From contig JADFZZ010000002.1 in NCBI GenBank assembly GCA_015232315.1, positions 186,001 to 250,000 of the forward strand: a DNA stretch of 64,000 bases, in the 5' to 3' direction. The position numbers and the translations under genes were made by a program. This stretch comes from SAR324 cluster bacterium. Lineage in GTDB: Bacteria > SAR324 > NAC60-12. Positions 1-64,000 of this stretch are shown piece after piece. How positions within the stretch are numbered: the stretch's first letter is position 1; each line of letters begins with the position of its first letter. The notes beneath the pieces are model-generated. The model was not told where the DNA came from. It did no database searches and saw only the letters and a list, made by a program, of their open reading frames with translations.

Positions 1-2
1 AA

Positions 3-347
3 ATAACGCCACCCAAGTTTGGCTATCATTCGCTGAAACCCCATGTCGTCAATAATCCGGCCTTGGATGCCGCTTTGGATAAGGTATCACCCTATGGTCC
101 GAAAAAAGCGTTTATGCGAACAAAACAAGATATGGATTCACGACTGGAAATGATGAATCGGCGTTTGGCTCAGAGTGTCAAAAATAATCGGCTTGAATTT
201 GAAAAACATGAAATAACCGGACGAATGATTATCCGTCTGGTGGATAGAGATACAGGCAATGTCATTCGTGAATACCCTGATGAACAGTCACTGGCGAATA
301 TTGAAACGCTCCAGTCTGCAGGATCTGTAAAAAGTGTGATAGGCTAA
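3..347 (+). CDS. flaG: FlaG-family flagellar protein, 5' end outside window
   Basis: The C-terminal part, with 'ITGRMIIRLVDRDTGNVIREYP', is the typical FlaG pattern in which a residue pair such as D-T-G separates two strands. FlaG proteins are small and affect flagellar filament length. The first usable start inside the window is a TTG at 63. The frame, however, stays open to the window edge and encodes sensible sequence (ending LKPHVVNNPA) before that codon, so the true start is probably upstream and this gene is cut by the edge. It ends 4 nt before the next gene, so the two are likely co-transcribed. The family assignment is fairly sure; the start is not. Confidence 0.7.
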   Translation: MTPPKFGYHSLKPHVVNNPALDAALDKVSPYGPKKAFMRTKQDMDSRLEMMNRRLAQSVKNNRLEFEKHEITGRMIIRLVDRDTGNVIREYPDEQSLANIETLQSAGSVKSVIG

Positions 348-351
348 AATT

Positions 352-1215
352 ATGATTTCCGGATATCAGCTTGAATCGTTGCTCAATGCCTATCGTAGAG
401 TTTCCGGCGTTTCTGTTCAGGAAACTCCGGGGGATCCATTGAACATTTCTGAAGAAGCCCGGGAACAGTTGTTGAATCGTATCCGTCAGGATAAAGTTCC
501 TCAATTGACAGAATGGGTGACACCCAAAAATATTCTTGCTTTCATACAGGATAATACGGTTGCCGCGGCTGAAGTGGAATATGAGCTTCAACGTCGTGCC
601 GGATTGTTTCTGAATCCCCCTTTTATTCCTCCCAATCCACTTCTCGCCATTAAACTGGTAAAAGCTCCGGGAACAAAAGGAAATACGGCGGAAGAAATTT
701 CAGCATCTCATACATTGCCCGCTTCAGCACAGATTTCAGTTGAACCGGAACAGCCCAAGGTTGTGCAACCCCTCTTTACACAGACTCTGGTTGAGCCTGA
801 ACAGATGGAGGATGAACTGCAACAGATTGTTGAAGAACCTGAAGAAGAATTGTTTGAAACGGATCGCGGCACAATGAGCGACGATGATACCAGCGTGGTT
901 TACGGGACCGGGCCAATTGCCGATAAAGCGATTATAGATTTTATTGAACAGTATCCAGACAGTGCCCTGAAATTTGTCTTCCGCAAAGATCTTGATGAAA
1001 AAACTGTCAAGGCTGAGATGCTCAAAATGTATGAGTCATGGCAAAAACGTGGAATGACCAAAGGCAAGGTCATTGCTGGTATTAAAATGTTAATGGAATG
1101 GGACGAAATTCCGGCACAACCCATTGCAGATCTGTATTCCAGTATGCAAAGCCGGATTTATGACATCAAGCATGGATTAGTTCATGAGATGAATGAAGTT
1201 GAAGAAGAAGGTTGA
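352..1215 (+). CDS. Unknown protein next to flagellar genes (287 aa)
   Basis: I do not recognise this protein with confidence. The first 50 residues (MISGYQLESLLNAYRRV...) look helical and resemble in outline the small flagellum-associated proteins of deltaproteobacteria that begin I-x-x-Y-Q. The middle (about residues 105-185) is acidic, rich in Glu, Pro and Gln, and probably disordered. A second folded helical part follows from about residue 190 to the end. There is no signal peptide or membrane segment. It starts 4 nt after the FlaG-like gene and so is probably in the same transcript. A flagellar role is suggested by position only. Confidence 0.6.
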   Translation: MISGYQLESLLNAYRRVSGVSVQETPGDPLNISEEAREQLLNRIRQDKVPQLTEWVTPKNILAFIQDNTVAAAEVEYELQRRAGLFLNPPFIPPNPLLAIKLVKAPGTKGNTAEEISASHTLPASAQISVEPEQPKVVQPLFTQTLVEPEQMEDELQQIVEEPEEELFETDRGTMSDDDTSVVYGTGPIADKAIIDFIEQYPDSALKFVFRKDLDEKTVKAEMLKMYESWQKRGMTKGKVIAGIKMLMEWDEIPAQPIADLYSSMQSRIYDIKHGLVHEMNEVEEEG

Positions 1216-1251
1216 ATGGAGGGAAACGAGGCTTCCAACCCCCATAACGGG

Positions 1252-1380
1252 TTATTTGGCTGTTTTTCGAGCGTGTTCCCAAGCAATCGCAATTGCCTGG
1301 TTTCTTGTTTTTCCTGATGAAATCAAATCACGGATATTTTCGTGAATTATTTTAATATCTGCGCCTTTTTTCAATGGCAT
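1252..1380 (-). CDS. Small conserved-type protein (42 aa), MPLKKG family
   Basis: This short open frame encodes a basic helical peptide beginning MPLKKGADIKIIHENIRDLI and ending AWEHARKTAK. It is preceded by a clear ribosome-binding site (AAAGGAG, 6-7 nt before the ATG). The N-terminal MPLKKG followed by an 'I..NI...I..GK..QAIAIA' pattern matches the tiny proteins (about 40-70 aa) seen in many bacteria and phages, for which I know no firm function. It converges on the preceding plus-strand gene and stands alone. The pattern and the ribosome site together make it likely to be real. Confidence 0.65.
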   Translation of the reverse strand: MPLKKGADIKIIHENIRDLISSGKTRNQAIAIAWEHARKTAK

Positions 1381-1539
1381 GAAAAACTCCTTTGTATTAA
1401 GTAATGGAATGTTTATTATATAGATAAAGTGACCTTATTCATGAAATACACCACATGCAAGTAGTTTTTTGTTAGATTTGAATTTGGGAAATTTGCATTA
1501 TGGCTGGATTCACAAATAAACAGGTCTGCATGAATCGAA

Positions 1540-1857
1540 TCAGATTTGCATTCGCATGACTTCTTCATAGGCGGAAACTACCTTGTTGCGAACCTGCATC
1601 ATCAATCGTAGTGACAAATCCGCTTTTTCCATCGCGATGATTGTTCCATGAAGGTCTTTTTTCTGGGATGTCATGAATTCCGTCTGTTTTTTCTCTGCTT
1701 CCATCTGCGTCTGATTGACTTCTGTCAACATATCCTCAAACGTTTTGCCCAGTCCGTTGCTTTCAGTGGAAACGCTCTCCGTCATTTTTCTGTTGGCAAG
1801 ATTACCGGTAATCTTACTGGTTAAGTTCATTGACGGTGATGTCATCGGTAATTTCAT
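1540..1857 (-). CDS. fliE: Flagellar hook-basal body protein FliE
   Basis: FliE joins the MS ring to the proximal rod. The C-terminal two-thirds shows the family pattern: FEDMLTEVN near residue 40, then 'LHGTIIAMEKADLSLRLMMQ' and VRNKVVSAYEEVMRMQI at the very end. The VRNK...AY core is the hallmark of the family. Length (105 aa) is normal. The ATG has a GAGGAATC ribosome site. It is the last gene of a minus-strand cluster flgB-flgC-fliE-like-fliE, the usual order of rod genes. Confidence 0.93.
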   Translation of the reverse strand: MKLPMTSPSMNLTSKITGNLANRKMTESVSTESNGLGKTFEDMLTEVNQTQMEAEKKQTEFMTSQKKDLHGTIIAMEKADLSLRLMMQVRNKVVSAYEEVMRMQI

Positions 1858-1868
1858 GATTCCTCGTG

Positions 1869-2177
1869 TCAGGACTTTGTCTCAATTTTTATTTTTTTAT
1901 ACAATGCGGTCAGGCTATGCTGTACCTCCATCATACGTTTATGAATCAATGTGGCCTGATGAATTTCTGCATCCAGTGCCTGTGTATTCGAAGTGTTCAA
2001 CGCTTTGAGGGCATTGTCCGCTTCATTGGATATTTCATGCATATTTTCGATGGTTTGCTTGAGCGTGTTGCCAAACGAGGCTATTTCTGCAGGGTTTTTC
2101 CGGGCCTGGCTCTCTTTCCTTTGGCTGGCTTTTGTATAAAGCGCGTTAATTTGATGTTCGAGATTAATCTGCTTCAT
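1869..2177 (-). CDS. FliE-like protein between flgC and fliE
   Basis: This 102-residue protein lies between flgC and fliE, 11 nt upstream of fliE and 10 nt downstream of flgC. It can be aligned by eye to its neighbour FliE: FGNTLKQTIENMHEI matches FEDMLTEVN, 'ALDAEIHQATLIHKRMMEVQ' matches the helix containing LRLMMQVRNK, and ALYKKI matches AYEEV. The VRNK segment has become VQHS. The same GAGGAATC ribosome site precedes both genes. I infer a diverged FliE paralogue, perhaps a second rod-adaptor subunit. It could instead be an unrelated helical flagellar protein. Confidence 0.6.
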   Translation of the reverse strand: MKQINLEHQINALYTKASQRKESQARKNPAEIASFGNTLKQTIENMHEISNEADNALKALNTSNTQALDAEIHQATLIHKRMMEVQHSLTALYKKIKIETKS

Positions 2178-2187
2178 GATTCCTCAA

Positions 2188-2634
2188 CTAGCCTTTACTG
2201 ATTTCAAGAGCGGATAAGAACATCCGTTTGGATGCGTTGAAGGCCGTAATGTTCGCTTCATAAGATCTGGATGCTGTTGCCAGATTTACCATTTCTTCCA
2301 TCACATTAATGTTGGGCATTTCAACATAGCCTTCTTCATTTGCGTCGGGATGTCCCGGGTCATATTTGAGAACAGGGGCACGCTCATCCTGGGAAACTCC
2401 AACAACCTTAACTTCTGTAGAGGTATCAACAGAGCGGTCCTGAGCCAGCAATTCCTGCTCAAACGTCCGGTCGTTGGCAACCGCGGCCAGGACAACTTCC
2501 TTGCGACGATAGGGACCGCCCTGCGGAGTACGGGTTGTCTGGGCATTGGCGATGTTTTCTGTGATGGTGTTCACCCGGTAACGTTGGGCTGTCATTCCGG
2601 ATACACTCACATTCAATGATGACAGGATAGACAT
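2188..2634 (-). CDS. flgC: Flagellar basal-body rod protein FlgC
   Basis: FlgC is a proximal rod subunit. The N-terminus carries the rod/hook family motif (SVSGMTAQRYRVNTITENIANAQTT, residues about 10-34), and the C-terminus ends with the matching helix MVNLATASRSYEANITAFNASKRM. Length (148 aa) is normal. The ATG is preceded by AAGGAAG. It begins 1 nt after the flgB stop codon, indicating translational coupling. Confidence 0.95.
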   Translation of the reverse strand: MSILSSLNVSVSGMTAQRYRVNTITENIANAQTTRTPQGGPYRRKEVVLAAVANDRTFEQELLAQDRSVDTSTEVKVVGVSQDERAPVLKYDPGHPDANEEGYVEMPNINVMEEMVNLATASRSYEANITAFNASKRMFLSALEISKG

Positions 2635-2635
2635 A

Positions 2636-3052
2636 TTATCTTCCTTCCATAATAGAAGTTCTCATTTGGCGAATCTGAAACGCGATCATTCGGGATGTTG
2701 CGTTATACATTAACTGGTTTTCGGCTAATTTGGCCATTTCCTTATCCAGATCCACCGTATTTCCATTAAAACCGACTGTGGATGAGGCGCTGTTGATTCG
2801 GGTGCCTTCTACTGTTTCAATGGGGGGTGTGTTGTTGCCGTCAAAATGACGAGGGTCCAGAGTGTTCAATGGTCCTGGCATGTCGGCTTTCAGAGCTGTT
2901 TTCAGGTTTCGTTCAAAAACCATGTCCTGAGCCTGATAGCCTTCAGTATCTTTGTTGGCAATGTTGGAAACCAGCAAATCATGCCGCTGTGTCCGAAAAT
3001 GCATGGATTTTTCCAGCAATGTCATTGTCTTTGTATGAAAAATGCCAGCCAT
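2636..3052 (-). CDS. flgB: Flagellar basal-body rod protein FlgB
   Basis: FlgB is a proximal rod subunit exported by the flagellar secretion system. The rod motif LLVSNIANKDTEGYQAQD lies near the N-terminus and the C-terminal helix contains ENQLMYNATSRMIAFQIRQMR. I chose the ATG at 3052 (MAGIFHTKTM) because it has an AGGAAA ribosome site 6 nt upstream and gives the usual length of about 138 aa. The longer frame from 3094 adds a 14-residue tail without a ribosome site. First gene of the rod cluster. Confidence 0.93.
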   Translation of the reverse strand: MAGIFHTKTMTLLEKSMHFRTQRHDLLVSNIANKDTEGYQAQDMVFERNLKTALKADMPGPLNTLDPRHFDGNNTPPIETVEGTRINSASSTVGFNGNTVDLDKEMAKLAENQLMYNATSRMIAFQIRQMRTSIMEGR

Positions 3053-3247
3053 GATGTTTTCCTGTAGATGATGGCGTATTGAGTTTTTTTCCATATTTGT
3101 GCTGATGAGACGAAATGCAAAACAAGGACCAGTTGGCTGGATTCACGCCTGATTTAGGTTTTGACATTTTTTTCAAGCAACACAATGTTTGCGGTATTCA
3201 ATACAAATCCTGTGCCTTCGACCAACCAATCTGCCAATCAGGAACTT

Positions 3248-4741
3248 ATGAAAAAAGATCAAGTATGGGGAAATCATCTGTCACGTCAGCCTGCGGAACA
3301 AAATGTATTGTTTTGCGCAGGCAGGGATGTGCAAGCTTTGCCGATGGCGGATGAAATTCTTCTGCCGTTTGATATCTGGACCAACCGTGCGCATTCTATC
3401 ATGCTGTTCAAGCAGAGAATTATTTCAGCGGATGTCCTGAAAAAAATTCTGTCAGGCCTTGCTGATCTGGAGCACCTGGTCAACACCGGGCAATTTCAAC
3501 TGGACCCGCTCAAGGAAGATGTTCATTTCAATGTGGAATCCTTTGTCACGACTAAATATGGGGCAGAAGCTGGCGGTTCCATGCATACAGGCAGAAGCCG
3601 CAACGATCAGGCGGCTTGTGACACACGACTGTATCTGCGAAATGCGGGAATGATTCTGGCAGAAAATATATTGATTTTGATTGAATCCTTGCTGAAACAG
3701 GCGGAACAGTATCAAAATACGGTCATGCCGGGGTTCACGCATTATCAACCTGCCATGATCACCACCTGGGGACATTGGCTGTGTTCTTATGCGCAGGCAC
3801 TGCAACGGGATGTGGAACGTGTGTTGTTTGGATTGAAACTGGTCAATCGCAATCCGTTGGGGGCCGCCGCCTCGTTTGGCACTTCCTGGCCCATTGACCG
3901 GGCTGAAACGACACGCCTATTGGGATTTGATTCAACGGATCTCAACACACTCGATTGTATTGTGGCACGCTGGGAAAATGAAGCTCAACTGGCTCAGACT
4001 TATGGATTTTTCATGAATCATTGCAGCATCATTGCTCAGGATCTGATCTTTCTCAGTTTGCCCTACATTAAAATGATCCGTATAGATGACGCGTTTGTGA
4101 CCGGTTCGTCCATCATGCCTCAGAAAAAAAATCCTGATTTTGCAGAAGTTCTAAAATCAAAGGCTTCACTGGTTCAAGGTGCGCTGAATAGCCTGATGGG
4201 GATTCAGAAAGGAGGCTTGAGCGGCTACAACCGCGATACTCAATTGACAAAATACCTGATCATGGATGTCGTGAGGGAATGTGAGGCGGCACCGGTAATT
4301 CTGAAAGGTGTGTTTGAAACACTGCACATCCATGCCGGGCAAATGAAACAACATTGTCAAACAGGTTTCATGAATGCGGTGGATCTGGCTGATTATCTGG
4401 CCACACGGCATCATTTGCCATTCAGATCCTGCTATAACATTGCGGCACTGGCTGTTAAATATTCTGAATCTGCCGGCATTCTGACCTATGAGGCACTTCA
4501 GCAGGCACTGAAAGAAACAGGAACACCAGTTTCATTGACCCAGGAAGATATTCAGATGTTGAATAATCCTCAGGAAATTCTGAAACTCCGCCAGCATCAA
4601 GGGGCTCCTTCTCCTGAATCTGTGAAAGTACAGATTGATCAGATGCTTCTAAAAAACAAAGAATTTCTGAATGAAGTGCAATCCCTTCGTCAACGCATCC
4701 AGAATGCATCTGAAAGCTGTATTGGCTTTAAGGTGGGTTGA
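3248..4741 (+). CDS. argH: Argininosuccinate lyase
   Basis: ArgH splits argininosuccinate into arginine and fumarate, the last step of arginine synthesis. The superfamily signature GSSIMPQKKNPD is present, as are TGRSRNDQA and a helix-start PGFTHYQPA; the last is slightly altered from the common THLQPAQP. The ATG at 3248 has AGGAAC upstream and starts MKKDQVWGNHLS, which matches the family start (K-x-W-G-x-x-x-S). Longer TTG/ATG starts (3161, 3185) lack a ribosome site. The chosen form is 497 aa, somewhat longer than the usual 460, with the extra length at the C-terminus. It stands apart from other arginine genes. Confidence 0.88.
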   Translation: MKKDQVWGNHLSRQPAEQNVLFCAGRDVQALPMADEILLPFDIWTNRAHSIMLFKQRIISADVLKKILSGLADLEHLVNTGQFQLDPLKEDVHFNVESFVTTKYGAEAGGSMHTGRSRNDQAACDTRLYLRNAGMILAENILILIESLLKQAEQYQNTVMPGFTHYQPAMITTWGHWLCSYAQALQRDVERVLFGLKLVNRNPLGAAASFGTSWPIDRAETTRLLGFDSTDLNTLDCIVARWENEAQLAQTYGFFMNHCSIIAQDLIFLSLPYIKMIRIDDAFVTGSSIMPQKKNPDFAEVLKSKASLVQGALNSLMGIQKGGLSGYNRDTQLTKYLIMDVVRECEAAPVILKGVFETLHIHAGQMKQHCQTGFMNAVDLADYLATRHHLPFRSCYNIAALAVKYSESAGILTYEALQQALKETGTPVSLTQEDIQMLNNPQEILKLRQHQGAPSPESVKVQIDQMLLKNKEFLNEVQSLRQRIQNASESCIGFKVG

Positions 4742-4761
4742 CTTGGGTAACAGGACATTGC

Positions 4762-4779
4762 TGATGCCTTAGGGCATCA
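4762..4779. terminator. Inverted repeat between argH and TauE genes
   Basis: TGATGCC and GGCATCA form a 7-bp stem around a 4-nt loop between two convergent genes. The stem overlaps the stop codon of the minus-strand gene. There is no clear T-run, so this is only a possible shared terminator. Confidence 0.35.
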
Positions 4780-5659
4780 ACAGAATCCCCAATTCCTTGA
4801 AAATAACGAAACTTCCCATGAGGAGCACAAACCATCCAAAAACAGGTTTGAGTTGTTCTCCTGAAATATATCTGGTGGCATAAACACCAGATATACTACC
4901 TGTCATGCTGATTGCGCTGAAAAGAAGGATAAATCCCCAGTCAATGGATTGAGTATGGCTCAAGTCACCGATAAATCCCAGCAATGATTTTACTGTGATT
5001 ATCATCAATGATGTGCCTACAGCCTGCTTCATTGTTAATTTTACCAGTTTAACCAGTACAGGAATGATGAGAAATCCTCCTCCTGCACCAACAAAACCGG
5101 TAACACTTCCGATAACAAACCCTTCCAGTGCTACTAATGTGGTTGCTATGCCTGATGAATCCTTGGGATCCAACACCAAGGTGCTTTTCTTGATCATCGA
5201 AAAAGATGCCAGAATCATGACTACTGCAAAAACAAACATGATCAGCAGGTTCTTACCAAAGATCAATGATCCAAAACTGATAATTATTTCAGGAATATTA
5301 GGGAGGACATATTGTCGTGTTACAAACACCCCCAGAATTGATGGAACCGCAAAAATAAGTCCGGTTTTGAAATTGATGAGTCCCTGTTGCAGATATCCTA
5401 TGGAACTTACCAGACTGGTAAATCCCACAATAAATAGTGAATAGGTCGTAGCGAGAGCAGGGGGGATCTGGAAGAGATAAACCAGGATGGGAATAATCAA
5501 AATGGAACCGCCACCACCGATCAATCCCAGAATAATTCCCATGATCAGTGAACTAACGTATCCTGCGATAAGCATTTTCGGGTTCGTGATGTAGTTAAAA
5601 ATATCTTCTATGGAGCAAAATGATCGTGTCTTTCCATAGCGCCTGCGTGACATCCTCAT
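4769..5659 (-). CDS. TauE/SafE-family membrane permease
   Basis: These permeases of the inner membrane move sulfite, sulfonate-related or other small anions, usually outward. The protein has about eight hydrophobic segments and two copies of the family repeat: GLIGGGGSILIIPIL near residue 45 and GFVGAGGGFLIIPVL near residue 185, each followed by a P/A-x-x-T-S-L helix. Length (296 aa) is typical. The start is unsure: the first ATG gives a basic 30-residue leader without a well-placed ribosome site, and M29 (5575) is an alternative. The substrate cannot be read from the sequence. Confidence 0.82.
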   Translation of the reverse strand: MRMSRRRYGKTRSFCSIEDIFNYITNPKMLIAGYVSSLIMGIILGLIGGGGSILIIPILVYLFQIPPALATTYSLFIVGFTSLVSSIGYLQQGLINFKTGLIFAVPSILGVFVTRQYVLPNIPEIIISFGSLIFGKNLLIMFVFAVVMILASFSMIKKSTLVLDPKDSSGIATTLVALEGFVIGSVTGFVGAGGGFLIIPVLVKLVKLTMKQAVGTSLMIITVKSLLGFIGDLSHTQSIDWGFILLFSAISMTGSISGVYATRYISGEQLKPVFGWFVLLMGSFVIFKELGILLMP

Positions 5660-5687
5660 CAGATGATTTAGGATACTCCCATCAATC

Positions 5688-6272
5688 TTAAAGGCGTTTT
5701 CTTAAGGAAAGTCCCTGTTTGATCCATGCCAGAAGGGTTTCAGGGCGGTGAAAGGAAAAGACGAGTCTGGAACATGGTTTGGGATACCGACAGTCGGTGA
5801 AGCGGGTAAGTTGGCCAGTGCTTTCATTCACAAAGGGCAACGGATCATTCTGAAGGTACGTCAGTTTGCTCCGGGCGTAATTTTGGCTTTGCTTTTCACA
5901 AACACTCAGAAGCCGTCCCTCTTCTTCCTGTTTGGCTTCAATCACCCCCACGGGTTTCTGATTCACAAACAAAAGATATAGTGTTCCAGATAATTATTTC
6001 CTGGGAGCGCGGGCGTCCCGCCCGCATTTGGAGGGCAAGATGCCCTCCCTCCGACCAAATTATTTTTCTGGAATACTACAGTTTGCTGGGACTGCTTCGG
6101 TTTGATATTCACGAATAACCACTCCGAGGCTGGCATTGAGGTCAATGTTTTTTTTATCCTGAATGCCCCCATCTGAGGCAACCTGAAGCCGATCAATATG
6201 ATCAATGGCAAGTTGTTCCGGGTTTTGATTGTTCCTGAACGATACCTGAGAGAGCGTGGTCGGGTTGTAAAA
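5688..6272 (-). pseudogene. Fossil of type I restriction subunit HsdR, N-terminal part
   Basis: Two pieces in one frame encode the N-terminal region of a type I restriction R subunit. The upstream piece (about 6088-6272) reads NPEQLAIDHIDRLQ...IDLNASLGVVIREYQTE; the downstream piece (5688-5978) reads YLLFVNQKPVGVIEAKQEEEG, then DPLPFVNESTGQLTRFTD and VFSFHRPETLLAW. VIEAK contains the endonuclease Glu-x-Lys. There is no start codon in the frame, a 104-bp inverted-repeat element with stop codons lies between the pieces, and the frame ends after about 160 residues, so the helicase region is absent. Removing the insert rejoins PAN-YLLFVNQ in frame, as expected of the family. Confidence 0.85.
5977..6080. 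mobile_element. 104-bp palindromic element inserted in hsdR fossil
   Basis: The ends are imperfect inverted repeats (TATAGTGTTCCAGA at the left; the complement of the right end is TGTAGTATTCCAGA, 12 of 14 matching). They are followed by AT-rich arms and two internal hairpins, GCGGGCGTCCCGCCCGC and GGAGGGCAAGATGCCCTCC. There is no coding capacity. The GC-rich core resembles dispersed REP-like sequences of many environmental genomes. The host frame shows it was inserted, probably at a TA. Confidence 0.75.
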
Positions 6273-6307
6273 TCAGCAATTTAAGCAGATCAAATCCAAG
6301 TGAAGAA

Positions 6308-8071
6308 TCATCCCCGGAACTGCATTTCATACAATTGCTGATAACGTCCTCCCGAAGCCATCAGTTCTTCATGGGTTCCATGTTCTATCATTTTGCCTCT
6401 TTCCAGAACACAAATCGATTTCACATTCTGAATTGTGGAAAAACGATGAGCGATCACAATGGTTGTCCGGTTTTTCATGAGATGTTCAATGGCCTGTTGC
6501 ACTTCAATTTCTGATTCTGAATCCAGCGCTGAAGTGGCTTCATCCAGAATAAGGATCGGGGAATCCTTGAGCAAGGCGCGGGCAATGGCAACACGCTGTC
6601 GTTGACCTCCAGACAATTTCACGCCATGCTCACCAACCTGGGTATTGTAACCATTCTCAAGCTGCATGATAAAATTGTGGGCATTGGCCGCTTTGGCGGC
6701 AGCAATCATTTTTTCTTCAGGACATTCCGGGTGACCATAAGTAATATTGTTGACAATGGTGTCATTGAACAGAAAGGTTTCCTGGGTCACAATGGAGATC
6801 AGGTTGCGCAGGTGGGACGTGCTCAATTCACGAAGATCATAGCCATCAATTTTAATACTGCCTTCGGTCACATCATAAAACCGGGGAATCAGGTTAATCA
6901 GCGTTGTTTTTCCAGCGCCACTGCTTCCCACAAGTGCCACGGCTTCACCTTTGTTTAGTTCCAGAAACAGGCCGGTCAGTGTAGGTTCCTGATATCCCTG
7001 ATAAGTGAACTGCTTGATGTCAATGGTGATTTTATCCTTAAAGGTTGTCAGTGCGACAGGTTGGGGGCAATCCCGAATATCAGGTTCGGTATCCAGAATG
7101 GAAAACACTCTTTTGAGAGCGGCCAATCCTTCCTGTAGTTTAAGATTGAATCCATTCAGTTTTTTAAGAGGGTCATTGAGCAAAAAGAAGCTGAGGCAAA
7201 AAGAAGCAAAATCTCCGGCGGTGATAACTTTTTCGATAATCAGATATCCGCCATAAGCCACAATCGTCGCTCCGGCCGCGGCACCAATCACTTCTACCAC
7301 GGGTGTGGAATAAGAAGAAATTTTGATGGATTCCATGTTGCGTGCATAAAGAGTGCGGTTGGCTTGCCTGAATCTTTCCTGTTCGTAGTTTTCCATTCCA
7401 AACGCTTTGACCACACGGATTCCAGAAACTGTTTCAACCAGCAAGCTGGCCATATCGCCAAAACTGGCCTGTCTGCCCGAAACCGCGTGTTTGTTGCTTT
7501 TTCCGAAACGCTCAATAAAAAACAGGGCAACCGGCATGATCACCAGCGTCAGCAAGGCCATCTGCCAGCAACGATAAATCATGATTCCCAATACCAGAAA
7601 TATCTGGGGAATGTCCCGGAATGGGCCTGATACGGCAACATCCATTGTCATCCGCAGAACCTGAATATCGTTGGTAAAACGAGCGGTAAGATCGCCAGTC
7701 TGGTTACGGGCATAAAATGACAGCGGAAGTTCCAGCATGTGGTCATACAGTTTCTGACGTAATTTGGCGACCAGTTTCTGAACAATGACACCCATGTAGA
7801 AATTTTGTCCGAAAAAAGACAATCCTTTCAGGGCAAACACGATGATCAGTCCCAGTCCAACCAAAAAATATCGTTCGAGCTTCGGTGCCTCTCCATAGGC
7901 CAGCGCGTCCACGATATCTTTGGCATAAAACGCGGGTGCCGCGGTAAAAATATTGTAAAAACCCATACAGACAACGCTTACAAAAATGAGGCATTTGTAG
8001 GGAAGAATCAGGTCAATCAGACGTCGAAGGGCTTTACTTCGTCTGCTGATTTGCTTTTGAGAATCGGCCAT
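6308..8071 (-). CDS. msbA: MsbA-type lipid/multidrug ABC exporter
   Basis: A half-transporter with six membrane helices (residues about 25-310) fused to an ATPase domain. It shows Walker A GSSGAGKTT (near residue 380), the signature LSGGQRQRVAIARA, Walker B ILILDEATSALD and the H-loop IVIAHR. Members of this class flip lipid A-core across the inner membrane (MsbA) or export drugs; the exact substrate is not visible. Length (587 aa) fits MsbA. It lies 7 nt downstream of cysS on the same strand and is probably co-transcribed with it. Confidence 0.82.
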   Translation of the reverse strand: MADSQKQISRRSKALRRLIDLILPYKCLIFVSVVCMGFYNIFTAAPAFYAKDIVDALAYGEAPKLERYFLVGLGLIIVFALKGLSFFGQNFYMGVIVQKLVAKLRQKLYDHMLELPLSFYARNQTGDLTARFTNDIQVLRMTMDVAVSGPFRDIPQIFLVLGIMIYRCWQMALLTLVIMPVALFFIERFGKSNKHAVSGRQASFGDMASLLVETVSGIRVVKAFGMENYEQERFRQANRTLYARNMESIKISSYSTPVVEVIGAAAGATIVAYGGYLIIEKVITAGDFASFCLSFFLLNDPLKKLNGFNLKLQEGLAALKRVFSILDTEPDIRDCPQPVALTTFKDKITIDIKQFTYQGYQEPTLTGLFLELNKGEAVALVGSSGAGKTTLINLIPRFYDVTEGSIKIDGYDLRELSTSHLRNLISIVTQETFLFNDTIVNNITYGHPECPEEKMIAAAKAANAHNFIMQLENGYNTQVGEHGVKLSGGQRQRVAIARALLKDSPILILDEATSALDSESEIEVQQAIEHLMKNRTTIVIAHRFSTIQNVKSICVLERGKMIEHGTHEELMASGGRYQQLYEMQFRG

Positions 8072-8078
8072 AATGCTT

Positions 8079-9536
8079 TCAGGTTGGTTTTGAATCTTTG
8101 GAATGTTCCCAGGTGGTTGATTGATCTTTATGATCTTTAATCTGAATTCCTATCTCGCCCAGACGATCACGTAAATAATCAGCCTTCTGATAGTTTTTTT
8201 CTTCCCTGAACTGTTTTCTCAGGCCAATGACAACCTGCATCACATCATCCAGAATAGATTGATCGGAAGCATCCTGTCGCAAGGTTGCGGGAATAATCCC
8301 CAGAATTTCACCACCCAGCGTTGAAAATAAATGTTCTGCGTCAATCAAGGCGTCAAGATCAGGTGCTGTAGCGTTCAGCAAGGCGTTGACTTCCCGGCTC
8401 AGGTCAAACAGGACGGCCAGGGCCTGTGGTGTTGAAAAATCATCGTCCATTGCCTGACAGAATTTCTGCCGAAACTCCTGGAAATGTTTTTGTGCCGGCT
8501 TTGTGTTTTCCGGAATTTTTTCTCGTAATCGACGGGTCACCTGCCACAAACGGCTTAAGGCATTTTCCGCGGCCGACAATGCATTTGCACTGTAATCCAC
8601 CACGGAACGATAATGTCCGCTGATCATGAAATAACGAATCACCATCGGATCATGTCCGGATATGGCATCTTGCAGTGTGATGAAATTTCCCAGGGATTTG
8701 CTCATTTTCTGACCGTCAATGGTCAGCATGTTGGTGTGCATCCAGTATTTTGCAAAAGATTTCCCCAAAGCTCGGGCCTGAGCGAGTTCACATTCATGAT
8801 GTGGAAATTTCAGATCCATTCCGCCACCATGAATATCAAAGGAATTTCCCAGATAACGGGTACTCATCACCACACACTCGGTGTGCCAACCGGGAAATCC
8901 TTTGCCAGACCAGGGATCAGTCCATTGCATCAAATGCGAAGGGTCTGCGTATTTCCACAGTGCAAAATCATGGGGATTGCGTTTATCCGAACGAATTTCT
9001 TCACGAGTGCCACTCACAAGATCGTCGAGGTTTCGACGTGAAAGGATTCCATAACGGGCATCGGCTGAAACATTGAAATAAACGGAACCATTGGATTCAT
9101 AGGCGAGTCCCTGATCAATCATGGACTGAATGGCTTCAAGCTGTTCAGGAATGTGACCTGTGGCTCTTGGCGAAATATCAGGCCGCACGACACCAAGCTG
9201 ATCCATGACATCAAAATAGCGTCGAGTGTAAGATTCCACTAGGGCCATGGGTTCCTGACGGGTTTCACGGGATTTTTTCAGGATCTTGTCCTCGCCATCA
9301 TCCTGATCTCCCAGCAAATGTCCTACATCCGTGATGTTCTGAACATAAAACGTCTGCAAGCCGCAAAACCGGAGGTAACGCAAGATCACATCAAAACTGA
9401 TATAGGTTTTGGCATGACCGAGATGCGCGTCACTGTAAACGGTAGGACCACAGACATACACCGACGCACGATTTTCGACAACCGGAACAAATGCTTCTTT
9501 TTCTCCAGACAGAGAGTTGTAAATTTTTAGAGACAT
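8079..9536 (-). CDS. cysS: Cysteine-tRNA ligase
   Basis: Charges tRNA-Cys. The class I signatures are present: HLGH at residues 38-41 and KMSKS near residue 270. Zinc-binding positions are seen as C29 (VYVCGPTVY), the cysteine in GWHTECVVMS and the His/Cys of FPHHECE. The C-terminal part has the helical DALR-like region and EEKNYQKADYLRDRLGEIGI. Length (485 aa) is normal. A divergent parA gene begins 167 nt away, so both promoters must lie in that gap; I see a TTGACA there but no convincing -10 box. Confidence 0.96.
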   Translation of the reverse strand: MSLKIYNSLSGEKEAFVPVVENRASVYVCGPTVYSDAHLGHAKTYISFDVILRYLRFCGLQTFYVQNITDVGHLLGDQDDGEDKILKKSRETRQEPMALVESYTRRYFDVMDQLGVVRPDISPRATGHIPEQLEAIQSMIDQGLAYESNGSVYFNVSADARYGILSRRNLDDLVSGTREEIRSDKRNPHDFALWKYADPSHLMQWTDPWSGKGFPGWHTECVVMSTRYLGNSFDIHGGGMDLKFPHHECELAQARALGKSFAKYWMHTNMLTIDGQKMSKSLGNFITLQDAISGHDPMVIRYFMISGHYRSVVDYSANALSAAENALSRLWQVTRRLREKIPENTKPAQKHFQEFRQKFCQAMDDDFSTPQALAVLFDLSREVNALLNATAPDLDALIDAEHLFSTLGGEILGIIPATLRQDASDQSILDDVMQVVIGLRKQFREEKNYQKADYLRDRLGEIGIQIKDHKDQSTTWEHSKDSKPT

Positions 9537-9703
9537 GCAGGCTCAGAAAAAAAAATATCTTCACAAATAATTTTTAAATCCACAAAATGTTGCGATCATA
9601 GAGGAATCGTTTTAATTTGCAACTCCTTGTTGACATAGGCATAGGACATAACGTAATTAACTTTTAGACAGTTTGGACTGACTTACCACAAAAAAAGGGA
9701 ATT

Positions 9704-10477
9704 ATGGCTACTATCATTTCATTCGCCAGTCAGAAGGGCGGCGTCGGAAAAACCACATCTGCTGTTCATTTGGCCTCGGCTCTGGCAATCGGAGGATATC
9801 GTGTGCTTCTGGTGGATCTTGATCCGCAGGGGTCTGTGAAATCGTTGCTGGGGGTTCGTGCCAAAATTGATCGGGGTACTCTGGATCTGTATTGCAAGGC
9901 AGATGTTGCCTTGAAAGATCTGCTCATCCCCAGCGGTTATGAAAATCTTGATCTGATTTTGTCCAACATGGATCACCTGGTCTATGAACAGGAAGTCACG
10001 AAAGCGGCAGGAGATTATCATTATCTGAATCAATGGCTGGATGAGAACGCAAGAAGCAACTATGATTTCATCATTCTGGATGCGCCGGCATCCACCGGCC
10101 CCATAAGCATCAATGCTCTTGTCGCGTCAGACCTGATCATTGTCCCGTTGCAATGCGAGGCACTGGCGATCAAGTCTCTCAAACGATTTTTGACAGCCTT
10201 CAATGATCTGCAGAAAAACATTGCGCCCAATTTAAGAATCGCCGGTATTCTGCTCACGATGTATGACCGGAACATTCCGGTGCATCGTCTGGTCTGCAAA
10301 CAGGTTTACACGGCACTGGATGATTCTGTGTTTCAAACAATCATTCCCAAATGCACTCACATTCTCGAAGCGTCCACCGTTGGAAAGGATGTGATCAACC
10401 GAACCTTGAGCTCCATTGGCGCGACAGGTTACATTCGTCTGGCCCATGAACTGCTGGACCGGTTTAATTTGCGTTAA
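9704..10477 (+). CDS. ParA/Soj-family ATPase
   Basis: A P-loop ATPase with the deviant Walker A QKGGVGKTTS near residue 11, switch I LLVDLDPQGS near residue 35 and Walker B-like DFIILDAPAS near residue 125. The family moves chromosomes, plasmids or large protein clusters along the nucleoid. No ParB or parS-like gene adjoins it, so it may be an orphan ParA placing another cargo, or part of the main Soj system with its partner elsewhere. Its stop codon overlaps the 3' end of rppH by 4 nt on the opposite strand. Confidence 0.85.
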   Translation: MATIISFASQKGGVGKTTSAVHLASALAIGGYRVLLVDLDPQGSVKSLLGVRAKIDRGTLDLYCKADVALKDLLIPSGYENLDLILSNMDHLVYEQEVTKAAGDYHYLNQWLDENARSNYDFIILDAPASTGPISINALVASDLIIVPLQCEALAIKSLKRFLTAFNDLQKNIAPNLRIAGILLTMYDRNIPVHRLVCKQVYTALDDSVFQTIIPKCTHILEASTVGKDVINRTLSSIGATGYIRLAHELLDRFNLR

Positions 10478-10938
10478 AGAATGTCCAGTGAGTGCAAGCC
10501 GCGTTGATAGGCTTTCCGTTTGAAGGGTACAATTTTTTCCAGGACTTTGTCCGGAGTGACCCATGTGCAGGCATCGAACTCCGCGGGTTCATGATCAAAC
10601 CTGATTGATTTAAGTCCCCGATTGAGTTGTACCAGAAACCATCGTTGTTTCTGGCCCTTGAAATTACTTTTATCGATGCCTTTTTCCGCCATTTTTTCAA
10701 GGACCCACTCCGGGAACTCATATTTGATCCTTTTTTGAGACACCTTGATCAGTTTGACATCATTGGTGCCGATTTCTTCTTTAAGTTCCCGGCAAAACGC
10801 TTCAATTTCTGATTCTCCATCGTCCACGCCCCCCTGAGGAAACTGCCAGCAATAATCGGTTGCGCCGATTCTACGAAACATCAGGACTTTTGTTCGGGCT
10901 TTGTTGATGATCACAATACACACATTCGAGCGATACAT
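10474..10938 (-). CDS. rppH: RNA pyrophosphohydrolase (Nudix)
   Basis: RppH removes pyrophosphate from 5' ends of mRNA and so starts decay. The complete Nudix box is present at residues 36-58 (GGVDDGE...RELKEEIG). The protein begins YRSNVCIVIIN and contains WQFPQGGVD, both typical of RppH. The middle insert KGQKQRWFLVQ also fits. Length is 154 aa. It converges on the parA-like gene with a 4-nt overlap of the two stop codons. Confidence 0.9.
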   Translation of the reverse strand: MYRSNVCIVIINKARTKVLMFRRIGATDYCWQFPQGGVDDGESEIEAFCRELKEEIGTNDVKLIKVSQKRIKYEFPEWVLEKMAEKGIDKSNFKGQKQRWFLVQLNRGLKSIRFDHEPAEFDACTWVTPDKVLEKIVPFKRKAYQRGLHSLDIL

Positions 10939-11185
10939 AAGCGTTCAATCCTACTAACTTTTGGCCATTTTGAAAAAATGTAGCGCATCTGACAACACCA
11001 GATCGCGACAGTATTTACTACCATGTGATGGTCGATTTGTTGGATTGGACATCATGCGCATTTACCCGCCGAAAATCAATGCCAAACTCTCTCATGTTTC
11101 CAGTCTGCGTTGAAAGAAAATGAGGCTGTAAATCTCACATTGATCCTTTTTGAAGAGCGAACCGCAGAACAGGGAATACTGAATT
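10939..11185. other. Non-coding stretch, no gene seen
   Basis: About 250 bases between rppH and the inverted-repeat element. I see no open frame of conserved character. It must contain the rppH promoter. Confidence 0.4.
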
Positions 11186-11390
11186 ACGAAATTATTCCAC
11201 CTGTGCAGGTGGTTTGAAAATGAGCCACCAAGAACGCCAAGAACACGAAAAAAAGGTTTTTTATATAAATGAAGTCCTCCGTGAAACCCTGATTTTCAAG
11301 TTTTCTGGTACATATTCCCTTTTTTACTTTGTGTTCTTCGTGTACTTCGTGGCTAAAAAAGTACCTGCACAGCTCGAAATTATTCAAACA
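11186..11390. mobile_element. About 205-bp inverted-repeat element at the 3' end of the kinase gene
   Basis: The two ends are imperfect inverted repeats. The left arm contains CCTGTGCAGG followed by GAGCCACCAAGAACGCCAAG; the complement of the right arm contains CTGTGCAGG, then AGCCACGAAGTACACGAAG. The left end holds the palindrome CCACCTGTGCAGGTGG. The 'CCACGAAG.ACACGAAG' text is common in dispersed intergenic elements of environmental bacteria. It encodes only low-value frames. Its right end carries the stop codon of the sensor kinase. Confidence 0.65.
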
Positions 11391-14300
11391 GTGGCTGTAT
11401 CAGGTGATGAATCAGGTTCCGGACAAGGAAACGTCAGCTCAAACATGGTACCTTTGCCCTCTTCGCTGAAAACGCTGATAGTTCCATGATGTTCTTTTAT
11501 GATTCCATAACTGATAGACAAGCCAAGCCCGGTACCCTTTCCCACTTCTTTGGTGGTATAAAATGGATCAAAAATCCGATTTTGAAAGGCCTGAGGAATA
11601 CCACAACCATTATCTCTAAAACGTATGATGACCCGCCCTCCGCCCTCAGACTGAGGCAAAAACTCGGTCTGGATGGTCACTTCGCCCTGATGATTTTCCT
11701 CCAGCGCATCCCGTGCATTGCTCAACAAATTGACAAAGACCTGCTCTATTTTGGAAGCATTGCCTAAAATTTCGGGCAACGACTCCGCCAGTTCCAGTTT
11801 TACCTCAATATTGCGTTGTCGGAATTGTTCATTCAACAGGGTAAAACTACTTTTCAGCACCGTATGCAGTTTCAAGGGTTCCATAATTTCAGTGCTGTTG
11901 CGGGAAAAATCTCTCAGGTGATTGATGATTTTTCGCATATGATCGGTTTGTTCCACAAATTCAGCAAACGTTTCATAAGCCTGTTCTGGCGAGAGCGACT
12001 CGAGGCCCATCTGAATGCGCAATTGCGACATGTTACGCAAATAAGCCAAAGGCTGATTCAGTTCATGAGCGACACCGGTGGCCAATTCTCCAATCGAAGC
12101 TAATTTTGCGGACTGAATCAATTGGAGTTGCGTCTGTGCAAGTTCGGTTTCCGCTTTTTTTCGTGTGGTAATATCTCTGACGATGCACACAATTTCATCA
12201 TCGCCACTCCTGACAATCCGTGCCTCATAAAAACAAAAACTATCTCCAATGGGCAACTCATATTCATAAGACTGTAATTCTAATGTTTCAAAGGCGCGCA
12301 ATACAGTAGCCCATAACTTTTCTTTCATCTGAGGGGGAAACGGCATATCCACATAGCGAGTGCCGATGATCTGTTCGGGTGGGATGAAGGTTTCTCCACT
12401 GGTGTCATGAAAATCCAGAAATATACCATCTCGATTGATACGAAACATCATATCCGGCATCGCATTGAGCAAAGCCAGCAGACGTTCTTCACTTTGGCGT
12501 AGAGCCACCAGCAATTCATCTTTGAGTTTATCGAACTGGAGCTGTTTTTGATAAAGAGCATCGGTCTGTTCTTTTTCTGCGCGTAAACGTTTCTGTTCAG
12601 CATCAGCTTTTTTGAGACTTCGTTTATTTAGCCAGTAAAAACTTCCCCCCAACAACAGGATTATCAACGCGCCTTCAAGGGTGAGAAACCACCATTTCAT
12701 CCAGAAGGGTTTTAAAATCCTGAAGGTAACACGTTGTTCCGCGCTTTCCTTGCGATCTTCAGCAAGTGCCTTCACATGAAAAGTATAAGTACCGGGAGCC
12801 AGATTGGTATAAACAGCCTGACTGACAGGCGTTATTTCATTCCAGCCTGAATCCAGGCCTTCAAGGTAGGATTGAAAGGATACAGCCTGTGGCAGATGGG
12901 TATAAACAGCATTGAAGGAAAAAATCAGATTTTTTTTATCATAACTCAAAGGCCGGGCCAACGAGGTGAGTGGCTGGACTTGATGATTGATCTCCAGATT
13001 CGTGATTTCGAGGATTGGAGAAACAATGGCCGGAGATGACATGTTCCAGTTGATCCGGGAAAGTCCACCATAAGTGCCGATGTAAAGAGAGTCACCCTCA
13101 ATCCATTTGCTGTGAATAAACACTTCATTTCCAGCAAGTCCACGAGATTTGTCAAAATACAATTCGATGTCATTATTGGTATTGACCCGATAAACCCCGT
13201 TGGCAGTTCCCACCCATAATTTATCATCAGGCGTGACAATAACACTGTTAGCCACTTCATTCTGTAAGACAGGCAATGCCTCAAATTTTCCATCTTTCCA
13301 GCGACTGATCCCTTTTCCCGTCCCGATCAGTAAACCCCATGCCGAATGTTCTACGATATCCCACACATTATCATGGGTTAAACCGTCTTTTGATGAAAAA
13401 TGAGTCCATGTTCCCTGTGAATAAACAGAAACGCCTTTTTCATGTCCGGCCCAGATATGTCCATCGGAATCCTCATGCATCACCCAAATATTATTATTCT
13501 GCAATCCTGTATTCGTATCAATTTCTAAGGTTCGTGTTCCCTCCTGAATGGAATAGATTCCTTTATTGAAAACACTGTCCCATTTTTTTCCCTGCCGATC
13601 CTGCAAGAAAAACAACGACTGATCTTCGATGTTCATGATTGGTGTTCCAGTCTGATCATAGACACCAATATCTTTCTCTGTAGAAATCCAGATTTTATTT
13701 TGGAGCACTTTCATGTAATTGACGTAGCCTAATGGCAGAAAAGACGGGATTTCTCCATGGGGTGTTATTTGGGAAACTCCCTGATCTCCACCGATTAGCA
13801 ACGAGTCGTCAGCCAGTTTTATAATCGAGCTGACAATCCTTCCAGAGGGAAGTCCCCGATAATTGATAATTTCGGATGTCTGCAACATGGAAGTTCCACC
13901 ATTTTGGGCCAACCAAAGGTGTTCCTCCCGATCTTCAAAGACATGAACAATAGATGGATTATGCAGGTGAGAAGCTGTCAGATGTTTTAGCGATTGGGAA
14001 CTCCACAACCACACACTTTGAGTGGAATAAACCCAGATTTTGTCACCTATGCCGTGAATAACCCCGTTTAACTCCTCATTAGTGGAAAAGTCAGCCAGGA
14101 GTTCCAGTTGGTTCTGGTGGAAGCGATATAATTTTTTGGAGTCAATAACAAACAAGGTTTGATCGGACGCCCTATAGGACATAGAAACAGGCGTAAAATC
14201 AAAATTACCTTTTTTATCAAAATTTTGTTGTGTCTCATTCCATTCATAAAATCCATGAGGTGCCCGCAAAATAATTTTCCCTCTGGAGTCTCCGGTTACA

Positions 14301-14818
14301 TTCCAGTAAGTATTGCTTGTCGTTATGCCTTCGAGCGGAAATCCTTTTTGAAAAACGCCATCTTTCAGATAGTTGACGCCCATCTCGGTTACGACCCATA
14401 AGCCATCCTGCGGGCCATTCCACAGGGCAATGATGTCGTGACCTACCCATTGTTCATTTTTGGGGTAACTGACAAATTGTTTGCCTTCCAAACGTGCCAC
14501 CCCTTCTTCATAAGCCACCCAAATCTGTTTGCTGGAATCTTCCAGCACATAGCGGATAATCGAACCACCAATACCATCGTTTTCCGTAAAATTTCTGAAA
14601 TGTTTTCCGTCAAATCGACTGACACCGCCATAAGTCGCCATCCACAAGTATCCCTGAGAATCCTGACAAATGTGGTACAAATCGTTTTGAGCAAGGCCGT
14701 CATCGCTCGTATATAGCCGCATGGGATAAGTTTGCGCGACGATCAGTTTCGGCAACAACCAAAAAATGATCATGCCGCACAGAAAGATTCTTTTTGCAAA
14801 TAGTTTCTGTATTGGCAT
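11384..14818 (-). CDS. Giant sensor histidine kinase with periplasmic propeller
   Basis: 1144 residues: a membrane anchor or signal at 8-28; two-component-regulator propeller repeats from about 35 to 595 (motifs such as GYLWMATYGGVSRFDG and GHIWAGHEKGVSVY); a Y_Y_Y domain at about 630-703; a membrane helix at 709-731; a coiled coil; a PAS domain at about 776-890; and the kinase core, with phospho-acceptor H918 in GVAHELNQP, N-box NLLSNARDAL (1031-1040), G1 DNGCGIP and G2 GTGLGLS. No receiver domain follows, so phosphate must pass to a separate regulator. Such proteins usually sense polysaccharides or other periplasmic ligands. The stop codon lies inside the adjacent inverted-repeat element, so the last residues may be altered. 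Confidence 0.93.
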   Translation of the reverse strand: MPIQKLFAKRIFLCGMIIFWLLPKLIVAQTYPMRLYTSDDGLAQNDLYHICQDSQGYLWMATYGGVSRFDGKHFRNFTENDGIGGSIIRYVLEDSSKQIWVAYEEGVARLEGKQFVSYPKNEQWVGHDIIALWNGPQDGLWVVTEMGVNYLKDGVFQKGFPLEGITTSNTYWNVTGDSRGKIILRAPHGFYEWNETQQNFDKKGNFDFTPVSMSYRASDQTLFVIDSKKLYRFHQNQLELLADFSTNEELNGVIHGIGDKIWVYSTQSVWLWSSQSLKHLTASHLHNPSIVHVFEDREEHLWLAQNGGTSMLQTSEIINYRGLPSGRIVSSIIKLADDSLLIGGDQGVSQITPHGEIPSFLPLGYVNYMKVLQNKIWISTEKDIGVYDQTGTPIMNIEDQSLFFLQDRQGKKWDSVFNKGIYSIQEGTRTLEIDTNTGLQNNNIWVMHEDSDGHIWAGHEKGVSVYSQGTWTHFSSKDGLTHDNVWDIVEHSAWGLLIGTGKGISRWKDGKFEALPVLQNEVANSVIVTPDDKLWVGTANGVYRVNTNNDIELYFDKSRGLAGNEVFIHSKWIEGDSLYIGTYGGLSRINWNMSSPAIVSPILEITNLEINHQVQPLTSLARPLSYDKKNLIFSFNAVYTHLPQAVSFQSYLEGLDSGWNEITPVSQAVYTNLAPGTYTFHVKALAEDRKESAEQRVTFRILKPFWMKWWFLTLEGALIILLLGGSFYWLNKRSLKKADAEQKRLRAEKEQTDALYQKQLQFDKLKDELLVALRQSEERLLALLNAMPDMMFRINRDGIFLDFHDTSGETFIPPEQIIGTRYVDMPFPPQMKEKLWATVLRAFETLELQSYEYELPIGDSFCFYEARIVRSGDDEIVCIVRDITTRKKAETELAQTQLQLIQSAKLASIGELATGVAHELNQPLAYLRNMSQLRIQMGLESLSPEQAYETFAEFVEQTDHMRKIINHLRDFSRNSTEIMEPLKLHTVLKSSFTLLNEQFRQRNIEVKLELAESLPEILGNASKIEQVFVNLLSNARDALEENHQGEVTIQTEFLPQSEGGGRVIIRFRDNGCGIPQAFQNRIFDPFYTTKEVGKGTGLGLSISYGIIKEHHGTISVFSEEGKGTMFELTFPCPEPDSSPDTATV

Positions 14819-14833
14819 ACATCATTGCTCCCA

Positions 14834-14973
14834 AGAATTTGACTGGAATCTGTTTGTGAAATCTGAACAGTCCGCACAGGTTGCAGCCATCCAGAACATC
14901 AATAGAATTTGACTGGAATCTGTTTGTGAAATCTGAACAGTCCGCACAGGTTGCAGCCATCCAGAACATCAAT
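14834..14973. repeat. Perfect 70-bp tandem duplication
   Basis: The 70 bases at 14834-14903 are repeated without change at 14904-14973. The unit begins AGAATTTGACTGG and ends AACATCAAT. Because 70 is not a multiple of three, the copy shifts any reading frame. It lies just upstream of the kinase gene (minus strand), in its promoter region. Confidence 0.95.
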
Positions 14974-15216
14974 GTGGCACGGCAGGATTATCGAGAAGGA
15001 TCCGTTTCAGTGGCCCTGGTCCCAATGTCATCAACTTAAGCATTCTGAATGGTGCTGAGTATTAATTCCCCCTTGGTTTAAGGGGGATAGGGGGATGTAA
15101 TTCTGAGTGTTAAATCCCCCATGCCCCCTTTGTAAAGGGGGATTATCCAGCGAAGAATTTCTAAGTTGACGACATTGGCCCTGGTCCAAGGAGTTGCATA
15201 CTATCCCTGATAAATA
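14908..15216 (+). pseudogene. Fossil of a protein C-terminus, split by an element
   Basis: From 14908 the plus strand reads FDWNLFVKSEQSAQVAAI, then QDYREGSVSVALV. At this point the 157-bp inverted-repeat element interrupts it. Joining across the insert (one copy of the 8-bp target) continues as QGVAYYP and then a TGA stop near 15205. This looks like the end of a lost gene. The parent family is not recognised and there is no start codon. Confidence 0.5.
15022..15178. mobile_element. 157-bp element with inverted ends and 8-bp target duplication
   Basis: The ends read CCAATGTCATCAACTTA and, on the opposite strand, CCAATGTCGTCAACTTA (16 of 17 match). The direct repeat CCCTGGTC flanks it at 15014-15021 and 15179-15186. 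Inside are nested palindromes made of CCCCCTT/AAGGGGG blocks. There is no gene. This is the structure of a non-autonomous (MITE-like) element moved by a transposase encoded elsewhere. Confidence 0.8.
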
Positions 15217-15235
15217 AAAATCCAAAGAGGACATT

Positions 15236-16066
15236 CTATAAAGCCATTGATTTTTGCCAGATTCCCAGCATTTTATGGACCATGTCTTCGGGGGCATTCA
15301 ACCTGTTTGCCGCAGCACTGACCAGTTTCAGTTCAGGTTCATCCACATGTCCGTCAGCACCCGCGATGGCCATCAGGTATTCCAGAATTTTAAAAACATG
15401 ATCCTGTTCAAAAGTGACTTCAGGCAACAGCGACCAGAAGTCCTGTTCGGTCGATTCACTATCTCTGATAGAGGCGATCATATGTACCGGATTCTCTACC
15501 ATTTTGTAAATATCCTGAAGATATACGATTTCATTGTTATCAATCCGTTCATCCGCACCAATCAGTTTAAGGGTGACACCGGCGATCCAGTATCGCTGAT
15601 CAACAGTAAAATGTGGAATGAGCTTATCCAGATTCTGGGGTTTGACACTGGCCACAGCCAATTTGATCAAATGGTGTGATGCGTCTTCATCCATTTCCAG
15701 AATCTGACAAACGGATTTGACAAACTCAATTTCTGTTTTGTGAAAATCCTTGTCGCATACACAAATTTCCAGCAGACAACTGACCAGATCCTGCTGGATT
15801 TCCGGATCAAAACGGCACGGTGGCGCTGGAAGCTCCAGAATTCCTTTTATGGCATCATTCATGGCTTTGCCCAGAATATCCTGGGGAGACATTGTGATTC
15901 CGGTGATTGCAGGATCAAACAGTGCCTGAAGATATTTCTTTTCACGGTTGGCGATGATTTTGTCAGCCGTGATCACCCGGCTGATGATTTGAGCCACCCA
16001 TTCTTTTCCCTGTGGCCCATAATCATGAAGTTTCGCAAAAAGATTTTTAATGTTTTCTACAGGCAT
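15236..16066 (-). CDS. TerB-like helical repeat protein
   Basis: A soluble all-helical protein of 276 aa. It contains several copies of the acidic helical motif of the TerB/DjlA-N group: IISRVITADKIIANREKKYL, LLEICVCDKDFHKTEIEFV, LKLIGADERIDNNEIVYL and LMAIAGADGHVDEPELKLV. The family may bind metal ions through these Asp/Glu turns and occurs in stress and tellurite-resistance systems; the function here is unknown. The ATG at 16066 has GGGATGGA just upstream and is preferred over a TTG at 16081. Confidence 0.7.
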   Translation of the reverse strand: MPVENIKNLFAKLHDYGPQGKEWVAQIISRVITADKIIANREKKYLQALFDPAITGITMSPQDILGKAMNDAIKGILELPAPPCRFDPEIQQDLVSCLLEICVCDKDFHKTEIEFVKSVCQILEMDEDASHHLIKLAVASVKPQNLDKLIPHFTVDQRYWIAGVTLKLIGADERIDNNEIVYLQDIYKMVENPVHMIASIRDSESTEQDFWSLLPEVTFEQDHVFKILEYLMAIAGADGHVDEPELKLVSAAANRLNAPEDMVHKMLGIWQKSMAL

Positions 16067-16121
16067 ATAATTCCATCCCAATATTTCTGATATTTCATAA
16101 GCATCTCATGTCATACAATGA

Positions 16122-17510
16122 TCAGAGCAGATCCATTTTTCTGGCAACACCTGTTTCTATTGCGGCCTGAATGACTGCTTTGGCAACTCGTGGAACAACA
16201 GTCTCATCAAATGTACTGGGAATAATATATTCTGGTATCAACTGTGATGCCTGAACACCTTCCGCAATCGCCATGGCCGCGGCCATTTTCATTTCCTCAT
16301 TGATGGTGGTGGCCAGACAATCCAGAGCGCCTCTGAAAATTCCGGGAAAGCACAGTACATTATTGATCTGATTTGGATAATCACTTCGTCCTGTTGCCAT
16401 CACGGCTACCAGTCCATAAGTTTTTTCCGGCATGATTTCAGGGGTGGGGTTGGCCATCGCAAATACAATGGGATCTTTATTCATCGCCTTCAGATCGTTT
16501 TCGTCAAGCAAACCGGGGGAGGAAAGCCCCAGAAACAGGTCTGCGCCAGACATCATTTCTTTCAGGGTTCCTTTTTTCCTGTCAGGATTGGTGTTTTCCG
16601 CAAACCATTCTTTGGCGGCATTCATACCGCTTCGTCCCGGATACAAAGCGCCCTGACGATCACAGCCGATAATGTTTCGGACGCCCAACTGCATCAGCAT
16701 TTTGGAGCAGGCCGTTCCCGCGGCACCAACACCAGACACAACTACTTTCATATCCTGAGGTTTCTTGTTCACCAGTTTGATCGCATTGATGAAGGCCGCG
16801 GTAGTCACAACCGCGGTTCCGTGCTGGTCGTCATGAAACACAGGAATATCCAGTTCTGCCTGAAGCCGTCGCTCAATTTCAAAGCAACGGGGTGCGGAGA
16901 TATCCTCGAGATTGATTCCGCCAAATCCCGGAGCCAGTGCTTTCACGATACGAATAATTTCTTCCGTGTCTTTGGTATTAAGGCAAATAGGCCAGGCATT
17001 GACACCAGCGAATTTTTTAAAGAGCATCGCCTTGCCTTCCATCACAGGCAGTGCGGCTTCAGGGCCAATATCGCCCAGTCCCAGAACGGCAGTACCATCT
17101 GTCACGACAGCCACACAATTTTTCTTAATGGTTAAATCCCAGGCTTTCTTCACATCATGATGAATTGCCATGCAAACCTCGGCGACTCCCGGAGTGTAGG
17201 CCCGTGACAAATCATCGGTCGTGTTCAGCGGGATCCGGTTTTGAACCTCAATTTTACCACCTTGATGAATCAGAAATGTTCGGCCGAAGGAATCGATATA
17301 TTTTACTTCGGTCACTTCTTTGACAGCATCTATCACCGTTTTGGCATGTTCTGGACTGACCACTCGCACTGAAATATCCCGAATGCTTCCATTTTTTAAA
17401 CTTTCAACGATGTTCACGGTTGTGATTTCACCACCGACCTGAGCGATCGAGTTGGCCACAGCCGCCATTGCCGCAAAATTTGTATTATCGAATTTGAGTC
17501 TTAAAATCAT
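16122..17510 (-). CDS. NAD(P)-dependent malic enzyme with N-terminal ACT-like domain
   Basis: Converts malate to pyruvate and CO2. Residues 1-80 form an ACT-like regulatory domain. The catalytic part shows RAYTPGVAEVC, the block DGTAVLGLGDIGPEAALPVM with its lysine in EGKAMLFKK, LEDISAPRCFEIE, IPVFHDDQHGTA and the nucleotide-binding VVSGVGAAGTACSK. Length (462 aa) fits the short bacterial type with ACT, which is often NAD-dependent. A strong GGGGGAATT ribosome site precedes the ATG. Confidence 0.92.
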   Translation of the reverse strand: MILRLKFDNTNFAAMAAVANSIAQVGGEITTVNIVESLKNGSIRDISVRVVSPEHAKTVIDAVKEVTEVKYIDSFGRTFLIHQGGKIEVQNRIPLNTTDDLSRAYTPGVAEVCMAIHHDVKKAWDLTIKKNCVAVVTDGTAVLGLGDIGPEAALPVMEGKAMLFKKFAGVNAWPICLNTKDTEEIIRIVKALAPGFGGINLEDISAPRCFEIERRLQAELDIPVFHDDQHGTAVVTTAAFINAIKLVNKKPQDMKVVVSGVGAAGTACSKMLMQLGVRNIIGCDRQGALYPGRSGMNAAKEWFAENTNPDRKKGTLKEMMSGADLFLGLSSPGLLDENDLKAMNKDPIVFAMANPTPEIMPEKTYGLVAVMATGRSDYPNQINNVLCFPGIFRGALDCLATTINEEMKMAAAMAIAEGVQASQLIPEYIIPSTFDETVVPRVAKAVIQAAIETGVARKMDLL

Positions 17511-17679
17511 AATTCCCCCGGATTGTTAAAATGAAAATAATGGTTCTTAAAAACGCACCTTACTCACTACGGCTTTTTCACTGCGTGGAAACCGGAAGGG
17601 AATAACATGGGTTAAAAAGATCAGTAAGAGTTTACATAGCAATAACCATCAGAGAAACACAAGGGGTACAAAACAAAAA

Positions 17680-19266
17680 TCATTGTCCGGACTGTTGAAT
17701 GATATCTACCAGTTGACGTGCGTCCTGGATCCGATAATGAGCATTTTTCCATTCCAGATCCATTTCTCCCTGATTCAGGGAAATGCGTCCTGTTTCATTG
17801 TTTTGAGGATCCTGAAACACCAGTGAATAGCCAGGCACACCATTGACAAAATCTGCCACAAGAGCAACTTTATAGCCTGTGATATAGCTGCCGATTTCAC
17901 GGGTCAATGTCATGAGTCTGTCGAAATCTTCCGTTACATTTTCAAGCATGGCCTTCAGTTGCTGTTTGCTCAATTTAAGAAATTTATTTTTCCAGAATAC
18001 GACAGCTTCGGCCTCCTGGGAAAAGGCAAAAGGAATACTCCCGAACTGGGCCTGAAGTTTACGCACCATATCCTCAGACACTTCAGCCGATTGTTGTGCA
18101 AGTTCCTGGAGTTCACTGTTCCAGGGGATAACCTTGATATTGGACTGGTGACTGAGAATGATTTTTCCAAGTTCCTCGGCTTCTTGTTTCTGTTTGTCAC
18201 TGACCATGACTTTGGTTGGAAAACTCAGGGTATCGTTTTCAGGTTTCAACGCCAGATCAGTGCCCTTTCCGCGCAAAATTTTCTCTTCAGTGTCAGGACG
18301 CAGTAGAAATGTGAAAAACAGCAGAAGTATCAATAAAAACAACATGGACAAGATGCCAAGGATCCATTTTTTTACGTCAACTGGTTTTGACGGTTTGGGT
18401 TTTCCGGGAGTGGCTATTTTTTGCGGTTTTGGAGAATGAACGGTTTTTTTCTGAATGATAGGTTCCAGCGTGTAAAACTGCTGAAGCTGTTGAACCAACT
18501 GCATGTTTCTGCGCTGTATGATTTTAACTTTGTTCAACAACTCAAACCCTTCAGTGGCAAAATAAAGATGCCGAACACCTTCTACCAACAACGGCATGAT
18601 GGCTTGCGCTTGATCGACAGGGGCTCCTGTTTGTCTTTCCAGGTGCGCATTCAGGATGACACGGGCATAACCTGCCGCATACCATTGATTACGGTTGAAT
18701 ACAGGGGGTTGGGGTTCAAGGAGTTCAATATCACTATTGCCGGTTTCATTAGGATCTAGCGAAGATCCACGCGTCTTTGCCTGTCTGTAGAGCTGATATT
18801 GCTGTTCATAGCTGGCCCAATCGGTTTGAAACCGTTCCCACAGGGTTTTTTGTGTGTTCATCAACCACATTTGGGCATTCAGGCAGGCGTCCAACGATTC
18901 AGTCTGTAAAGGGACATTTTTTTTTAAGAGAGACACGAGTTGTTTCAGATTTGCGATGTCACCCTTCATCTGTTGGCAACATGTTTCAAATTCAGTTCGT
19001 TCTTCTTTGATCAAGGGTTTGTTTCGATCTTCAACAATCGGGTGTACCAGAATTTGAAGGAGCAGAATATCACGAAAAATGGCGTTCAGATCCAATATAT
19101 CTTTTTTAAGGGAAAACAAATGGATCTGCTGTTCCACTTTTTGCCAGGCTTCATGCGTTTCAGCCGGAGGCGTACCCTGACCTGCCAAAGTTAAAATATC
19201 CTGTAATCCGTTTGAATCCACAGGAATAATGGTAGTGGCCTCAACAGGAGGATGAGATTCTGTCAT
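17680..19266 (-). CDS. Unknown single-pass membrane protein (528 aa)
   Basis: Not recognised. Residues 1-270 are helical and charged; 275-298 form a Lys/Pro-rich linker; 301-322 are one strong membrane helix (WILGILSMLFLLILLLFFTF); and the remaining 200 residues look folded. With no signal sequence, the N-terminal half is probably cytoplasmic and the C-terminal half periplasmic. GAAGAAGG precedes the ATG. It diverges from mrp. Its architecture (cytoplasmic helical domain, linker, one helix, periplasmic domain) is that of a scaffold or signalling protein, but that is inference. Confidence 0.7.
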   Translation of the reverse strand: MTESHPPVEATTIIPVDSNGLQDILTLAGQGTPPAETHEAWQKVEQQIHLFSLKKDILDLNAIFRDILLLQILVHPIVEDRNKPLIKEERTEFETCCQQMKGDIANLKQLVSLLKKNVPLQTESLDACLNAQMWLMNTQKTLWERFQTDWASYEQQYQLYRQAKTRGSSLDPNETGNSDIELLEPQPPVFNRNQWYAAGYARVILNAHLERQTGAPVDQAQAIMPLLVEGVRHLYFATEGFELLNKVKIIQRRNMQLVQQLQQFYTLEPIIQKKTVHSPKPQKIATPGKPKPSKPVDVKKWILGILSMLFLLILLLFFTFLLRPDTEEKILRGKGTDLALKPENDTLSFPTKVMVSDKQKQEAEELGKIILSHQSNIKVIPWNSELQELAQQSAEVSEDMVRKLQAQFGSIPFAFSQEAEAVVFWKNKFLKLSKQQLKAMLENVTEDFDRLMTLTREIGSYITGYKVALVADFVNGVPGYSLVFQDPQNNETGRISLNQGEMDLEWKNAHYRIQDARQLVDIIQQSGQ

Positions 19267-19369
19267 TCATTAACCTTCTTCAAAAAAAACTTGTAGAACA
19301 TGAGCAACATCCTTAAAAACAAGCAAAACTGTCATCCCTCATATTTTTTAGCAACCATTGAAAAAACTT

Positions 19370-20401
19370 ATGTCTGAAGGCTTGGAACAAAAAATAATTG
19401 CGGCATTAACTACATTGATTGAGCCAAAACTCAAATGGAATATCGTCTCGCTCAATCTGGTCCGGAAATGCTATATTCAGGACAATGAACTGTTTCTTGA
19501 AATCCATCTTGTTTCCGATGATACGGACGCAATCATGCAATTTCGTGAAGATTGCCTGAAGGTCATGAAGCCACTGGGATTTCAGAAAATCCACCTGGAT
19601 GTGCGTCACATTTATGTCACCGTTGAAGGCATTTCAGCCGTAAAACAAACCATCCTGGTTGGCAGTGGCAAAGGTGGTGTCGGAAAATCAACAGTAGCGG
19701 TGAATCTGGCCGCGGCCTTGAGCCATCAGGGATTCAAGGTTGGTTTGATTGACGCGGATATCTATGGTCCGAGTCTTCCTGCCATGCTGGGTATTACCAG
19801 CAAACCCGAAGTGCTGCCTGAAGAATATCTGCTTCCTGTAGAAGCTCACAACCTGAAAGTCATGTCCATCGGCATGCTGGTTCCTCCGGCTAAAGCCATG
19901 GCCTGGAGAGGTTCCATGGCCAGCGGGACCCTGATTCAGTTTATTCAAAAAACGTTGTGGGGTAATCTGGATTATCTCATCATTGATCTGCCGCCGGGAA
20001 CAGGGGATATTCAGTTGACCATTGCCCATAAAATCAAGACGCGGGGAATCGTGATGGTATCCACTCCGCAAGAGGTGGTCCTGGGAGATGTTCGCCGGGC
20101 GATAGATCTTTATCAGGAACATAAAACCCCGATCCTGGCGATCATGGAAAACATGAGTGGGATGATTTGTGAGCATTGTGGTATGGAAAACCATCCGTTT
20201 ATTGCGTCCAAAGAAAACCTGAGGACAGAAGTCCCATGCTATCTGAAAATTCCATTGCATAAAATTGTCAGTCAAACCAGTGATGAGGGAATCCCCCTGG
20301 TCTTGCATGACGCAAGTCATCCGATCAGTGAGATTTTTTTTCAACTTGCTCGTCATATTGCGGAAGTCGCACCTGTTTCACGGGAAATTCTAGCCTCTTA
20401 G
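19370..20401 (+). CDS. mrp: Mrp/NBP35-family iron-sulfur carrier ATPase
   Basis: Mrp (ApbC) proteins bind and deliver Fe-S clusters. An N-terminal MIP18/DUF59-like domain (about residues 5-90) precedes the P-loop domain with GSGKGGVGKSTVAVNLA, DADIYGPSLP and LIIDLPPGTGD. The C-terminal CEHCG motif provides the two cysteines that bridge an Fe-S cluster between subunits. I take ATG 19370 (MSEGLEQK) as start; a TTG 12 nt earlier is possible. Length is about 343 aa. Confidence 0.92.
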   Translation: MSEGLEQKIIAALTTLIEPKLKWNIVSLNLVRKCYIQDNELFLEIHLVSDDTDAIMQFREDCLKVMKPLGFQKIHLDVRHIYVTVEGISAVKQTILVGSGKGGVGKSTVAVNLAAALSHQGFKVGLIDADIYGPSLPAMLGITSKPEVLPEEYLLPVEAHNLKVMSIGMLVPPAKAMAWRGSMASGTLIQFIQKTLWGNLDYLIIDLPPGTGDIQLTIAHKIKTRGIVMVSTPQEVVLGDVRRAIDLYQEHKTPILAIMENMSGMICEHCGMENHPFIASKENLRTEVPCYLKIPLHKIVSQTSDEGIPLVLHDASHPISEIFFQLARHIAEVAPVSREILAS

Positions 20402-20465
20402 TCCAGTTTGTCCTGTTTCAAAAACCTGCGTATGAGTGTTCTCATATTTTACGAATGTATCGGCC

Positions 20466-21389
20466 ATGCATATTCTTGTTGTTGATGATCAGCCTCTTAT
20501 TTGTAACATTCACTCCGAACTTCTCATTGAGGGGCGCCATACAGTGGAAACCGCTGAAAACGGACAGCGTGCCCTGGAACTCTTTCAACAGGCCCTGAAC
20601 TCGGACAAACCGTTTGATCTGGTCATGACAGACCAGGAAATGCCGGTTATGACAGGATTGGAACTGGCTTCTCAATTACACAAGGACTATCCGGGATTTC
20701 CTGTGATGATGGTCTCCAGTGTGGAAAACGTGGAGTTGATGATCAGTCTGATGAAACTGGGAATCAGTTTTTTTCGAAAACCTTTGAAAAAAGATGAACT
20801 GTACGCCTATCTGAAAACTGTGCAGAGTCAGATAAAACTCCAACGGGAACTGGAAACCCAGCGTGTTGAATTCGAACATGTACAGTCCCTGATGGAAGCA
20901 GAAAGTTTTACGCTGATACTGGATAATGATCCTGATGTCATTCCTCAGGTGATCAAATACATTCTGGGACGTTGTGAAAAACATCTTATCAGCGAACAAA
21001 TCACATTCCGGGTTCACTTTGGCATGGAAGAAACACTGATCAACGCGATCGCTCATGGCAATCTGGAAATGGGTAGCGCTGAATTTAAAAAAGATGGTCA
21101 ATTCCTGTTATGGCAACAGGAAATTCAACGGAGGCGGCATATCTCGCCCTATAATGAACGACAAATCAAAGTCCATGTCCACATACAGCGGGCACAGGAT
21201 GTCAAAATCTCTGTTCAGGATGAAGGGACCGGATTTGATCATGAATCTGTGCTGTCCAAGATCACATCGGATGATATTTATCAGGCTTATGGCAGAGGAT
21301 TGATCATGCTCAAGGGAATGGCCGACAGGTTGGAATATAATCGCAAGGGGAACTGTGTCTATATGACGTTTTTACCTCAGGAAGAATAG
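20466..21389 (+). CDS. Response regulator with anti-sigma-type ATPase output
   Basis: The N-terminal receiver starts MHILVVDDQPLICN, with the phosphorylated Asp in LVMTDQEMPVMTG, the Ser/Thr in MMVSS and the Lys in FFRKPLKK. After a coiled linker, the C-terminal domain looks like an RsbW/SpoIIAB-type HATPase: a FGMEETLINAIAHGN N-box and QDEGTGFDH, then AYGRGLIMLKGMAD. Such outputs usually control partner-switch kinases or anti-sigma factors. ATG 20466 begins the receiver cleanly; a GTG at 20436 would add ten residues. A terminator follows. Confidence 0.82.
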   Translation: MHILVVDDQPLICNIHSELLIEGRHTVETAENGQRALELFQQALNSDKPFDLVMTDQEMPVMTGLELASQLHKDYPGFPVMMVSSVENVELMISLMKLGISFFRKPLKKDELYAYLKTVQSQIKLQRELETQRVEFEHVQSLMEAESFTLILDNDPDVIPQVIKYILGRCEKHLISEQITFRVHFGMEETLINAIAHGNLEMGSAEFKKDGQFLLWQQEIQRRRHISPYNERQIKVHVHIQRAQDVKISVQDEGTGFDHESVLSKITSDDIYQAYGRGLIMLKGMADRLEYNRKGNCVYMTFLPQEE

Positions 21390-21392
21390 ACC

Positions 21393-21416
21393 ATGGCACC
21401 GTAACGTGCCATTTTT
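21393..21416 (+). terminator. Rho-independent terminator after response regulator
   Basis: ATGGCAC and GTGCCAT form a perfect 7-bp stem with loop CGTAAC, followed directly by a T-run (TTTTTC). It lies just after the stop codon at 21389, with the right orientation for the plus-strand mrp/regulator genes. Confidence 0.8.
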
Positions 21417-21442
21417 CTGATACGTGAGGTTCTACAGTGCAA

Positions 21443-21937
21443 TCAACTGGTGAACCATTTGGGGTAGCGTTTCTGAACATCGGGCATGTAGGACCGACCC
21501 AGGGGGATTTGCGCGGTGTTTTTTGGACCATTTTTCAGCCACACTTCATAATCTCTTGGATTCTTCTTATCCACACACAGAACTTTTTTGGGATTGATGA
21601 CATACGAGCGATGGATACGCAATAATTCTTCCGGACGAAAATTTTCTACCAGTGCGTGAATCGGGAGCCTGAGGTCCATTTCAAAATCATTCTGGGATTC
21701 AAAAAAAATCCTGCAATAGGGTGATTCCGCATAGATATATAAAATCCGGTCGATCAATAGCTCAATTTTATTCAAGGCCATCATTTGCCGCATCATCAGT
21801 CCTGAATCCACTTTTGCTTTTTCTTCAGCTTCACTCAGTGGACCGTGGTTTGCCGTATCCACATTGAATATCATGTCAATGCCCTCAATAATTTTTCTTA
21901 GAATTCGTGCATCGTCGATCGGTACCTTATTTGTCAT
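21443..21937 (-). CDS. LytTR-family DNA-binding regulator
   Basis: The C-terminal 100 residues form a LytTR domain (YIYAESPYCRIFFESQ... then ELLRIHRSYVINPKKV ... IPLGRSYMPDV), which binds DNA through a beta fold. The N-terminal 60 residues are helical and carry no receiver or membrane segment. I place the start at ATG 21937 (MTNKVPIDDAR), which has AGGGG 6 nt upstream; the longer GTG start at 22033 lacks a ribosome site. It diverges from recD with about 118 nt between, where it may act on its own or recD's promoter. Confidence 0.78.
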   Translation of the reverse strand: MTNKVPIDDARILRKIIEGIDMIFNVDTANHGPLSEAEEKAKVDSGLMMRQMMALNKIELLIDRILYIYAESPYCRIFFESQNDFEMDLRLPIHALVENFRPEELLRIHRSYVINPKKVLCVDKKNPRDYEVWLKNGPKNTAQIPLGRSYMPDVQKRYPKWFTS

Positions 21938-22054
21938 AACAACCCCTGAATATGCGTTGGATAAATCATTTCCCAGTGCCTGGAAATCCGGACATGCGTT
22001 ATCCTTTGTAAGACTTATTATTTCAAAAAACACAAGAGCAGTTTGTAAAATTAT

Positions 22055-24271
22055 ATGAAATCACCATGGACTCAAAATGCTGAAACAAGCCACCATTCCC
22101 TGGAAAAATGGAGTGATTCCGGTTCGGCCAGACTACGTTTTCAGCAATTGTATGCTGATCTTGAGTTTCCCGGGGATCTGCGTCTGGAGGCTTCGCCATG
22201 GATAACGGCTTTACAGGAACTATTTTTACGAAAACGTGTAGAGTCTGTTCATTTTTTCCAGGTGTGCCAACTGATACGCTCGACCGTGCAGGAATTTGAG
22301 ACGCCTTCGGCTATGGCGTTATTGACCATGACACTGCTTTGTCGGTTGGAAATCATGAAGGGCAGCACCTGCATTCTGACCGAGGATCTGCTTGAAAAAG
22401 CTGGTGATATTTTAAGTCAGATAAAGCCGGGCGATGTTGACTACAACCCTGAATTTCTGTTGCAGATTCTATCTCCTCAATACACGCCGCTGGTTGGAAT
22501 GTTTGAAGATTTCGCGCCTCTCATTCTGAGTGAGGACCAGCGTCTGGTCTATTTGCATCAGTATTACATCCATGAAAGCCACTTTCAGCGTCTTCTCAAA
22601 AAACGTCTGGACATGGAATTACAGATTCCGGACGTAGCACGAATCAAACAGGCATTGCAGGCTGTGTTTGTCGAGCATCCGGTCATGATCGGCAATCATC
22701 CGCTCAAATTATCGCCCCGGCAATTGTGTGGGGTGCTGCTGGTTCTGCAATCACCACTCACGATCATCTCAGGTGGGCCGGGAACAGGGAAAACGTCTGT
22801 GATTCTCAGTCTCTTACGGGTGCTGCATCAGTTGGGAATGGCACAGCGCATTGGTTTGGGTGCACCAACCGGCAGAGCCGCCAAACGCATGGCGGAATCG
22901 CTTCGATCCGGACTGCAAAATATCTCGTCCATGTCCGAACAAGATCATGCATTGCTGGATTTAATTCCGCAATCCCGCACCTTGCATCGTTTGCTTGGTT
23001 ACCGTCCGCACTCAGGCACCTATACTTTTCATGAATACAATCCTCTGGAATATGATGTGGTGATTGTGGATGAGTCCTCAATGATTGATCTGTTTCTGAT
23101 GACTCATCTCATGAAGGCCCTTCATTCCAACTTGCCTTATCAGGCTCATGTTCCCCGTTTGGTGCTCATTGGTGATAGTCAGCAACTACCTTCGGTGGGA
23201 GCAGGCGCTGTTTTGAAGGATCTAATTCCGGAAACACTGTCCATGCCGGAACTCTGTCAGCGGTTCATTAAAAACATAGCACCCGAATTGACTGAATTTC
23301 TCAGCGACAATGTCAGTAGCGTTCCTCACGCCATGAGTGGCAGAGCCATGCGTCTCACCGAAAGTTACCGTCAAAAGAGTTCTGATCCCGGAGGCCGTCA
23401 TATTCTTGAAATTTCACGCAGGATTCATCCCCTCAAGACAATGGAAGACGCCCTGAGTTTGATTGAGGATACGCATCCTGAGACAGGACTTCACCTGATC
23501 AAAAACATGGACAATGAGGATCCGGTTCAGCCGGGTATTTCTTATCTGGAGCAAGCCAATACACCTGAAAAACTGCACCTGTTTGTCAGAAACTGGTTTG
23601 ACCGTTTTTTTAAAGGGACTTTCATTCAGCAAACGATTCAAACCGTTTATAATCTTGACGAACTGCAACAATACGCTCTCGAATTTGAAAAAGTGTTTGA
23701 ATTTTTCCAGACGTTTAAAATTTTGGCCTTCACACGTATCTCCCCCACAGGCGTAGAGTTTCTCAATCAGTCTATGAAACGGTATTTTTTCCAGTTTTTT
23801 CAACTGGGATCTCCTGATCCTCTGGCGTATTTCGCGGGCGCCCCGGTCATGGTCATGGAAAATGATTATGCGAATTCGTTGTTCAATGGAGATCAGGGGA
23901 TCTTTTTGAAGTTTCACAATCCTGTGTCAGGCCAGACAGAATTGAAGGCACTTTTTCAGATTGAAGGAAAATTTCATACATTTTATGACTACCAATTAAA
24001 ACAGATTCAGCTATCATACGCCATCACTGTCCATAAAAGTCAGGGGTCAGAATACAACCATGTCGCGATTGTATTACCTGTCATGGACACCGATGGAGCC
24101 TTGCAGGTGGAAGATTTGTTGAGCAAGGAACTGATTTATACGGCGATCACCAGAGCCAAACAATCTGTGCTGATTCTGGGATCACGGTCTGTTTTGGGCA
24201 AAACCTTGACACAAACCACCATCCGTTATTCCGGACTGAGCCAGGCGCTGGCATTATCGGTCATCCCCTGA
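22055..24271 (+). CDS. recD: Exodeoxyribonuclease V alpha subunit (RecD)
   Basis: RecD is the 5'-3' helicase of the RecBCD recombination complex. Helicase superfamily 1 motifs are in order: Walker A SGGPGTGKTSV near residue 240, APTGRAAKRM, VVIVDESSMID, LIGDSQQLPSVGAGAVLKDL, YAITVHKSQGSEY and ELIYTAITRAKQ. Length (738 aa) is slightly long for RecD. recB and recC are not in this window, so the gene is split from its partners. The first ATG (MKSPWTQN) is taken as start. Confidence 0.9.
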   Translation: MKSPWTQNAETSHHSLEKWSDSGSARLRFQQLYADLEFPGDLRLEASPWITALQELFLRKRVESVHFFQVCQLIRSTVQEFETPSAMALLTMTLLCRLEIMKGSTCILTEDLLEKAGDILSQIKPGDVDYNPEFLLQILSPQYTPLVGMFEDFAPLILSEDQRLVYLHQYYIHESHFQRLLKKRLDMELQIPDVARIKQALQAVFVEHPVMIGNHPLKLSPRQLCGVLLVLQSPLTIISGGPGTGKTSVILSLLRVLHQLGMAQRIGLGAPTGRAAKRMAESLRSGLQNISSMSEQDHALLDLIPQSRTLHRLLGYRPHSGTYTFHEYNPLEYDVVIVDESSMIDLFLMTHLMKALHSNLPYQAHVPRLVLIGDSQQLPSVGAGAVLKDLIPETLSMPELCQRFIKNIAPELTEFLSDNVSSVPHAMSGRAMRLTESYRQKSSDPGGRHILEISRRIHPLKTMEDALSLIEDTHPETGLHLIKNMDNEDPVQPGISYLEQANTPEKLHLFVRNWFDRFFKGTFIQQTIQTVYNLDELQQYALEFEKVFEFFQTFKILAFTRISPTGVEFLNQSMKRYFFQFFQLGSPDPLAYFAGAPVMVMENDYANSLFNGDQGIFLKFHNPVSGQTELKALFQIEGKFHTFYDYQLKQIQLSYAITVHKSQGSEYNHVAIVLPVMDTDGALQVEDLLSKELIYTAITRAKQSVLILGSRSVLGKTLTQTTIRYSGLSQALALSVIP

Positions 24272-24290
24272 ATTTATTGTGTGCTGAATT

Positions 24291-25034
24291 ATGAACCGCC
24301 AAATACGCTCCCATAAGTTATATCTCCCCCAAATATCGCTGAATTTCCTGCCTGTAGTCGGAATCCTGCTCGTTCTCTGGAGTTCCCCCTGTAGGGCACA
24401 GTTGACACCGCTCATGGTGGCCATTCAGGGAGGCGATGTGGCGAAAGCTGGTCAAATGATCACCAAAGAAACCGATATCAATCAGCAGAATGCCGATGGC
24501 GCGTCATTGTTAATGCTGGCGATTCCAACGGGAAAACTGGAACTCATCCAGTTGATTTTGGATCACAAGGCAAACATTGAAATAACAGACAACCAGGGCT
24601 TGACACCGCTCATGTGGGCTATCCGGTATGGGGATGTTGACATTGTGGATATTCTGCTGGCCAACGGTGCGAATGTGAATTCCAAAGGCAACCGGGACGA
24701 AACAGCGTTGAGCATTGCGGCGCTGGAAGGAAATTTGCCCATCATCCGCCGACTGCTCAGAAATAAGGCGAATATTGACGCGACCAACCGCAATGGCGAA
24801 ACGGCGCTGATTACAGCCTGTTTTGAAGGAAACAAAGCCATCATACAAACCTTGCTGGACGCGGGAGCAAACATCAATGCTCAGAGCAAGGAAGGTTTTA
24901 CTCCGCTGGCCGCCGCCGCAATGAATGGGTTTTCCAATGTGGTCGCTTTGCTGATCAAGAGTGGCGCGAAAATTGAGACCGACCAAAGTGACTTTATTCC
25001 ACTGGATACTGACAGCGTTATTGAAGAACCCTGA
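24291..25034 (+). CDS. Exported ankyrin-repeat protein
   Basis: A hydrophobic N-terminal segment (FLPVVGILLVLWSSPCRA, about residues 20-36) looks like a signal peptide cleaved after CRA. Six ankyrin repeats follow (for example GLTPLMWAIRYGDVDIVDIL and GETALITACFEGNKAIIQTL). The mature protein probably works in the periplasm as a binding or inhibitor protein, as the catalase-linked AnkB proteins do. It follows recD by 20 nt on the same strand and may share its transcript. Confidence 0.85.
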   Translation: MNRQIRSHKLYLPQISLNFLPVVGILLVLWSSPCRAQLTPLMVAIQGGDVAKAGQMITKETDINQQNADGASLLMLAIPTGKLELIQLILDHKANIEITDNQGLTPLMWAIRYGDVDIVDILLANGANVNSKGNRDETALSIAALEGNLPIIRRLLRNKANIDATNRNGETALITACFEGNKAIIQTLLDAGANINAQSKEGFTPLAAAAMNGFSNVVALLIKSGAKIETDQSDFIPLDTDSVIEEP

Positions 25035-25183
25035 TTGTTTGCGTTAAGAAATTATAAAGCAATGTCTAAAACCGCTGGTTCCCCTACGCCAGCGTGTGGA
25101 AACTCCTGAAATCTTTTTTCCGCTTCACGAATATCACCAATGCTTCAAATCCTTTTTTGATTCACCTTTTTAATGATTACCTC

Positions 25184-26425
25184 ATGAAAGATATCTTTGA
25201 TTTTGAGAAACCCGGTTATTACGGAGAATATGGTGGAATGTTTGTTCCTGAAATTCTCAGAACCACGTTTGATGAATTAATCCTGGAGTTTGAAAAAGCC
25301 AGGAATGATCCGCAATTCTGGCCGCAATATCTGCATGTGATGCAAACCTATTCCTGTCGTCCCACACCCATTACCCCGCTTGAAAATCTTTCCCGACATC
25401 TGGGAGGAGCACAGATTTTCTGTAAACGTGAAGATCTGAATCACACCGGAGCTCATAAAGCCAATAATGTGATGGGACAAGGATTGCTGGTCCAACGCAT
25501 GGGAAAACGCAGAGTCATCGCTGAAACCGGTGCCGGGCAGCATGGTGTCGCAACCGCTACCATGGCCGCACGACTGGGATTGCAGTGTACGATTTATATG
25601 GGTGCCGTGGATGTTGAACGACAGCGTCCCAATGTATTCTGGATGGAACAGCTTGGCGCGGAAGTCATTGCGGTGACAGATGGAACCGCAACCCTGAAAG
25701 ATGCTATCAATGCCTGTCTGAGAGACTGGGCCGCCTCCATGGATACAACCCATTATGTCATGGGAACGGTTTGTGGCCCCCATCCCTTTCCACAAATGGT
25801 GGCCTGGTTTCAGTCCGTGATTGGTCAGGAAAGCAGAAAACAGATGCAGGTTTTGGCAGGTCGACTGCCTGACCGGATTTATGCCTGCGTCGGTGGAGGT
25901 TCCAATGCAAGTGGTATGTTTTTGCCGTTTTTACAGGATCAACACGTAGAACTGGTGGGGGTTGAAGCCGGAGGACTGGGGATTGAAACAGGACACCATG
26001 CGGCCAGACTGGCATCAGGAACTGTGGGGGTTGCACAAGGCTACAAAACCTATTTTCTCCAGAATCAGGATGGTCAGATGCAACACACCCATTCGATTGC
26101 GGCAGGTCTCGATTATATCGGGATCAGCCCCATACTCAGTTATCTGGCCGACCAGGGACGCGTCCGGTTTGAGTCTGCGACCGATAAGGAAGTAGTCGAT
26201 GCGGCCCGGTTGCTGATTCGCAAGGAAGGCATCATTCCAGCGCTGGAAAGCAGTCATGGGTTGGCTGGTCTTCTCCGGGAATCACCTGGAATGAAAAAAG
26301 ATGAGATCGTTCTGCTCAATCTTTCCGGAAGAGGCGATAAGGATATTTTTAACATGGCAGAAGCGTTGGGTGATGAAAACTGGAACACATTTCTTAAACA
26401 AAAGGTTGAAAAATTATGCAATTGA
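25184..26425 (+). CDS. trpB: Tryptophan synthase beta chain
   Basis: TrpB joins indole and serine to make tryptophan. The PLP lysine lies in HTGAHKANN, the phosphate-binding loop is VGGGSNASGMF, and ETGAGQHG and LSGRGDKD are the family motifs. The protein starts at M (KDIFDFEKPGYYGEYGG), matching typical TrpB. A frame from a GTG at 25094 would add an unlikely 30-residue tail. It overlaps trpA by 10 nt. No other trp genes lie nearby. Confidence 0.95.
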   Translation: MKDIFDFEKPGYYGEYGGMFVPEILRTTFDELILEFEKARNDPQFWPQYLHVMQTYSCRPTPITPLENLSRHLGGAQIFCKREDLNHTGAHKANNVMGQGLLVQRMGKRRVIAETGAGQHGVATATMAARLGLQCTIYMGAVDVERQRPNVFWMEQLGAEVIAVTDGTATLKDAINACLRDWAASMDTTHYVMGTVCGPHPFPQMVAWFQSVIGQESRKQMQVLAGRLPDRIYACVGGGSNASGMFLPFLQDQHVELVGVEAGGLGIETGHHAARLASGTVGVAQGYKTYFLQNQDGQMQHTHSIAAGLDYIGISPILSYLADQGRVRFESATDKEVVDAARLLIRKEGIIPALESSHGLAGLLRESPGMKKDEIVLLNLSGRGDKDIFNMAEALGDENWNTFLKQKVEKLCN

Positions 26426-27192
26426 CACCTTATATTCACGAACGACTCAAACACAAAAAAATTCTGCTGATGACCCATGCGGTGGTCGGTTATCCTTCGC
26501 TGGAAGCAAACTGGTCCATGCTCGCAAAAATGCAGGCGGCTGATGTGGATCTGGTGGAACTGCAAATGCCCTTCAGTGAACCAATGGCCGATGGCCCCCT
26601 GTTTGTCAAAGCCAATCAGGAAGCCTTGGCACAGGGTATCACGGTTGATGCCTACTTTTCATTCATGCGGGAAGTGACCCGAAAATTCAGTTTTCCTGTG
26701 CTGATGATGGGCTATTACAACACGGTTTTTGCGCTGGGACACCAGCAGTTTTGTCAACGTCTCGAAGAAAACGGAGCAAAGGGCTATATCATCGCGGATC
26801 TTCCACTTGAAGAATATGGAGATTTGTTGGATCACAGCCGGGCCTGCTCCCAAAATCCTGTTTTGTTGACGACCCCAACCAACACCGAATCCCGGTTGCA
26901 TGAAATCTTCAGTCAGGGACAGGGGTTTGTCTATTGTGTCGCCCGCAAAGGTGTCACAGGCACCAGCACCCGTCTGGACCAGGATGTTCAAAATTTTATT
27001 AACCGCTGTAGAAAACATTCTGATCTGCCCCTGGCTCTGGGATTTGGACTGTCTGAACCGGAAGATATTGTCATGCTTCAGGGAAAAGTGGAAATCGGCA
27101 TTGTAGGAACAGCCCTGCTTAAAACCTGGGAGCAGGAAGGAGAAGCCGGCTATGAAAAACACTTGCGCCGCCTTGCTCAAGCCCGTTTGTAA
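26416..27192 (+). CDS. trpA: Tryptophan synthase alpha chain
   Basis: TrpA cleaves indole-3-glycerol phosphate and hands indole to TrpB. The catalytic Glu and Asp lie in LVELQMPFSEPMADGP (ELGIPFSDPxADGP in most members). The phosphate-binding glycines are in ALGFGLSEPED and GIVGTALL. Length is 258 aa. The start codon overlaps the last 10 nt of trpB, the usual translational coupling. Confidence 0.95.
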   Translation: MQLTPYIHERLKHKKILLMTHAVVGYPSLEANWSMLAKMQAADVDLVELQMPFSEPMADGPLFVKANQEALAQGITVDAYFSFMREVTRKFSFPVLMMGYYNTVFALGHQQFCQRLEENGAKGYIIADLPLEEYGDLLDHSRACSQNPVLLTTPTNTESRLHEIFSQGQGFVYCVARKGVTGTSTRLDQDVQNFINRCRKHSDLPLALGFGLSEPEDIVMLQGKVEIGIVGTALLKTWEQEGEAGYEKHLRRLAQARL

Positions 27193-27317
27193 TCCCTTCC
27201 CGGAAAAAGAAAAATTCAACGGAAAATGTTTGGTCTGTGCCTTTGTCACACTCTTTGCATTTCATCGTTCCATTGTCTAATTTCTTTTTTTTTAAGAACT
27301 GATTGTCCGGGGTGGTT

Positions 27318-27740
27318 ATGTATAAAGAGACTTTTATCAACAAAATGAACGATATTGCGGAAGAAGGCTTTGTTTACCGTTCTTTTTACGAAAATCTGGA
27401 AGCACGATTGGACCAGGAGGAGATCACATCGGTCAATGTCCTGGGAAAAGATTTTTTCAACATGGTCGATCGTTTCACCATTCAATTGTTCATTCAACGT
27501 GCGGGTGATTCGTTGTTGTTGGAACTTTCTCGTGAAGAATTTCTTTGGGAACTCCAGATTTTTGTCAATCAGTACATTCGCGGTTGTTGTAGTTCTCCTT
27601 TGAAATTACGGGCGTTTTGTGCCAGCCTGGCACAAAAATTACGTGAAGAATCGTTTTATAAGGAGTTCATGGCTGATATAGAACTTTCTTATGAAAAACA
27701 TTTTTATATGGAAGATTGTGCCACAGGTTATCTGATCTGA
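27318..27740 (+). CDS. Unknown small protein (140 aa)
   Basis: Not recognised. It is a soluble, probably helical protein starting MYKETFINKMNDIAEEGF. A GGGGTGG ribosome site lies 4-5 nt before the ATG at 27318, which I prefer over an upstream TTG at 27303. It has its own terminator at 27787-27816, suggesting that it is the end of the trpBA transcript or a separate unit. There are no motifs of known enzymes. Confidence 0.6.
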   Translation: MYKETFINKMNDIAEEGFVYRSFYENLEARLDQEEITSVNVLGKDFFNMVDRFTIQLFIQRAGDSLLLELSREEFLWELQIFVNQYIRGCCSSPLKLRAFCASLAQKLREESFYKEFMADIELSYEKHFYMEDCATGYLI

Positions 27741-27786
27741 TCCACTGTGCTCACTTAAAAAATGCCTTCCCTGATGATCCCTATTC

Positions 27787-27816
27787 AGCTCCGGAATCAA
27801 CTTTTTTTCCGGAGCT
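27787..27816 (+). terminator. Hairpin terminator before the DUF368 gene
   Basis: AGCTCCGGAA and TTCCGGAGCT form a perfect 10-bp stem around a 10-nt loop, followed by TACAATTTTT. It ends transcription of the preceding unknown gene and lies 22 nt before the next start codon. Confidence 0.75.
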
Positions 27817-27837
27817 TACAATTTTTCTCCGAGATTT

Positions 27838-28851
27838 ATGACATCGCAGCCTTCAAACAGCACAACCTCAACCTCTGTTTCTTCAATCAATACCTGGAAA
27901 GATGTCTGGATGTCTGGACCCGGACCAGAAACCCCCGGGCAGACGATGCTACTGATGATTAAAGGAATCTGCATGGGAACCGCGGATATCATTCCCGGCG
28001 TTTCTGGCGGAACAATTGCCTTCATCACCGGCATTTATCACCAACTCCTTCAAGCCATTGATTCCATCAATCTGGAGGTGTTGAAAAAATTATTGAAGTT
28101 CGAACTCAAGGAATCGCTGGCTCTGATTCACTTCAGGTTTTTGATTCCACTGTTTGTTGGAATTCTTGGTGCGGTGATCAGCACCGCCCGACTCATGCAC
28201 TATCTGCTTCAATATCACCCGATCCCCACCTGGTCCTTGTTTTTTGGACTGATCAGTGCCTCCATTTTTATTGTTGGCCGGGAAATTTCTGAATGGAATG
28301 CTCCGAATATCCTCAATATTTTTATGGGGACTCTTGCGGCTTATTTGATCGTCGGCATGATTCCCGTTCAAACACCGGAAACCTGGTGGTTTCTGTTCCT
28401 GAGCGGAATGATCGCGATTTGTGCCATGATTCTGCCCGGTATCAGCGGGTCATTCATTTTACTCATTCTTGGAAAATATGAATTTGTAACCAGCGCGGTC
28501 AAAAATCCACTGATTCCGGAAAACCTGACAATCATGGTGATTTTCGCCGGGGGTTGTGTTGTCGGACTTCTAGGTTTTTCCAGGGTTCTGGATTATGCGC
28601 TCAAACGCTATTATACGATCACAATGGCCGTGTTGACAGGATTCATGATTGGCGCCATGCGAAAAGTCTGGCCCTGGAAAGAAGTTCTGGAAACACAGAT
28701 CATTCGGGGGAAGGAATATGTGATTCGGGAGGAAAATGTGTTACCAGCGTTAGATTCACAACTCATGCTGGCCATTGGTATCATGCTGGCAGGCCTGGTT
28801 CTTGTTCTGGCACTGGAACGATGGTCTCGCCAGAAACCAGCACAATCATAA
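27838..28851 (+). CDS. DUF368 membrane protein, undecaprenyl-phosphate translocase family
   Basis: About nine membrane helices. Two family motifs match each other: GTADIIPGVSGGTIAFITGI near residue 48 and MILPGISGSFILLILGKYE near residue 200. This family (PopT) has been shown in other bacteria to bring undecaprenyl phosphate back across the membrane, recycling the carrier used for cell wall and other envelope polymers. Length is 337 aa, with a Ser/Thr-rich N-terminal tail of about 30 residues. A terminator lies just upstream, so its own promoter must be very close. It overlaps the next, minus-strand gene by 6 nt. Confidence 0.85.
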   Translation: MTSQPSNSTTSTSVSSINTWKDVWMSGPGPETPGQTMLLMIKGICMGTADIIPGVSGGTIAFITGIYHQLLQAIDSINLEVLKKLLKFELKESLALIHFRFLIPLFVGILGAVISTARLMHYLLQYHPIPTWSLFFGLISASIFIVGREISEWNAPNILNIFMGTLAAYLIVGMIPVQTPETWWFLFLSGMIAICAMILPGISGSFILLILGKYEFVTSAVKNPLIPENLTIMVIFAGGCVVGLLGFSRVLDYALKRYYTITMAVLTGFMIGAMRKVWPWKEVLETQIIRGKEYVIREENVLPALDSQLMLAIGIMLAGLVLVLALERWSRQKPAQS

Positions 28852-29616
28852 GGTTTCAGATATTTTTTCAAGTAGATCCTGTGTGGCTTTCACCAGTGCC
28901 TGCCTCATTTCAATTTGCTCTTCAGGATCCGCACACTGCACCAGATCTTCCGCATAACCTGTCAACCGGATATAGGCTTCATGAATCTGGGCTTCATTCA
29001 TACGGTATGCCACTGGAAGATCTTCAAGTTCCTCTTCATCCTCTTCATTTTCTGTTTCAACCACAGGCAGACGGTCCCGTTTCTTTTTAAGAGCTTCCCG
29101 AATGTCACGAACCGTCGCAGAGGGTTTGTCGCCTTTGGCTTCAGACCAGACAGCTTCACGTTCTTCCGGAGTTTTCAGACTACTCAGCAGGTAGGCCCCT
29201 GAGGCGGTATAGCGATTGATCAAATCAGGATTCGTGCCATAAACTTCAGCAACTTTTTTACACTGCATCGCTGAAGAATAAGGCATGTTGATATTTTCCG
29301 CATACCACGATTTGATTTGATCAATAGTCAGTCCTGAATTTTTGAGAGCCCGATGCAACGCAATCAGATGAAGTCCCAATAACAGAAAATCATCCGCAAT
29401 GTTTTCAATATATTGATTGATTTTGTCGACTACTTCCTGGACCTTGGCATTTTCCCGGGCTGTCGTGATGCCCTCTTCCATGTCTTCAAGGAGTGGCACA
29501 TAAAAATCAATTTTTCTCCCTCCCACGGCCAATGCTTTTGATGCATCAACATCCAGTTTTCCTTCCTTGGGAATCTGGGATTGCGATAGTAAATTGAATT
29601 TAAGAGACCGGGCCAT
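28846..29616 (-). CDS. Probable partner of the adjacent ParA-like protein (256 aa)
   Basis: Residues about 60-135 are helical (LLLGLHLIALHRALKNSGLT, IKSWYAENINMPYSSAMQCK), with the look of DNA-binding helix-turn-helix or DUF3102-type helices. A middle linker is very acidic (ETENEEDEEELEDL) and the C-terminus is helical. There is no ParB nuclease domain. It overlaps the ParA-like gene by 17 nt, as partition partners do. I infer a DNA-binding or adaptor partner; the family is not firmly recognised. Confidence 0.5.
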   Translation of the reverse strand: MARSLKFNLLSQSQIPKEGKLDVDASKALAVGGRKIDFYVPLLEDMEEGITTARENAKVQEVVDKINQYIENIADDFLLLGLHLIALHRALKNSGLTIDQIKSWYAENINMPYSSAMQCKKVAEVYGTNPDLINRYTASGAYLLSSLKTPEEREAVWSEAKGDKPSATVRDIREALKKKRDRLPVVETENEEDEEELEDLPVAYRMNEAQIHEAYIRLTGYAEDLVQCADPEEQIEMRQALVKATQDLLEKISETL

Positions 29617-30394
29617 TATCGCTCCTTTCCAGTTGTTTTTCGCTGATGCGTTTCAGGATCTCCCGGCAAAGGGCATCATACATCAACGCACCTTTGGTTT
29701 TTCCTTCCTTGTAATCAAAGATACTTTGATGAAATGCTGGAGCCTCCTGTATCGACACTGATTCTTCAATGACGTTTTGAAACAGTAAATCCGACCAGTG
29801 TTCCTGCAAACCCTGCACAATGGTTCTGGATATGTTTGTTCTGGAATTATAGCGAGTGATGGCAATCCCCAACACATCGACATGGCACTGTCCCCGGGAT
29901 TCCCGTTTGAGTTCCTCTATGTAGGTCATCACCTGGTCACAACCGCTGTATCCCAGATAATCCGTCACAACAGGAATGATCACATAGTCCACATACATCA
30001 GGATATTTTCATTGACTTCACTCCAGCTTGGGGCGCAATCAATGATGATGATATTCTGGTTCAGCGGTTCCAGACTATTCCTGACAATCGTTTCGCGAAA
30101 TCTGGAATTGCTGATGTACCTTCCTGCTTCCACCATGAGTTTTCCTCCGGAAGGCAGAAATGAAAAATAGGGACCTAATTCCAGAAAATCAAATTTTTTG
30201 ACACGTCCCAGAACAACATTGGCCAGATTGCAAACATGATCCCGTTGAAACACGGTGGTCACATTGGCCTGGACATCAGAATCAATCAGCAGGACTTCTC
30301 GTTTGGCCTTGGCAATTCGGGCCGCCAGATTGATCGCGAGTCCTGTTTTTGCCTGGCCGCCTTTCATCGACATGATAGCAATTCTTACAGTCAC
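29600..30394 (-). CDS. ParA-family ATPase with altered Walker A
   Basis: A ParA/MinD-like protein of 264 aa. The N-terminal loop reads MKGGQAKTG (K11-G18), where the family has KGGxGKT followed by S/T; the third glycine is Ala15 and the residue after Thr is Gly18. The signature lysine K11 and P-loop K16 remain. LLIDSDVQANVT and IIIIDCAPSWSEVN stand for switch I and Walker B. It overlaps its downstream partner gene, and a degenerate Xer recombinase lies 140 nt downstream. The start is a GTG. ATP binding may be weaker or altered. The assignment to the ParA class is safe. Confidence 0.85.
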   Translation of the reverse strand: MTVRIAIMSMKGGQAKTGLAINLAARIAKAKREVLLIDSDVQANVTTVFQRDHVCNLANVVLGRVKKFDFLELGPYFSFLPSGGKLMVEAGRYISNSRFRETIVRNSLEPLNQNIIIIDCAPSWSEVNENILMYVDYVIIPVVTDYLGYSGCDQVMTYIEELKRESRGQCHVDVLGIAITRYNSRTNISRTIVQGLQEHWSDLLFQNVIEESVSIQEAPAFHQSIFDYKEGKTKGALMYDALCREILKRISEKQLERSDNGPVS

Positions 30395-30531
30395 TTGGTG
30401 TCTCTTTCAATATAGGGGGAGGGAATAATGCGGATTCATTGCAATGGATTGAATATGCAGATTATTTTTTGTAAAAAGCAATAATAAATTTTTCGCAATA
30501 TAAACAGTTTACCAGATAATACAAGTCTCTT
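30395..30531. other. AT-rich gap between ParA-like gene and recombinase
   Basis: About 137 bases between the recombinase stop codon and the ParA-variant start; both genes are on the minus strand. It includes short runs of A and T, and probably the promoter of the ParA-like gene. I see no clear repeated parS-like site. Confidence 0.4.
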
Positions 30532-31461
30532 TCATTCCACAGATTCCGGATCATTTTGATCGTTTCGGGATCGACCTCTGGGATGAGCCTTCAAATAGAC
30601 CTCAAAATAATCCGGTCGATTGATATGCGCATAACGCAGCATGGCATCCATGTCGACATAACCCATCAAGGTCATGACATGATCGAGGTCCATTCCATTC
30701 TGGATGAGATGCGCCGCAAAGGAATGACGGATCACCCTTGCGTTGATGGGCCTGGTGATACCAATCCGCCGGGCGTGTTTGGTGATCATTGCCCAATAGC
30801 CCATCCGGCTCATCCGGGTTCCGTTGCGTCCGGGAAACAGACAGGGATCTTCCTTGTTGAGCAATCGGTTTTCCCTAGCCTGTGCGAGATACTCATGGAG
30901 CATCTCAATCGCCTTTCGGGTGATAGGCACCATTCGATGTCGCTTACCTCTGATTTTGACAAATTCCAGATCCAGAAACAGATCTTCCACATTCAGATTG
31001 AGCAGTTCGTTGACCTTCAATCCACTCGAATATGCCAATTCCAACATGGATCGATCCCGAAGTCCCAGATAATGACTTTGTGGGGGGGACTCGAGAAGTG
31101 CTTCCACTTCCTGAAATGAAAGTAATTCGGGAAGTTCCATCTGATAATCCGGAAATTCAATCAGATATGTTGGTGCATGCTCAATATGTCCCTGACTCTC
31201 CAGAAAATCAAAAAACAATTTCAGTGTTGAAATGTGGCGGGCAATCGTTCGGGGTTTCATGGTTTCAGACATTTCAGTCAGATACTCTTCAATGTTGGTT
31301 TTTTTGAGGACCTGAAGGTCAAACAGGGTGATTTCTTTGGTATCTGATCCTCCCAGCCATTTTTCAAACCGTTTGAGATCTCGCTGGTGATTGCTGAGGC
31401 TGTTTGCTGAATATTTTTGCTGCTTCAGTTGGTCAATGAATTGGTGGATTAATTGCTTCAT
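30532..31461 (-). CDS. Degenerate Xer-type tyrosine recombinase
   Basis: The fold of XerC/XerD is clear: an N-terminal SAM-like core-binding domain (residues 1-105) and a catalytic domain. Compared with XerD the catalytic Arg I is K149 (SSGLKVNELLNL), the beta-strand Lys is kept (K173), His II is R242 (NARVIRHSF), Arg II is kept (R245), His/Trp III is Y268 (LMGYVD) and the Tyr nucleophile is kept (Y277 in RYAHI). Three of six key residues therefore differ. It may bind DNA without normal recombination, act with a partner subunit, or be a diverged class. Confidence 0.85.
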   Translation of the reverse strand: MKQLIHQFIDQLKQQKYSANSLSNHQRDLKRFEKWLGGSDTKEITLFDLQVLKKTNIEEYLTEMSETMKPRTIARHISTLKLFFDFLESQGHIEHAPTYLIEFPDYQMELPELLSFQEVEALLESPPQSHYLGLRDRSMLELAYSSGLKVNELLNLNVEDLFLDLEFVKIRGKRHRMVPITRKAIEMLHEYLAQARENRLLNKEDPCLFPGRNGTRMSRMGYWAMITKHARRIGITRPINARVIRHSFAAHLIQNGMDLDHVMTLMGYVDMDAMLRYAHINRPDYFEVYLKAHPRGRSRNDQNDPESVE

Positions 31462-31523
31462 AGGGTTCTTTGGGGAATAATACTTTGGGCTTCAAACGAA
31501 TCCATCTTGAAAAACGAGGTTGA

Positions 31524-31820
31524 ATGATTAAATATTCCAGAGGAATTGAATCCTGTTGTTTGAGTCTGCGTTACTCAAGGGTGGTGAATGTCTACAGTTA
31601 TTCATACAGAAAATTTCTCGCCAATCCTTCAACATGGTATTTTTATCAAAAACACACACAAGTTTTACTCTTGAAAATATCTGGATCGAGCAAGCACTCT
31701 AAGCATTTATCCGTAAAAGAGTCAGGCGTCTGCACCAGGCATGTGCGCCTTATGGCATTGTTGCGAAAACAGCTCTGCAAGTTGCTTCTGGAAATCCGTC
31801 CATCTAAAGTGCCCATCTGA
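31524..31820 (+). CDS. Doubtful open frame upstream of ftsI (98 aa)
   Basis: The frame has a good ribosome site (GAGG, 4 nt before ATG) and ends 7 nt before the ftsI start, as an ftsL would. The protein (MIKYSRGIESCCLSLRY...) has no membrane helix and an odd composition rich in Ser, Lys and Tyr, so it is not FtsL. It may be spurious; the 366-base gap between the recombinase and ftsI otherwise holds no gene I can support. Confidence 0.2.
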   Translation: MIKYSRGIESCCLSLRYSRVVNVYSYSYRKFLANPSTWYFYQKHTQVLLLKISGSSKHSKHLSVKESGVCTRHVRLMALLRKQLCKLLLEIRPSKVPI

Positions 31821-31827
31821 AGGCGTT

Positions 31828-33618
31828 ATGAGTCGACTCACCACATTCACCCTGCTTACATTTCAATCCAGACTGCTTTCTGTCATGGGAATCATCGGAC
31901 TTGGCTTCGTAGTCATCATCGGTCGTTTATTTTATGTGCAGATTTATCAGCATACTGCTTATGAAGAACGCGCGCGCAGACAATATGAACGGACGATCGC
32001 GATCGAAGCACAACGTGGAACCATTTATGACCGGCGTGGCAACATGCTGGCGGTTTCTGTCCCGGTCAATTCATTGTTTGCCAATCCCCGCAACATTGAT
32101 TCGCCGAGGGCTGTCGCAAAATCATTGGCTCCGTTGCTTTCCATGACAAATCATGAATTGATGCAGAAACTGGATTCGGACCGATCGTTTGTATGGATCC
32201 AGCGTCAGATGCATCCGGGGATTGCGGAAAAAATTGAAGACATGAACATCAAGGGACTGGGAATGATGCAGGAATTCAGGCGTTATTATCCTGCCCAGGA
32301 ACTGGCTGCGTCACTGATTGGTATTACTGGTGTTGACTCACAGGGATTGGGAGGAATTGAATATGAATACAACAAAATCCTGCACGGAAAAAAAGTGGTG
32401 TATGTGGTGGAAAAAGATGGTACCAGGCGAACCATTCCCTCCTCAGAGCCTGAAGATTCAGGATTGCCCAATCAGTATTCACTGCATTTGACCCTTGACC
32501 GTTCCATTCAATTTTTTGCCGACACAGCACTCAAGCAGGGAGTCCTAGAAGCCAAAGCGCAACGTGGTATTGCCATCGTAATGCATTCTGCGACTGGCGC
32601 CATTCTCGCTATGTCGACCTATCCCGGCTTTGACCCTAATAATTATCAGGAATACCATAGCTCATTTTACCTGAATCTCGCCGTCAGTGCTGGTTATGAA
32701 CCGGGTTCAACCATCAAGCCTGTCACCTTGGCCGCAGCTCTTGAAGAAGGAATTATCCAGCCTGATCAGCAATTTTATTGTGAAAAAGGCATGTTCCGCA
32801 TTGCCAATGTTGTCATCCACGATACCTCGTCTCACGCGAAAATGAATTTACGGGAGATCATGCAGAAATCCTCAAATATCTGTGCCGCAAAAATCGGGTT
32901 GATGATTCCCCGTGAAAAATTTCATCAATATCTGCAACGGTTCAATTTCGGTATGAAAACCAATATTGGTGTTTCTGGTGAAGCCACTGGCAAATTGCTG
33001 GCTCCAAAAAAATGGACTGAGGTCGATCAAGCCTCGATCTCTTTCGGGCATGGTATTCTGGTATCGCCTCTGCAACTGCTCAGTGCGTTGAATGTATTTG
33101 CGACGGGAGGAATCTGGATTCCGCCTTATGTGGCGGATTATGTGAAAAACAGGGATGACGAAGTTCTGAAAGAAATCAGGGACAAGGACAACCGGACATT
33201 GTATCAGTTTGGTGCCCGGGAACCACATCGTGTGATCAGTCAGAGAACAGCCGAGATGGTAAAAGATTTCATGGTCGCTGTGACAGAAAAAGGGGGAACA
33301 GCCCCCAAAGCCGCCATCAATGGATATCAGGTTGCGGGAAAAACAGGAACCAGTCAGGTCTTTGATGAAAAAACCGGCCGCTATTCCAGAGAAAAACATA
33401 TCGCGCTCTTTGGTGGATTTGTTCCGGCGTCTTCTCCGGTGTTGAGCATTCTTGTGGTTCTGGAACATCCCCGGACATCGCCCTATGGCGGCATTGTCGC
33501 GGCTCCTGTTTTTCACCAGATCGCAAAAAAAAGTCTGGTTCTGATGGATGTGCTACCGACAGGTATGACTACACAGAATCAGCCCCTGTCAACTGGAGAG
33601 CCAACTCGATCGCGCTGA
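31828..33618 (+). CDS. ftsI: Penicillin-binding protein, FtsI/PBP3 type
   Basis: A septal transpeptidase: one N-terminal membrane helix (about residues 15-40), a dimerisation domain (RGTIYDRRGNMLA) and the transpeptidase domain with the catalytic serine in EPGSTIKP, the SxN motif in KSSNICAAKIG and KTG in VAGKTGTSQ. There are no PASTA domains. The ATG at 31828 (MSRLTTF) is chosen because AAGG precedes it and the membrane helix follows at the right distance; the longer frame from 31741 is unlikely. It is isolated from other division genes. The last 50 nt overlap pdxA on the opposite strand. Confidence 0.93.
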   Translation: MSRLTTFTLLTFQSRLLSVMGIIGLGFVVIIGRLFYVQIYQHTAYEERARRQYERTIAIEAQRGTIYDRRGNMLAVSVPVNSLFANPRNIDSPRAVAKSLAPLLSMTNHELMQKLDSDRSFVWIQRQMHPGIAEKIEDMNIKGLGMMQEFRRYYPAQELAASLIGITGVDSQGLGGIEYEYNKILHGKKVVYVVEKDGTRRTIPSSEPEDSGLPNQYSLHLTLDRSIQFFADTALKQGVLEAKAQRGIAIVMHSATGAILAMSTYPGFDPNNYQEYHSSFYLNLAVSAGYEPGSTIKPVTLAAALEEGIIQPDQQFYCEKGMFRIANVVIHDTSSHAKMNLREIMQKSSNICAAKIGLMIPREKFHQYLQRFNFGMKTNIGVSGEATGKLLAPKKWTEVDQASISFGHGILVSPLQLLSALNVFATGGIWIPPYVADYVKNRDDEVLKEIRDKDNRTLYQFGAREPHRVISQRTAEMVKDFMVAVTEKGGTAPKAAINGYQVAGKTGTSQVFDEKTGRYSREKHIALFGGFVPASSPVLSILVVLEHPRTSPYGGIVAAPVFHQIAKKSLVLMDVLPTGMTTQNQPLSTGEPTRSR

Positions 33619-34567
33619 TCATGGAACCACAATCAGCCTGAAACAACGGGGCTTTATCAAAGGCGGTTCCATGATCTACCGAGGTCCTGATCACAGGCAA
33701 TCCCAGCGTCACATTCACGCCACGATCCATACCCCATAACTTCAATGGAATATGCGCCTGGTCATGGTATAATGCGATCACCGCGTCGAACTCGCCATCA
33801 CGGTGTCGGAGAAAAATAGTGTCAGGAGAAATCGGTCCCACACAGTGCATCCCCAATTTTCGTGCCTGTTCTATGGCAGGAATAATGATTTTCTGTTCCT
33901 CGGTTCCAAACAAACCGTTTTCTCCGGCATGAGGATTGAGTCCGGGAATTCCAAATCGGGGGTATGTGATTCCCATTCGCACCAGCGCGTCATGACCAAT
34001 CCGGATTGTTTCCACAATGAGATCTGGCGTGAGCGATGCGATGGCATCCTTGAGAGGGGCATGTGTCGTCACATGAATCGCACGAAATTGATCAACCGCC
34101 AGCATCATAATGGGGGTTGCCTTATTTGTATAATAAGATAGCATTTCAGTGTGTCCGGGGAAATGATGACCTGCCGCATGGAGTGCTTCTTTGCAAAGAG
34201 GTGCAGTGACAATGGCATCAATTTTCCGGTCCTGGCACCACTGGATCGCATGCTTCAAAAACCGGTATGAAGATTCTCCCCCCCAGGCACACATCAATCC
34301 AGGTTGCCATTGACGGTTTTCAGCAACAGAGAGATCCACCACAGGAATTCTTTGATCTTCCGGTTGATGCTCCTGATGATCGACAAAATTCAGGGACAGG
34401 TTGAGTTTTTGGCAAACCCGTGCCAACACATCCCTGTCGCCAAAAATGACAGGACTCCAATGTTTCAAGGGCCACAATGCTGACAGGGCCTTGAGCATGA
34501 TTTCAGGGCCAATACCGTTGGGATCGCCCATGGTGAGACCCAGTGTTCTGAATGAAGAATGTTTCAT
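33569..34567 (-). CDS. pdxA: 4-hydroxythreonine-4-phosphate dehydrogenase
   Basis: PdxA makes the amino-ketone precursor of pyridoxine. GLTMGDPNGIGPEI lies at the N-terminus. Metal-binding histidines occur in HFPGHTEML and ALYHDQAHIPLK, and GLPVIRTSVDHGTAFD lies near the C-terminus. Length is 332 aa. The 3' end overlaps ftsI by 50 nt, convergent. Confidence 0.95.
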   Translation of the reverse strand: MKHSSFRTLGLTMGDPNGIGPEIMLKALSALWPLKHWSPVIFGDRDVLARVCQKLNLSLNFVDHQEHQPEDQRIPVVDLSVAENRQWQPGLMCAWGGESSYRFLKHAIQWCQDRKIDAIVTAPLCKEALHAAGHHFPGHTEMLSYYTNKATPIMMLAVDQFRAIHVTTHAPLKDAIASLTPDLIVETIRIGHDALVRMGITYPRFGIPGLNPHAGENGLFGTEEQKIIIPAIEQARKLGMHCVGPISPDTIFLRHRDGEFDAVIALYHDQAHIPLKLWGMDRGVNVTLGLPVIRTSVDHGTAFDKAPLFQADCGSMISAIELALQLTGADSV

Positions 34568-34638
34568 GATTGAATATCCTCGGAAAATTCGATCTTCGGG
34601 GAATGATGTTTCTCACGGTCCCTTACAGAAAGTTGAGC

Positions 34639-35367
34639 ATGGATTTGAACAATAAAATCGCGCTGGTTACAGGCGCAGGAACCCGGTTGGGGCAAAGCAT
34701 TGCCATTTATCTGGCAGAACAGGGCATGCACGTGGCCGTACACTACCACCGCTCGGAAACGGGTGCAAAACAAACCTTGTCTCAGATGAAAGATCCGCAA
34801 AACCATCGCATGTTTCAGGCCGACCTATGTCAGGTGAGTGCCATTGAACACATGATGGAACAAATCAGTAACGAGATGGGCGTTGTCTCGGTATTGATCA
34901 ACAATGCCGCGGATTTTTTCCCGACACCGCTATTTTCTGTCACCGAAGAACAATGGGATCAACTGTTTTCCCTGAACCTCAAAGCACCGTTTTTTGTATC
35001 GCAATTAGCGGCTTCAGCCATGAAAAAGCAAGGGTTTGGGAAAATCATCAATATGGTTGATGTTTCAGCAGAGCGTCCCTGGCCTTCCTATCTGCCGTAC
35101 TGCACCACCAAATCGGGTCTTCATGGCCTGACGAAAGGCCTGGCCAAAGCTCTGGCCCCTGAAATTCAGGTGAATGGTATCGCGCCTGGCACGGTACTGC
35201 CCCCGCCTGCGGATTCCGCCATTGATACCCGAATGTCCATTGAACAAAGCCTGCTAAAACGCATCGGCAGTGATCTTGACATCGTTCAGGCCGTGGATTA
35301 TCTGCTCCATGCGGATTTTGTAACTGGTACCATCATGCCCGTGGATGGAGGACGGCTGGTGTCTTGA
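34639..35367 (+). CDS. Short-chain dehydrogenase, pteridine-reductase-like
   Basis: An NAD(P)-dependent oxidoreductase with the Rossmann motif TGAGTRLGQSIA (TGaGTRLG is common in FolM/pteridine reductase members), NNAADFFPTP, and the catalytic YCTTK (Tyr and Lys). The C-terminal motif GTIMPVDGG is standard. Length is about 242 aa from the ATG at 34639 (MDLNNKIALVTG). A longer frame from a TTG at 34570 adds an unlikely tail. The true substrate is not known. Confidence 0.85.
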   Translation: MDLNNKIALVTGAGTRLGQSIAIYLAEQGMHVAVHYHRSETGAKQTLSQMKDPQNHRMFQADLCQVSAIEHMMEQISNEMGVVSVLINNAADFFPTPLFSVTEEQWDQLFSLNLKAPFFVSQLAASAMKKQGFGKIINMVDVSAERPWPSYLPYCTTKSGLHGLTKGLAKALAPEIQVNGIAPGTVLPPPADSAIDTRMSIEQSLLKRIGSDLDIVQAVDYLLHADFVTGTIMPVDGGRLVS

Positions 35368-35507
35368 CAAGGACCAGACAAAAATACTTTACATCAAACG
35401 GAACCACAGCCGTTTACTGGGATAGAAATGGAAATTCCTATAGAGTATTGAATTAAGATCTGATGTGTGAGCAGTGGGAACTTGTAGGGAAACTGGAATG
35501 AGGAAGT

Positions 35508-35534
35508 GGAGGCCTTCAAATTAAAAAGGCCTCC
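35508..35534. terminator. Inverted repeat next to the fusA stop
   Basis: GGAGGCCTT and AAGGCCTCC form a perfect 9-bp stem around a 9-nt loop, 8 nt beyond the fusA stop codon. No T-run follows on the fusA side, so termination strength is unclear. Confidence 0.5.
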
Positions 35535-35541
35535 GGAAGAA

Positions 35542-37653
35542 TCACTCGTCTTCTTTCAATTTTTCAAGACGGGCTTTAATGATTTTTTCCTGGATAAATG
35601 AAGGTGTGATCGCATACTTTTCAAATTCCATGGAATAATTGGATTTTCCAGCACTCATTGAGCGAAGCTGGGTCGCATAACCAAACATCTCTGCCAATGG
35701 AACACCTGCCGTGATCACGGTGTCATCATCTTTAATATCGGTTCCATAAATAACACCACGACGTGAACTGAGGTCACCAATAATGTTCCCCTGATATTCA
35801 GAGGGTGTTTCGACTTCAACTTTCATGATGGGTTCAAGCAGAACAGCGCCAGCTTTTGCGATCGCTTGTTTCATACCGCCCCTTGACGCTAATTGATATG
35901 CCAGATCACTGGAATCTACATCATGGTATTTACCATCTTTCAGAGTCACCTTGATACCAACCACTGGAAATGCCGCTAAGGGACCTTTGTCCATGACATC
36001 ACGGAATCCTTTTTCGCAGGCACCAATATGCTCTCCCGGAATGGATCCACCGAAAATCGCGTTAACAAACTCAAATCCGGTTTCATGGTCTAACGGCAAA
36101 GGTTCAATGGAGCCAGATACTCCAGCGAACTGACCTGAACCACCGCTCTGTTTTTTATGCAGATAGTCGAAATCGGCTGGCCGCGTGATAGCTTCACGAT
36201 AGTTCACCTGTGGAGCACCGACAATCACATCCACGCCATATTCGCGTTTCATTCGCTCAATGTAGATTTCCAGATGGAGTTCGCCCATTCCATAAATGTG
36301 AGTCTCACTGGATTCTTCATCAAATTTGACACGGAATGTTGGATCTTCACGCATAAACCGTCCAAGAGCCTTGCTCATTTTCAGGTGAGCGTCGTTGTCT
36401 TTACCCTTAACAGCAAGAGAAATCACAGCGTCAGGAACATGAATGGATTCACAGGAAACACGGATTTCATCACCGCAGAAAGTGTCTCCAGACGCACACT
36501 CAACACCCACCATGGCTACAATATCACCAGCTTTGGCTTCATCAATATTTTCCCGATCATTGGCATGCATTCGGACCATGCGTCCAACCCGCAGTTTTTT
36601 GCCGGTTCGGGCATTGGTGATCTGTTCGCCTTTTTTCAAGGTGCCCTGATAAACACGGGTGTAGGTCAATTGTCCAAATTGTTCTTCAGTCAGTTTGAAG
36701 GCCATGACAACCAATGGTTGGTCCGGATCGCACTGAAGAGCGACAACGCCGCCATCTTTCAGATTGGTAGCTTTGTTAGGTTCAGCTTCAATGGGGCTTG
36801 GAAGATATTTGACTACAGCATCCAGCAAGGTTTGAACACCTTTATTTTTGAAGGCGCTACCCATCATCACAGGACACAGTTTAAGGGATTGAACGCCTTT
36901 TTTGATGGCGGCATGAATACTGGCTTCGGCAATTTCTTTTTCTTCCAGCAGATCTTCCATCATTTGATCATCAAACATGGAGATGGCTTCCAGCATTTCC
37001 GCACGTGCGATCTGAGCGTCATCCAGCAAATCTTCCGGAATGGTTGCAACACGGACTGTTTCGCCTTTTTCACCATCAAAATATATGGCTTTCATGGTGA
37101 TTAAGTCGACAACTCCGGCATGATCATCTTCCAGACCAATAGGAATTTGAATGGGTACCGCATTTAAACCAAGAATTTCGCGAAGTCCTTTGATTCCTCG
37201 TTTGGGATTGGCGCCCATACGGTCCAGTTTGTTGACAAACGCGATCCTGGGAACCCGGTACCGTTTCATTTGACGGTCAACGGTGATGGATTGGGACTGA
37301 ATTCCGGCAACACCGCATAAAACCAGAATGGCACCATCCAGAACCCGGAGTGAGCGTTCTACTTCAATGGTAAAATCAACGTGTCCGGGAGTGTCAATAA
37401 TATTGATTTTGGTGTTGTTCCAGGCAACTTGTGTTGCGGCTGAGGTGATGGTGATTCCTTTTTCTTTTTCGAGCTCCATGTGGTCCATTTTTGCACCAGC
37501 TCCACCACCACGCACTTCTTCGATTTTGTGGATTTTTCCAGCATAGTACAAAATACGTTCTGTCAGTGTTGTTTTACCACTGTCGATATGTGCTGATATG
37601 CCGATATTGCGAAAACGACTGATTTCTTTTCTTGCCTCTTCTCTCATGGTCAT
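35542..37653 (-). CDS. fusA: Translation elongation factor G, spd/mitochondrial type
   Basis: EF-G moves the ribosome along mRNA and helps recycle it. It has the GTPase motifs [23 protein letters not shown] and NKLDRMGAN, then domains II-V. The switch I region reads [20 protein letters not shown] and continues [15 protein letters not shown]. This arrangement, and the C-terminal [20 protein letters not shown], resemble the mitochondrial EF-G1 and 'spd' EF-G1 group (spirochaetes, planctomycetes, deltaproteobacteria) more than the common bacterial EF-G. Length is 703 aa. It stands outside the str operon, as expected of this subfamily. Confidence 0.92.
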
Positions 37654-37795
37654 CCGGTAAGGAAAATATATTAAGTAGTTAATAAGAACACAGCGGTGGT
37701 TTGCAACAATTCAAATGACGCTGCCTCAATGAATTGCCCTAAGGGCGGGAACAAAAAATTTAAGAGGCAAGAGATAATATGCTGTTGTTTAAACC

Positions 37796-39403
37796 TCAAG
37801 CGGAAAAAAAGTCATTTCCCTTGTCATCGGTGATGATAAACGCAGGGAAGTCTTTCACCGTGATCTGGAATATCGCTTCCATACCAAGTTCTTCGAATTC
37901 CAGGATCTTGATATCCGTGATACAGTTTTTGCCTAAAACTGCGGCTGGACCACCAATAGAACCCAAATAAAAGCCTCCATATTGTTTACATGCTTCACGA
38001 ACTACGGCAGTTCGGTTGCCTTTTGCCAGCATGACCAAAGACGCGCCTTCTTTCTGGAAAATAGGCACGTAGGGGTCCATTCGTTGTGCGGTGGTAGGGC
38101 CGAACGAACCGGAAGCATAGCCTTCGGGCGTTTTGGCGGGACCTGCGTAGTAAATGATGTGCTGTTTCAGATACTCAGGGAGTCCTTTGCCCTGATCCAA
38201 AAGTTCCTTCAGTTTGGCATGGGCAATGTCTCGTGCGACCACGATTTTGCCATTCAGCATGACTCTTGTTTTGATTGGATGCTGGCTCAGAATTTTGCGG
38301 ACAGCGTCCATGCCTTCATCCAGATTGATGGTGACTACTTTCTGTTCGGCTCTGGTTTTGGAGGCAACAGGGAGAAACTGTGCGGGATTCGTTTCCAGTT
38401 TTTCAATGAACAAGCCCTCCCGTGTGATTTTTGCTTTGATATTACGATCAGCGCTACAACTCACTCCCATTGCGACGGGACATGAAGCTCCATGGCGTGG
38501 CAGTCGTATAACCCTTACGTCATGACAGAAATATTTTCCGCCGAATTGCGCGCCAATTCCCATTTTCTGGGTAATTTTAAAAATCTTTTCTTCCCACTCC
38601 AGATCCCGGAAAGCACGACCATGTTCATTGCCCGTAGTTGGCAGTTTGTCCAGATATCCTGTTGTGGCGAGTTTCAGGGTTTTAAGGGTAGTTTCAGCGG
38701 AAGTTCCTCCAATCACAAATGCCAGATGATAGGGGGGGCAAGCGGCGGTTCCCAACGTTTTGAGTTTTTCCATCACAAATTTTTCCAGTGATGCTGGATT
38801 TAGCAATGCCTTGGTTTCCTGATACAGATAGGTTTTATTGGCGGAACCCCCACCCTTGGCCATGAACAGAAAATGATATTCCATACCTTGGGTCGCATAC
38901 AGGTCAATTTGGGCAGGAAGATTGGTTCCTGTATTTTTTTCATCAAACATGTTTTGTGGAGCGACTTGGGAAAAACGCAGATTATCTTCTTGATAAGTCT
39001 TATAGATACCATGACTGAGCGCATCGGCATCGTTACCGCCTGTCCAGACCTGTTCACCTTTTTTCCCCATGACAATTGCCGTTCCGGTATCCTGGCAACT
39101 TGGAAATACCATTTCCGCGGCAATGATGGCATTTTCGAGCAGGGAAGTTGCCACAAATACATCATTATCCGATGCTTCAGGATCGTTGATGATTGTTTCA
39201 AGTTTCTTCAGGTGGGCAGAACGCAGCAGATGAGAAACATCATACATTGCTTTTTCCGCCAGCAGGCTCAAGCCTTCAGGCTGGATCTGCAAAACTATAC
39301 GGTTTCCTGCCTGAATGATGGAAACATGATCGGTACTGATCTGCTTGTATTCGGTAGCGTCTTTTTCCATTGGTAATGGTTCCTGATAATAAAACGGGCG
39401 CAT
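37796..39403 (-). CDS. Fumarate hydratase, class I (iron-sulfur)
   Basis: Interconverts fumarate and malate with a [4Fe-4S] cluster. The three cysteine contexts are [19 protein letters not shown] and GVSCSADR. The C-terminal beta domain holds [20 protein letters not shown] and [14 protein letters not shown]. At 535 aa it is a single-chain FumA/FumB-type enzyme. The first ATG has AAAGGAAA upstream. It stands alone between fusA and glyS. Confidence 0.95.
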
Positions 39404-39473
39404 AACTTTCCTTTGATGAAGGTCCTGGGAAATGAGTGATAACAGGTTTCATTTACAAATATGAGACAGATAT

Positions 39474-41552
39474 TCAAGAGGGATCAGAAAATACTATTTC
39501 CTTCAAATCTGTGAAATATCTTATTTTTGATGCAATGGACTGGCATAGAAAAAGTCGATTCTGCTGACAAACAGGGTCTTTGTCCATAACCATTACATTC
39601 TCAAAAAAAGTGGTGATCAAGGGTTCCAGTCCAAATAATTCCGTCATGAATGTTTCTGTCGTCAATGGGGTGGACTCCCATTTCAGAATGGCTGTCCACA
39701 AGGCTTTTTCTTCTGGCAGAAGAAGGTGCGATTCATCAATTTTTGCTGGAATCAACGCTTGTTGCTGGCGACTGATGTTATCTGTCCGCACTACGGCCTC
39801 TACTGTTCGTTTGAACGCTTCTTGACTGGAGGCCTGCATCAGCTTGTCCGCAATGATTTTCTGTTCAAGCACAGATTCCGTTTCACCTTTCAGTACAGCT
39901 TCAATCACATCATATCTGATTCCGGATTCCTGCATGACAAACTTCATGCGCAACCGCATGAATTGTTGGAGATCGTTCAGGATTTTTGGTAGATCCAGAG
40001 TGAGATTCTGTTGTGACTGGAGAAAAGTGAGATGGGCTTCAAACAATTCACGCAGATTGAGACGGAGATTTTTTCCAAGCAAAATCTGAGCGATACCCTG
40101 CGCCATTCTACGGAGAGCATAGGGATCAGCAGAACCTGATGGAATCATCCCCAGAGAAAAGGCGGTTCCAAGCATGTCCAGTTTGTCAGCCAGCGCAACA
40201 GGCACTGTCTCAGCGTCTTGAGGCAACAAATCTGTGAAATTTCTTGGATAATAATGCTCTTCCAGACCTCGACTGACCACCTCTGTTTCCTGTTTGAGCC
40301 GGGCATAGCGATGTCCCATCACCCCCTGAAGGTCAGGAAATTCATACACCAGTTGTGTTTGTAGATCAAACTTGCACAGTTCCGCGATCTTCCGGGTTGA
40401 TTGTTGTTGAGACTCATTCAATCCCATTTTTTGAGCGATCAGCAAACTGAGTTGGGCAATGCGTTCTGTACGTTGGGCCAGGGTACCTCGTCCCTTGAGG
40501 AAAACGACTTTTCGCGATTTTTCCAGAAAATGTTCAAAGGTGTGTTTCTGGTCTTCCAGATAAAAAAAGCGGGCATCACTCAAACGCGCACGCAACACTT
40601 TCTCGTTTCCTTTTCTGATCACATCCAGGGCGTGAGCATCACCATTTCGGACGGTGATAAATTTTGAAAGCAAGTCACCCTTTGGGGAAAAAACCGGAAA
40701 ATAGCGTTGATGGGTTGCCATCGTGGTGACCAGAACTTCAGCCGGAATTTCCAGAAAAGCCGGCTCAAAATGTCCTTCAAGCACTGTGGGCCATTCCACC
40801 AGATTGGTCACTTCCTCCACCAGACGTGGATTCAACTTTACAGAAAAGCCCTGCGATTTTTCCAGTTGAGCGATCTGGTCAAGAATGGATTGTCGGCGTT
40901 CGTCATAGACTGCTATCACATGATGCTGTCTCAGGACATCCACATAGTTGGACGCATGATTCAGTTTCACAGCTTCAGTGTGTAAAAAACGGTGTCCGCG
41001 AGTGAGATTGGCAGCCTGAACCATTTCAATGCCAAATGGAAGAATCTCATCGTTCCATAGCGAGACAAGCCAGCGGACGGGTCTCACATAACGCATTTTG
41101 TAGTGTCCCCATCTCATGTTTTTGGGAAAGGAAATACCTGTGACCCATTGTGATGCGGCTTCCTGAATGATGGATTTCACAGTTTTTCCGACAATCTCAC
41201 GGCGAGCAAACAGATAATCTTTGCCTTGAACCTCACAGATTGAGATCGCATCGGGGGCAACTTCGTTTTTCTGGGCAAATCCCAGTGCTGCTTTGCTCCA
41301 TGCGCCATCAGGGGTTTTGGAAATATTGGCTGGAGGTCCTTTGACTTCCAGCACCTGGTCTTCCTGTTTTTCTGGCAGACCATCAATCAGTACGGCCAGC
41401 CTGCGAGGGGAGGAATAGGTATTAAGCGATGTGAATGTCAGTTTGTTCTGGGTGCAGGTTTGTTCAACCAGCTTTTTCAGTGCGTCAACTGCATCAAGAA
41501 TCACTCCGGCAGGCATGTCTTCCAGACCGATTTCAATCAGATATGTGTTCAT
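39474..41552 (-). CDS. glyS: Glycine-tRNA ligase beta subunit
   Basis: Beta chain of the tetrameric alpha2-beta2 glycyl-tRNA synthetase, providing tRNA binding. It begins [17 protein letters not shown], which is the family start. The ATG at 41552 has AGGAGG upstream and overlaps the glyQ stop codon (ATGA); the longer frame from 41585 is only glyQ tail. An [10 protein letters not shown] motif lies near residue 280. Length is 692 aa. Confidence 0.95.
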
Positions 41553-42478
41553 GCGGCCTCCTGTACTTCCAGCGCTTTGATCCATTGTTCAGCGGCGTTT
41601 CGGTCCTTCATGAGAGGAAATCCCAATTTTCGACGTTCTTCAAGAAATAGACGGGCAACCTGATGGGCCATGACCCGGACCCGATTGATGTAGGAGGCTC
41701 TTTCGGATACGCTGATGGCTCCCATGGCATCCAGTTGATTGAAGGTGTGAGAGCATTTGAGAATATAATCATAGGCGGGAAACACCAGTTGTTGCTGGAT
41801 CACTCTCAACGCTTCGCCTTCATATTGATCAAACAAAGTGAACAACAGACGCATGTCCGCTATTTCGAAAGTATATTTGGAATGTTCATATTCAGGTTGT
41901 TTGAAAATGGCGGCATAGCTCACGCCCTTTGTGTATTCCAGATCAAACACGTTTTCTTTTTCCTGAAGATAAGACGCGAGTCGTTCGAGACCATAAGTCA
42001 ATTCCACTGATACGGGATTGCATTCCAATCCGCCGACTTGCTGAAAATAAGTATATTGTGTGACTTCCATGCCATCCAGCCATACTTCCCAACCCAGTCC
42101 CCAGGCCCCAAGTGTGGGTGATTCCCAGTTGTCTTCCACAAAACGGATGTCATGTTCCAACGGATTGATGCCCAGCGCTACCAGCGATTCCAGATACAAT
42201 TCCTGGGCATTGTCAGGCATGGGTTTCATGATGACCTGATACTGATGGTGCTGATATAAACGATTGGGGTTTTCACCATAACGGCCGTCTGCCGGTCTTC
42301 GAGAAGGTTCCACATAGGCCACATTCCATTCTTCCGGGCCGATAGTGCGCAAAAATGTGGCAGGATTCATGGTACCGGCCCCGGTTTCTACGTCATAGGG
42401 ATTCATTAACAGACAGCCCCGGTCTGACCAGAACTGATGCAGGGTCATGATGATTTCTTGAAGTGTTCTTTTTTTCAT
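41549..42478 (-). CDS. glyQ: Glycine-tRNA ligase alpha subunit
   Basis: The catalytic subunit of bacterial-type glycyl-tRNA synthetase: starts [17 protein letters not shown], then [40 protein letters not shown] and [20 protein letters not shown]. Length is 309 aa. A TTG at 42505 would add nine residues. It is translationally coupled to glyS. Confidence 0.96.
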
Positions 42479-42636
42479 AGCTGTTTCAGACTGAAATGAT
42501 AGCAAAATTCATGAATAGTTTTTTCCGGGGAAATCCGGCACAGAGCATGTTCCCTATCTGTAAACCACTCATAAATCCAGTCATTATTCAGCTATTTGCG
42601 GGAACGGAGGGGTGTTTTTTGCGGTTTAGGAATAAA

Positions 42637-43284
42637 TCATCCCTTGACGAAAGGATTATAACGGACTTCAAAGCCTATCGTGGTTGAAGAGCCATGTCCT
42701 GTGACCACATGTGTTTCTTCATCCAGCACATACAATTGATCCTTGATGGAGCGTGCGATTTTTTTAAAATCCCCACCCCATAAATCGGTTCGGCCAATAG
42801 ATCCCTGAAAAAGAGTGTCACCGGCAATCAACAATTTTAGTCCTTCAAATGAAAAACACATGGAACCGGGAGTATGTCCGGGAGTGTGAAGGCATTTGCC
42901 CTGAAACGAAGGAATGTGCAGTTCTTCATCATGTTCCAGCCATTGATCCGGAGCTGGAACCGGTTCATAGGGAATACCAAACAACCGGCATTGCATTTCC
43001 AGTTGATCCCACAGGAAAGCGTCTTCTTTATGCAGTGCCAGACTGGAACCTGTGGCTTCTTTCATTTTGCCGGAAGCCAGAAAATGATCCAGATGGGCAT
43101 GTGTATGCAGAATTCGGATGACGGTCAGATCCAATTCCTTCAGATACGACAAAATCCGGTTTGCGTCGCCACCTGGATCGATAACCATCGCCTGTTTTGA
43201 CGTTTTATCGCCGATAATGGTGCAATTGCATCCCAACGGGCCTACGGGAAAGCATTTTAATACAATGTTTTGCGGTAATTCCAT
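42637..43284 (-). CDS. Metallo-beta-lactamase fold hydrolase (glyoxalase II-like)
   Basis: The metal-binding motif THAHLDH lies near residue 85, HTPGHTPGS near 140, GDTLFQGSIGRTDL near 160 and TGHG near 200. This is the glyoxalase II-like group that usually cleaves thioesters (such as S-lactoylglutathione). Length is about 215 aa, shorter than classical GloB. ATG 43284 is supported by AGGA upstream. The substrate is unknown. Confidence 0.85.
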   Translation of the reverse strand: MELPQNIVLKCFPVGPLGCNCTIIGDKTSKQAMVIDPGGDANRILSYLKELDLTVIRILHTHAHLDHFLASGKMKEATGSSLALHKEDAFLWDQLEMQCRLFGIPYEPVPAPDQWLEHDEELHIPSFQGKCLHTPGHTPGSMCFSFEGLKLLIAGDTLFQGSIGRTDLWGGDFKKIARSIKDQLYVLDEETHVVTGHGSSTTIGFEVRYNPFVKG

Positions 43285-43311
43285 AATTCCTGCCAATCGT
43301 TTCAGCTATTT

Positions 43312-43518
43312 TTATAGTTCTGATTCTTCAATATCGGCTATCTTCATCAGATGTTTCAGTAATCCTGTTTTCAATGGTGTATTGCTATGAACGGGAACAG
43401 ATATACGTGCAGCGTTACCAATTTTGGCGTAAATATGGTGGCTTCCATTGATGCGTTTCAGTTCCCATCCTTTTGACTCCAAAAGACGACAAAACAATTT
43501 GCCACTAACAGTTTTCAA
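43312..43518 (-). CDS. hicA: HicA-family mRNA interferase toxin
   Basis: A 68-residue double-stranded RNA-binding-like fold with [19 protein letters not shown], the histidine in this motif being catalytic, then [19 protein letters not shown]. The start codon overlaps the stop of hicB by 4 nt. The antitoxin-first order (hicBA) is less common than hicAB. Confidence 0.88.
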
Positions 43519-43718
43519 ACCGCAATCTCCATGATCTTATCTTTCTTTGACATGACAATATCTTGAACATCGACAGACAAACATCCTTCAACCGCCTCAT
43601 AAATATTGTGCAACAACTCATCAAAGGTCTCACCTTGTGTGCTACATCCGGGAATAGACGGCACTTCCGCCCAATATCCGCCTTCTTCTGCTTCATGTAT
43701 CACTACTTTTAATTTCAT
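43515..43718 (-). CDS. hicB: HicB-family antitoxin (short form)
   Basis: 67 residues from an ATG with GGAGG 7 nt upstream. The degraded RNase-H-like fold has the pattern [20 protein letters not shown], then [15 protein letters not shown] longer frame from 43934 runs back into lgt and is not the gene. No C-terminal DNA-binding domain is present, so autoregulation may be indirect. Confidence 0.88.
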
Positions 43719-43752
43719 AAGCATCCTCCGGGATTGACTACATATCAAACGG

Positions 43753-44631
43753 TTATGATTTTTTTCGTTTATGGGACTTTTTTTTCTTAGGAACATTCGC
43801 CGACTGGATTGGAGCAACCTGTGGAGGTTCATCCGGTAACCATAGTTTTTTACTGAAGATAAGCCATCCTGATCCGATAGTGAGCACAACGCTGATCGCA
43901 TACGCGGCCAGAATCGTTGTATCAAACAATTCAAAATACTGATTGTCTGTTCTCAGAGAAGTCAGTGATGAACGCAACAGGGAATATGAAACCAAATAAA
44001 TTGCGGCCAGCATGCCCGGTCTGAAATTTTTGAGTCGTAACCGCCATAACAGGAAAAAAATTACAAAATTCCCCAGGGATTCATACAGCATGGTTGGATG
44101 AACGGCCTGCCCCTGGGCATAACGGCCAATCACTGAATTAGGTGGAAAAACAATTCCTGTCCAGAAATCAGTCACGGGACCACCGGCTTCGCCATTGGTG
44201 AAATTTCCCCAGCGTCCAATCGCCTGACCAAGAATGATACACAACGCGCCGATATCCAGCATTTCCATAAATCGTAGACGCTTGATCTGGCAATACCAAT
44301 ACAACGAAAGTATTCCGCCCAGAATGCCGCCATGAATGGCCAGACCACCATGCCAGATCGCAAAAACCTCCCACCAGGGAAGATAGGCGTAATGATTGCT
44401 CCACTCAAAAATCACCTCATATATCCGTCCGCCAAAAAGGCCACCCAGAAAAATCAGCAAGGTGCAATTCATAACCTCATCTTCATCCAGCGGCAAATGC
44501 CTGCGGAGGGCTTCGGACAGAACAATTTTATACCCAATCAGGATAGAGATCGCATAAAACAGTCCATAAAAACGGGGCTGGAGTGTGAAATTCAGCCAGG
44601 GGATTTCCAGAGTGAAAATATAGGGATGCAT
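43753..44631 (-). CDS. lgt: Prolipoprotein diacylglyceryl transferase
   Basis: Lgt transfers diacylglycerol to the lipobox cysteine of prolipoproteins. About seven membrane helices; signature [19 protein letters not shown] (near residue 140), [15 protein letters not shown] (near 92) and HPTMLYES (near 175). The C-terminus has a Lys-rich tail ([11 protein letters not shown]). It is followed by hicBA and preceded by rph. Confidence 0.95.
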
Positions 44632-44634
44632 GAG

Positions 44635-45459
44635 TTATTTACTTTCCTGAGAGGACTCATTTCTGGGAGTGAATAATTGACCGCCCAAGGCGGATTTTTG
44701 TGCTGAAAAATGGGCTTTCAGGCCATCCATCGCATAATTAAGCATGATGTTGAATTGTTCAGGTGTGAAGGGTGCCCGCTCTGCTGTTCCCTGAACTTCA
44801 ATCAGTTTTCCATTTTTCAGCATGACCACGTTCATATCCACATCAGCTTGACTGTCCTCATCATATTTGAGGTCCAGCATGGGACGTCCTCCGACGATAC
44901 CAACACTGATTGCCGCAAGGAATTGATTGACGGGGAACCGTCGGATTTTGCCTGCTTCATAGAGCTTTCTCAAGGCGAGGATCATGGCGACAAACCCGCC
45001 TGTAATCGATGCGGTACGGGTTCCACCATCGGCTTGAATGACATCGCAGTCAATCCAGATGGTCCGATCCCCCAGAAGTGGGAGATCCACCACGGAACGC
45101 AGGGAACGACCGATCAGACGCTGGATTTCCTGGCTTCTGCCATCCAGTTTTCCCTGTGAGATATCACGGTTTTTTCTTGGTGAGGTTGAACCGGGGAGCA
45201 TGCCATATTCGCAGGTCAACCATCCTGAATGAGTGCCTTTCATGAATCGGGGAACCGAATCTTCAACCGACGCGGTACAAATGACTTTGGTGTTGCCTGT
45301 CTCCACCAGAACCGAGCCAGCCGCATGCATGGTGAAGTCCGTCGTGATTTTGATAGGCCTTGGTTCATGATCCTTCCTGTTATCGGTACGAACGGTCATG
45401 TCGGCCATGATTTTTTTTAAATCCTCATTATCCGCTAAACTTGTTTTCAATGTTCCCAT
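44635..45459 (-). CDS. rph: Ribonuclease PH
   Basis: Trims 3' ends of tRNA precursors by phosphorolysis. RNase PH blocks: GWLTCEYGMLPGSTSPRKNR, RSQEIQRLIGRSLRSVVD and DCDVIQADGGTRTASITGG. The C-terminus reads TAERAPFTPEQFN. The start may be ATG 45459 (AAGGA upstream) or ATG 45408 (MADMTVRTDNRK); the former gives 274 aa. The longest frame runs into the antiporter region and is rejected. Confidence 0.9.
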   Translation of the reverse strand: MGTLKTSLADNEDLKKIMADMTVRTDNRKDHEPRPIKITTDFTMHAAGSVLVETGNTKVICTASVEDSVPRFMKGTHSGWLTCEYGMLPGSTSPRKNRDISQGKLDGRSQEIQRLIGRSLRSVVDLPLLGDRTIWIDCDVIQADGGTRTASITGGFVAMILALRKLYEAGKIRRFPVNQFLAAISVGIVGGRPMLDLKYDEDSQADVDMNVVMLKNGKLIEVQGTAERAPFTPEQFNIMLNYAMDGLKAHFSAQKSALGGQLFTPRNESSQESK

Positions 45460-45508
45460 AATTCCTTTTATGGATGAATAATTATTTTTTATGATCGCCA
45501 ACGGTGCT

Positions 45509-47719
45509 TCACCGTTCCAGATCAATAAAATATTGAATGACCTTTTCTGATGGCTCAATCGCAAGTAAATCAGTGACAATTTCGGCAGAAGAGGCCAGTT
45601 TGGCTATTTCTGCCAGTAAGGTCAAATGAATTTCCGGATTACTGAACGGGCTGAGCAGGAGAAAAACCAGATGACATGGACTGTCCGATTCGCCAGGCCA
45701 CAAAACACCTGCCGGAATCTGTGCAATCATACAGATTGGTTCAATCAATCCCCGGCACATCACATGCGGAACCGCAACACCATTGCTGAGGATCGTTGGA
45801 AAGGTCTGTTCACGATCCAGAATCTCTTTGAGAATAGCTTGTGCTGAAAGTATTGTTTCTCCAGATGAAAGAGTGGCAAGCATCCGGGTTAGAATGAATT
45901 CAGCCGAGCCTTCATGGAACCGTAAAATATGTTCCGGATGCAGAAAGAAGGGCAAATGATGCGCCCATTGCTTGAACAACAGAACATCACTTGAAGCTTC
46001 CAGATCCGGTCGGGAAGGTTCCAGGATGATCTCTGTGTCTCGCCTTACCAACAAGGGAATGGCTTCGTTGCGGATGTTTTTCAAAGCTCCGGGCAAGGTG
46101 CTATGCACAATGACGGCTTCACGATTTTTGAGGGCGTATCCCAGTTGTGAGGGTTTAGGCAGATTGCCCCATACGATCTTCCCCACACTTTCATTTTTTC
46201 CACTATCCGGTTCTTCATACAGTGATGTCCAGCGGAAAACATGATCTTTGCCGACCATTTCTGCCCAACGTTGACAAATCAATTGATTGAGATGACGATT
46301 GTCTGTCAGGGCCATCACGTTTCCAATGGTTGGAATCCACTCCGCTGGAATAGATTCGATGGACAGAGCATTGGCACTGTATGCCAGGAAACCTTCACGC
46401 TGTGCTTCAAGAATCGCATCCTGATTCAAATCAACCAGCAAACAGACATTTTGGGTGGTCTTGGTGATGAAATTGGCAATATTTCGGGCAAATGGATGAG
46501 CTCCAACAATGATCCAACCGTTTTTGGTCAAAGCTTTCACTTTGAGAAACCGGGCAACCGCGCCTGCGGTCAAGCCCTGGATAATCACACTGACACCAAT
46601 AATACTAAACGTGAAGGATTGCAAAAAGGAGGCATGTTCCAGTCCCGTTTCTTTTAGCCGTAACGCAAACAACGAGGCCATGGAGCCAGCGACAATGCCT
46701 CTGGGGGACAACCAGGACAGAAACAAACGATCTCTGATGGAAAGGCTGGTGTTGAAGGTGCAGAAAACAATGCTGAGTGGACGGATTACCAAAAGCACTA
46801 CCGCAATCAAAATCAATCCTCGCCATCCCAGCGCGGTAAAATCCTCAAGATGCAGTGTTGCCGAGAGTAAAATAAACAGCAGGGCAATGAACAATTCTGT
46901 CAATTCCGATTTGAACTGCTGGATATTTTTCAGGTGAGGCGGTTTATCCCATCCGAGGATAAATCCTGTGACAACCACGGTTAAAATTCCGGCTTCATGC
47001 ACCATCAGATCGGACATGCCAAACAAAAACAACGCCATCGATAACACAAAGATGTTGGCATATTCACGCGGAATCCAGTCTTTTTTGAGAACAGTTATCA
47101 GCACTCCGCCCCCCAGTAAACCAATGCCGATACCAACCAGCAATCTTAAGCCAAACTGCTGAAACGGTAGCATTTCCGCATTGGAGGTACGATTGAACCA
47201 CTCAAAACATAAAATGGCGATAAATACCCCAATCGGATCAATCAACACTCCTTCCCAATGTAGAATGTGGTGAAGTTTTTCCTTAATGCCAATCCGGTTG
47301 AGTAACGGGACAATCACGGTGGGGCCTGTCACAATGATCAAACTGCCAGCCAGCATGGAAAATGACATGGAATAACCGAACAGATAATACACGGTCATTG
47401 CCGTTCCAAACCAGGTGATCAGCACTCCGATGCTCAACAAACGCCAGATCACCGTCGAAGCTTTACGGATTCCATCAAGACTGAGAGACAAGCCACCTTC
47501 AAACAGAATGATTGCCACCCCGAGAGACACGATCATCTTCAAACCTGATTCCAAGGCTTCAGGATCAATGAGTCCAGCACCTTCAGGTCCCAGCAGAATG
47601 CCACCAATCAGCAATGGTACAATCGACGGTATCCGCAGATGTTTTGCGATAATCATCAGCGACACACCTGTGACCATTGAAATCACCAGTGTCGAGATGC
47701 GAAGATAGGACAAATCCAT
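45509..47719 (-). CDS. Na+/H+ antiporter fused to TrkA-like and PTS EIIA domains
   Basis: 736 residues in three parts. Residues about 10-390 form a CPA1/CPA2-type exchanger with about twelve helices (LFEGGLSLSL; GPTVIVPLLN; LSPRGIVAGSMAS). Residues about 400-560 resemble a TrkA-N nucleotide-binding domain (WIIVGAHPFARNIANFI), though the glycine pattern is weak. Residues about 590-736 look like a fructose-type EIIA domain with the histidine in NGVAVPHVM. The EIIA-like part suggests control by PTS phosphorylation, or loss of that and use as a regulator. It is a separate gene upstream of rph. Confidence 0.83.
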   Translation of the reverse strand: MDLSYLRISTLVISMVTGVSLMIIAKHLRIPSIVPLLIGGILLGPEGAGLIDPEALESGLKMIVSLGVAIILFEGGLSLSLDGIRKASTVIWRLLSIGVLITWFGTAMTVYYLFGYSMSFSMLAGSLIIVTGPTVIVPLLNRIGIKEKLHHILHWEGVLIDPIGVFIAILCFEWFNRTSNAEMLPFQQFGLRLLVGIGIGLLGGGVLITVLKKDWIPREYANIFVLSMALFLFGMSDLMVHEAGILTVVVTGFILGWDKPPHLKNIQQFKSELTELFIALLFILLSATLHLEDFTALGWRGLILIAVVLLVIRPLSIVFCTFNTSLSIRDRLFLSWLSPRGIVAGSMASLFALRLKETGLEHASFLQSFTFSIIGVSVIIQGLTAGAVARFLKVKALTKNGWIIVGAHPFARNIANFITKTTQNVCLLVDLNQDAILEAQREGFLAYSANALSIESIPAEWIPTIGNVMALTDNRHLNQLICQRWAEMVGKDHVFRWTSLYEEPDSGKNESVGKIVWGNLPKPSQLGYALKNREAVIVHSTLPGALKNIRNEAIPLLVRRDTEIILEPSRPDLEASSDVLLFKQWAHHLPFFLHPEHILRFHEGSAEFILTRMLATLSSGETILSAQAILKEILDREQTFPTILSNGVAVPHVMCRGLIEPICMIAQIPAGVLWPGESDSPCHLVFLLLSPFSNPEIHLTLLAEIAKLASSAEIVTDLLAIEPSEKVIQYFIDLER

Positions 47720-47739
47720 GGGAAAAGGCTCTTGTGAGA

Positions 47740-48399
47740 TTATGGAGTGTTGATTACTTCCATTTCCGGTGTGACCTCAAAATGAAACATTCGGGGATCA
47801 ATGGGTTGATTATAGGCCATTTCCAGAAATTCGATAATCCGGTAGTTTCCCTGATTATCCAGCAAAGCGACCGCTTTGATATCATAACTGGAAGAGTCGA
47901 CCAGCAGTTGAAGAAGTTCCAGATTGGCTTCTGCCTGTTTGGGTTTCAATTCGACAATCAATCCCTTTGATTCAGCAGAAAACAGTTTTTTTGAAATGTT
48001 TTGTGCGGAAAAATCGTGTTGTAAATGGCCCTTTCCCAGCAAAAAAGCCAAGGCTGTTCCCTGAGTGACCTGGTCAAGTTGACGGATTGTGACATTTTCC
48101 AGTAAGGGATCAAATAACCACACGGTTGTTCCGTCCGTGACCAGCAACTGTTCATTGGGTTTGGCATAGTTCCACCGCATTTTGCCTACCCGTTGATAGG
48201 CTACAGTTCCCTCTGCCTTTTTGGGAGATGTTTCTGAACTGGAAAAGTAGTTGGTCTGGGTGAATTTTCCATGAAAGCTTTCGAGGCTTTGGTAACGCTG
48301 CTGAATGGCCTCAATGAGTCCTTCCTTCATCGGTGTTCCGGCATATACGGCAATCGGCCACAACAAACAAATGACTACCCGGAAAATTTGTGATTTCAT
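47740..48399 (-). CDS. lolA: Outer-membrane lipoprotein carrier LolA
   Basis: A periplasmic chaperone carrying lipoproteins from LolCDE to the outer membrane. The signal peptide (residues 1-20, VVICLLWPIAVYA) has no lipobox cysteine. The mature start LIEAIQQRYQSLESFHGKFTQ and the GKMRWNYAKPNEQLLVTDGT segment are typical of LolA. Length is 219 aa. It starts 5 nt after the lptF stop, so the pair is coupled. Confidence 0.92.
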   Translation of the reverse strand: MKSQIFRVVICLLWPIAVYAGTPMKEGLIEAIQQRYQSLESFHGKFTQTNYFSSSETSPKKAEGTVAYQRVGKMRWNYAKPNEQLLVTDGTTVWLFDPLLENVTIRQLDQVTQGTALAFLLGKGHLQHDFSAQNISKKLFSAESKGLIVELKPKQAEANLELLQLLVDSSSYDIKAVALLDNQGNYRIIEFLEMAYNQPIDPRMFHFEVTPEMEVINTP

Positions 48400-48404
48400 G
48401 ACAA

Positions 48405-49508
48405 TTACCCTCGCTTGACTAAATGACGGAGAACTTTAACAAAACTATCCAAATGATTGTCCAGTTTATACAGGCTGTAAAGCCCGAAACAGAAAATGGC
48501 AGATGGAGGAATCCAGAGAATCTGGGGTGTGATTTTCTGACCACGGGTGATTTCTTTGGCTCCCATCCACAGGATATAATATACCAGCACCAGAATCAAA
48601 GCCCGCAGGTAGGCTCCGGAGCGTCCTCGTCTTGGATCCGCAACGCCAAGGGAAATGGCCCCCATCGCAAACGCCAGACAGGCCCAGGGGGTAGTGAGTC
48701 TGAGCATGAGTTCAATTTTTGATATTCGTGAAGGCATTTCCATGAGGTCCCTTGTTGACACACCCCAGATATGGCCACCTTTTTCGGCGGAAACGATGGT
48801 TGGAAGTTTAAAGGCATAATCCAGAGACTGAAACGCAATGGTTCGATAATCTCCTGTTTCCGGGTCACTGGAATAAACCATTCCATCAAACAGTCTCAGC
48901 ACAATATCCTGCTGTTCTTCCCTGAAATCAATCACCCCACGGTCTGCCATCACCACCATGGATTCCGGTTTCAGTTCCTGATCAGTGATAAAAACCCCTT
49001 TCAATTCCCCTTTTTCATCTTTTCCCTGAACATACAGTACCTGATTATTGAAATCATAATTCAGCACTTTAGGCACAATGTTCTTGGATGTATGTGATTT
49101 CAGAACCTTGATCTTTTCCTCTTCAAACGCGGCAAACCCCGCTGGTTGCAACCAGATGGTCATGACATAGTTGCCAGCGGTAGCGAAGAAACCAAACACA
49201 ACAATGGCGGACCCAATTTTCCAGAAACTCATTCCAGCGGCCCGCATGGCCGTGATTTCAAGCTCGGTGGAGAGGCGAACCATCAGAATGAATGCGGAAA
49301 TGATCATTGCCAGTGGAAAAGTCACCGCCAGGAATTGGGGCATGCGGTAGATCAGCATCAGCAGTACACTGAAAACATTAACCCCTTTGGTGACAATGAG
49401 GTTGATCAGACGATATACCGTGTCCATGGACAGCACAAAAGTCAGCACCAGCAGACTCATGACATACGGCGCAAACAACTGGGCAAACAGGGAACGGAAT
49501 ACTATCAT
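48405..49508 (-). CDS. LPS export permease LptF/LptG
   Basis: An inner-membrane subunit of the LptBFGC exporter that draws lipopolysaccharide from the membrane. Two groups of three helices (residues about 10-125 and 270-350) flank a periplasmic jelly-roll domain. The segment LSTELEITAMRAAGMSFWKI, near residue 80, is the coupling helix that meets LptB. Length is 367 aa. It may be LptF or LptG; only one copy is in the window. It follows the Gfo/Idh gene closely. Confidence 0.88.
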   Translation of the reverse strand: MIVFRSLFAQLFAPYVMSLLVLTFVLSMDTVYRLINLIVTKGVNVFSVLLMLIYRMPQFLAVTFPLAMIISAFILMVRLSTELEITAMRAAGMSFWKIGSAIVVFGFFATAGNYVMTIWLQPAGFAAFEEEKIKVLKSHTSKNIVPKVLNYDFNNQVLYVQGKDEKGELKGVFITDQELKPESMVVMADRGVIDFREEQQDIVLRLFDGMVYSSDPETGDYRTIAFQSLDYAFKLPTIVSAEKGGHIWGVSTRDLMEMPSRISKIELMLRLTTPWACLAFAMGAISLGVADPRRGRSGAYLRALILVLVYYILWMGAKEITRGQKITPQILWIPPSAIFCFGLYSLYKLDNHLDSFVKVLRHLVKRG

Positions 49509-49514
49509 TGGCCA

Positions 49515-50450
49515 CTACAATCGAATACGGTTTCGGATATCCCAGGCAACTTTCATGGCCTGTAAACCGTCAAGGGCAGATACTTTGGGAGGAACTTTAT
49601 GCCTGAGCGCATACAGAAAACTCTGAATTTCTGTCATGAGCGCATCCCCTTTTTCCAGTTGGAAAGTTTCCGGTTTCAGATCTTCCGGTTTCAGATTTTC
49701 AGAAGGCGTGACTTGAAGTTTCCTGGCTTGTCCTGTTCCATAATCCAGCGACAGATATAAACCTTTCTGAAAAATCCGCATCTTTCTTTCGGCTTTGTCA
49801 GAAACACGGCTGGCTGTCAACACCGCCAGACATCCGCCCGGAAATTTCAAACGGGCATTTGCCAGATCGACACTGTTGGTCAAAATTGAAACTCCCGTGG
49901 CTTCCACATCACAGGGATATTCGCCAACCATTGCCAGCACGAGATCAATATCATGGATCATCACATCCAGAATGACATCCACATCCGTACTCCGTTTGGG
50001 AAAGGGGGAGATGCGGATGTTTTCAATGAATTGAGGATGTTGGACGTGCTGTTGAAATTCGGTAAACACGACATTGAAACGCTCCAGATGCCCGATCTGG
50101 AGACACAATTTGCTGGTGTTCGCCAGATCGTACAGGGCGTGAGCTTCATCCAGTGTCGCTGTGAACGGTTTTTCCAGTAATACATGAATCCCTCGTTCCA
50201 GAAAATCTTTGGCCACGGAATAATGTGCGACCGTAGGAACTACAATGCTCACCGCATCCACCTGATCCAGCAGCATTTTGTAATCTGAAAACCAGGGAAC
50301 TGACAGTTCCTCACCAATTTCTTTGGCCCGGTCAGGATTTGCATCCACGACACCCACCAGTTCACAATCAGGAAGTTGCTTATATTTCTGGGCATGAAAT
50401 CGTCCAAGGTATCCCACCCCCACAACACCCACTTTTAAAATTTTATCCAT
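49515..50450 (-). CDS. Gfo/Idh/MocA-family oxidoreductase
   Basis: An NAD(P)-dependent sugar oxidoreductase with the Rossmann motif VGVVGVGYLGRFHAQKY, then EKPFTATLDEAH containing the EKP motif, and catalytic His/Asp in MIHDIDLVLAM. Length is 311 aa from the ATG at 50450 (TAGGA upstream). In several bacteria a member next to lpx genes oxidises UDP-GlcNAc for lipid A; its place before lptF and lolA makes that worth testing. The substrate is unknown. Confidence 0.85.
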   Translation of the reverse strand: MDKILKVGVVGVGYLGRFHAQKYKQLPDCELVGVVDANPDRAKEIGEELSVPWFSDYKMLLDQVDAVSIVVPTVAHYSVAKDFLERGIHVLLEKPFTATLDEAHALYDLANTSKLCLQIGHLERFNVVFTEFQQHVQHPQFIENIRISPFPKRSTDVDVILDVMIHDIDLVLAMVGEYPCDVEATGVSILTNSVDLANARLKFPGGCLAVLTASRVSDKAERKMRIFQKGLYLSLDYGTGQARKLQVTPSENLKPEDLKPETFQLEKGDALMTEIQSFLYALRHKVPPKVSALDGLQAMKVAWDIRNRIRL

Positions 50451-50460
50451 AGTCCTACCA

Positions 50461-52407
50461 TTACTTATGAATTTCCTCATGCCCTTCAATGATTTTCTGA
50501 ACCACAGAGGGATCGGCCAAGGTTGAAATATCGCCAAGACTTTCAGATTCGCCCGCTGCGATTTTTCTGAGAATCCGGCGCATGATTTTTCCACTGCGTG
50601 TTTTAGGCAGACCTGGAACAAACTGAATGACATCGACTGTTGCAATGGGGCCGATTTCATGGCGAACCAGAGCCACCAGTTCCTTCTCCAGTTCCTGTGA
50701 TGGATGATGTCCGGTATTGAGGATCACAAACGCGTAAATTCCCTGACCTTTCAGCTCATGAGGAATTCCCACCACAGCCGCTTCTGCCACGTATTCATGA
50801 AGCACCAGGGCCGATTCAATCTCCGCTGTTCCGAGACGGTGTCCGGAAACATTGATGACATCATCCACCCTGCCAGTGATCCAGTAATAACCGTCTTCAT
50901 CCCTGCGGCATCCATCTCCTGTAAAATAATATCCCGGATATTGGACAAAATAGGTGTTGTAAAAACGTTCTGAATCGCCATAAACTCCCCGCATTTGACC
51001 GGGCCAGGAGGCTTTGATACACAAATTTCCAGTTCCGGCACCTTCGATTTCCTTGCCGTTGTCATCCACCAGCACAGGCTGAATCCCAAAAAAAGGCAGG
51101 GTTGCTGAACCAGGTTTGGTTGTGGTGGCACCCGGCAACGGAGTGATGAGAATTCCACCTGTTTCTGTCTGCCACCAGGTATCCACAATCGGACATTTCT
51201 GTTTTCCAACCACGTTGTGGTACCACATCCAGGCTTCAGGATTGATGGGTTCCCCCACAGTTCCCAGCAATTTGAGCGAACTCAGATTCCGCTTCTCGAC
51301 GTGACGGTTTCCTTCTTTGGCAATTGCCCGGATGGCAGTCGGAGCTGTATAAAAAATATTGACCTGGTGTTTATCAATAATGTCCCAGAAACGGCCCCAG
51401 TCCGGAAAATTCGGAATGCCTTCATACATGAGTGTGGTGGCACCATTCAGCAACGGCCCATATAAAATGTAGCTGTGTCCGGTGATCCAGCCAATGTCAG
51501 CCGTGCACCAGTAAGTATCGCCGTCATGATAGTCAAACACATATTGATGCGTGAGCGATGCATAGACCAGATAGCCGCCGGTGGTGTGCATCACCCCTTT
51601 GGGTTTACCCGTAGAACCGGAGGTATAGAGAATGAACAGTGGGTCTTCAGCATCCATTTCTTCTGGAGGACAAATGTATTTGATGTCTTTCGATGACATT
51701 TCTGTATGCCACCAACGATCTCTTGGCGTAGTGATGCTGACATGGGTTCCTGAATGTTTCACAATAATGCAGTGTTGCACATCGGTGTTTTCCAGAGCAT
51801 CATCGCAAAACTGTTTGAGGGGAACCACATTCCCACCACGAAGTCCACCATCAGCGGTAATGACCATTTTGGGCTGACAATCCAGAATTCTGTTATGCAA
51901 TGATTCCGCACTGAAGCCTCCAAAAACCACAGAATGAATCGCGCCAATACGGGCACAGGCCAGAACCGCGATTGCCAGTTCGGGAATCATTGGCATATAC
52001 AGCACTACTCGATCGCCTTTTTTGATTCCAAACTTTTTCATCACATTGGCAAACTGGCAAACTTCACGGTGCAATTGCAGATAGGTGTAGGTGCGGGATA
52101 CATGCGGGTCATCGCCTTCCCAGATCAGGGCCGCCTGGTTTTTTCTGGGGGTGGTCAAATGTCGGTCAAGGCAGTTCCACGAAGCATTGAGTTTTCCCTC
52201 AAGAAACCATTTCACTTCGGCTTTATGATAATCACATGCAGATACCTTTTTCCAGGGTTGGAACCAGTCAATTCGTTTGGATTGTTCAGCCCAGAATTTA
52301 TCCGGTTCAGTCAAAGATTGTTGATACCATTGCTTGTAGGTTTCCTCATTGATCAGGGCGTTTTCTCGAAATTTTTCACCCGGTTCAAATACTTCGGACT
52401 GACTCAT
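50461..52407 (-). CDS. acs: Acetyl-CoA synthetase (AMP-forming)
   Basis: Activates acetate to acetyl-CoA. Motifs: [19 protein letters not shown] (AMP-binding), [10 protein letters not shown] and the C-terminal [16 protein letters not shown] with the acetylation lysine. Length (648 aa) and the N-terminus ([16 protein letters not shown]) match Acs. It stops 10 nt before the Gfo/Idh gene and may share its transcript. Confidence 0.95.
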
Positions 52408-52481
52408 GGTTTCCTCTAAATTGAATTATTAACTCATTGGTGATCACGCCAAGTGGTATCACTTTATAAACAGGTTTTTGT

Positions 52482-52859
52482 TTATGGTAAAAAAGGAATG
52501 ACCTGATTACCCAGGATCATACTGTAATGTTTGCTATTCCCTGTAATCAATTTCAATCCGTAATGTTTAGCGGTTGATGCGATCAGTGCGTCAGCCATTT
52601 CCATTGAAGGGCTCAAACAGAATTGTTCCACCCATATGCATGCCTGTTGTGAAATAGACTCTGTGATATGGATGACTTCTACTTCCCACTGGTTTAAAGC
52701 TTTTTTAAACCAGTGTAATTCCTGTTTGTTTCTCATACCACGCATTAGTTCCATCCATGTAACAGCAGATATTTGAAAACCTGGGCTCTCATGAATCAAT
52801 CTCACAGCATTCGGATTTCCTTTGGATACCCAAATCAATACATCACTGTCCACTATCAT
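52482..52859 (-). CDS. PIN-domain toxin (VapC-type)
   Basis: A 125-residue PIN-fold ribonuclease: the acidic residues D4 (VDSDVLIW), E37 (AVTWMELMRG) and D90 (MADALIAST) are conserved, with LITGNSKHY at the end of the fold. It overlaps the upstream antitoxin gene by 4 nt (ATGA), the usual form of toxin-antitoxin pairs. It should cut a specific RNA when free. Confidence 0.88.
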   Translation of the reverse strand: MIVDSDVLIWVSKGNPNAVRLIHESPGFQISAVTWMELMRGMRNKQELHWFKKALNQWEVEVIHITESISQQACIWVEQFCLSPSMEMADALIASTAKHYGLKLITGNSKHYSMILGNQVIPFLP

Positions 52860-53089
52860 GCAAATCGGCCTTTTCGTAGTTGTCGAATGTAAGCAGTTGG
52901 ATCTTCCATATCCTTACGATCGTTCCACATGCCGATAAATCCGTTATCCTCATTTCCAACAACTTCTGAAAATAGCGGTGTCATTTTGATTTGTTTTCCT
53001 TGGAGTTCTAAAATCACCTCATCTCCACGATCTAAAGCATCAAGAATGCTTTGTGGTCGGGTTTGCAAATCATTGGCTGTCGCATGCAT
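52856..53089 (-). CDS. Putative antitoxin of the PIN toxin (Phd/YefM-like)
   Basis: 77 residues: an N-terminal part like Phd/YefM antitoxins (HATANDLQTRPQSILDALDR then DEVILELQGKQIKMTPL), followed by a flexible toxin-binding tail with WNDRKDMEDPTAYIRQLRKG. It precedes the PIN toxin with a 4-nt overlap, and probably represses the pair. Antitoxin identity rests on context and on the weak Phd pattern. Confidence 0.75.
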   Translation of the reverse strand: MHATANDLQTRPQSILDALDRGDEVILELQGKQIKMTPLFSEVVGNEDNGFIGMWNDRKDMEDPTAYIRQLRKGRFA

Positions 53090-53157
53090 AGGGACTCCTT
53101 ACATCAAATTTACATCCAGATGAAAACATATACTGTTCTTCTGAGATAGACAAAGGT

Positions 53158-55833
53158 TCAGTTGGATAAACCTTCAAGCTCCTGAATCTGTTGTTTGAGT
53201 GCGTCAATGGTTCTTTGAGAAGTTTCTACCTTTTCCCTGAGTTCTTCAACAACCTGTGCCGGAGCTTTTTGTAAAAAGCCCTCATTTTCGAGTTTTTTCT
53301 GATTTTTGCTCACAAAATCTTCTTCCTTTTTCAGATTTCGTTGCAACGATTCAATTTCCTGACGCCAGTCAATCGCTGACGCGTCAATGTGCGCCACGCT
53401 TTCTTCAAAGTAGGAGCTCAGCGTGTCTTTGGCGGTTTCAGGCTGTTGACGAACCAGTTCCAGTTGTTCAAGCCGTGCCAGACGCTTGATCAATTCCCGG
53501 TGTTCCTCAAAAACAATAAAATGTTTTTCAGACTCAATTCGAGCGTTGATTTTCTGATTCAGTCCGATTTTTGCCTTGTCTCGTAACGCTCTGATCTGGG
53601 TGATGGCTTCCTTGACCACAGATATTTTAGCGTCACTTTCAGGATAATGATGCTCAGGACGGATTCCCGGCCAGTAACTGGTGATCAGCATGGATTCAGG
53701 CTGAAAATGCTCCCATAGAACCTCTGTCACAAACGGCATGTAAGGATGAATCAGTTTCAGCATCGTGGTGAAGGCATATGCCAGAACCTGATCATCTTCA
53801 GGAGTTCGTTCAGGTTTTTTATCCATTTCCAGATACCAGTCACAAAAATCACCCCAGAAAAAATTCCGGATTGTTTCGCCGACATCAGAAATACGAAAGC
53901 TTTCCATACTGCTTTGAACAGACGCGATCAGACCATTCAGACGATGCAACAGCCATTGTGCCATCAGATTATTGACCTGTGCGGGCGGAGTCATGGGCGT
54001 GTTGTCACCAATGGTCATCAAAATATAACGTCCCGCATTCCAGATTTTATTCACAAATCTGCGGCAGCTTTCGAGTTTTTCAGGATAAAGACGCAAATCC
54101 ATTCCGGGGCCAGTGCCCATGATCAGTGAAAAACGCAGGGCATCGGTGCCATAGTCGCGGATACTTTCCAAGGGATCAATACAGGTTTCAGGCCGGGATT
54201 TGGACATTTTTTTCCCATCCCTGGTTCTGACCATTCCATGCAGATAAACCGTTTCAAAGGGAATTTGCCCGGTCATGTAGGTTGTCATCAGAATCATGCG
54301 TGCGACCCAGAAAAACAGGATATCATAACCTGTTTCCATCACCTGTGTGGAATGAAATTTTTGAAAATCCGGACTGCGCTTCAGCAACTCTTCAAACGAA
54401 ATTGAAAAATCACCCGCCAGTTCAGGATCAATCAGGGTGCTCCAGGTCCACAACGCCGATGAAAACCACGTATCCAACGTATCAGGATCCTGTGTCCATC
54501 CATCTTCCGCGGGAGGTTGGAGACCAACATACAAGTCCTTGCCGCGATACCAGACAGGTACTCGATGGCCCCACCAGATTTGACGGGAAATGCACCAGTC
54601 TCTCAAATTTTCAACCCAATGAAAATAAGTCGCGTTGAATCGATCCGGCACAATTTTAACATCATTGGAACGGACAACATCAATCAGCACTTCTTTCAAA
54701 CTGAGTTGCTTACCTTTCCAGGAAACAACCGGCTTGTTCACATCAATAAACCACTGTTCTTTGGGCAACGGTTCAATGGGTTGTTTGGTCCTGTAGCAAA
54801 TGGAAAGAGCCTGTTGATAGGATTCTTTCTTTACCATCAAACCACTTTCTTCCAGATCCTGAACAAAAGCGTCACGACAAGCCCGAACCGTCATGCCTTG
54901 ATAGCAACCAACCACAGGGAGCATCTTTCCATCTTCTCCAATGATCTGTAGCACTTCCAGACCATGCCGCTGAGACATTTCATAATCCACCTGACTATGG
55001 GCCGGTGTTACACCGATCACACCAGAACCAAATGTGGGGTCCACCTGAGGATCCGCAAAAACCTTGACGTTAATTTTTTGTCCTTTGGGCCATGTCACTT
55101 CTACCATTTTACCCACATAATCCCGATAACGCTCATCGTCAGGATGAACCGCTATCCCGGTATCACCAAGTTTGGTTTCCGGGCGGCTTGTTGCTACTTC
55201 AAACGGACCGTATTTCATGTAATACAAGGTGGACTGCACTTCCTGATGCTCGATTTCATCATCAGAAATGGTAGTCTGTAGAATGGAATCCCAATTGACA
55301 ATCCGATATCCCCGATAAATCAAGCCATTGTCATACATTTTTTTGAAAGTGTCATTCACACACCGATTGAGCTGAGGGTCCATGGTGTAACGCTCTCGAG
55401 ACCAGTCACAACTGGCTCCCATGGCACGAATCTGGTTGCGAATCGTTCCCCGTGAGTTTTCCACATATTTCATGATTCGGTTCAGGACTTCTTCTCGTCC
55501 TAAAGTTTTTCTAGGATCAGCGATATGCTCTTCATCCTTGATTTTTTGGAGGACTACGTTTTCTGTTGCGATTGCGGCATGGTCGGTGCCAGGCAGCCAA
55601 AGCGCTTCATCGCCCAGCATTCTGTGCCAGCGTGTTAAAATATCTTCGAGAGCCAGCATGACAGCATGGCCGACATGGAGTTGCCCGGTTGCGTTGGGAG
55701 GAGGCATTGAAATTACAAACGGTTTCTTGTCGGAATTGGCGTTGGCCTGAAAAGTCCCGTTGTTTTCCCATTTTTCATAAATGTTTTTTTCAAAAGACTG
55801 AGGATCATAAGCTTTATCAATCGGATTTTTCAT
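53158..55833 (-). CDS. valS: Valine-tRNA ligase
   Basis: A class I synthetase with HIGH as PNATGQLHVGHAVM near residue 47, LWLPGTDHAAIATE, KMSKS in KKMSKSRPETCIDP, a tryptophan-rich WCISRQIWWGHRVPVWY, and a C-terminal coiled coil (ERTLIDALK-like region: RTIDALKQQIQELEG). Length is 891 aa. It stands alone beside dapB and a TA pair. Confidence 0.97.
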   Translation of the reverse strand: MKNPIDKAYDPQSFEKNIYEKWENNGTFQANANSDKKPFVISMPPPNATGQLHVGHAVMLALEDILTRWHRMLGDEALWLPGTDHAAIATENVVLQKIKDEEHIADPRKTLGREEVLNRIMKYVENSRGTIRNQIRAMGASCDWSRERYTMDPQLNRCVNDTFKKMYDNGLIYRGYRIVNWDSILQTTISDDEIEHQEVQSTLYYMKYGPFEVATSRPETKLGDTGIAVHPDDERYRDYVGKMVEVTWPKGQKINVKVFADPQVDPTFGSGVIGVTPAHSQVDYEMSQRHGLEVLQIIGEDGKMLPVVGCYQGMTVRACRDAFVQDLEESGLMVKKESYQQALSICYRTKQPIEPLPKEQWFIDVNKPVVSWKGKQLSLKEVLIDVVRSNDVKIVPDRFNATYFHWVENLRDWCISRQIWWGHRVPVWYRGKDLYVGLQPPAEDGWTQDPDTLDTWFSSALWTWSTLIDPELAGDFSISFEELLKRSPDFQKFHSTQVMETGYDILFFWVARMILMTTYMTGQIPFETVYLHGMVRTRDGKKMSKSRPETCIDPLESIRDYGTDALRFSLIMGTGPGMDLRLYPEKLESCRRFVNKIWNAGRYILMTIGDNTPMTPPAQVNNLMAQWLLHRLNGLIASVQSSMESFRISDVGETIRNFFWGDFCDWYLEMDKKPERTPEDDQVLAYAFTTMLKLIHPYMPFVTEVLWEHFQPESMLITSYWPGIRPEHHYPESDAKISVVKEAITQIRALRDKAKIGLNQKINARIESEKHFIVFEEHRELIKRLARLEQLELVRQQPETAKDTLSSYFEESVAHIDASAIDWRQEIESLQRNLKKEEDFVSKNQKKLENEGFLQKAPAQVVEELREKVETSQRTIDALKQQIQELEGLSN

Positions 55834-55910
55834 GATGTGACAGTGGTAAAAATTGGGAGAGATGGATGGTAAATCCTGTTTTCAAAAGGAAAAGTGCAAT
55901 CCTGGAGATC

Positions 55911-56639
55911 CTAGAGCAGATGTTCCAGTCCATAGACCAGTTCTTTGAGGACCTGAACTTTTTTACAGGCCAGACACACACCTTGCATGAAAGAACTGCG
56001 GTGCAGAGAATCGTGGCGGATGGTCAGAATTTCATTGTTTCCACCAAAAATCACTTCCTGATGCGCCACAAGTCCCGGTAGTCGGACGGAGTGAATTGGA
56101 ACCCCCTGGGCGTTGGCACCACGTGCGCCAGCAAGGAGTTCTTTTTCTTCCAGTTTTTGAGGCATTCGGCTGCGGTTTTCCGCAATCATGGCGGCGGTTT
56201 TGACTGCTGTTCCAGAAGGTGCATCCGCTTTTCGGTTATGATGCAATTCAATGATTTCAGCTTCAGGAAAATAGCGTGATGCTTCTTTGGCAAATTTCAT
56301 CATCAACACCGCACCAATCGCGAAATTAGGTGCAATGAGGCCGCCCAACTTTTTTTGCTCTGCTAAATGTTGCAGTTCCTGAACCTGCTCCGGCAAAAGT
56401 CCACTGGTTCCAATCACAGGGCACGCACCGGATTCAATGATTTTCCTGGTGTTATGGAAGGCGACTGATGCTGTGGTGAAATCAACCACAACCTGTGCCC
56501 TGGAACTGGCAATTACCGCGGAAAGATCATCACCCAGATCTGTTTGCCCAACCAATTCAAGGTCAGGATCCTGCTGAATTGCCTGAACAGCTTCCTGCCC
56601 CATTTTTCCTTTTGCCCCATTGACCAACACACGAATCAT
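55911..56639 (-). CDS. dapB: 4-hydroxy-tetrahydrodipicolinate reductase
   Basis: Catalyses the second committed step of lysine/diaminopimelate synthesis. Motifs: VNGAKGKMGQEAVQAI (NADPH), VVDFTTASVAFHNTRK and the signature ELHHNRKADAPSGTAVKTA. Length is 242 aa. It lies 77 nt upstream of valS on the same strand. Confidence 0.95.
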   Translation of the reverse strand: MIRVLVNGAKGKMGQEAVQAIQQDPDLELVGQTDLGDDLSAVIASSRAQVVVDFTTASVAFHNTRKIIESGACPVIGTSGLLPEQVQELQHLAEQKKLGGLIAPNFAIGAVLMMKFAKEASRYFPEAEIIELHHNRKADAPSGTAVKTAAMIAENRSRMPQKLEEKELLAGARGANAQGVPIHSVRLPGLVAHQEVIFGGNNEILTIRHDSLHRSSFMQGVCLACKKVQVLKELVYGLEHLL

Positions 56640-56734
56640 AACGGCCTCTCAAGATCTGATCAAAAATAAAGACGATAAAAAATTTGTTCGAAGAAGTAAA
56701 TGCAAGCCTGTCAAAAGACAAGTACAAACATGGT

Positions 56735-57148
56735 TCATCCCAAGATGTGAACTACCACTTCTCTTGTACTTCCATGGTCACGGTGTTCCCAAAGATAGAT
56801 CCCTTGCCAGATTCCCATATTCAACCGTCCTTGTGTGACCGGAATCTGTTCTGAGGTATGTGTTAATGCGGACCTGATATGAGCAGGCATATCGTCTTGT
56901 CCTTCGGTTGTATGTCTGAATCCCTGTTCATGCGGTTTGATCATACGCGACATGAAAAACTCCAGATCTCTAAGCACATCCGGGTCAGCATTTTCCTGAA
57001 TCAGCAAACTTGCGGAGGTGTGCTTGATAAAGAGACAGCAGAGCCCTGTACCAATGCCGGATTCCTTAACAAGGTTCTGAATTTCATGTGTAATATTGAT
57101 AAACTGTTTGCCCTTTGTCAAAAATTTCAAGGTCTTCTGATATGGCAT
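56735..57148 (-). CDS. YjbQ/UPF0047-family protein
   Basis: A small conserved protein of the secondary thiamine-phosphate synthase group (YjbQ, SSL2723). Motifs: GTGLCCLFIKHTSASLLIQE and GIWQGIYLWEHRDHGSTREV. The two His-rich stretches may bind a metal. Reported thiamine-phosphate activity is weak; the physiological role is uncertain. ATG 57148 has AGGATC 8 nt upstream; another ATG at 57166 adds six residues. Confidence 0.88.
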   Translation of the reverse strand: MPYQKTLKFLTKGKQFINITHEIQNLVKESGIGTGLCCLFIKHTSASLLIQENADPDVLRDLEFFMSRMIKPHEQGFRHTTEGQDDMPAHIRSALTHTSEQIPVTQGRLNMGIWQGIYLWEHRDHGSTREVVVHILG

Positions 57149-57184
57149 AACATGATCCTGATTCATGGTGAAAAAATTGAAATG

Positions 57185-58600
57185 TTATGTGTCATTGTCT
57201 GTTTGATCAAGAAGCTTGTGAACCAGATCCAGATTCAGGGAAACATACATGGTTGATGTTTGGGAACAACTGACCGTTCCAGGTTGGGATCCTTTAATTT
57301 TTCGTACATATTTTCGCTGAGTATAAACAACTTCAATTTTTTCATTTTGACGGATTTTTGAATAATATGCGGCAAGATGTACTGCGTCTTCCAATGTTTT
57401 GGGCGGAAGTGGTGATTTGGGATATTTGACCACGACATGCGCTCCTGGTGATTGCTGGGCATGAAACCACCAGTCATTGCCGTTTGCCATATGAAAAGTG
57501 ACCTGCTCATTTTGTCTGGCATTACGACCGATGATGATCATCAAACCATCTCGACTGATACGCTGTACCGGCCCCTGCTGTACAAATTGCTGATTACTCT
57601 GTTTCATTGACTTTTTAGCGGTAGTCGAGATAAACGCGGGCAATTGTGTTTTCCAAAGCTCCATCTGGTCAAATGTTCTCACAGTCTCCATTTGTTGTTC
57701 AGCAAGATCCAACTCCTCCAGTTCGGTCATGGATTGAATCATTCGTTCTTCAACCATGGGAATTGCCTTTTTGAGTTTGGCGGCTTTTTTAAACAACCGA
57801 TCCATGTTTTCCCGTGGAGAAATTTTCTCATCCAACGGGATTGAAACAGGCGTAAGATGTTCATCAAAATAATCCACGACCCTCACAGAAGACTGTCCCC
57901 GAATAATCGTATTCATGGAACTTTTGAGCAATTCACCCCATTTTTGAAAAAGGGCATGCTGCTGGCACTGCTTCAGGTCCATTTCCTGTTTGGATAACCT
58001 GCGACCAATTTTTTTTTTGAGATGTTTGAAATGCTGATGATAGAAGGCTTGATCAAGCTGGCAAGAATGTGCTTGTTCAAGATTTAAAAAATACTGATCA
58101 TTTTTCAGGTCATCCATATTTTTGGGATTGAGCAAAAACGGAGAAAACCACTTTTCTGGCAGAATATAAGACATGCCCTGTGAAAGTTTTCTTCCTGCCT
58201 GGTTGGGATTGTTCATGGCCATCAGCAATGTGTTGTTTTCATCCAATAACAACAGGTTGCTGGCAGATCCGTTATCTTCCCAAATTAAAAAATATGATGG
58301 CCCTTGAGGGTGATTCAGACAAAACTGGATCACCTGGGGATGAATCAACACCATATTCTCAAAGGAATACCCATTAATTCTGTGTCTCAGCCATAAACAA
58401 AAAAGTGGTGGATTAGGCGGATTGCGGAAATGACGTTCTGTTTGATATATTCTGGGAATATGAGAATTAATAGAAAATATCCAGGACTGACGAGCATGAT
58501 GAAACACCTCAACGACCACCGTATCGGCAAATGGCTGGTTTATTTTTTGGATATGTGTGCCAATCAAGGGCATCATCCAGACAGGAATTGTACTCGACAT
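57185..58600 (-). CDS. Rqc2/NFACT-family protein (RqcH-like)
   Basis: NFACT proteins bind stalled 50S ribosomes with peptidyl-tRNA and, in RqcH, add C-terminal alanines. The N-terminal domain begins MPLIGTHIQKINQPFADTVV and contains PPLFCLWLRHRINGY. A long coiled coil spans about residues 190-320, and the C-terminal NFACT-R domain shows GRNARQNEQVTFHM then DWWFHAQQSPGAHVVVKYPK. Length (471 aa) is about 100 residues shorter than RqcH. The position of the tRNA-binding Asp-Arg pair in the N domain reads HPQV, so tailing may be lost. It diverges from the LRR lipoprotein gene. Confidence 0.83.
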   Translation of the reverse strand: MSSTIPVWMMPLIGTHIQKINQPFADTVVVEVFHHARQSWIFSINSHIPRIYQTERHFRNPPNPPLFCLWLRHRINGYSFENMVLIHPQVIQFCLNHPQGPSYFLIWEDNGSASNLLLLDENNTLLMAMNNPNQAGRKLSQGMSYILPEKWFSPFLLNPKNMDDLKNDQYFLNLEQAHSCQLDQAFYHQHFKHLKKKIGRRLSKQEMDLKQCQQHALFQKWGELLKSSMNTIIRGQSSVRVVDYFDEHLTPVSIPLDEKISPRENMDRLFKKAAKLKKAIPMVEERMIQSMTELEELDLAEQQMETVRTFDQMELWKTQLPAFISTTAKKSMKQSNQQFVQQGPVQRISRDGLMIIIGRNARQNEQVTFHMANGNDWWFHAQQSPGAHVVVKYPKSPLPPKTLEDAVHLAAYYSKIRQNEKIEVVYTQRKYVRKIKGSQPGTVSCSQTSTMYVSLNLDLVHKLLDQTDNDT

Positions 58601-58630
58601 ACTTTTATAAACCTCATTTCAATAATTGTG

Positions 58631-59662
58631 ATGCATACCGGTTATCAGTGGCTGATTATTATCGTATCAAGCCTGGTTTTAAGTCAACTGGCTTCTTGTG
58701 GTCGTTTTGCAGAACCAGAGCATGAAACAGACCCTGGTTTTTTATTCAAGGATTCAGGTTTGATAGAGTGTTTCAAATTGTTGGAATCTGATAATATTTA
58801 CCGGATCACCGAGATGACCTGTTCCGATCAACAAATTGGAGATCTCACTGGTATTGATGGATTGATTAATCTGCGGAAGCTGGATCTTTCACAAAATGCC
58901 ATCACCGATATTACTCCCCTGCAAAATTTGAAAAATCTGGACAACATCAACCTTTCCGGAAATCAAATACAGGATATTACGCCCCTGTCTCAATTGACAT
59001 TATTAACCAAATTGAACCTGTCTCAAAATCAAATTAATTCCGGTGAGGCTTTGGCCGCTTTGACTGCGCTGGAAGAACTCCTTTTGTCTCAAAACAACCT
59101 ATCCAGCATAATCCATCTTAAAACTCTGACCAAGCTCACAAAAATCGCGCTTGCTGATAATCAAATCACAAATATTCAAGACCTGACCTCGTTGATTCAT
59201 CTTCAGGAAATTGACCTGTCAGGCAATACGTTACAGGATACTTCACTATTATCCAGTTTGCCGGACCTGAAAGTGCTATATTTGAGCAATGCCAATATTC
59301 ATGATTTAACGACGTTAGTCGAACTCACGCAACTTCAATCTCTGGTTCTCGCCAACAATAATATTGAAGATATTTCTGCCATTCAGCAGTTTTCCGCATT
59401 AACCGGGTTGGACCTTTCAGGGAACAAAATAAATATGATCAGCCCGTTGAAAACTTTGTCGAACTTAAAAATTCTGTCTTTATCCAGTAATCTTCTGACG
59501 GACCCTGAACCTTTAAAAACCATGATTAATCTGACATTTCTTTTTCTGGATGAGAATCCATCATTATCATGTGCCGGATTAACCACTCTCCTGAATACGA
59601 TGAAAAACACACTCATCAGCCCAGATTCGCCAATTCCCAGTGAAAACTGCATTAATCCCTGA
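58631..59662 (+). CDS. Leucine-rich-repeat lipoprotein
   Basis: The ATG at 58631 gives a signal peptide WLIIIVSSLVLSQLASC ending in the lipobox LASC-G, so the protein is probably anchored by lipid in the envelope. About ten leucine-rich repeats of 22 residues follow (pattern L..L.L..N.I.DI.PL..L), of the internalin/bacterial type (NQITNIQDLTSLIHLQEIDL). The frame is open further upstream to 58430 but that part overlaps the Rqc2 gene on the other strand and is not credible. It is 6 nt before the next gene. Confidence 0.83.
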   Translation: MHTGYQWLIIIVSSLVLSQLASCGRFAEPEHETDPGFLFKDSGLIECFKLLESDNIYRITEMTCSDQQIGDLTGIDGLINLRKLDLSQNAITDITPLQNLKNLDNINLSGNQIQDITPLSQLTLLTKLNLSQNQINSGEALAALTALEELLLSQNNLSSIIHLKTLTKLTKIALADNQITNIQDLTSLIHLQEIDLSGNTLQDTSLLSSLPDLKVLYLSNANIHDLTTLVELTQLQSLVLANNNIEDISAIQQFSALTGLDLSGNKINMISPLKTLSNLKILSLSSNLLTDPEPLKTMINLTFLFLDENPSLSCAGLTTLLNTMKNTLISPDSPIPSENCINP

Positions 59663-59668
59663 CACAAT

Positions 59669-60886
59669 ATGGCTGTTTACCGTTTCTTAGCAATATTCTA
59701 TTTTATATTTATTTCAGAAATTCCTGGTTTTGCGGCTGATTTTTCAAGCCCTATCATTATCCCTCACTACCATATTATCGAAAAAATCCGGACAGGCATG
59801 TATGGGCTTCAATTCGAGGAGCATAAACAAGAAATTCAATATTTGATTGATCAGGTTGAAGAACCCGTCAAAACAACGTATCAAGCCATATTCAATTACA
59901 TGGAACTTACGGCCCATTTTCCCAATAACTATGAATCATACCTTGTCCGGTTTGAACAGAGTTCAGACCAAGCCCTGAAATTGCTCATGTCAGATGACAA
60001 AAAACAACAGAAACCATTCTGGTCTGTGTTTCAGGGAATTGTGTTTGCCATGAAAGCCGGGGTCGCTTTGGGAATACGAAAATCATACTGGGATGCCTAC
60101 CAATATGGTGTGGAAGGCGTCGATCTTTTTGACCAACTCAGGGAAGATTATCCAGAATTTTATGATGCCGCACTGAGTTCCGGGATCTTGAAAGTCCTGG
60201 TATCCCAAGCCCCCTGGATTGTTCAAAAATTAGCAACATGGTTTGTCCCGACAGGCACGTTGGAGGACGGTTTGTCTGATTTGAATTTGGTCATTCAGCA
60301 GGGAAACTATGCCCGTGAAGAATCACGGTTATTTCATGGTTATCTGATGTGGGCCAGAATGCCTGTCTCTGTAAGAAGAAAACTGATTCCACAACTTATC
60401 CCACTGTTAAAGCAATACCCTGACAATATTCAACTCTATTTCCTCATCGCTCTTGGATATGAAAAAACAGGGCAATACCGACAGTCCATGAATTATGCAA
60501 CACAGGGACTTGAAAGAATGAAAATAACTCAGAGTGTTTTCGTCAACCATTATCGGGATGCGTTAAACGGGATGTTGTTATTCGTTTTTTTTAGAAACCA
60601 GGTTCGTTTAATCAATCATCCAGGTCAGTGGCAAACTCTGGAAGAACAAACCCAAGCCATGAATGATGCTTCAGGTGTTTCAGCGGCATTTCATATTTAC
60701 TCGATCATGAAACAGAATCGCTGTGTGGATTGTCAGAAAATGGCGGTGGATTTGATGGATAAAATTAAAGATGAATCATTGAGTGTGCCTTTTTTTATTG
60801 CACCGTTACGGTTGTCTTTGGCACAGCAACTCAAACAGGTGATAGAAGATATGATTGATGAGATGAAAAAAGGCGGGATGAAATAA
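59669..60886 (+). CDS. Exported helical protein with TPR-like repeats
   Basis: The signal peptide is residues 1-22 (FLAIFYFIFISEIPGFA|ADF). The mature protein is all-helical; residues about 240-290 (LIPLLKQYPDNIQLYFLIAL then GYEKTGQYRQSMNYATQGLE) are TPR-like. CVDC near residue 350 is the only pair of cysteines. It starts 6 nt after the LRR lipoprotein gene, so the two are an operon and may form an envelope complex. The family is not recognised. Confidence 0.75.
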   Translation: MAVYRFLAIFYFIFISEIPGFAADFSSPIIIPHYHIIEKIRTGMYGLQFEEHKQEIQYLIDQVEEPVKTTYQAIFNYMELTAHFPNNYESYLVRFEQSSDQALKLLMSDDKKQQKPFWSVFQGIVFAMKAGVALGIRKSYWDAYQYGVEGVDLFDQLREDYPEFYDAALSSGILKVLVSQAPWIVQKLATWFVPTGTLEDGLSDLNLVIQQGNYAREESRLFHGYLMWARMPVSVRRKLIPQLIPLLKQYPDNIQLYFLIALGYEKTGQYRQSMNYATQGLERMKITQSVFVNHYRDALNGMLLFVFFRNQVRLINHPGQWQTLEEQTQAMNDASGVSAAFHIYSIMKQNRCVDCQKMAVDLMDKIKDESLSVPFFIAPLRLSLAQQLKQVIEDMIDEMKKGGMK

Positions 60887-60910
60887 GTGCGTGTTTGTTG
60901 CACGCACTTA
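60884..60910. terminator. Shared terminator between convergent genes
   Basis: TAAGTGCGTG and CACGCACTTA form a perfect 10-bp stem around TTTGTTG. It overlaps the stop codon of the plus-strand gene and lies 7 nt beyond the stop of the minus-strand precursor gene, so it can serve both. No T-run follows. Confidence 0.6.
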
Positions 60911-60917
60911 GACAGAA

Positions 60918-61550
60918 TTACGGCTTGGTATAACTCATAGAAGAGGCGGCATCAGCAAACGCATGCCCACCAGTCAACAGAGGCCCAAGTGCAACAGACA
61001 GTGCACCAATGAATCCGCCAGCACCGTAGGTTCCTACGCCAAAGGTAACTTCCAATCCGCTGAAAAACGCATCCATTGTTCCACAGGTCAGGGCATTACG
61101 GGTTGAACCGCCTTTTCCTCCTGAGACAACAGCAAGATCCGCGTCACTCAAATCACCTGTAATATTCGGATTAGCCGGCAACACCAGATGAATGTGGTTT
61201 TCTGTATTGGCATGGACACAGATATTCCCTTGAGGTTCAACCCCCAAAATTTCGCGAATGGTAGCTTTGGGTTCGGCAATCAGTTTTTTCTTGAAGGCTT
61301 CATCTTCAAGAGCTCGCTTGGTGATCTTGCCAAGAATCGGATCCGCCTCCAGATTAACACTTCGTGCCTGCGTTTTATCAAGCAACACAAAGTGCATAAT
61401 GTCTGTTGAGTTATCATGCACTTCTAACGTAACATCTTCAGTCAATGGTTGTCCCATCTCTGCCAGGACAGCTTTGGGATTTTCCATAAATCGGGATTTG
61501 AATGAAGAATCTTCCCATGTTTTGTGAATTATTTTTTCATATTGTTCCAT
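60918..61550 (-). CDS. RiPP precursor with doubled NHLP leader, copy 1
   Basis: A 210-residue peptide precursor. Residues 1-145 are leader: two successive NHLP (nitrile-hydratase alpha-like) units, one with KTWEDSSFKSRFMENPKAVL and MHFVLL, the next with KRALEDEAFKKKLIAEPKAT, EILGVEPQGNICVHANTE and HLVLPAN, then GDLSDADLAVVSGG. The double glycine at 144-145 is the expected cleavage site. The 65-residue core (KGGSTRNALTCGT...) is rich in Gly and Ala with one Cys and no His. GAGGGG precedes the ATG. The neighbouring second precursor has an identical-length leader. The modifying enzymes are not in the window. Confidence 0.83.
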   Translation of the reverse strand: MEQYEKIIHKTWEDSSFKSRFMENPKAVLAEMGQPLTEDVTLEVHDNSTDIMHFVLLDKTQARSVNLEADPILGKITKRALEDEAFKKKLIAEPKATIREILGVEPQGNICVHANTENHIHLVLPANPNITGDLSDADLAVVSGGKGGSTRNALTCGTMDAFFSGLEVTFGVGTYGAGGFIGALSVALGPLLTGGHAFADAASSMSYTKP

Positions 61551-61575
61551 AGACCCCTCTTGTCTCAATCAATAA

Positions 61576-62175
61576 TTATGTAGAAGAAGCTTCTCTAGCG
61601 AAAACAACACCACCAGTCATCAGTGGATTGGCCAAAGCACCCAAGGACCCCAGGTAACCACCTGTTTTACCTGTGAAAAACTTTTGACCAGCTTGAAACA
61701 GTTTGCTAGCGCCATTACAAAAAAGTTCATTCATGTTTTTACCACCAGCAACCATTGCCAGATCCGCATCGCTCAAATCACCTGTAACATTGGGATTGAC
61801 TGGAAGCACCATATGAATTTCTGTCTCAGTGTTGGCATGAACACAAATCTTACCTTGAGGCTCAACACCCAAAACTTCTTTTATCGCATTTTTAGGATCT
61901 CCAAGTAAACGCGCTTTGTAATCACTATCAGCCAACGCTCGTTTAGTAACTCTTCCAATAACCGGATCAGATTCCAGACTAGCCTCATCAACCTGATTGG
62001 AATTCAACAAGACAAAATGCATGCTATTCAGTGTGTTTTCATGAACTTTGACGTTAATATTTTCGCTCAAATCCTGTCCCAGTTCTTTCAGGATTTCTTT
62101 TGGAAAGCTCATCAGCCGTTGCTTATAGGCGTCATCGTTCCATGCTTTTTGTATGATTTCTTCGTACTTTTGCAT
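61576..62175 (-). CDS. RiPP precursor with doubled NHLP leader, copy 2
   Basis: 199 residues, of which 145 are a doubled NHLP leader aligned without gaps to the previous precursor (QKAWNDDAYKQRLMSFPKEI, then KRALADSDYKARLLGDPKNA, GVEPQGKICVHANTETEIHM, GDLSDADLAMVAGG). The core has 54 residues (KNMNELFCNGASKLF...) and one Cys. The C-terminal part of the two cores shares GG[FY][IL]G[AS]L, PL[LM]TGG and FA..ASS. GAGGGG precedes the ATG. It is the upstream gene of the pair, 25 nt before copy 1, and probably the first of the transcript. Confidence 0.83.
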   Translation of the reverse strand: MQKYEEIIQKAWNDDAYKQRLMSFPKEILKELGQDLSENINVKVHENTLNSMHFVLLNSNQVDEASLESDPVIGRVTKRALADSDYKARLLGDPKNAIKEVLGVEPQGKICVHANTETEIHMVLPVNPNVTGDLSDADLAMVAGGKNMNELFCNGASKLFQAGQKFFTGKTGGYLGSLGALANPLMTGGVVFAREASST

Positions 62176-62528
62176 ATTTCCCCTCTTAAAAAGGTTGGTG
62201 AGGAATCTTCTTCCCAAAAATCTGTTCAGTCAATTAATCAGCTCAACAGACAAAGCTCCTTAATAAACTTTCTCCTAACAAATACTATTTTTATTAAATC
62301 GCCAACCCAGTTGTCAATGATAAATCATCCACAAGTTGCCAGAGGTCACGTTTTGTTTTAAATGCACAATTAATTTATATAGTTAAATATTTATTAATTA
62401 AAAATAAAAGTGCTAACGGGAATATGTAATATTTTGAATGGTACAAAATGACTCGTCAACGTAATTTCTCTGGAGCGAGTTCTGAGAAATCCTTGATCTT
62501 TTTATCGCCCCCCACCAATGATGCGCTA
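62176..62528. other. AT-rich regulatory gap before the precursor pair
   Basis: About 350 bases with no gene. A region near 62375-62420 is nearly pure A/T. Reading toward the precursor genes (minus strand) I see a TTGACA at 62317-62312 and TAATAA at 62296-62291 with a 15-nt spacer, a weak promoter candidate. The gap also holds the 3' flank of the repetitive coiled-coil gene. Confidence 0.35.
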
Positions 62529-63758
62529 TCAATTCCATTCCCTTAATTTCGCATTAGAACTGATAGTTTTTTGCAGAATGTCCATTTTTTGACGGATCAT
62601 GCTAAGTTCCTGATTCAGAAAAACCTCCAGACGCTGAATATGTGACTGAATATCCTGAATCATCTCGGATGAAGGGGATGAGGATGGCTGAGAAATCATT
62701 GTTTCATTAAACAATTCACCACAATTCGCTGGCATTTCAGAAAGGCGGACGCTCAGTCCAAAAGGCTTGGGGCGATTTTCGTCATAAATCTCACCCGTAA
62801 ATTTTGCTTGAGGAAATTTTTCACCATGAAACATAAATGGTGTATCCCTGCCAGTATAAACAAACGGCTGTGGCACAACAGGAGAAGCTTGTGTGAGCTG
62901 AACTTGTTGGGAAACAAAAAGTTCTCCTCGCCCAGTTAAATCAATCTGTTCGTTCACGGCCCGTTGAAAAACAGCGGGCATATTTTCAGAAAAAATCTCA
63001 CTTTGGTTCATGACAGAACGACTCACTCCTGAGCGGGCAGAAAAAGGACTATCTGTAGGCGTTTCCACAGGGGCATTCAGTAGCGTTGCGGGCGTTTCAA
63101 AAATCTGCCAGTGCCCAGAATTCTTCTGCTCCGTATAGGAAGCGCGTTGAAAGGCCCCTGGCATTTCAGTGTTTCCAAAAATTTCCCACTGGCTACTTTG
63201 AGGAATCAATAAATAATCACGCCGTTCAAAAGCACGATCCTCTGGTATTTCAGTTGATTGTGGTTGAACCTGAGCTTCAGCTTGCGCGAAGGTCTCTGAA
63301 ATCAAATCACCGGAAACAACCGGGAATAGCGATAGTTGATTGGTTGGCTCATTCTGTAGATCAGAAGCAATGGAGAAAGATCTGGTGGTTTGAGCAAAGG
63401 CAACCGAAGCTTCTATGGAGGGAGTGATCAACGCCTGCTCTTCCTGCTTTTTCAACTCTGCGGAATATTGTTGGAAATGGTCGGGTTCATGAAAATACGC
63501 TAAGTCCAGAGAAGAATTCCAATTTTCAGAACCGGACAATGTTTCTGATTCCTTGAGTTGAACATCGGCCACGGAATAGTTGTTTTCCTCGTCAGTCTCC
63601 TCTGTCAGGGGTACACGTCCGTAGAACTCCTGATTGAAAAGCATGGAGGGATCCAACGTTCCCAAGGGTGCGGGCAAAGGGGTTTCTATCGTGTCTGATG
63701 ACTGGTCAAACAGTCCCCATGAATCAATTTTTATGTTTTTTTCAGCAGTCATAATCAT
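62529..63758 (-). CDS. Unknown repetitive coiled-coil protein (about 409 aa)
   Basis: Not recognised. The N-terminal 110 residues are acidic. From about residue 190 a short motif recurs in varied form: WEIFGNTEMPGAFQRA, WQIFETPA, SEIFSENMPAVFQRA, GELFVSQQ, GEIYDENRPKPFG and GELFNETM, so a degenerate 25-35-residue repeat with core [EQ]-[IL]-[FY]-x-[EN]. The last 45 residues are a coiled coil (IQRLEVFLNQELSMIRQKMD). There is no signal or membrane segment. It precedes the RiPP precursors on the same strand, but with a 350-nt gap, so a link is uncertain. Confidence 0.6.
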   Translation of the reverse strand: MIMTAEKNIKIDSWGLFDQSSDTIETPLPAPLGTLDPSMLFNQEFYGRVPLTEETDEENNYSVADVQLKESETLSGSENWNSSLDLAYFHEPDHFQQYSAELKKQEEQALITPSIEASVAFAQTTRSFSIASDLQNEPTNQLSLFPVVSGDLISETFAQAEAQVQPQSTEIPEDRAFERRDYLLIPQSSQWEIFGNTEMPGAFQRASYTEQKNSGHWQIFETPATLLNAPVETPTDSPFSARSGVSRSVMNQSEIFSENMPAVFQRAVNEQIDLTGRGELFVSQQVQLTQASPVVPQPFVYTGRDTPFMFHGEKFPQAKFTGEIYDENRPKPFGLSVRLSEMPANCGELFNETMISQPSSSPSSEMIQDIQSHIQRLEVFLNQELSMIRQKMDILQKTISSNAKLREWN

Positions 63759-63784
63759 AAATTTTATCAATTATCAGGAATACT

Positions 63785-64000
63785 ATGATGACCTCCGACA
63801 CATATATTGAACTTTGGGTGAGCGTTCCCTGTTCTCTTGAAGATCTTTGGAGCAGTTTCTGTTTTGAGCATGGCGCGTCAGGCATTGAAACGCTCGAAGA
63901 AACACAGGATGCCATCCGTATGAAAGTTTTTTTTGAAAATATGGATTCTTCCCGAATTGAGCCATTGACTCAGATTTTTCATAAGCAATATCCTCACCTT
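63785..64000 (+). CDS. prmA: Ribosomal protein L11 methyltransferase, N-terminal part
   Basis: The frame runs off the right edge. The 72 visible residues begin MMTSDTYIELWVSVPCSLED, then FCFEHGASGIETLEETQ, matching the N-terminal substrate-binding domain of PrmA (x-IEL-V-P; GASGVE). AGGA lies 7 nt before the ATG. It diverges from the repetitive coiled-coil gene. The catalytic domain is outside the window. Confidence 0.72.
   Translation, partial: MMTSDTYIELWVSVPCSLEDLWSSFCFEHGASGIETLEETQDAIRMKVFFENMDSSRIEPLTQIFHKQYPHL

Follow-up and report, generated by a model that had tools for sequence, protein, structure and literature searches.

The window, that is, the whole stretch of 64,000 nucleotides that was analysed, encodes a XerD-like protein with a substituted active site, which we will refer to as Xer-A, followed by the genes of a ParA-like ATPase and of a conserved helical protein (Table 1). 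Matches of Xer-A to Pfam Phage_integrase (E 2.7e-31) and to a SAM-like N-terminal domain correspond to the two-domain tyrosine-recombinase fold; its closest PDB relative by sequence is E. coli XerD (1a0p, E 1.5e-35), and the best structural matches of the predicted fold are XerD and XerA. The structure model (mean pLDDT 81.7) is good in the body of the protein and poor in residues 271-297, which carry Y277. Whether the fold had been lost, a question raised in an earlier note on this DNA, was addressed with the structure model and the fold search, and the fold of Xer-A is intact. The protein scores 250.5 bits with the NCBIfam model of XerD (TIGR02225), under the curated cut-off of 329.6, and 208.6 bits with the XerC model, under its cut-off of 335.15.

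Table 1. Position of Xer-A, its active-site codons and the neighbouring genes in the window
Feature	Positions	Strand	Basis or remark
Xer-A, XerD-like protein of 309 aa, tyrosine-recombinase fold, active site substituted	30532..31461	-	ATG start
K149 codon, ArgI position (R148 of E. coli XerD)	31015..31017	-	Alignment with XerD; K in 31/31 orthologues
K173 codon, catalytic lysine position (K172 of XerD)	30943..30945	-	Alignment; K or R among orthologues
R242 codon, HisII position (H244 of XerD)	30736..30738	-	Alignment and orthologues
R245 codon, ArgII retained (R247 of XerD)	30727..30729	-	Alignment and orthologues
Y268 codon, His/TrpIII position (H270 of XerD)	30658..30660	-	Alignment and orthologues
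Y277 codon, nucleophile tyrosine retained (Y279 of XerD)	30631..30633	-	Alignment and orthologues
ParA-like ATPase, directly downstream of Xer-A	29600..30394	-	Pfam AAA_31, E 7e-29
Conserved 256-aa helical protein, no known family, after the ParA gene	28846..29616	-	Comparison across genomes of the phylum

The catalytic set of XerC and XerD, R-K-H-R-H/W-Y, is not the one found in Xer-A, which carries K149, R242 and Y268 instead of R, H and H. In the alignment with 1a0p these residues face R148, H244 and H270 of XerD, R247 and Y279 being retained as R245 and Y277, and no gaps occur around the three substituted motifs (XerD/Xer-A: GLRVSEL/GLKVNEL, PHVLRHAFATHLL/ARVIRHSFAAHLI and LGHSDLSTTQIYTHV/MGYVDMDAMLRYAHI). 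The identification of K149, R242 and Y268 as the ArgI, HisII and His/TrpIII positions, proposed in the earlier note, is thus borne out. The alignment also served to examine whether the catalytic residues could be conserved but displaced, which is ruled out by its gapless course at all three sites: the residues are substituted. The further proposal that K173, R245 and Y277 remain is true of Xer-A itself and, for R245 and Y277, of all 31 orthologues compared; it does not extend family-wide to K173, as the catalytic-lysine position is occupied by R in at least six relatives. The beta-hairpin with K173 is shorter by two residues than its counterpart in E. coli XerD. The type IB topoisomerase set, R-K-(K/R)xxR-H-Y with ArgI, is not found either, Xer-A having K at ArgI and Y at the H position.

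Relatives were located by an alignment-based scan of genome contigs (a single-sequence scan had given no matches), all genomes compared being draft assemblies. Orthologues of Xer-A, with 45-60% identity, are present in 36 of the 41 genomes of the SAR324 order, namely in 29/31 of the window's family and 7/10 of the sister family; the assemblies of the order without Xer-A are drafts with 73-89% completeness. Xer-A was not found in class-level relatives (families f3 and f4). Two genomes contain two copies each, possibly an artefact of assembly or binning. Homologues with the same substitutions were sought, as had been proposed, and all 31 orthologues compared, from two families, carry K-E-(K/R)-R-R-Y-Y at the catalytic positions, with K149, E152, R242, R245, Y268 and Y277 invariant. 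Pairwise dN/dS values of about 0.02-0.11 indicate strong purifying selection and, together with the 31 orthologues, rule out a sequencing error or a pseudogene. The Xer-A family has a fixed residue in 39 of the 58 columns that do not vary in XerD (32 unchanged and 7 changed, the rest being variable), so that the invariance of the pocket is, on its own, only mildly unusual. The columns fixed to another residue are T25S, Y29H, A144S, R148K, H244R, L268F and H270Y; three of these seven are catalytic, an enrichment (hypergeometric P about 0.02) that is suggestive and not overwhelming, and another of the seven, L268F, is close to HisIII.

A second Xer-like paralogue, Xer-B, is also kept across the order (positions 77306-78226 of contig C4 in the window's genome, G000), the proteins of other genera being about 24-33% identical to this copy. 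The ArgI position of Xer-B is variously M, P, T, S, R, K or Q, and its HisII position K, T, H, Q, N, R, P, A or S; most Xer-B proteins of the window's family have lost the tyrosine, which is present in 7/8 of those of the sister family. In the tree, Xer-B stands apart on a long branch (100/100). It appears to evolve faster, with an active site that has apparently lost constraint. Since the catalytic positions drift freely in Xer-B, it is meaningful that the same ones are invariant in Xer-A. The view of the earlier note that the substitutions are not random decay is strongly supported by the order-wide orthologues, their shared substitutions, the purifying selection and the contrast with the drifted Xer-B. 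The gene of Xer-B divergently adjoins glnB in both families, with the exceptions of the window's own genome and one other (G020). In five sister-family genomes, 0.8-2.5 kb separate it from smc, a stretch usually occupied by glnB and glnA; this linkage is absent from the window's own family.

In the tree, which included a single XerC (from E. coli), Xer-A groups with the XerD proteins of E. coli and Firmicutes (support 97/90) on a stem of 0.9, which makes it the SAR324 descendant of XerD. No close homologue turned up among viral contigs or plasmids, where the best matches are ordinary XerD or Xer-like proteins. A mobile-element integrase is ruled out, as Xer-A is chromosomal, with neighbours common to several genera and no such viral or plasmid homologue. 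The succession of Xer-A, the ParA-like ATPase and the 256-aa protein occurs only in the genera g1, g3, g4 and g5, and the 256-aa protein, present in 21/52 genomes of the phylum, is mostly distant from Xer-A. An obligate ParA-Xer operon is ruled out by this linkage in four genera only, and ParA is to be seen as context rather than as an obligate partner. In several other genera Xer-A comes after zapA and a 6S RNA gene, and the glutamate-cysteine ligase gene (gshA) is near Xer-A in g3, g4, g5 and part of the sister family. The 6S RNA gene was observed just upstream of Xer-A at six loci, after zapA in most of them; the 64-kb window itself contains no 6S RNA match.

XerCD/dif together with FtsK is among the most conserved chromosome-maintenance modules of bacteria. 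In the SAR324 order, the motor domain (PF01580) and the alpha domain (PF17854) of FtsK were each found in 0/41 genomes, and the gamma domain (PF09397) in 0/52 genomes of the phylum, with FtsK domain searches that were positive in 8/14 control genomes. Any match to FtsK/SpoIIIE was confined to four class-level relatives, with none in genomes G000-G040. None of the 52 genomes of the phylum has a XerD above the curated cut-off, which is strict, because only 4/14 controls pass it. A near-canonical dif was not found, the query being the near-canonical sequence only, so that a divergent dif could escape the search. SMC is present in 40/41 genomes of the order and RecA in 32/41. Reports on SAR324 with FtsK or XerD were not found in the open literature. 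No other recombinase with the canonical catalytic set was found order-wide; the window's genome has two accessory recombinases with this set, an integron-integrase-like gene (contig C17) and a Xer-like gene (7-kb contig C67), which are outside the order-wide set, yet could conceivably act on the chromosome. The same genome contains a Xer-like gene that is broken into fragments and interrupted by a stop codon (G000:C13:106808-107321; L006, L009), probably the pseudogene of an integrase from a mobile element.

Xer-A is therefore like XerD (TIGR02225) in its full-length two-domain fold, its grouping in the tree and its retained ArgII, Glu and Tyr, and unlike it in the replaced ArgI, HisII and HisIII, the score below the cut-off and an order devoid of FtsK domains, where a canonical dif was not found. 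On the other hand, the loss of FtsK is not proof of the loss of recombination, because archaeal XerA is reported to be functional without a bacterial FtsK. XerH, XerS and archaeal XerA are, besides, Xer systems without a XerC/XerD pair; they retain the full catalytic set, their models score below that of XerD on Xer-A, and SAR324 also keeps a decayed second Xer.

The earlier note had left two alternatives, a DNA-binding derivative or a recombinase with altered chemistry; they were the right pair, and the comparative evidence favours the former. The replacement of ArgI by lysine, the catalytic-lysine position being either K or R on a short hairpin, the absence of FtsK, the canonical dif that was not found and the wholly lost active site of Xer-B all point to DNA binding and speak against altered chemistry. 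Lysine at ArgI abolishes recombination by Cre, with no detectable covalent adduct in R173K, and leaves almost none in Flp R191K (PMC4499138); arginine mutants of Cre and Flp still bind their target sites (PMC4381057). Our preferred reading, held tentatively and at slightly less than an even chance, is that Xer-A is a XerD descendant without strand exchange, retained as a chromosome protein that binds DNA sequence-specifically and is most likely engaged in SMC unloading. Like other Xer proteins, Xer-A would grip DNA as a C-clamp; its cleavage activity would have been lost, and K149, R242, R245, Y268 and Y277 would make up a remodelled phosphate-contacting pocket in place of a cleaving one. Y277 may be retained for DNA binding or for the fold, as in MrpR, which has lost its recombinase function and requires its tyrosine for binding DNA (PMC10516654).

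The likeliest job of such a DNA-binding Xer-A would be the unloading of SMC complexes at replication-terminus sites, independently of recombination, in the way in which B. subtilis XerD is described to expel SMC from ter (Karaboja et al., 2021, as cited in PMC8523169). According to that description, the B. subtilis protein acts on SMC without recombination. SMC is also present in SAR324, where one family has Xer-B beside smc; nonetheless, B. subtilis XerD is still an active recombinase, whereas the contact of SAR324 Xer-A with SMC is only putative. Xer-B, with its ruined active site and its proximity to smc in one family, may be a partner of Xer-A. That both Xer proteins are kept as a non-cutting pair organising the terminus, for instance by SMC unloading of the B. 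subtilis kind as cited, after an order-wide loss of FtsK and dimer resolution, we consider somewhat unlikely.

Five invariant pocket residues, the nucleophile included, are also expected of a working enzyme, and this counts against the DNA-binding reading; given this invariance, a recombinase that is active through altered chemistry stays a live rival, albeit an unlikely one. K149, R242 and Y268 would then form an alternative site, and dimers would be resolved without FtsK at an unrecognised dif by Xer-A, acting either on its own or together with Xer-B as an inactive scaffold subunit. Such an enzyme would account for Y277, R245, E152 and the three replacements being held invariant in 31 orthologues under strong purifying selection, and for the fact that two of these replacements carry a positive charge; type IB topoisomerases have a lysine at the HisII position, which the basic R242 recalls. 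With RecA present, a circular chromosome should give rise to dimers, and a canonical set was found in no other order-wide recombinase.

A local transcription factor or repressor, acting on its own operon or on neighbouring genes, is a still less probable role. MrpR (YopR), the master repressor of SPbeta, illustrates how the recombinase fold can become a repressor with Tyr and Lys kept, and Xer-A shares the pattern of this type, with ArgI, HisII and HisIII, that is, most catalytic residues, lost and the tyrosine kept (Table 3 of PMC10516654). Nonetheless, MrpR is prophage-borne, its substitutions are V/S, N and V, and its ArgII is altered, whereas Xer-A is chromosomal, vertically inherited and order-wide, with K, R and Y. 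The genomic context differs by genus (parA; zapA-6S RNA; gshA) while the protein stays constant, which makes a purely local function less likely; no conserved target gene is evident, and no convincing inverted-repeat operator was found upstream of Xer-A. A XerD remnant in decay or without function would agree with a partner system that is gone (FtsK, canonical dif, canonical XerC/XerD), but it is barely credible in a protein with such low dN/dS, an intact fold, the same substitutions in orthologues from two families and a presence in nearly all genomes.

An order of abundant marine bacteria appears to be FtsK-less and to have a XerD in which other residues took the place of the cutting ones and were then maintained by purifying selection. 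If Xer-A only binds DNA, the architectural and recombinase roles of XerD would be naturally separated, which would open the recombination-independent function to direct tests; should it still recombine, it would break the rule that tyrosine recombinases cannot do without ArgI.

The K/R/Y set of Xer-A is absent from all 150 other Xer-like relatives compared (70 from genomes and 80 from viral contigs), among which ArgI differs in 6, HisII in 5, and HisIII and Tyr in none. A lysine at ArgI was found among these relatives only in five XerD-like proteins of Clostridium/Caloramator, where HisII is replaced by N, Y or F. These proteins are an independent parallel to Xer-A in the change of ArgI to K, the loss of HisII and the retained tyrosine, and differ from it in keeping HisIII and in the residues at HisII. 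Furthermore, sister-family genomes encode at eight loci a short integrase (about 190 aa, catalytic domain only) with ArgI replaced by K, HisII by Q, and HisIII and Tyr kept, which is putatively a further conserved recombinase-like protein with lysine at position I.
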